Of a stretch of 27,013 nucleotides of DNA, positions 1 to 27,013 are shown piece after piece. Where the stretch lies: positions 1 through 27,013 of the forward strand of contig JAJXVC010000005.1 in the NCBI GenBank assembly GCA_021782295.1, given 5' to 3'. The translations under genes were made by a program, and so were the position numbers. Position 1 is the first letter of the stretch. Each line of letters begins with the position of its first letter. The notes under the pieces are model-generated. The model was not told the DNA's origin. It worked only from the letters and a program-made list of their open reading frames with translations, and did no database searches. This stretch comes from a bacterium. Lineage in GTDB: Bacteria; Eremiobacterota; Eremiobacteria; Baltobacterales; Baltobacteraceae.

Positions 1-501
1 TTCCTCGGCATCGCTATGAATGTACGGCGGCAACGGCATCCGACCGATCCGTTCGATTGTCTCTTCGAACGGCGCCCGGAAAAAAAACTCCACTTCGCGC
101 CGTCCATCGGCGTGGGTGGCGCGAACGATGGCCTCCCCCTCCTCACCGAAACTCACCCGGTCGCCTTCGCGCATGCGACGCCCGGGGCGCGCGAGTACGT
201 ACCAGCGGCGTGCGGTGCCGTCATAGCGCAACGAACCAACCGGATGCAACAGTAAAACCTCCGCGCTCCCTCCGCCGACGAGCCGGCCGTGAAGGCGCGC
301 GTGAATCACCGCCGTCTCGTTGAGAACGAGCAGGTCGTCGGGGCGTAAGATCCGATCGAGGTCGCGAAAGAGACGATGGCGCTCGGCTCCCTGCTGCGAA
401 AGCACGAAGAGCCGACTCTCGTCCCGATGCGCTGCGGGATGCTGGGCGACCGACTCGCGCGGTAGCGCAAAGTCGTAGGCGGCGGTTAGCCGCTCGTCAA
501 T
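1..501 (-). CDS. queA: S-adenosylmethionine:tRNA ribosyltransferase-isomerase QueA (partial, N-terminal 167 codons)
   Basis: QueA transfers the ribosyl part of SAM to 7-deazaguanine in tRNA, making epoxyqueuosine. The translated N-terminus carries typical family features: YDFALPRESVAQHP, then HRDESRLFVL, then LVLNETAVIHARL (family form: LvlNdTrVipARL), and the end of the visible part reads RIGRMPLPPYI. The gene runs off the left edge at the 167th codon. The reading frame is open back into the pilZ-like gene but contains no ATG, GTG or TTG between an upstream in-frame stop and the conserved start region. The best-placed candidate is an ATT at 501-499, overlapping the upstream stop at 488-486. 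An eight-T run on the coding strand near 80-87 does not break the frame. Position after ruvB and a SpoIID-like gene matches the ruvAB-queA association seen in many bacteria. Family identity is sure; the start is not. Confidence 0.88.
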   Translation of the reverse strand, partial: MDERLTAAYDFALPRESVAQHPAAHRDESRLFVLSQQGAERHRLFRDLDRILRPDDLLVLNETAVIHARLHGRLVGGGSAEVLLLHPVGSLRYDGTARRWYVLARPGRRMREGDRVSFGEEGEAIVRATHADGRREVEFFFRAPFEETIERIGRMPLPPYIHSDAEE

Positions 502-872
502 CGCTGCTGTTCGATCTCGAGGAAGGTCGATAATCTTTTTGCGTCCTCCGGTGCAACTTCTACAAATTGGACGCCGATCTGAAAGGTTTCGTTCGCCGAT
601 GGACGGATCCAGCGAACCTGACCGCGCATGCGGAGAAACGGGCTACGCTTCATCGTGATCGTGTATTTCGAACCGACGGGGAGATACTGATCGACCATCG
701 CGCGCATTCCCGTCGGCGAGATATCGGCAATCGCACCTCGAAAGAGCATCGCCGAAAACGGATCCTCGACGACGATGTCGATAAATTTGCGCAATCGAAG
801 ACCGTATCGCTTGTTTTCGGCATCGTTCTCGTCGGTTTTCGTTGCCGCCACGCGGTCTTTTCGATCCGTCAT
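486..872 (-). CDS. PilZ-domain protein
   Basis: A 128-residue protein that is essentially a single PilZ domain, the c-di-GMP binding fold. It has the two-part binding signature: RYGLR (RxxxR, residues 22-26) and DISPTG (D/NxSxxG, residues 50-55). Beta-rich sequence follows, ending in a short helix (about residues 108-124). The start chosen is the ATG at 872, preceded by GAGGG; the frame continues upstream but only through the spoIID-like gene on the same strand. It lies 11 nt after the spoIID-like stop and overlaps the likely start of queA. It could be a c-di-GMP receptor acting on surface or envelope functions, but no partner is visible. Domain assignment is confident and the role is inferred. 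Confidence 0.85.
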   Translation of the reverse strand: MTDRKDRVAATKTDENDAENKRYGLRLRKFIDIVVEDPFSAMLFRGAIADISPTGMRAMVDQYLPVGSKYTITMKRSPFLRMRGQVRWIRPSANETFQIGVQFVEVAPEDAKRLSTFLEIEQQRLTSG

Positions 873-883
873 TACCCTCGTTC

Positions 884-1885
884 TCAGATTCGTCCGATGC
901 TGGTTCCGACGAAATAGAAGCTCAAGATCTCTTGCGCAGAGCCTCCGGCGAGAGCGTAACCTCGCGCGCCCCATTGACAGAGACCGACTCCATGCCCCAG
1001 GCCTCTCCCTTCGATATGGAGCCCTGCGAAGGCCTGCGTGCCCGTGGGGGGGAGTTCCTGTTGACGCCGCACGAGCAGGCTCGGCAATAAACGCGCCCCG
1101 ACGTCGATGCGAAAACGCATCGCCGAGATGCGCTCCGTACGAGCCGTACCCGAGAGCTCGGCCGAGCGCACGCGCCCGCTCCGATCGAAATCGATCAACC
1201 CGACGTTCTGAAGCGTGCCGATCTGCGGCGCGATCCTCCCTGCAACGGCAGTGAGATGAGCGCCGGAGAGATCGGCTTTCCAGCGATAGTTCGGCGAGGC
1301 GGTACAGTACGGGCACGGATGCGCGACCAGATAGGGTATCGGCGCGGCGCCCCATGCATCGGCGGAGGACTCGCTATACCCACCGCAGCACGACGAGTAT
1401 TCGATCTGTGCGAATCCGCGCTCGAACCGCAACACTAAGCCGGAGGTGGCACGCACCGCCGCCGTCGATGCCGGATGTTCGCTCGCGACGCCGCGATAAA
1501 CTTGCGCGAGTTCCGAGGGAACGACATCGTAGGGTCGATTCGGATTGCTGCGCGCGAGAATAAACCCGCGCGAGCAGATCGCCTGCGCCTCCAAGGCGGC
1601 AAGCGGCCAACTTGCGGTCATCTCCGACGGGACGACGCTCGAGAGGTAGTCGTCGAAATCGACCACGTTGACGACGCGACCGTCGGCAAGAATCTGGTAG
1701 CTGCCGCGATAGCGATTCCCATTGAAGAGGAAGCCTCCGGCGAGTGGCTCGACCCTCCCCCGACCTAAGAGCACGCGTAATGCTTGCGAGCGATCTCCGC
1801 CGTCACCGATCGTCTGTGCGGCGAGCCGCCCTCCGAGCGCGACGGCGGCAACGCCGCCGAGAAATGCCCGCCGTGCAAGCTTCAT
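884..1885 (-). CDS. SpoIID/LytB-domain protein (exported peptidoglycan-acting)
   Basis: 333 residues. The N-terminus has a twin-arginine-like signal (RRAFLGG at 5-11, then a hydrophobic stretch to about residue 23), so export is likely. The SpoIID core follows: YLSSVVPSEM with the glutamate at residue 88 that matches the family's catalytic Glu, then SWPLAALEAQAICSR. A cysteine cluster (C166, C167, C191, C194, in EYSSCCGGYSE and HPCPYC) resembles the metal-binding region of many family members. The C-terminal motif is GRGLGHGVGLCQWGARGYA. SpoIID is a lytic transglycosylase of denuded glycan strands in sporulation, and LytB-type relatives stimulate amidases in non-sporulating bacteria. No other sporulation gene is present, so a general cell-wall role is more likely. 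The start overlaps the ruvB stop by 4 nt (ATGA). Confidence 0.9.
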   Translation of the reverse strand: MKLARRAFLGGVAAVALGGRLAAQTIGDGGDRSQALRVLLGRGRVEPLAGGFLFNGNRYRGSYQILADGRVVNVVDFDDYLSSVVPSEMTASWPLAALEAQAICSRGFILARSNPNRPYDVVPSELAQVYRGVASEHPASTAAVRATSGLVLRFERGFAQIEYSSCCGGYSESSADAWGAAPIPYLVAHPCPYCTASPNYRWKADLSGAHLTAVAGRIAPQIGTLQNVGLIDFDRSGRVRSAELSGTARTERISAMRFRIDVGARLLPSLLVRRQQELPPTGTQAFAGLHIEGRGLGHGVGLCQWGARGYALAGGSAQEILSFYFVGTSIGRI

Positions 1886-2961
1886 AGCAATCGCTGTTGT
1901 CGCGATCCGTCGGCCTCCGAAGCGCCGATCGCCGCGCGCCCAAGCTCCGTCGCCTTCCGTCCCGCAGCAGTGCGAACGATATACCCGCTCTTGAGCAAGA
2001 ACGGCTCGACGACATCTTCAAGCGTCTCCGCATCTTCGTTCAGAGTCGCCGCGATCGCGGCGATGCCGGCCGGCCCGCCGCGATACTGTTCGACGAGAGC
2101 GCGGAGAAAGGCACGGTCGAGGCGGTCGAGACCGCTCGCGTCAACCCCTTCGCGCGCGAGTGCATCGAGCGCGAGTTCGGCGGTGATCCGTCCGTCACCG
2201 CGCACCTGTGCATAATCGCGTACGCGCCGCAGCAGGCGGTTCGCGATGCGCGGTGTACCGCGGCTACGCGCGGCGATCGCCGCGCAGCCTTCGCTATCGA
2301 TCGGGACCTCGAAGATCGAGGCAGAACGCGCAACGATGCGTTCGAGGTCGGCGACTTCGTAGTAATCGAGATGATGGACGATACCGAAGCGATCGCGCAA
2401 CGGCGCCGAGAGCATCCCCGCGCGCGTCGTCGCTCCGACGAGCGTGAATCGCTTGAGCGGCAACTTCAGCGTTCGCGCGTACGCACCACGATCGACGATA
2501 AAATCGATCTGAAAATCTTCCATCGCCGGATAGAGGAACTCTTCGACGACGCGCCCGAGCCGATGCATCTCATCGATAAAGAGCACGTCGCCGTGTTCGA
2601 GCGAAGTGAGCACGCCGACGAGATCCTTCGGTTTATCGAGCGTCGGGCCGCTTGTCGGGCGAATGCTTGCACACATCTCGCGAGCGATCAGCGCGGCGAG
2701 CGTTGTCTTTCCGAGCCCCGGCGGCCCGTAGAAAAGCACGTGTTCGAGCGGTTCGTCGCGACGCTGCGCGGCATCGATCGCGATGCGAAGATTCTCAACA
2801 ACCTGTTCTTGACCGACATATTCGTCGAAACGGCGCGGGCGCAGCCCCGCTCCAATCACTTCATCTTCGAGCGCGGCGTCGGGATCGAGAAGGCGCGCGG
2901 GCTCGTCGACCGCTTCGACATCCTCGGGGCCCATGAGGCGTTTGCGCGCATCCTCGCTCAT
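1882..2961 (-). CDS. ruvB: Holliday junction branch-migration ATPase RuvB
   Basis: RuvB is the hexameric motor that drives Holliday-junction branch migration with RuvA. The 359-residue protein has the full family signature: LRPRRFDEYVGQ near residue 40, Walker A GPPGLGKTT (79-87), Walker B LFIDEMHR (the usual form is DEIH, so Met replaces Ile), and sensor/arginine-finger region ATTRAGMLSAPLRDRFG. A C-terminal winged helix contains GGPAGIAAIAATLNED. The N-terminus is longer than in E. coli RuvB by roughly 20 residues of acidic sequence. The start overlaps the ruvA stop by 4 nt and the stop overlaps the spoIID-like start by 4 nt, suggesting translational coupling. Confidence 0.97.
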   Translation of the reverse strand: MSEDARKRLMGPEDVEAVDEPARLLDPDAALEDEVIGAGLRPRRFDEYVGQEQVVENLRIAIDAAQRRDEPLEHVLFYGPPGLGKTTLAALIAREMCASIRPTSGPTLDKPKDLVGVLTSLEHGDVLFIDEMHRLGRVVEEFLYPAMEDFQIDFIVDRGAYARTLKLPLKRFTLVGATTRAGMLSAPLRDRFGIVHHLDYYEVADLERIVARSASIFEVPIDSEGCAAIAARSRGTPRIANRLLRRVRDYAQVRGDGRITAELALDALAREGVDASGLDRLDRAFLRALVEQYRGGPAGIAAIAATLNEDAETLEDVVEPFLLKSGYIVRTAAGRKATELGRAAIGASEADGSRQQRLL

Positions 2962-3590
2962 CGTGTCGCCGCCTTCGCTTCATTGCGCCGTTCGTAGATC
3001 GCAGCAAGAAGCTGCTCGGCATCGGTAATCTCGGGGCGCGCCGCGAGGACGTCGCGCAGCATCTTCTCCGCCTCCGGGCGTCGATACTCGAGTTGCAGCA
3101 GCACCGCGAGTGCCTCGTCGGCAAAATCCGGCATCTGCTTGGGTGTGCTCTCCGGTGCTTCCTGGATCAACAAGAATCGCGCGACCTTCCCCTGCAACTT
3201 CGCCACGATATCGCGTGCCTTCTGCTGTCCGATTCCCGGCAGCGTTTTGAGAAAGGTATGGTCGCCGCGTTCGATTGCGGCGGCGATACGATTCATCGGA
3301 ACCGAGAACGCGCGAACCGCCGAACGCGGGCCGATCGACGAGACGCCGAGCAGCGCTTCGAAAAACGCGCGTTCGACGGCGTTCGAGAAACCGTAGTACG
3401 AAAATCGCCCGCTCTTCTGTTCCAACGAGAGCACCGAATAGATTTCGAGGCGCACGGGTGTACCCGTCTCGGTCGGCAATTTCTCGGCGACGCATGGCGG
3501 AACGAAAATCTCGTAGCCGAGCCCGCCGACATCGAGCATCACCCGTTCGCCCTCGCGCTCGATCAAGCGCCCTTCGATCCGCGAAAACAT
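2958..3590 (-). CDS. ruvA: Holliday junction DNA-binding protein RuvA
   Basis: 210 residues, close to the usual length. It opens with MFSRIEGRLIEREGERVMLDVGG, the OB-fold domain I, with the conserved YEIFVP and a YYGF motif near 65-68. Helix-hairpin-helix segments follow at about 82-90 (GVSSIGPRSA) and 117-134 (LPGIGQQKARDIV). A three-helix domain III (about 155-205) is the part that contacts RuvB. The ATG at 3590 is chosen over further upstream codons because it matches the conserved family N-terminus. It sits 10 nt after the ruvC stop, with CCAGGG just before it. RuvA tetramers bind the four-way junction and load RuvB. Confidence 0.96.
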   Translation of the reverse strand: MFSRIEGRLIEREGERVMLDVGGLGYEIFVPPCVAEKLPTETGTPVRLEIYSVLSLEQKSGRFSYYGFSNAVERAFFEALLGVSSIGPRSAVRAFSVPMNRIAAAIERGDHTFLKTLPGIGQQKARDIVAKLQGKVARFLLIQEAPESTPKQMPDFADEALAVLLQLEYRRPEAEKMLRDVLAARPEITDAEQLLAAIYERRNEAKAATR

Positions 3591-3600
3591 CCCTGGCCCC

Positions 3601-4101
3601 CTAATGCTCGCCGAGCGGCAGTTCGCGCCGCGTCGACCGACGCGCGAACGCCAGCGCGAGCGCGAGTGCATCGGAGACGTCGTTTGGTTCGGGAGCGCGT
3701 CGAAGATGTAAGAGCCGCACGACCATCGCGTTGACCTGTTCCTTGCGTGCGCTCCCCGAGCCGACCAAGGCGCGTTTCACGTACGAGTGCCCGAGCGTCG
3801 CGACCGGAATGCCCGCCTGCGCACCGGCCAAGCAGAGGACGCCGCGCGCATGTCCCATCAGAATCGCCGTCGAGGGATTGCGGTAGGTCGTATAGAGCTC
3901 CTCAATGACGATATGCGTCGGAGCGGTCTGCCGAATCGCGTCGGTGATTCCTTCATGCAAACGCGCGAGCCGAATCTCGAGCGTATCCTGGACGCGCGGC
4001 GCAATCGTCCCCGCTTCGATCAACGTGACGCGCTCGCCGCTGACCGCGATCGCCCCATAGCCGGTAACGCGCAATGCCGGATCGATGCCGAGAATTCTCA
4101 T
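3601..4101 (-). CDS. ruvC: Crossover junction endodeoxyribonuclease RuvC
   Basis: 166 residues, normal length. RuvC resolves Holliday junctions with an RNase H-like fold and four acidic metal ligands. All four are visible: D7 in RILGIDPAL, E67 in HIVIEELY, and D141 and D144 in NDVSDALALAL. The KEQV segment and GSGSARKEQV match the family's DNA-contact region. The ATG overlaps the TGA of the upstream kinase gene (ATGA), so DNA repair is coupled to a cell-wall kinase transcript. RuvC, as opposed to RecU, argues against Bacilli as the host lineage. Confidence 0.96.
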   Translation of the reverse strand: MRILGIDPALRVTGYGAIAVSGERVTLIEAGTIAPRVQDTLEIRLARLHEGITDAIRQTAPTHIVIEELYTTYRNPSTAILMGHARGVLCLAGAQAGIPVATLGHSYVKRALVGSGSARKEQVNAMVVRLLHLRRAPEPNDVSDALALALAFARRSTRRELPLGEH

Positions 4102-6152
4102 GACTTTCCGTTGACGATCAGCGTCACATCCGCGCCCGGCGCGAGCGTCGTGCCGACGAGCGGTTCGGTATGCACGACGTTGCCGTCCGCGCCCTCCGTC
4201 GTCGTGTAACGGATCGAACCGATATGGTATCCCGCATCTTCGAGCGTTTTGCGCGCTTGCTCCACCGTCATCCCTTCGGTATCGGGAACCTCCCCCGGCA
4301 CGGCGATGGTGAGCGCGATACTCGAGCCCGGCGATGTAGAGCTTGAAGCAGCGGGCTGCTGCGCCAAGACGGTGCCGCTTGCACTGGGATCGACGCTATA
4401 CGAGAGCGTCACCAAAAGCCCAAGCGCTGCGAGTTGCGTGCGCGCTGCATCGGCACCGATGCCGACGAGATTTGGAACGACGACCGGCGGCCCGACATTG
4501 CCTGCCCCCGTGCTGACGACGACGTGCAGCGTCGCTCGCTGCGCGATCGACTGGCCGGGAACGAGATCCTGCGAGGCGATCGTTCCCGCAGCGACACCGG
4601 GAATCGGGCTCTGCTGGATGACGTCGAGCGAGAGCCCTAAGCGCGCAACTAACTGCTGCGCAGCCGAGAGATCGAGTCCGACGAGATTCGGAACGTCGAT
4701 CGGTTTGGGTCCGTTCGATACGATCAGCACGACGAGCGAATGCGCGCGCGCCTTCGAGCCCGGAGCGGGCTGCTGCCCGATCACGCTCTCCTTCGCCGCC
4801 GCATCGTAACGCCGGTCGATGCGCACGTGGAATCCTTGTTCGGTCAGGCTGCGCTGTGCATCACCGGCGAGAAATCCACGCACGTCGGGAAGCCCGACGA
4901 GCGGCAGACCATTGCTCACGATGAGTTCGACCAGCGAGTTTTTCTGCACCAACGAACCCGGCGGCGGATTTTGCCGGATCACTCGATCCGCCGGAACGTG
5001 GTTGCTCGGGCTCTGCAGAAAACGCACCTGAAGCCCGTCGGCGACGATCGTTGCTTGCGCTTGCGCGACGCTCATATTGCGGAAATCCGCGAGCGTGACG
5101 CGACCGCCGACGCTGCCTCCGAACTCCCCGAAGATCGCAAAGCCGGCGATCGCAGCGACGATTGCGAGCACGATAAAAAGCGGAATCGTCGCCGCATTAC
5201 CGCGCGTAACGGTATTGCGACGCGGCACGTCGATGTTGCGTCGATCCGGTAACGGCGAGCGCCGCGGCGGAAGCGGGCTCCGCAAGGTCGCCGGTGCATC
5301 GTCGGAGGTCGCAAAAGCGGCGACGTTCGGACGCTCGCGCGCCTCGCGAAGTGCGCGCGCGAGATCGCTCGCGGAGGGGAACCTATGGCCGGCTTCCTTC
5401 TGCAACAGCTTGTTCACGATCGCTGCGAGCGCCGGGCTCACGCCTCGCTCGGGGGGAATGACCGGAACGGGATCGCCGATATGTTTGATCGCGACCGCGA
5501 CCGGAGAATCGGCGGTATAGGGCAATTCGCCGAGCAGCATTTGATAGAGCACGATGCCGACGCTATAGAGATCGGAGGCCGGAGTGAGTTCGCGGCTCTG
5601 CGCCTGTTCCGGCGAGAGATAATAGACGCTTCCCATCACCAATCCCGGCCGCGTCGTCGCCATCGTTTGCTCCGAGAACGCTCGCGCGATCCCGAAATCG
5701 GAGAGTTTGACGACGTCATCTTTCCCGACGAGAATGTTCGCGGGCTTGATATCGCGATGCAGCAATCCTTGACGGTGCGCGTAGGCGAGGCCTTGACAGA
5801 CCTGTGCGGCGTAATCGATCGCCACCGGTTCGGGAAGCGGCCCTTCGGTGTTGATGATATCCGCCAGCGAGCAGCCGTCGACGAACTCCATGACGATGTA
5901 ATAGATTCCGTCTTCGTGACCGACGTCGTGCGTATTGACGACGTTGGGGTGCGAGAGACGGCCGACCGATTCCGCCTCCTGATAGAAACGACGCACGAAC
6001 TCCTGATCGGAGGCGTATTGCTCGCGCAACACTTTTATCGCAACGCGGCGTCGCAGCAGCGTATCGGTACCGGAATAGACGACGGCCATCCCGCCCTCGC
6101 CGATCCGTTCTTCGAGCCGATATCGACCGGCGATCGTCGACTGTTCGATCAC
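4098..6152 (-). CDS. PASTA-domain Ser/Thr protein kinase (PknB/PrkC type)
   Basis: 684 residues from a GTG start whose TG is shared with the TGA of the upstream PBP gene. The kinase domain (about 9-270) has the glycine loop GEGGMAVVY, catalytic Lys K40 (VAIK), HRDIKPAN (132-139) and DFG (152-154). A basic, proline-rich linker leads to one membrane helix (about 322-342). Five extracellular PASTA repeats follow (about 350-414, 417-481, 484-548, 556-619 and 621-681). These bind muropeptides or beta-lactam-like ligands in the family. The protein probably senses cell-wall state and phosphorylates division or wall-synthesis partners. Pairing with a class B PBP resembles the pbpA-pknA-pknB cluster of Actinobacteria, but no FtsW/RodA gene is visible here. 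Confidence 0.96.
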   Translation of the reverse strand: MIEQSTIAGRYRLEERIGEGGMAVVYSGTDTLLRRRVAIKVLREQYASDQEFVRRFYQEAESVGRLSHPNVVNTHDVGHEDGIYYIVMEFVDGCSLADIINTEGPLPEPVAIDYAAQVCQGLAYAHRQGLLHRDIKPANILVGKDDVVKLSDFGIARAFSEQTMATTRPGLVMGSVYYLSPEQAQSRELTPASDLYSVGIVLYQMLLGELPYTADSPVAVAIKHIGDPVPVIPPERGVSPALAAIVNKLLQKEAGHRFPSASDLARALREARERPNVAAFATSDDAPATLRSPLPPRRSPLPDRRNIDVPRRNTVTRGNAATIPLFIVLAIVAAIAGFAIFGEFGGSVGGRVTLADFRNMSVAQAQATIVADGLQVRFLQSPSNHVPADRVIRQNPPPGSLVQKNSLVELIVSNGLPLVGLPDVRGFLAGDAQRSLTEQGFHVRIDRRYDAAAKESVIGQQPAPGSKARAHSLVVLIVSNGPKPIDVPNLVGLDLSAAQQLVARLGLSLDVIQQSPIPGVAAGTIASQDLVPGQSIAQRATLHVVVSTGAGNVGPPVVVPNLVGIGADAARTQLAALGLLVTLSYSVDPSASGTVLAQQPAASSSTSPGSSIALTIAVPGEVPDTEGMTVEQARKTLEDAGYHIGSIRYTTTEGADGNVVHTEPLVGTTLAPGADVTLIVNGKS

Positions 6153-7552
6153 TTCGTAATCACCGTCAGCGAGCGCGCGAGTACCTCGCGAGCAATCGGC
6201 GCTGCGACCGCGGCGCCGTACCCGGCATTCTCGACGACGATCGCAACGACGACGCGCGGCGCCTCTGCCGGGGCGAAACAGACGAACCAGGAATCCGGCG
6301 CGCCATGCGGGTTCGTGGCCGTCCCCGTCTTTCCGGCGACGGTCACGCCCGGTATCTGCGCGCTCGTTCCGGTGCCCCAAGCGACGACGGCTTCCATCAT
6401 TTTCGTAACCTTCGCCGCCGTCTGCGCCGATACCGGGCTACCGAGGGGCCCGACCGGGGTACGCGTGAGAATCTTTCCATGACGCGCGATCGCGCGCACG
6501 ATGAATGGGCGCTCCTCGACGCCGCCGTTTGCAATCGTCGCCGCGATCGTCGCAATCTGCATCGGCGTCACCAGCAGCGCACCCTGCCCGAAACCCATTT
6601 GCGCGAGCTCGCCGGCCCAGATATGCGATTCCGCGGGAACAAACGCGCGCGCCGTCGGCAGTTGAAAATCGAGCGACCCGCCGACACCGAAGCGCCGCAG
6701 ATAGCGATAGAATGTCGCGCTTCCGGTACGCAGGACGATCTGCGCGAAGTCGACATTGCTGGAGAGCGCAAAGGCTTTGACGATCGTCCCCGCTCCGGTC
6801 GCTTCGTAATCGTTGTCGTGGAGACGCGCCTTACCGATCATCAGATATCCGGGGTCTTGAAAAACATCGTGCATTCCGACACGGCCGCTATCGACTGCCG
6901 CCGAGGCGGTCAGCATTTTAAACGTCGATCCCGGCGGATAGAGACCTTCGAGCGCACGATCGAGCAGCGGGCTATCTTTCGCATGCAGCGCGCGGGCAAA
7001 GGTTTTCCCCATCGTATTCGGGTCGAAACTGGGGGTACTTGCGATGGCAAGAACGGCGCCGGTGCGCGGGTCGAGCACGATGCCCGCCGCGCGTGCATGG
7101 CGGGCGAGCAGGTCGGCGAGTCGCCGCTCGATTTTCGGCTCGATCGTGGTAATTAAGTCGTCACCCGACTGCGGCGCGAAGCGCCGGAACGAATCGACAA
7201 AGTGCCGGATCTGTTGGAGCGGATTCGCCGAAAGCGAGGGCGCCGCGAGGAGTTCATCGTAGGCGCGCTCGAGCCCGGCGGTTCCGTAGCGCCGCGATGC
7301 GTAGCCGACGACCTGCGCCAACGCCGATCCCATCGGGTAGACGCGCCGCGTACCATCGGTTGCCGCCAAAACACTCCCGTCGGCGGCGAGGATCCGCCCG
7401 CGATCGCGAGCGATAAAGGAACGGCGCGGATTCGAACGATTCGCAGAAATTTGCGGTGCTGCAACGAGTTGTAGCCACGCGAAGCGCGCGGCGAGTACGA
7501 GAAAAAGCACCGTAAAGAGCGCGGAGATGCGCGCAAGCGAACGTTGGTTCAC
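6149..7552 (-). CDS. Class B penicillin-binding protein, transpeptidase (PbpA/FtsI-like)
   Basis: 467 residues from a GTG that overlaps the upstream stop (GTGA). One N-terminal membrane helix (about 9-25) anchors the protein. A short dimerisation region follows, containing RGRILAADGSVLA and YPMGSALAQVVGY. The transpeptidase domain has all three active-site motifs: S-T-F-K (209-212, nucleophile S209) in GLYPPGSTFK, S-S-N (264-266) and K-T-G (408-410) in VAGKTGTA. The size and GYASRRYGTAGLE segment are closest to the small mycobacterial-type PbpA rather than the longer FtsI. It cross-links peptidoglycan outside the membrane. It is directly followed by the PASTA kinase, a likely regulator. Confidence 0.94.
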   Translation of the reverse strand: MNQRSLARISALFTVLFLVLAARFAWLQLVAAPQISANRSNPRRSFIARDRGRILAADGSVLAATDGTRRVYPMGSALAQVVGYASRRYGTAGLERAYDELLAAPSLSANPLQQIRHFVDSFRRFAPQSGDDLITTIEPKIERRLADLLARHARAAGIVLDPRTGAVLAIASTPSFDPNTMGKTFARALHAKDSPLLDRALEGLYPPGSTFKMLTASAAVDSGRVGMHDVFQDPGYLMIGKARLHDNDYEATGAGTIVKAFALSSNVDFAQIVLRTGSATFYRYLRRFGVGGSLDFQLPTARAFVPAESHIWAGELAQMGFGQGALLVTPMQIATIAATIANGGVEERPFIVRAIARHGKILTRTPVGPLGSPVSAQTAAKVTKMMEAVVAWGTGTSAQIPGVTVAGKTGTATNPHGAPDSWFVCFAPAEAPRVVVAIVVENAGYGAAVAAPIAREVLARSLTVITK

Positions 7553-8241
7553 TCGCGCTCGCGCAAAACGACGAATCCGGAGTCGACGCGCACCGCAATA
7601 TGCGAACGCTCGCGACTCGCATCGAGGATCTCTCCGATCAACGAGCGCACGAGCGCTTCCTCGCAGTCGTAGAACGAGGCGAGGATCTCGACTCCCAATT
7701 CTTCGAGAAGCGACGGTGCGACGAAGCCGCAGCGGGGCAGCGTTTCGTAGTGGCGCTCGTCGTAGGCGCCGTTGCGCCACGGGCCACGACGCCCGAAGAC
7801 CTGATGGTGATAATCCCACGCGCAGAGTTCGCGCTCGCCCCAACGGAAATCACCGCGCACGCAAAGCCGCCGACAGAGCGCACAGGGAACGATCGGAACG
7901 GGGCCGCTCTCGATCGCTTCGACGACGTCGGGCGGCAGATCGTCGACGTTGATGAGCTCGGCTTCGTGCAGGTTCGCCGGAAGCGGCGCGCTCCAGCCGA
8001 CACGCGCCAGGAGATCGAGATCGTGCAACTGCGCGACGAATGCGCTCTCGTCTTCGGCCGGAAAGGTGCGGTCGATCCAGTGCAAGAGATCGTCGGGGGC
8101 GATGCCGACGCTCTGCCACGTATCGCCGACCGCGGTGTCGATCGGCGTGACGGCAACCGGCACGAGGCGGGCCACGATCGTCCGCCCCTCAGGAAGCAAG
8201 CTGTTGGTAAAGGCGAGCGTGCTGCTGTTGCCGCCGAGCAC
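7549..8241 (-). CDS. Unrecognised protein with a four-cysteine cluster
   Basis: I do not recognise this 230-residue protein. The GTG at 8241 is chosen because it lies 23 nt after the carB stop; earlier codons would lie inside carB. The N-terminal half is soluble-looking, with an aromatic/acidic segment (DDLLHWIDRTFPAEDES). The middle holds C120, C123, C127 and C140 in the pattern CxxCx3Cx12C, which looks like a small zinc-binding module, followed by WDYHHQVFGRRGPWRNGAYDERHY. No signal peptide or membrane segment is evident. The C-terminal part has a possible helical region (LLEELGVEILASFYDCEEALVRSLIGEIL). The stop overlaps the PBP start by 4 nt, so it is coupled to the cell-wall genes. The gene is real by frame continuity and junction geometry; the function is unknown. 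Confidence 0.75.
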   Translation of the reverse strand: MLGGNSSTLAFTNSLLPEGRTIVARLVPVAVTPIDTAVGDTWQSVGIAPDDLLHWIDRTFPAEDESAFVAQLHDLDLLARVGWSAPLPANLHEAELINVDDLPPDVVEAIESGPVPIVPCALCRRLCVRGDFRWGERELCAWDYHHQVFGRRGPWRNGAYDERHYETLPRCGFVAPSLLEELGVEILASFYDCEEALVRSLIGEILDASRERSHIAVRVDSGFVVLRERE

Positions 8242-8264
8242 AACGATGCCCGCCGGTCTTTCGG

Positions 8265-11200
8265 CTACCGCGTCGCCGCGATCGACTCCAGATATCGATG
8301 GAGACTGCGCGGCGGCCCCGCCGTATTTGCGAGGGCCTCCGCCAGAGCTCGGGCGGTATCGAGACTGGTCAGACACGCTATATTGGCTTCGACCGAACCG
8401 CGCCGAATCTTGTATGCATCGGAGACCTCCCGCGCGCCCTTGGCGTCGTTGATGACGAGATCGACGCTCCGCGAGGAGATCGCGTCGAGAACGTGCGGGC
8501 TACCCTCGGCAATTTTGTTGATTCGCTCGCAGGCGATACCCGCCGCGGCAAGCACGCGCTGGGTACCATCGGTCGCGATCACGCGATGGCCGAGATCGGC
8601 GTAGCGCCGCATGATCGGTACCGCGCGCTCCTTCTCTTCGTCGGCGATCGAGACGAGGATGCGGCCTCCTCGCTCCGGCAGCGCGATCCCGGCACCGAGA
8701 AATCCTTTGCGCAACGCTCCGGCAAAGTTTGCGTCGATCCCGAGCACCTCACCGGTCGATTTCATCTCCGGGCCGAGAATCGTTTCGACACCGCGCATCT
8801 TCGCAAACGAGAAGACCGGAACTTTGACGACCGTGAAGGGCGAGCGCGGGCGCAGCCCCGTTCCATAGGGAAGGTCGGCGAGTCGAGCCCCCAAGGCGAT
8901 CCGGGTCGCCGCCGCCGTCAAATTGATTCCCGTCGCCTTTTGAATGATCGGCACCGTCCGCGACGCACGCGGATTCGCTTCGATGATGTAGAGCTTGCCT
9001 TGATGAATCACGAATTGAATGTTGATCGAACCGCGCACGCCGAGTTCGCGCGCGATCGCCAGCGTCACATCGGTGATATGCGCCTCCATCGTCGCATCGA
9101 GCGATGGAGCCGGATAGACCGAGATCGAGTCGCCGGAGTGAATGCCGGCACGCTCGATATGTTCGAAAATACCGGGAATGAGAATATCTTCACCGTCGAA
9201 GACGGCATCGAGTTCGACCTCGCGCCCCTCGAGATAGCGATCGACGAGTAAGGGCGCGTCCGCGGCGATCGCAGGCGCCGACTCCACGTATGACGCGAGT
9301 TGCCCTTCGTTATAAACGATCTCCATCGCGCGGCCGCCGAGAACGAACGATGGGCGCACCAGGACGGGGAAACCGAGTTCGCGCGCGATCGCACGTGCCT
9401 GACGAAAACTTCTGGCGGCGCGGCCTTCGGGCCGGGCGACACCGAGGCGCGCGAGTGCGGCGTCGAATTGTTCGCGATCCTCGGCCATATCCAACGTCGC
9501 GCGATTGCTACCGACGATTGGGACGCCGCGCTCGGTGAGTTCGGCGGCGAGCGATATCGCGGTCTGTCCACCGAAGGCAAGCATCACTCCGCGCGCTGCG
9601 GTGGAGCGATATGCGGCCTCCACTTCATCGGCTCCCGGCGGTTCGAAAATCAGCGCGTCGGAGATATCGAAATCCGTCGAGACGGTCTCGGGATTATTGT
9701 TGACGACGACGGGAGCGAGCCCGGCATCGCGAAGCGCCCAGGCGGCGTGCACGCAACTATAATCGAATTCGATCCCCTGGCCGATGCGAATCGGGCCGCT
9801 TCCGACGACGACGACCGCTTCGCGCGTTGGCGTGCGCATTTCGTCGCTCTCACCGCGCGAAAGATAGTAATAGGGCGAGCGGGCGGGAAACTCCGCCGCC
9901 GCCGTATCGACCATGCGGAACGAGGCACCGGGCGCGGCGGGACGTTCAGCGGCTCCGGTCAGCGCGCGAATTCCCTGCGATGAGTACCCGCTGAGAAAGG
10001 CGCGTTCGATATCGGCCGGTTCGTGCCGTTCGTGCAGACGACGTTCGAGCGCGACGAGATCGGCGACTTCATCGAGCCAGAAGCGATCGATGGCGCTCGC
10101 TTCGTGCAAACGCTCGACGCAGGCGCTGCGATCGGTGCTACGTCGGAAGAGTTCGGCGACGGCAAAGAGTCGTTCGTGCGTCGGGCTGGCAACCACGGCG
10201 ATCAATTGGTCGTCGCTCCATTCGCGCATCGCGCCGCCGGTGAGACTCTCGCGACCGATATCGAGCCCACGAATCGCTTTGAGGAGTCCGGCGGCAAAGG
10301 TGCGCCCGATACCCATCGCTTCACCCGTCGATTTCATCTGGGTACCCAGCAACGTGTCGGCGAGCGGAAACTTATCGAACGGCCAGCGCGGGAATTTCAC
10401 GACGACGTAATCGAGCGTCGGCTCGTACGCCGCCTTCGTAATACCGGTGACCGGATTGGGAATTGCTTCGAGCCGTTGACCCAGCGCGATGCGAGTCGAA
10501 ATTTTCGCGATCGGATATCCGGTCGCTTTACTCGCCAACGCCGACGAACGCGAGACGCGCGGATTCACTTCGATAATCGCATATTCGCTGCTCGTCGGAT
10601 GCAGCGCAAACTGAATGTTGCACCCACCTTGTACGTCGAGGGCGCGGATAACATTGAGGCTCGACGTCCGCAGCATCTGGTATTCAAGATCGGAGAGCGT
10701 CTGCGAGGGAGCGATGACGATGGAATCGCCGGTATGAACGCCGACCGGGTCGAAGTTCTCCATGTTGCAAACAATGATGCAATCGTCGGCGGCATCGCGC
10801 AGCACTTCATACTCGATCTCTTTCCAACCGAGCAACGAGACCTCGAGCAGCGCCTGATGAATCATGCTTGCGGCGAGTCCCGACGCAAGTGTTTCGCGCA
10901 ACTCACGCTCGTCGCGAACGATACCGCCGCCGGTGCCGCCAAGCGTGTAGGCCGGGCGCACGACGAGCGGATAGCCCGCCTCTGCAGCAAAGGCAATGCC
11001 CTGTTCGATCTCGGTCACGACGACGCTGCGCGCGACGGGCTCGCCGATCTCGATCATCTTTTCTTTGAAGAGCTCGCGATCTTCGGCGAGTTTAATTGTC
11101 GCAATCGGCGTACCGAGCAGCTGCACTCCGAACTTTTTCAGGACGCCCGCATCGTCGAGCGCGACGGCAAGATTGAGGCCGGTCTGCCCGCCGAGCGTCG

Positions 11201-11447
11201 GCAGCAGCGCGTCGGGGCGCTCGAGTTCGATCACCGCGCTCACCGATTCGAGCGTCAGCGGCTCGAGATAGACCGCGTCGGCAATCTCCGGGTCGGTCAT
11301 GATCGTTGCCGGATTCGAGTTGACGAGGACGACGCGGTGCCCTTCTTCGCGCAACGCGCGACATGCCTGAACCCCTGCGTAATCGAACTCCGCCGCCTGA
11401 CCGATGACGATCGGCCCCGAGCCGATGACGAGAATATTCCGCTGCAT
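8265..11447 (-). CDS. carB: Carbamoyl-phosphate synthase large subunit
   Basis: 1060 residues, close to the E. coli length. CarB makes carbamoyl phosphate from ammonia (delivered by CarA), bicarbonate and two ATP, feeding pyrimidine and arginine synthesis. The duplicated architecture is clear. The first half starts ILVIGSGPIVIGQAAEFDYAG and has VVRPAYTLGGTGGG. The second half starts VVVVGSGPIRIGQGIEFDYS and has VLVRPSFVLGGRAME. The NPR motifs EVNPRVSRSSALASKATG and EANPRASRTVP are present. A C-terminal MGS-like allosteric domain (about 930-1060) is the usual site for UMP/ornithine control. The start is ATG with the conserved N-terminus. It is the first gene of the leftward run, 182 nt from pdxH, and is unlinked from carA. 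Confidence 0.97.
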   Translation of the reverse strand: MQRNILVIGSGPIVIGQAAEFDYAGVQACRALREEGHRVVLVNSNPATIMTDPEIADAVYLEPLTLESVSAVIELERPDALLPTLGGQTGLNLAVALDDAGVLKKFGVQLLGTPIATIKLAEDRELFKEKMIEIGEPVARSVVVTEIEQGIAFAAEAGYPLVVRPAYTLGGTGGGIVRDERELRETLASGLAASMIHQALLEVSLLGWKEIEYEVLRDAADDCIIVCNMENFDPVGVHTGDSIVIAPSQTLSDLEYQMLRTSSLNVIRALDVQGGCNIQFALHPTSSEYAIIEVNPRVSRSSALASKATGYPIAKISTRIALGQRLEAIPNPVTGITKAAYEPTLDYVVVKFPRWPFDKFPLADTLLGTQMKSTGEAMGIGRTFAAGLLKAIRGLDIGRESLTGGAMREWSDDQLIAVVASPTHERLFAVAELFRRSTDRSACVERLHEASAIDRFWLDEVADLVALERRLHERHEPADIERAFLSGYSSQGIRALTGAAERPAAPGASFRMVDTAAAEFPARSPYYYLSRGESDEMRTPTREAVVVVGSGPIRIGQGIEFDYSCVHAAWALRDAGLAPVVVNNNPETVSTDFDISDALIFEPPGADEVEAAYRSTAARGVMLAFGGQTAISLAAELTERGVPIVGSNRATLDMAEDREQFDAALARLGVARPEGRAARSFRQARAIARELGFPVLVRPSFVLGGRAMEIVYNEGQLASYVESAPAIAADAPLLVDRYLEGREVELDAVFDGEDILIPGIFEHIERAGIHSGDSISVYPAPSLDATMEAHITDVTLAIARELGVRGSINIQFVIHQGKLYIIEANPRASRTVPIIQKATGINLTAAATRIALGARLADLPYGTGLRPRSPFTVVKVPVFSFAKMRGVETILGPEMKSTGEVLGIDANFAGALRKGFLGAGIALPERGGRILVSIADEEKERAVPIMRRYADLGHRVIATDGTQRVLAAAGIACERINKIAEGSPHVLDAISSRSVDLVINDAKGAREVSDAYKIRRGSVEANIACLTSLDTARALAEALANTAGPPRSLHRYLESIAATR

Positions 11448-11521
11448 GCGCCCCTACCGAACCTTCAGCGGAGCGAGGAGGGAGCGACGCCGTAGCGTTG
11501 CAAGCGACAAGCAACGACGCG

Positions 11522-11542
11522 CCGGCGGAAAGATTCCGCTGG
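11522..11542. other. Inverted repeat in the pdxH-carB intergenic region (carB leader)
   Basis: The only sizeable gap in the window (11448-11629) holds this near-perfect inverted repeat: arms ccggcggaa and ttccgctgg around a 3-nt loop, with one G-U pair in the plus-strand form. No U-tract follows on the minus strand, so it is not a standard intrinsic terminator. A weaker repeat (gttgc...gcaac, about 11497-11515) lies nearer carB. I see no convincing -35/-10 pair. The region probably carries the carB promoter and 5' leader, but the role of the hairpin is not known. Confidence 0.4.
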
Positions 11543-11629
11543 GCATGATACGGCAATTTCGGTTCAGCACACTAGGGTCAGCCGATTGGCTTCGGAGCGG
11601 CGAGAGTCCTGGAAAAGTGCGAAAGGAAC

Positions 11630-12274
11630 CTACGGCTGTAGGCGCACGCGCACCCATTCTTCGCGCTCCCGGCGGTAGAGTAGCCGGTCGTGCATGCGAT
11701 TTGCGCGCCCCTGCCAGAACTCGATCGATCGCGGGACGATGAGAAAGCCTCCCCAGGAGTGCGGCCGTTCGATCTCTTCGCCGGCGAAGCGCTCCTCGAA
11801 ATGCGCCATGCGCTCGTCGAGCACGGCGCGCGATTCCACCGGCTCGCTCTGCTCGGAGGCCCATGCGGCGAGCCGATGGCCGCGCGGCCGCGAGGCGAAA
11901 TAGAGGTCGGACTCATCCTCGTCGATGCGCTGGACCTCCCCCTCCACGCGCACCTGCCGTTCCAACGCCGCCCACCAAAAACTCGCCGCCGCAAGGGGTC
12001 GCGCGATCAGCTCGCGCCCCTTCCGGCTATCGTACGACGTAAAGAATCGTAGACCGCGCCGGTCGAGTCCACGCAAGAGGACGATACGCACGCTCGGCTG
12101 TCCATCTGCAGCGACCGTCGCGAGCGCCATGGCATTCGGTTCGGCAACACGCTCGGGAACGGCGTATGCTTCATCGAGCCAACGCGTCAGCGCGAGGATC
12201 GGATCGGCGCCGAGATCGCTTTCGACTAACTCGCCGCGTTCGTACGATGTTCGGCTCGAAGAGAGCTCTTTCAC
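11630..12274 (-). CDS. pdxH: Pyridoxamine 5'-phosphate oxidase
   Basis: 214 residues, close to E. coli PdxH (218). The enzyme oxidises pyridoxamine or pyridoxine 5'-phosphate to pyridoxal phosphate using FMN. FMN-site motifs are visible: RIVLLRGLD (63-71), FFTSYDSRKGREL (77-89), WWAALERQVRVEGEV (100-114) and the PLP-site region EFWQGRANRMHDRLLYRR (185-202), ending WVRVRLQP like the conserved family C-terminus. The ATG overlaps the TGA of the upstream VWA gene (ATGA). It is the last gene of the carA-to-pdxH run, with no obvious functional link to the MoxR module ahead of it. Confidence 0.95.
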   Translation of the reverse strand: MKELSSSRTSYERGELVESDLGADPILALTRWLDEAYAVPERVAEPNAMALATVAADGQPSVRIVLLRGLDRRGLRFFTSYDSRKGRELIARPLAAASFWWAALERQVRVEGEVQRIDEDESDLYFASRPRGHRLAAWASEQSEPVESRAVLDERMAHFEERFAGEEIERPHSWGGFLIVPRSIEFWQGRANRMHDRLLYRREREEWVRVRLQP

Positions 12275-13191
12275 GATATCCTTCCAAATCCAACGGCAAC
12301 GAATGCACAGAGTGCGAGCAGCAACGCGCCGCAGAACGCGCTCGCCAGAGAGACGTCGACGCTCGTGGGACGAAATGCCGTAATTCGCCCTAGCGCTCCC
12401 AACGCTCCGCTCAACGCCGATGCATTCTCGACGCGCACGAATCGCCCCCCGCCCGCACGGGCGTACGAGCGCAGCGCCGTGGTATCGATGCCCGCAGCCT
12501 CGCTCGTTCCCGGAATCAACGCACCGGAGTTCGTGCCGATGCCGACGGTATCGACGACGATACCGCGTGCGCCGAGCGATGATGCCGCAGCGAAGGGATC
12601 GACGCCGGTATTATTGACGCCGTCGGTGACGACGACGACGGTACGCGGCCCGTGATTGCCCAGCAACGTGCCGGCGAGCGCCATTGCATCGCCGATCGCC
12701 GTCGGCCCGTTCGGCGCGGGCAGCGTGTCGAGCGCGGCGATGGCGACGGCGTGCCGCGCAGTCAATCCCTGGACGAGCGAAGCGGCGCCGGAGAACGCGA
12801 CGATAGCGACGCGTTCACCGCTGGACATCGCTTCGATAAATTTCTTCGCCGCCGCGCGCGCTGCGAGCGCACGTGTCGGTACGATATCGGTCGAAGCCAT
12901 CGAACCCGAGGTATCGATGCAGAGAACGACGGCACCGTCGTGGATCGGCTCCGGCAGGGTGATGTGCGGGCGCGCGAGCGCGAGCCCCACAAGCGCCACT
13001 CCGGCGATCCATCCGGCTCGTAGCAGCGCGCCGACGATATCGCGCCCGCCGAGCGAGCGGCGCAAAAACGCGAGATCGGAGAACGCGCGCTCGCGTGCAT
13101 CGCGCATGCGCGTCACGCGTCGCAGCGACCATATCCCCAACGCAACGAGCGCTGCAGCAACGACGAGATAGGCCGGTGCGGCGAAGCTCAC
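12271..13191 (-). CDS. VWA-domain membrane protein (BatA-like)
   Basis: 306 residues from a GTG overlapping the DUF58 stop (GTGA). There are two N-terminal membrane segments (about 7-22 and 60-73). A von Willebrand A domain follows with an intact MIDAS: D93-T-S95-G-S97, T164 (GPTAIGD) and D190 (VTDG). A final membrane helix lies near 284-302. This TM-TM-VWA-TM arrangement is that of BatA/BatB proteins encoded next to MoxR ATPases and DUF58 proteins. Such systems are linked to envelope stress, metal-cofactor insertion or chaperone-like assembly, but the exact substrate is usually unknown. Only one VWA gene is present, whereas Bat operons often have two. Confidence 0.88.
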   Translation of the reverse strand: MSFAAPAYLVVAAALVALGIWSLRRVTRMRDARERAFSDLAFLRRSLGGRDIVGALLRAGWIAGVALVGLALARPHITLPEPIHDGAVVLCIDTSGSMASTDIVPTRALAARAAAKKFIEAMSSGERVAIVAFSGAASLVQGLTARHAVAIAALDTLPAPNGPTAIGDAMALAGTLLGNHGPRTVVVVTDGVNNTGVDPFAAASSLGARGIVVDTVGIGTNSGALIPGTSEAAGIDTTALRSYARAGGGRFVRVENASALSGALGALGRITAFRPTSVDVSLASAFCGALLLALCAFVAVGFGRIS

Positions 13192-14024
13192 GGCAGCGCT
13201 CCGCGCGCGATCCCGAATGCCTCTGCAAGCGCGGCTGCGCCATCGCGTTCTTCGAAGAGGCCGATCCGCCAACCAAGCCGACGAAATCGCTGCTGCAAAC
13301 GTTCCTCTCGTTCGATGCTCGCGCGTCGATACGCCTCGCGTTCGCGCCTCCCGAACCAACGCACGTACGATTCACCGCTCTCGGCATCGACGAGTCGATT
13401 GAGACCGACGAGCGGGAGATCCTCTTGCCATGGGTCGCGTGCGAGCGCAAGCGTCGTATCGAAGGTTCGCGCCGCTTCGCCGAGCATCTCGTCGTCGCAA
13501 CGCTCCGCCGCCGAGGCATCGGTGGCGACCAAGAGTGCGGCACCGCGCGGAAGCACCGCGCGCGCGATCGCTAGCGCTGCATGGAGATCGAAATCACCCT
13601 CCGGTTGTCGGCGAAGCGCCTCGCGTGCCAACCGTGCGCCGTCGCGCCCGGCCCGCGCGCGTTCGGGCACCGGCCCCTGCGGAAGAATCGCCAGCGCGCG
13701 ATCCTCACCCGCGCTCGCACCGAACCACGCCGCGACGGCATCGTCGGCGGCATCGACGAGCGCCCGTCGGCGCCCCAGCGACATCGAGAGCGATGGATCG
13801 CTGATCGCAGCGAAGACGAGCGCGATATCCTCGAGCATGACCCGCGTTTGCAGCGCTCCGGTACGCGCCGTCGCCGCCCAGTCGATACGTCGGGTATCGT
13901 CGCCGGCGATATATCCACGCAACTGCACGAACTCGTATCCGTCGCCGCGCAGCGTCGTCGGCGAACCTTCCCCAAAGATGCGCGGGCGATTGCGACCGCG
14001 CAAGAGCGCCTCGCGGAGCGTCAC
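13188..14024 (-). CDS. DUF58 domain protein
   Basis: 278 residues starting at a GTG shared with the moxR stop (GTGA). The DUF58 signature is clear: LRGYIAGDDTRRIDWAATAR (about 35-54), then a hydrophobic LVFAAISDPSLSMSL strand that starts a VWA-like fold (FAAISDPS is a degenerate MIDAS). No membrane helix is evident, so it is the soluble form. DUF58 proteins accompany MoxR AAA+ ATPases and VWA proteins and are thought to serve as adaptors. The gene order moxR-DUF58-VWA supports membership of one complex. Confidence 0.88.
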   Translation of the reverse strand: MTLREALLRGRNRPRIFGEGSPTTLRGDGYEFVQLRGYIAGDDTRRIDWAATARTGALQTRVMLEDIALVFAAISDPSLSMSLGRRRALVDAADDAVAAWFGASAGEDRALAILPQGPVPERARAGRDGARLAREALRRQPEGDFDLHAALAIARAVLPRGAALLVATDASAAERCDDEMLGEAARTFDTTLALARDPWQEDLPLVGLNRLVDAESGESYVRWFGRREREAYRRASIEREERLQQRFRRLGWRIGLFEERDGAAALAEAFGIARGALP

Positions 14025-14944
14025 GGAACCGGCACGCCGAGGATCGCGCGATCGATCCACGATGACGGCGAGAGCCCTTCGAGTACGAGACGATGAGTAA
14101 AGGCGATGCGATGGCGCAGTACCGCGGGCGCGACGCTGCGGATATCGTCGGGTTCGACGTAATCGCGTCCGTGCAAGAGCGCGCGCGCGCGCGCGCAATT
14201 CACCAGCGCGAGGCTCGCGCGCGGACTCGCACCTCCGAGAACGTAGGGCGAAGGCTGTCGGGTCGCGGCGACGAGTTCGACGATGTAGCGATGCAGTTTC
14301 CGATCGACGTGAATCGCTCGCGCCTGCGCGCGCCACCGGCGAACATCCTCGAGCGCGGCAACGGTTTGCGGAAGTGGCGTCTGGGCGAATGCATAGCGCT
14401 CGATGATTTCGAGTTCTTCTTCGACGTTCGGATAGCCGAGATCGATCTTGAGCAGAAATCGATCCATCTGCGCCAGCGGTAGCGCGTAGGTTCCGTCGTT
14501 ATCGAGCGGATTCATCGTTGCGAGAACGATGAACGGATCGGGGAGCGCGTGGCTCTCCGGCCCAATCGTTACTTGCCGTTCTTGCATTGCCTCAAGCAGC
14601 GCGCTCTGCACCTTTGCCGGAGCGCGATTGATCTCGTCGGCCAAGACGATATTGGCGACGATCGGCCCGAGAACGGTGTCGAAGCGCGCGCTCTGCTGAT
14701 CGAAGATGCGCGTCCCGACGATATCGGCCGGCAAGAGGTCGGGGGTGAATTGAATGCGTTTGAAGGTTGCATCCAACGAGGCTGCAAGCGCGCGACAGGC
14801 GAGCGTCTTGGCGATTCCCGGCGGTCCCTCCAACAACGCGTGTCCATCGGCGATCGCCGCCAATAAAAGCCCTTCGATCGCCGCATCTTGCCCGACGATG
14901 CTCGCCTTGAGCGCTCTTTCAACATCCTGTGGAGTCGCAGTCAT
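14021..14944 (-). CDS. MoxR-family AAA+ ATPase
   Basis: 307 residues. The ATG at 14944 overlaps the upstream BatD-like stop (ATGA) and starts directly before the conserved N-terminal helix; a longer in-frame start would lie inside that gene. MoxR hallmarks are present: IVGQDAAIEGLLLAAIADGHALLEG split by the Walker A GPPGIAKT (40-47), Walker B LADEINRAP (101-109), sensor-1 VLATMNPLDNDGTYALPLAQMDRF, and the C-terminal lid with GASPRASLAL. MoxR ATPases act as chaperones that insert cofactors or activate VWA partners. A 16-bp alternating GC stretch (14179-14194) is simply Ala-Arg-Ala-Arg-Ala coding. Confidence 0.95.
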   Translation of the reverse strand: MTATPQDVERALKASIVGQDAAIEGLLLAAIADGHALLEGPPGIAKTLACRALAASLDATFKRIQFTPDLLPADIVGTRIFDQQSARFDTVLGPIVANIVLADEINRAPAKVQSALLEAMQERQVTIGPESHALPDPFIVLATMNPLDNDGTYALPLAQMDRFLLKIDLGYPNVEEELEIIERYAFAQTPLPQTVAALEDVRRWRAQARAIHVDRKLHRYIVELVAATRQPSPYVLGGASPRASLALVNCARARALLHGRDYVEPDDIRSVAPAVLRHRIAFTHRLVLEGLSPSSWIDRAILGVPVP

Positions 14945-15858
14945 TCCCTCACCTCCGCAAACGCTCGAATGCACGATTGAATGGCGCTCGGTAGATCCTC
15001 ATCGGTGGTAAACGCCGCGCGCTCGAGCGCGCGGAGAAGCGGAACGAGATCGAGATCGAAATCCGGCAGGCGCGCGAGTACGTCGGCGAGCGTCTCGTGC
15101 GCCGATGCTCCAACGAGCGCGCGAACGGCCACGCGTACCGAACGTACGACGGAGCGCGTCTGTTCCGCCCGCAGTACGAGCGCCGCATCGCGCAGGCGTT
15201 CGTTGCGCGTCTGCGTCGGCCCCGGTTCGGGTTGGAGCGGCACCGGCACCGAGGGCGCCACGATCTCCGGCCTCCGGCGACGACGGAGCAGCAGATACAC
15301 CGTCGCGACCGCCACGGCGAGCACCAGCGCGACGACGCCCACGATGAAGAGCGCGATCCGCGCGAGGACGGGGCGGAGCGTTTCGAACACGCCGCCGGCG
15401 CTCGCAAAGGGCCGCAGCAGCCTACCGCGCACCACGATGCGAAGCGGATTACTCGAATACTGCTCCGCCTGTCCCGTTCGCGCGTCGACCGCGTCGAGTG
15501 TCGCCGGAGCAAGATCGATCGTGCCCGCGCGATTCGCGCGCACCTGGAGGGTCTCGCGATAGGTACTCGTTCCGCGAGCGTGCGCGATCGTGCGTTCGTC
15601 ACCACGCAACGCAAGCTGCGAGAGAATCGGCAGCGTCACGTTGTCGATCCGCCGCACGTATCCACGGACGACGAGCACGATGCGGAGAGAAAATTGGCGC
15701 CCGACTTTCGGAGAGACGGGCTTGGCGGAGAGCGTAAAGCGCTCGACCGTTAAACGCGGTAGATTTTGCGCGCGCACGCTTTGCGTTGAGAGCAAAGCGC
15801 AGAGCGCTGCAAGAGCGAACGGAAACGCTACGCGAGCGAGCGAGCGCGATCGAGCCAC
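14941..15858 (-). CDS. BatD-like exported membrane protein
   Basis: 305 residues from a GTG at 15858 lying inside the carA 3' end (31-nt overlap, different frame). There is a signal peptide (hydrophobic core about 10-24, possible cleavage near SVRA-Q). A beta-rich periplasmic or extracellular region follows, beginning LTVERFTLSAKPVSPKVG, like the N-terminus of BatD-type oxygen-tolerance proteins. One membrane helix (about 168-191) precedes an Arg-rich stop-transfer RRRRR and a cytoplasmic helical tail. The similarity to BatD is by layout and by operon with MoxR, DUF58 and VWA genes, not by a sharp motif. Its position ahead of moxR, rather than after the VWA genes, is unusual. Confidence 0.7.
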   Translation of the reverse strand: MARSRSLARVAFPFALAALCALLSTQSVRAQNLPRLTVERFTLSAKPVSPKVGRQFSLRIVLVVRGYVRRIDNVTLPILSQLALRGDERTIAHARGTSTYRETLQVRANRAGTIDLAPATLDAVDARTGQAEQYSSNPLRIVVRGRLLRPFASAGGVFETLRPVLARIALFIVGVVALVLAVAVATVYLLLRRRRRPEIVAPSVPVPLQPEPGPTQTRNERLRDAALVLRAEQTRSVVRSVRVAVRALVGASAHETLADVLARLPDFDLDLVPLLRALERAAFTTDEDLPSAIQSCIRAFAEVRE

Positions 15859-16913
15859 GTTGCGAAGAGCCGACGCGCATCCCGCGGCCCCGGCGATGCC
15901 TCGGGATGGAACTGCACCGCTTCGATCGGTAAGCGCCGATGCGCGAATCCTTCGTTCGTGCCGTCGTTGAGGTTCGTCATCGTCGCTTCGAGTTCGTCGG
16001 GAAGCGATGCGGCGTCGACGGCATAGCCATGGTTATGCGCGGTGATGATGACTTCGTTGCGACGCAAATCTTTCACCGGTTGATTGCCGCCGCGATGTCC
16101 GTAGGGCAACTTATAGGTGCGCGCACCGTACGCCAACGCGAGCAACTGATGTCCGAGACAGATTCCGTAGAGCGGAACTTTCCCCAAAAGACTCCGTAAA
16201 GTTTCAATCGTCCCAACGAGATCGGTCGGATCGCCGGGCCCCGGTGATACCAGCACCATCGCGGGATCGTTCGCAAGAATCTGTTCGGCGGAGGCGTCGA
16301 AAGGAACGACGGTGACCTCTGCGCCTAACGCGGCGAGATCGTGCAGGATCGCGCGCTTCACGCCGCAGTCGACGAGCGTCACCCGCGTTCCGCCGCGAAG
16401 CCCTTCGACGTGCGCGCTTCGCGCGGCGACACCCGGAACCAACTCCTTGGTCGTCGCAATGCGCACGAACTCCGCCAAACGTCGCTCGGCTTCGGCGATC
16501 TCTTCGGCGCCGACGGCGAGTGCGGCCCAGATCGTGCCGTGTTCGCGCAGCGCGATCGTGATCGCGCGCGTATCGGCATCGACCATCGTCGGAATGCGCT
16601 GCCGATCGAGCCACGCCGGGAGCGTCTCTTTCGAAAGATAGTGCGATGGGTGGTAGGAGATCCGTTTGACGATCGCACCGGCAACGCAGGCGCGCCCGTA
16701 CTGGGCGGCGCTTCCGCTGATGCCGTAGTTGCCGATCATCGGATAGGTAAAGGTCAGCAGTTGCCCCGCATAGGACGGGTCGGTGAGCGCTTCTTCGTAG
16801 CCGGTCATGCCGGTATAAAAAACCGCCTCGCCGAGGGCGATTCCGGTCACTGCGAGCCCAACGCCCTCGAAGCGCGAACCATCGGCGAGAAAGAGAGCGG
16901 CGGGATGAGGCAT
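15828..16913 (-). CDS. carA: Carbamoyl-phosphate synthase small subunit (glutamine amidotransferase)
   Basis: 361 residues, normal length. CarA hydrolyses glutamine and passes ammonia to CarB. The N-terminal domain has the characteristic AVFYTGMTGYEEALTDPSY and FTYPMIGNYG (31-64). The class I amidotransferase domain has C252 in GICLGHQ, H336 and E338 in VQFHPEASPGP, and VSPGPGDP (223-230). The start is the ATG at 16913, matching the family N-terminus (PHPAALFLADGSRFEG). It diverges from marC with a 45-nt spacer, and its 3' end overlaps the BatD-like start. It is separated from carB by five genes. Confidence 0.97.
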   Translation of the reverse strand: MPHPAALFLADGSRFEGVGLAVTGIALGEAVFYTGMTGYEEALTDPSYAGQLLTFTYPMIGNYGISGSAAQYGRACVAGAIVKRISYHPSHYLSKETLPAWLDRQRIPTMVDADTRAITIALREHGTIWAALAVGAEEIAEAERRLAEFVRIATTKELVPGVAARSAHVEGLRGGTRVTLVDCGVKRAILHDLAALGAEVTVVPFDASAEQILANDPAMVLVSPGPGDPTDLVGTIETLRSLLGKVPLYGICLGHQLLALAYGARTYKLPYGHRGGNQPVKDLRRNEVIITAHNHGYAVDAASLPDELEATMTNLNDGTNEGFAHRRLPIEAVQFHPEASPGPRDARRLFATWLDRARSLA

Positions 16914-16958
16914 CGGCGCAGAGGGTTTTGCATATCGAGGCGCGATCCCTCGGCAATA
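16914..16958. promoter_or_regulatory. Divergent carA/marC intergenic spacer
   Basis: Only 45 nt separate two divergent start codons, so both promoters must lie here or inside the opposite gene. It contains a small inverted repeat (cgagg...cctcg, 16936-16952). A TTGCAT-like box is visible, but I could not match it to a well-spaced -10. Function is inferred from geometry alone. Confidence 0.3.
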
Positions 16959-17591
16959 ATGGATTGGCACTTTACCGCGACGGCATTCGCGACCGCATTC
17001 ACCATCGTCGATCCGCTGGGAATGATTCCGTTCACCATGGCGACGACCGCTCATTTGCCGCAGGACCGGCGGGGGCGCATCGTCGACCAGGCGGTCCTCG
17101 TCGCAGCGATCGTTATGGCGGCGATGGGGCTCGTCGGCCCGGTCGTGCTTGCCTACCTCGGGATCACGCTTCCGGCCTTCACGATCGCCGGCGGCATGCT
17201 GCTCTTCCTCATCGCCATCGATATGCTCTTCGCTCGCCCACCGGGCACGCGGCGAACCGAGGACGAGGAGCGCGAGGCAAGCGCAGCGGAGAACCCGGCC
17301 GTCTTCCCGCTCGCGATTCCGATGATCGCCGGCCCCGGAACGCTGGCGACGGTGCTGCTCCTCGTCAGCCTCGCTGCGGGTTCGCCGGCGCGGATCCTAG
17401 CGACGATCCTCGCCTACGCCGCCGCGCTCGTCGTCACGTGGCTCTGCATGCGAGGTGCGGCTCGCTTCCTCCACCGCATCGGTACGACCGGCATCCACGT
17501 CGTTTCGCGCGTGCTCGGGATCGTACTCGCAGCGCTCGCCGTACAGTTCGTTATTAACGGCCTTTTACAGACGCCGCTCTTTCACCACTAG
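16959..17591 (+). CDS. marC: MarC-family integral membrane protein
   Basis: 210 residues, highly hydrophobic, about six membrane helices. Family landmarks: the N-terminal FTIVDPLGMIP (14-24), AGGMLLFLIAIDMLF (77-91), a charged loop (RPPGTRRTEDEEREAS, 93-108), and FPLAIPMIAGPGTLATVLLL (116-135). MarC proteins are widespread inner-membrane proteins without a firmly established substrate; the name's link to antibiotic resistance is not well supported. The ATG at 16959 is chosen because the family N-terminus begins there. The stop shares a CTAG palindrome with the pyrC stop on the other strand. Confidence 0.9.
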   Translation: MDWHFTATAFATAFTIVDPLGMIPFTMATTAHLPQDRRGRIVDQAVLVAAIVMAAMGLVGPVVLAYLGITLPAFTIAGGMLLFLIAIDMLFARPPGTRRTEDEEREASAAENPAVFPLAIPMIAGPGTLATVLLLVSLAAGSPARILATILAYAAALVVTWLCMRGAARFLHRIGTTGIHVVSRVLGIVLAALAVQFVINGLLQTPLFHH

Positions 17592-18871
17592 CGCGCGGCT
17601 GCTTCCGCTCGATAAGCGATACGCCCCGCAACGACGGTCGCTTCGATGCACCGCGGCAGCTCCCAACCCTCAAACGGCGTCGTGTGTCCTTTCGAAGCGA
17701 AATTCGCGCCGACGACGCGCCACGGACGCTCGGAGAACATCGTGAGATCGGCCGGCGCTCCGACGGCGAGCGAGCCACCGGGAAGGCCGAGCAACTCGGC
17801 AGGCCGCGTGCTGCAGAGCGCGACGAAATCACTCATCGGCAGATCGGGGAGCGCGCGCGCATATGCCCCGACCGCGACCTCGAGCCCGCTAAAACCGACC
17901 GCCGCGCAGCCGAGATCGCCGCGCTTCTCTTCGTCGGTATGCGGCGCATGATCGCTGGCAAAAAAATCGATGCTCCCGCGACGAACGGCGTCGCGAAGCG
18001 CGCGCGCGTCGGCAGCGGTTCGGAGCGGCGGATTCACTTTCGCGCGCGCGCCGAGTTCTTCGACCGCTTCATCGGTCAGCAAAAGATGATGCGGTGTCAC
18101 TTCACAGGTGATACGCCCCTTGCGCTCGCGGGCCCATGCAACGAGTTCCAAGCTCCGCGCGGTGGAGATGTGCGCGACGTGCAGACGCGCTTGCACCTCG
18201 AGCGCGAGAACGATATCCCGCGCAACGATACTCTCTTCTGCCGATGCCGGGCTTCCCGTGACACCGAGCCGCTGCGAGACGATGCCGTCATTCATCACGC
18301 CCTCACCTTTGAGCGCGGCATCTTCGGAATGCGCGATCGCGAGGCGGTCGAGCGCGGCGAGTGCGTGCAGCACCTCCCGCATCACGCGTGCATCGGCAAC
18401 CGTGCTGCCGTCATCGGAGAACGCCACCGCTCCGGCAGCAATGAGCGATGCGTAATCGAGCGGCTCGCGACCCGCGCGCGCACGCGTCATCGCCGCAATT
18501 GGAAAGATTCGCGCATGAATACCGCGCTCGGGGCTCGGTTGCGCAAACGCCACCCGCGCAAGCAGCCCACCCTCGTCGAGTGCCGGTTCCGTATTCGGCA
18601 TGGCGCAGACGGCGGTAAAACCTCCGCGCACCGCAGCCGCACTCCCCGACGCGAGCGTCTCCTTCGCTTCGAATCCCGGCTCCCGTAAGTGCACGTGCGC
18701 GTCGATAAATCCCGGCGCAACGACCCATCCTGCGGCCTCGACGACCTCCTCACCGGACTGCGCGCGCAGATGTTCGCCGATCTCGACGATCCGGTCGCCC
18801 TGCAGACGGAGATCGCGCAAGGCATCGATGCGGTGGCGTGGATCGACGATGCGGCCCCCTCGTACGAGCAT
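17588..18871 (-). CDS. pyrC: Dihydroorotase (class I)
   Basis: 427 residues. The enzyme cyclises carbamoyl aspartate to dihydroorotate at a zinc site. Metal ligands and motifs: H59 and H61 in GFIDAHVHLREPG, SDDG near 152-155, H181 in AIAHSED, H234 in HVAHIST, and D307 in ASDHAPHTDEEK. This pattern, with MPNTEP (91-96) and a C-terminal GSLAVGAPADLTMF, is the longer amidohydrolase-type class I enzyme rather than the short E. coli PyrC. The ATG lies 3 nt after the pyrB stop, preceded by AAGG. It is the last gene of the MFS-valS-pyrR-pyrB-pyrC run. Confidence 0.96.
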   Translation of the reverse strand: MLVRGGRIVDPRHRIDALRDLRLQGDRIVEIGEHLRAQSGEEVVEAAGWVVAPGFIDAHVHLREPGFEAKETLASGSAAAVRGGFTAVCAMPNTEPALDEGGLLARVAFAQPSPERGIHARIFPIAAMTRARAGREPLDYASLIAAGAVAFSDDGSTVADARVMREVLHALAALDRLAIAHSEDAALKGEGVMNDGIVSQRLGVTGSPASAEESIVARDIVLALEVQARLHVAHISTARSLELVAWARERKGRITCEVTPHHLLLTDEAVEELGARAKVNPPLRTAADARALRDAVRRGSIDFFASDHAPHTDEEKRGDLGCAAVGFSGLEVAVGAYARALPDLPMSDFVALCSTRPAELLGLPGGSLAVGAPADLTMFSERPWRVVGANFASKGHTTPFEGWELPRCIEATVVAGRIAYRAEAAAR

Positions 18872-18874
18872 GCC

Positions 18875-19777
18875 TTACCAGCCGTGAACGATACGGTGCA
18901 ACAGCGCGGCGCGAACGAGTACGCCGTTGCGCACCTGTTCGCGGTAGCGCCAACGCGCGTCGAGCGTTACGTCGTCGACGATCTCTACTCCACGATTGTA
19001 GGGACCGGGGTGGAGAATCGGCGCGCGCGCCCCAAGGAGCCGCAAGCGTTCGGTATTGAGTTGGTACGCGGTGATATAGGCGGCGTCATCGATCGGCATC
19101 TTCTCGAATCGCTCGTGCTGCACGCGCAGCATAACGAGCGCGTCGAGCTTCGGAAGCGCGGCGTCGAAATCGCGGAGGATCTCCACGCCCGCTGGCACGT
19201 CTCGGCGATCGAGAAAGCACTCCGGACCGATCGCGCGCACCTGCGCACCGCTGCGAAGCAGAAGGCGCATTGAGGAATGCGCGACCCGACTGTGCCGAAT
19301 ATCGCCGACGAACGCGATCTGGGCGCCGCTCAATTCACCGAGAATATCGCGCAACGTAAAGGCATCGAGCAGCGCTTGCGTCGGATGTGCGTTGGTTCCG
19401 TCGCCGGCGTTAATGGTGCAACCTTCGAACGCGGCGCCGAGTTCGGCGACCGCGCCGACGAGGGGATGGCGCGCGACGAGAATATCGATGCCTAACGCAC
19501 GCAGCGTTACCGCGGTATCGTCGAGCCGTTCGCCCTTCGTCGCGAGACTGAGCTGTGCAGGTGTGAGATTGATGACATTCCCGCCCAGACGCATCTGCGC
19601 GCACTGAAACGAAACATGCGTCCGCGTACTCTGTTCGAAGAAGAGATTCGCGCAGAATATGCCTTCGAGCGAACGTGGTGCCGGGCGCTGCGAAAACTCT
19701 TGCGCGAGCGCAAAAATGGAATCGATCTCTTCGTTGGTGAGATCGTCGATATCGAAAAGATTACGCGTCGGGATCAA
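18875..19777 (-). CDS. pyrB: Aspartate carbamoyltransferase catalytic subunit
   Basis: 300 residues. It condenses carbamoyl phosphate with aspartate. Carbamoyl-phosphate contacts are in FFEQSTRTHVSF (S50-T-R-T53; the usual residue before STRT is Pro, here Gln). S77 and K81 in SLATKGERLDDT, H131 in HPTQALLD and HPGPYNRGVEI (256-266) complete the active site. The start is a TTG at 19777, 17 nt inside pyrR, with GAGG upstream; no later in-frame ATG keeps the conserved N-terminus. No pyrI gene is adjacent, so this is probably a regulatory-subunit-free class enzyme. Confidence 0.96.
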   Translation of the reverse strand: MIPTRNLFDIDDLTNEEIDSIFALAQEFSQRPAPRSLEGIFCANLFFEQSTRTHVSFQCAQMRLGGNVINLTPAQLSLATKGERLDDTAVTLRALGIDILVARHPLVGAVAELGAAFEGCTINAGDGTNAHPTQALLDAFTLRDILGELSGAQIAFVGDIRHSRVAHSSMRLLLRSGAQVRAIGPECFLDRRDVPAGVEILRDFDAALPKLDALVMLRVQHERFEKMPIDDAAYITAYQLNTERLRLLGARAPILHPGPYNRGVEIVDDVTLDARWRYREQVRNGVLVRAALLHRIVHGW

Positions 19778-20297
19778 GCAACAAGACCTCGTCGGTCGGC
19801 GAAGGCGTCGCGGCGAGCGTCACGACGACGCGCTCGCGACGGCTGGTGGGAATGCGTCGCCCGACGTAATCGCCCTGTACCGGCAATTCGCGCAGCCCGC
19901 GATCGACCAAGACGCAGAGCCGGATCGCCGAGGGTCGGCCGAGATCGATGAGCGCATCGAGAGCGCTGCGCACGGTCCGTCCGGTAAAGAGCACATCGTC
20001 GACGATAACGATCGAGCGCCCATCGACGGCATCGGGGATCTGCGATTCGGGAAGCGCGTGAACCACGTTGTCGTCGCGATAGAGATTCACATTGAGATAG
20101 CCGATCGTCGGAGCGATCCCCTCGATCCGTTCGATATGCGCTGCGAGCCGTTGCGCGAGCGCCTCGCCGCCCCGGCGAATGCCGAAGAGTTCGACGCCCC
20201 TGCGTGCATCCTCGGGCTCCAAAATTTCGTGCGCGAGCCGTGCGATCATACGCTCGATCTCCTCGGCTCCGATGAGTTGTCGGCTGCGTGCGCTCAT
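19761..20297 (-). CDS. pyrR: PyrR: bifunctional pyr regulator / uracil phosphoribosyltransferase
   Basis: 178 residues, the usual PyrR length. The type I phosphoribosyltransferase PRPP loop is IVIVDDVLFTGRTVR (96-110), and GIRRGGEALAQRL (39-51) and NLYRDD (71-76) match PyrR. In Bacillus the protein binds a pyr mRNA leader in response to UMP; in mycobacteria it acts on translation of the first gene. Here its ATG overlaps the valS stop (ATGA), so it has no leader of its own. I found no PyrR-type anti-antiterminator around pyrR or carA. It may act at the carB leader or work mainly as a uracil phosphoribosyltransferase. Confidence 0.95.
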   Translation of the reverse strand: MSARSRQLIGAEEIERMIARLAHEILEPEDARRGVELFGIRRGGEALAQRLAAHIERIEGIAPTIGYLNVNLYRDDNVVHALPESQIPDAVDGRSIVIVDDVLFTGRTVRSALDALIDLGRPSAIRLCVLVDRGLRELPVQGDYVGRRIPTSRRERVVVTLAATPSPTDEVLLLDPDA

Positions 20298-22909
20298 GAG
20301 CCTGCCTCCATCGCCGCGAGCGCATCCCGCGCACGCTGCAGTTCGCTACGATAACCGTCGAGTTTCGCTCGCTCGGCGTTGACGACCTCGGCGGCGGCTC
20401 GCGCCACGAAGGACTCGTTCCCCAGTTTCTTCTCCGAACGCGCGACCTCGCCTACAAGGCGCTCGACTTCGCGTCGATAGCGTTCCTGCATCAATTCGCG
20501 CGGAGCCTCAACGCTCACCGCGTCAAGTGCCGCCGCGGCATCTCCTGCGACCTCATCGCTTGTAATCTCGCGCGCCGCTCCGAAGTGCAGTACGAGCGCC
20601 CGGAGATCCTCGCGAAGATTGCGCGGCACGTTCACCTCGGCGTTCCCGCGCGGCGGCAAGCCATAGGTGACTCGTTCGTTGCGCAAGCGCTCGATGCAGC
20701 GTTGCAATGCCTCAAATTCCGCGACCGCCGCTGCATCCTCCGCGCATTCGAAGGGGTCAGGCCATCCCGCGGTAACGACGCTCTCGCCGTCGTGCGGCAA
20801 CGCTTGCCAGACCTCTTCGGTGATGAACGGCGCGATCGGATGCAACAAACGCATCGACGCGTTGAGCGCGTAGGAGAGCACCGCGGCCCGCGTCGTCCGT
20901 GCCTCCGGCATCTTCGTTGCTTCGATATACCAATCGCAGAGTTCGTACCAGATGAAGCGCCACAGCGTCTCGACGGCATTCCCAAAATCGAATCCGTCGA
21001 AGAGTTCGCTCGTTCTCTCGATCGTCGCGCGCAGGCGGGCGACGATCCAACGATCCGCGAGCGTCCGTTGCGAAGGCGGTGGAAGCTGCATTGCTCCCGG
21101 CAATCCCTCGGGAAGTGCGCGGGCGTAACGGAGCGCGTTCCAAATTTTATTATTGAAGTTGCGGCCTTCTTCACAGCGCGATTCTTGGAAGCGAATCTCC
21201 TGTCCCTCGAGGCGCATCTGTCGGAGAATGCCGAGACGGAATGCATCGGCGCCGTACTTCTCGACGAGATCCATCGGATCGATCGCATTCCCGAGCGATT
21301 TACTCATCTTGCGACCCTGCGCATCGAAGACCAACGGCGTTACGAAGACGGTCGGGAAGGGCAGACGGTCGAGCAGGTGGAGCCCCATCATCACCATCCG
21401 CGCAACCCAGAGAAAAATAATCTCTCCACCGGTGATGAGGACGCTGGTCGGATACCAATGCGCCAACTCCGGCGTCTGCGCGGGCCAACCTAATATCGAG
21501 AACGGCCAAAGTCCGCTGCTAAACCAGGTATCGAGGGTATCGGGATCGCGCGTGAGCGACGCACCGCCATGCTCGCGTTGTGCGATATCGCGTGCTTCTT
21601 CTTCGTCATGCGCGACGACGATCGCGCCATCGGGTGTGTACCAAACCGGGAGTCGATGCCCCCACCAAACCTGCCGCGAAATATTCCAATCGCGAATCTG
21701 TTCGAGCCATTGCTCGTAGGTGCGGCCGTAGCGCTCGGGAACGAAGCGCAGCCGCCCGTCGCGATATGCCGCGAGCGCCGGTTCGGCCAGGCTCTCCATG
21801 CGAACGAACCACTGGAGCGAGAGCATCGGCTCGACGATCTCTCCGCTCCGTTCGCTGCGGGCGATCGCCATGCGATGCGGCCGCTCCTCAAGCAATGCAC
21901 CCGAGGCACGAAGATCGGCGAGAATTCGTTCGCGTGCTTCGAAACGGTCGAGCCCGCGATAGGGGCCGACATCGATCTCGGTATCGGAGATCCGCGCGGA
22001 GAGATCGAAGATCGAAGGCATCGGAAGATCGTGGCGGCGCCCGATCTCGTAATCGACGGCATCGTGCGCCGGCGTCACTTTGACGGCACCGGTACCGAAC
22101 TCCGGCTCGACCGCTTCATCGGCGATAACCGGAATCGCGCGTCCCGTCAGCGGCATCACCACCGAGGTACCGATCGTGGCGGCGTAGCGTTCGTCGCGCG
22201 GGTGTACCGCGATCGCGACATCGCCGAGCATCGTTTCCGGGCGCGTCGTTGCGACGACGATACCGTCGCCGCCGTCGAGCGCGCGATAGCGAACGAACCA
22301 GAGTTTTGCATCGCACTCTTCGCGATCGATCTCCGCATCGGAGAGCGTCGTCTGCGATTTCGGATCCCAATGGATCAGCCGCTTCCCGCGATAGATCAGC
22401 CCTTCTCGATAGAGACGAACGAATGCACTGCAGACGGCCGCCGAGAGCCCGTCATCCATCGTGAAGCGCGAACGCTCCCAATCAGGGCCGAAGCCGAGCG
22501 TCCGGAATTGCTGCTCGATCGTTCCGCCGTACTCGCGCGCCCATTCCCATGCCCGCTCGAGATATTTCGCGCGACCGAGCGATTCGCGGCTCTCACCGCT
22601 CTTGGCAAGCTCGCGCACCAGCACCGACTCGGTTGCGATCGCCGCATGATCGGTGCCGGGTAACCAATCGGCGTTATTCCCCAACATGCGATGGTAGCGC
22701 GTGAGAATATCCATCGGCGTATAGGTCGAACCATGCCCTAAATGCGCGCGACCGGTAACGTTGGGCGGCGGCATCGCAATGATAAAGGGCGGCCGCGCGG
22801 GGTCGGGCTCTTCGTGGAAGAGGCCCTTCTGCTCCCACCATGCATAACGTGCCTGCTCCACACACGCGGGATCGTAGCTCGCCGGTAATTCCTCGTTCTT
22901 CATCACCAT
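20294..22909 (-). CDS. valS: Valyl-tRNA synthetase
   Basis: 871 residues from the ATG at 22909 (a GTG and ATG at the next two codons are also possible; a longer frame enters the MFS gene). Class I signatures: HLGH (56-59, HIGH equivalent) in PPPNVTGRAHLGHGS and KMSKS (534-538). A CP1 editing domain holds TTRPETMLGD (221-230) and FGTGAVKVTPAHD. The tRNA anticodon-binding helical domain follows KMSKS. A C-terminal coiled-coil arm (about 800-868, VERLVGEVARSEKKLGNESF) is typical of ValRS. It starts 1 nt after the MFS stop and is coupled to pyrR. Valine tRNA charging and pyrimidine regulation thus share one transcript, whether by chance or for growth control. Confidence 0.97.
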   Translation of the reverse strand: MVMKNEELPASYDPACVEQARYAWWEQKGLFHEEPDPARPPFIIAMPPPNVTGRAHLGHGSTYTPMDILTRYHRMLGNNADWLPGTDHAAIATESVLVRELAKSGESRESLGRAKYLERAWEWAREYGGTIEQQFRTLGFGPDWERSRFTMDDGLSAAVCSAFVRLYREGLIYRGKRLIHWDPKSQTTLSDAEIDREECDAKLWFVRYRALDGGDGIVVATTRPETMLGDVAIAVHPRDERYAATIGTSVVMPLTGRAIPVIADEAVEPEFGTGAVKVTPAHDAVDYEIGRRHDLPMPSIFDLSARISDTEIDVGPYRGLDRFEARERILADLRASGALLEERPHRMAIARSERSGEIVEPMLSLQWFVRMESLAEPALAAYRDGRLRFVPERYGRTYEQWLEQIRDWNISRQVWWGHRLPVWYTPDGAIVVAHDEEEARDIAQREHGGASLTRDPDTLDTWFSSGLWPFSILGWPAQTPELAHWYPTSVLITGGEIIFLWVARMVMMGLHLLDRLPFPTVFVTPLVFDAQGRKMSKSLGNAIDPMDLVEKYGADAFRLGILRQMRLEGQEIRFQESRCEEGRNFNNKIWNALRYARALPEGLPGAMQLPPPSQRTLADRWIVARLRATIERTSELFDGFDFGNAVETLWRFIWYELCDWYIEATKMPEARTTRAAVLSYALNASMRLLHPIAPFITEEVWQALPHDGESVVTAGWPDPFECAEDAAAVAEFEALQRCIERLRNERVTYGLPPRGNAEVNVPRNLREDLRALVLHFGAAREITSDEVAGDAAAALDAVSVEAPRELMQERYRREVERLVGEVARSEKKLGNESFVARAAAEVVNAERAKLDGYRSELQRARDALAAMEAGS

Positions 22910-22910
22910 T

Positions 22911-24314
22911 CTATAATACGCCCTGGGTGAGCATCTCTTCGAGCGAACGATTGCGCCCTTCGACTCCATACCGCAGCCACCACAGCAACGCGATCGATCC
23001 GGCGGCGAAGATCACCGCCATTGCAACGAAGACCGGCGCTACTCCGGCACGAGCGAAGAGCGCGTAGAACGCGAGCGGCGCAACGATTGCACCGACGCGA
23101 CCGACGGCAACCGAGAGACCGATGCCCGTTGCCCGCAGGTGGGTCGGGAAGAGTTCGCTCGTGATCACGTAGGCTCCCGATCCCACCCATGCGCTGAAAA
23201 CGCTGAAGACCGCATACGAAAAGACGAAGTGCAATGCATCCCCGAGTCCGTACGCCAACGCGAGCGAACCGAGCGACGCAATCGTAAATCCGAGCAACAT
23301 CGTCGGACGCCGCCCCCAGCGATCCATGAGCAGCGAAGAAACGATCTGTCCGGTGAGGCCGCAGACCGCGCCGAGGAGATAGAGCAACGGAATCTGTTGC
23401 CCGTGCATGCCGACGGCGGGAAAGATCGCTAAACCGGCGATGGAGAGAATGCCGTAGTACGGCATCACCTGCGCGAGATTGACCACGAAGGCAAAGAGCA
23501 ATCGCCGCGGCGTCGCTTGAAAGAGCTCGGCGATCTGCGCGAAATATCCCGTCGGCGGCACGAGCGGGGTAAATTCGATCGGGAGATCCGGGTCGACGAC
23601 CGCTTCTACGCCGCTCGCTGCTTCGACGACCGCAACGATATCGCGAGCCTCCGCAACTCTTCCACGGGCGAGCAGCCAGCGCGGAGATTCCGGCACGAAG
23701 CGTCGGACCAGGAGAACGCCGACGGCGAGCAACGCACCGAACCAAAAGACGAGTCGCCAGGTTGCGCCGGCGGCATTTCCTAAGGCATAGAGCGCGATTC
23801 CCGAAGCGGCAATCACGCCGACATTCCACGACGCGTTGATCAGCCCGTCGGTCCGCCCGCGAACGCGCGCCGGAACGAATTCATCGATCGCGCAATTGAT
23901 TGCCGAGAACTCGCCGCCGATGCCGATACCGGTGAGGAAACGAAAGATCACCAACGAGAAGTAATTCCACGAAAACCCCGTCAGGATTGTCGCGGCGGCA
24001 TAGATTGCGAGAGTGACCATAAAGAGACGTTTCCGCCCGAGTCGGTCGGCAAGCTCGCCGAAGACCAGCGCGCCGACGAGCATGCCGATCGTGTAAATCG
24101 GGTTGACCCAGGCAGCGAGACTCGCCTGAAAATGCAGATGCGCGGCGATACTGGGGAGTACCGGCCCCACGATCGCGGTCTCGAAGCCGTCGAGTACCCA
24201 TGCGATCCCAAGTGCGACGGCGATGCGGGTATGCATCGGCGACCATGCGAGCGAATCGAGGCGCGACAGCAGCGTCGGTTTCGAAGGCGACGACGCGACG
24301 GTTGTGGTGGGCAC
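22911..24314 (-). CDS. Major facilitator superfamily transporter (sugar-porter-like)
   Basis: 467 residues with about twelve membrane helices. N-terminal LLSRLDSLAWSPMHTRIAVALGIAWVLDGFE is a shared feature of one group of sugar/organic-acid-type MFS proteins (residues 15-45). MFS motif A is GELADRLGRKRL (86-97) and repeats as DRWGRRPTM in the second half. PESPRWL (208-214) is the sugar-porter signature. The GTG at 24314 is the favoured start; another GTG at 24323 would add three residues. The substrate cannot be read from the sequence. It diverges from surE and lies 1 nt before valS. Confidence 0.88.
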   Translation of the reverse strand: MPTTTVASSPSKPTLLSRLDSLAWSPMHTRIAVALGIAWVLDGFETAIVGPVLPSIAAHLHFQASLAAWVNPIYTIGMLVGALVFGELADRLGRKRLFMVTLAIYAAATILTGFSWNYFSLVIFRFLTGIGIGGEFSAINCAIDEFVPARVRGRTDGLINASWNVGVIAASGIALYALGNAAGATWRLVFWFGALLAVGVLLVRRFVPESPRWLLARGRVAEARDIVAVVEAASGVEAVVDPDLPIEFTPLVPPTGYFAQIAELFQATPRRLLFAFVVNLAQVMPYYGILSIAGLAIFPAVGMHGQQIPLLYLLGAVCGLTGQIVSSLLMDRWGRRPTMLLGFTIASLGSLALAYGLGDALHFVFSYAVFSVFSAWVGSGAYVITSELFPTHLRATGIGLSVAVGRVGAIVAPLAFYALFARAGVAPVFVAMAVIFAAGSIALLWWLRYGVEGRNRSLEEMLTQGVL

Positions 24315-24387
24315 GGCGCGCACTGTTGTCTGCGCGCGCGGGAATCGCCTGCAGGCAGGGGCGTCGACGCGCGCGAAGCGCGCAGCG
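24315..24387. promoter_or_regulatory. Divergent MFS/surE intergenic spacer
   Basis: 73 nt between divergent starts, very G+C rich. It carries cctgcagg-type and cgcgcgaagcgcgc-type short palindromes. Promoters for both transcripts must lie here or within the coding ends, but I could not identify a credible -10/-35 pair or operator. Confidence 0.3.
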
Positions 24388-25173
24388 ATGCGTACGCCGA
24401 CGATTCTCCTCACCAACGATGACGGCGTCGCTTCGCCCGGTATCCACGCGCTCGCTCGCGAACTCGCCGAGCTCGCGCTGATCGTCGTCGTCGCACCCGA
24501 CGGCAACCGTAGCGGCGTGAGCCATGCGATCACCACCGACGATTCGGTCGGCGTCACACCGTACGAGGGCATCGCGGGCGTGCGCGCCTACGCCTGCACC
24601 GGAACGCCCGCCGACTGTGCCGTCATCGGCATCGGCGAGCTCTGCGAGAGGCGCCCGGATCTCGTCATCAGCGGGATCAACAACGGCCCCAACCTTGCCG
24701 ACGACGTGAACTACTCCGGGACGGTCGCCGGAGCCGTCGAAGCGGTGCTCCTCGGCGTCCGCGCGCTCGCCGTCTCCCTCGCGAGCGATCCCGACGACCT
24801 AACCGAGGCGCGTCACTGGGAGAGCGCCGCAGCGCAGATACGCACGATTCTTCCCTATGCACTCGCCGAGCTTCCACCGGAACGGTACTGGAACGTCAAC
24901 GTCCCGAATCTTCCGCCGGAACAGTTGCTCGGCCGCCGCTTTACCTCGCTCGGGCGCAAACGCTACGGCGAAGCGATCTCGCGCGTCGACGAACGGCGCG
25001 ATGCGCGCTACTACCGCGTCTGGAATCTTCCCGGCCGCGGCGATAGCGAAGACCCGGCAAGCGATATCGGAGCGGTCATGCAAGGCTACGTCAGCATTAC
25101 ACCGATCGCCATCGACCGCACCGACCGTGACGAATTGAACCGTTTGCGACTTTCCGCTGTTCAAGGGGCATGA
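24388..25173 (+). CDS. surE: 5'/3'-nucleotidase SurE
   Basis: 261 residues. SurE is a metal-dependent nucleoside-5'/3'-monophosphate phosphatase linked to stationary-phase survival and often found near protein-repair genes. The N-terminus ILLTNDDGVASPGIHAL holds the metal-binding D11-D12 pair, S42 lies in DGNRSGVSHA, and SGINNGPNLADDVNYSGTVAGAVE (95-118) is the conserved metal/phosphate site. The end YVSITPIAIDRTD matches the family C-terminus. The ATG at 24388 is the family start; an upstream frame extension has no similarity. The stop shares an ATGA with the next gene. Confidence 0.96.
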   Translation: MRTPTILLTNDDGVASPGIHALARELAELALIVVVAPDGNRSGVSHAITTDDSVGVTPYEGIAGVRAYACTGTPADCAVIGIGELCERRPDLVISGINNGPNLADDVNYSGTVAGAVEAVLLGVRALAVSLASDPDDLTEARHWESAAAQIRTILPYALAELPPERYWNVNVPNLPPEQLLGRRFTSLGRKRYGEAISRVDERRDARYYRVWNLPGRGDSEDPASDIGAVMQGYVSITPIAIDRTDRDELNRLRLSAVQGA

Positions 25174-25673
25174 AACCGCATTTTACCCCCGGCGAGCCTG
25201 CCTCGCTCGAGCTTTTTCCGCAGCCGATCGAGCTCCCCGCCCTCGTCATCTGGCCGCGCCACACCGGTTGAACGTTCTTCGGCGAGCCGCTCGCGCAGTT
25301 GCGTGAGTTCACCCAGAGCCATCCCGACGAACACGTCTATATCGTCGTCGCGGCCGATGAAGCGACGACGCGCTCGCTCTGCACGCCGTACGGCGTCGCC
25401 GACGCCTGCATCGCCGACCCAAACCGCGAGACGCATCGCGCCGCAAAACTTCGCCCGGCCTCACTGCTCTCGTTTTTCTCGCGCGAAATGATCGCGCGTG
25501 CGCGCGAAAATCATCGTGCGGGCTTTCGGCAGAATTGGGGGAAATCGCGGATCGACGATCTCGGACGCGTTCCCGGTGCGATGCGGATCGATGCGCGCGG
25601 AACGGTGAGCTGGATCTTTCGCGGAAAACACGCGGGCGATCTTCCGCCGGTGGCGGAGCTCATCGCTCGCTAG
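25170..25673 (+). CDS. Candidate selenoprotein: thioredoxin-fold (AhpC/TSA_2-like) redox protein with in-frame TGA
   Basis: Read from the ATG overlapping the surE stop, the frame gives 167 residues with one internal TGA at codon 34 (25269-25271) and a normal TAG end. The N-terminal part ends ALVIWPRHTG, the strand that precedes the catalytic Cys in AhpC/TSA_2-type redoxins (family pattern FxRHxGC). After the TGA come TFFGEPLAQLREF (the first redox-fold helix), YIVVAADE, ADPNRET, NWGKSRIDDLGRVPGAMRID and GTVSWIFRGKHAGDLPP, all in the order expected of the fold. The TGA therefore takes exactly the peroxidatic Cys position, as in known selenoproteins. Many genes here end in TGA, so the code is not globally reassigned. 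The resolving-Cys position is Phe; C71 and C80 are further along. Alternative: a pseudogene or sequencing error from TGC/TGT. Start strength is doubtful (AAGGGG is too close to the ATG). Confidence 0.7.
25269..25271 (+). other. In-frame TGA, predicted selenocysteine codon (residue 34)
   Basis: The codon follows CCG-CGC-CAC-ACC-GGT (Pro-Arg-His-Thr-Gly) and precedes ACG-TTC-TTC (Thr-Phe-Phe). Both flanks keep the same G+C-rich third positions and a continuous redoxin reading. Recoding needs selA/selB/selC/selD elsewhere in the genome; none is in this window. Confidence 0.65.
25290..25307 (+). promoter_or_regulatory. Putative bacterial SECIS stem-loop
   Basis: Arms ctcgcgc (25290-25296) and gcgtgag (25301-25307) form a 7-bp stem (one G-U pair) with loop AGUU. 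The loop begins 26 nt after the TGA, within the spacing reported for bacterial SECIS elements, and contains the G and U expected in the apical loop, although the stronger GGU form is absent. A competing hairpin (gcgag-ccg-ctcgc, 25282-25294) overlaps it. Assignment is by inspection only. Confidence 0.5.
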
Positions 25674-25682
25674 CCGAGGCTC

Positions 25683-26951
<1,269 letters not shown>

Positions 26952-26972
26952 GGCGGCGGGAGCCTCCCTGGG

Positions 26973-27013
26973 CTACGGTGCCGGAGACGGCATCGAGCTA
27001 CGGTCTTCGATGA
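26973..27013 (-). CDS. clpP: ClpP protease C-terminal tail (partial)
   Basis: Only 12 codons plus a TAG are visible before the right edge, reading IEDRSSMPSPAP. The position directly upstream of clpX and the opening IED, typical of the ClpP C-terminal helix end (GLIDxVIEDR), make clpP the likely gene. The tail is too short for sequence proof. Confidence 0.55.
   Translation of the reverse strand, partial: IEDRSSMPSPAP

Follow-up and report, generated by a model that had tools for sequence, protein, structure and literature searches.

The window, that is, the whole 27,013-nucleotide stretch of DNA analysed here, contains surE on the forward strand (24,388–25,173; Pfam SurE, E 7.5e-58), followed by the gene under study (25,170–25,673, +), whose ATG at 25,170 overlaps the TGA stop codon of surE (25,171–25,173) in an ATGA sequence. 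On the other side lies a convergent ORF (25,683–26,951, −), which we take to be clpX, named from family features of its sequence alone. The frame between these neighbours includes a single TGA at codon 34 (25,269–25,271), located between PRHTG and TFFGEP, and ends in TAG (25,671–25,673). The first-pass annotation had described one continuous frame from this ATG to this TAG with a lone TGA, and its coordinates were confirmed in the sequence. It had also expected a gene caller to start at a TTG near 25,299 and to report 124 residues, and the mechanical ORF list gives exactly 25,299–25,673. TGA was held there to be a genuine stop in this DNA, which agrees with the end of surE. When the TGA is read through, the predicted product is a SelL-related/AhpC-TSA_2-like redoxin of 167 residues with selenocysteine (Sec) at position 34. 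The order surE–gene–clpX was found in 10/10 loci of the near clade (L001–L009 and L033), where the clpX copies beside the gene are 97.6–99.1% identical. No surE or clpX match was detected in the 2.1–3.4 kb around the 13 more distant copies (L038–L050). The proposed coupling to surE thus stood for the near-clade loci, where the overlap and the gene order are kept, and did not extend to the distant copies; being a trait of the near clade only, the overlap is a weak clue to function.

The scan of genome contigs yielded nine loci, all with TGA at codon 34. When the scan was extended to 149 genomes of the phylum, 23 relatives were found in 22 genomes (including the nine genomes of the contig scan), and their DNA carries TGA at the codon-34 column in 22 cases and TGC in one (L045, genome G128). 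When the 23 TGA sequences, including that of the window, were aligned with 12 Cys-form proteins, the column was occupied by Sec or Cys in 35/35. Among 118 database homologues, 31 reach this column, and 30 of these have Cys and one has Ser (P0052). The in-frame TGA therefore lies at a Cys column of homologues, as in bacterial selenoproteins, and the alignment bore out the earlier placing of the TGA at the reactive Cys. Since 22 other genes have TGA at this site, a sequencing error is very unlikely. One genome (G124) harbours two copies of the gene (L042 and L050), both with TGA. The residue two positions before the reactive one is Cys (RHCG) in 21 of the 31 full-length homologues, for example P0019, and Thr (11) or Val (12) in the 23 Sec forms. 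In the tree, the 23 Sec forms and the 12 Cys forms were split across a single branch (97/92); the tree is unrooted and L045 forms a long branch, so the change between Sec and Cys may have gone either way.

Coding constraint was compared on the two sides of the TGA in 11 near-clade sequences including the window. The dN/dS ratio was 0.184 for codons 1–33 versus 0.181 for codons 35–167, so the parts before and after the TGA are under equal purifying selection. For codons 1–32 read in frame, pS was 0.532 and pN 0.140, while the two shifted frames gave pS values of 0.158 and 0.119 with pN values of 0.272 and 0.288, and stop codons turned up in them. The loss of the pattern in the shifted frames indicates that the upstream part is protein-coding and is in frame with the downstream part.

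A predicted bacterial SECIS hairpin begins 18 bases past the TGA (25,290–25,307, +). The limits given for bSECIS elements in PMC13188914 are a loop of 3–9 nt, a stem of 4–16 bp, a G in the first two loop positions, a distance of 16–37 nt from the UGA and an MFE of −7.5 or lower. The hairpin of the window lies within them, having a 7-bp stem, the 4-nt loop AGUU (25,297–25,300) with G as its second base, and a distance of 25 nt from the UGA. Its 18-mer folds at −10.1 kcal/mol alone, and the same or a lower energy was obtained in 22 of the 23 TGA sequences, the exception being L041 (−6.5), which has a stem mismatch. The 24-nt fold had a z-score of −3.66; the 45-nt fold starting at the UGA was not unusual (z −0.93), and L050 favours a different fold in a 51-nt window. 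The hairpin corresponds to codons +7 to +12 past the TGA (CTC GCG CAG TTG CGY GAG). In the 23 TGA sequences, CTC, CAG, TTG and GAG were each found in 23/23, Arg is encoded by CGC in 13 and by CGT in 10, and at the second codon 21 sequences have GCG, L041 has TCG and L043 has ACG. Thirty-one columns have an invariant amino acid with degenerate codons, and a single codon is used in 4/5 of these inside the hairpin stretch versus 2/26 outside (Fisher P 0.002, with kinship ignored). The TTG (Leu44, 25,299–25,301, +), which the ORF caller took as the start, is one of these codons; TTG makes up 12% of the 356 Leu codons in six ORFs of the window. Consistently, pS was 0.126 in the hairpin codons, compared with 0.48 as the median of 155 windows of six codons, and the four windows with the lowest pS start at codons 39–42, overlapping the hairpin. 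Only one stem pair varies, between G-C, G-U and A-U, with a mismatch in L041, and covariation did not exceed that of shuffled alignments (203/500), a test that is uninformative because the hairpin hardly varies. The Cys-form gene L045 has no hairpin at this place (n = 1), and Rfam at gathering scores gave no match in the window.

The first-pass annotation had proposed a search for the Sec machinery, which was run in nine close genomes and found such machinery there. Matches over the cut-off were found for selA in 9/9 of these versus 1/14 control genomes, for selB in 9/9 versus 2/14, and for selD in 6/9 versus 2/14, with none for selD in the remaining three. Across the phylum, selA exceeded the cut-off in 121/149 genomes and in 22/22 carriers of the redoxin gene (Fisher P 0.007); as selA is common in the phylum, this co-occurrence is weak support. 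Since tRNA-Ser also reaches the Rfam cut-off for tRNA-Sec here, tRNA-Sec was counted by ARAGORN (anticodon TCA), scoring 150 of 155–594 candidates per genome. Within this scope, tRNA-Sec was present in at least 6/9 close and at least 11/12 other genomes with the TGA form (at least 17/21 in total). G006 contains a 40-nt piece of it, and none was found among the 150 scored of 155–594 candidates in G007, G009 and G070. The draft state of the genomes likely explains the absent tRNA-Sec (4/21) and selD (3/9). Judging from these kin, the organism of the window would also possess the machinery.

The selD genes of six of these genomes (L051–L056 in G003, G002, G009, G005, G008 and G001) each have one in-frame TGA, located in SCAG-U-ASK and followed by a hairpin with GCUCGCGCAGGUU. 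From its sequence, selD evidently encodes a selenoprotein of its own in all six. The selD hairpins and the redoxin hairpin have GCUCGCGCAG in common, suggesting that one SelB reads both. In-frame TGAs noted in the selA genes of G135 and G139 were rejected, as they are ordinary terminal stops adjoining selB. G128, the genome with L045, the sole Cys-form copy of the phylum scan, has selA and no tRNA-Sec among the 150 scored of 155–594 candidates; it is a possible case of Sec loss, and the genome may be incomplete.

The read-through protein aligned with most of the NCBIfam profile NF040769 (SelL-related redox protein), residues 23–166 matching positions 26–171 of 173 (E 2.1e-17), with a score of 63.3 bits that did not reach the curated cut-off of 120. 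The same profile was matched by 35/35 aligned relatives at E ≤ 0.001. It has Cys where the window protein has Sec, although the curated family may include Sec forms. With Pfam PF13911 (AhpC-TSA_2) the score was 19.8 bits, and the gathering score of 27 was not reached. A sequence search of the PDB returned three chance-level hits only (E 0.25 or worse), and the profile search returned none. The AlphaFold2 model (pLDDT 88.9) matched peroxiredoxin folds, with the reactive residue placed before the first active-site helix as in this superfamily, and its top Foldseek match was human prostamide/prostaglandin F synthase (9usa, 15% identity). The title of 9usa names a C44/C47 pair, to which Sec34/Phe37 of the window protein would correspond if the positions are equivalent. 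Phe37 (25,278–25,280, +) stands three residues after Sec, where UxxC, UxxS and UxxU redoxins have Cys, Ser or Sec, and it is Phe in 23/23 TGA sequences. Two other cysteines are candidate resolving thiols: Cys71 (25,380–25,382, +), present in 34/35 aligned proteins and 115/118 database homologues, and Cys80 (25,407–25,409, +), present in 35/35 and 114/118, respectively.

Computation thus strongly supports Sec insertion through the conserved TGA, the Cys/Sec column, coding on both sides, the hairpin, the machinery of the kin and the predicted fold. The gene was proposed from the outset to encode an unannotated selenoprotein, and this view gained from the same lines of evidence, including the TGA in 22/23 relatives and the equal dN/dS. 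We consider that Sec is very probably inserted at codon 34. If the TGA were instead a true stop, the locus would be a pseudogene, a product of sequencing error or two separate pieces of 33 and 124 residues, the latter starting from TTG 25,299, as the TTG-started ORF in the list and the retention of this TTG in 23/23 sequences might suggest. The TGA at the same column of 22 other genes and the equal purifying selection on its two sides make this highly improbable, and the TTG itself lies within the loop and stem of the hairpin, the other codons of which are also conserved. Read-through by itself leaves the inserted residue unspecified, and a changed code or a suppressor tRNA might place Trp, Cys or another residue there. 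Such decoding is hardly conceivable, however, given that surE in the same window stops at TGA, that the column of homologues is Cys and never Trp, that the kin have tRNA-Sec with anticodon TCA, selA and selB, and that a hairpin lies downstream of the TGA.

In the case of Sec insertion, SelB with Sec-tRNA(UCA) would act on the downstream hairpin to insert Sec at the UGA of codon 34, and translation would run to the TAG. The product would be a SelL-related/AhpC-TSA_2 protein of peroxiredoxin/thioredoxin fold, in which Sec34 directly precedes the first active-site helix. Its selenolate would most likely attack a peroxide or a disulfide. As the usual second position of CxxC is Phe, either Cys80 or Cys71 would resolve the oxidised Sec by forming a selenenylsulfide with it, and a thioredoxin-like donor would then reduce this bond. 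A redox enzyme, either a peroxidase or a reductase, had been proposed earlier, and the fold and the conserved cysteines point the same way; as to the reaction itself, we give peroxidase activity slightly better than an even chance. Instead of reducing peroxides, the selenoprotein might resemble the PRX-like prostamide/prostaglandin F synthase and be a reductase of the thiol-disulfide or substrate-specific type; this is a serious possibility, if short of an even one. It is favoured by the RHTG preceding Sec, which differs from the signature PxxxTxxU given for Sec peroxiredoxins in PMC13188914, and by the human prostamide/prostaglandin F synthase being the best Foldseek match.

SelL has the motif UxxU. 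It has been called a Prx-like protein (PMC2398784), and the Prx-like thiol:disulfide oxidoreductase selenoproteins of PF00578 are listed with UxxC or UxxU (PMC9312934, PMC13188914). Like the window protein, these and SelL have Sec in a peroxiredoxin-like fold, but it lacks the further Cys or Sec that they carry three positions after Sec. Also listed is an AhpC/TSA selenoprotein (pfam13911, cd02970) with UxxS (PMC9312934, PMC13188914); both it and the window protein are Sec redoxins of the AhpC-TSA_2/PRX-like2 kind, with the motif UxxS in the former versus UxxF in the latter. A UxxF redoxin is not among the 119 prokaryotic selenoprotein families in Table 1 of the 2026 review PMC13188914, the main text of which mentions neither NF040769 nor SelL. 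According to the rule given in that review, proteins that share a domain and differ in the Sec motif are counted as separate subfamilies, so with its UxxF motif the window redoxin would be one. Selenoprotein redoxins are already known as a kind, to which the UxxF Sec-redoxin would add a variant. A search of the open-access literature, with subscription journals mostly outside it, found no paper linking Eremiobacterota or WPS-2 with selenoproteins.

Searching the protein database with the single sequence produced 10 matches, every one of 124 amino acids and starting at the equivalent of Leu44, which indicates that the truncation propagates in databases. By mechanical sorting, 87 of the 118 database homologues (P0011–P0017 and P0053–P0117 among them) have their start at the Sec column or beyond it, with starts no more than three residues ahead of the column included. 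These comprise 10 near-clade proteins and 77 others, and one of the late-starting homologues is named Planctomycetes (P0055) and one Dormibacteraeota (P0010). Going by these protein starts, many more selenoproteins of the SelL-related redoxin family may be truncated in databases. That the 77 others, known here from the protein alone, contain Sec is a guess, and some may reflect misplaced starts or contig ends. P0047 starts with MTFFQEP, its initial Met falling on the Sec column, and a start choice, recoding or a codon change all fit this.

Tentatively, these proteins could belong to a branch of the SelL-related redoxins that is widespread and for the most part unannotated, in which Sec would be a usual form in place of Cys and a relay from Sec34 to Cys80/Cys71 would replace UxxC/UxxS/UxxU, with the surE overlap in one clade of the Eremiobacterota. 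The gene shows that gene callers can hide a catalytic residue, and a truncation point common to homologues can serve as a marker for others of this type. As its resolving thiol must sit outside the usual motif, the gene also provides a case open to testing, and it would add a Sec-redoxin subfamily with UxxF in a phylum with selA in 121 of 149 genomes.
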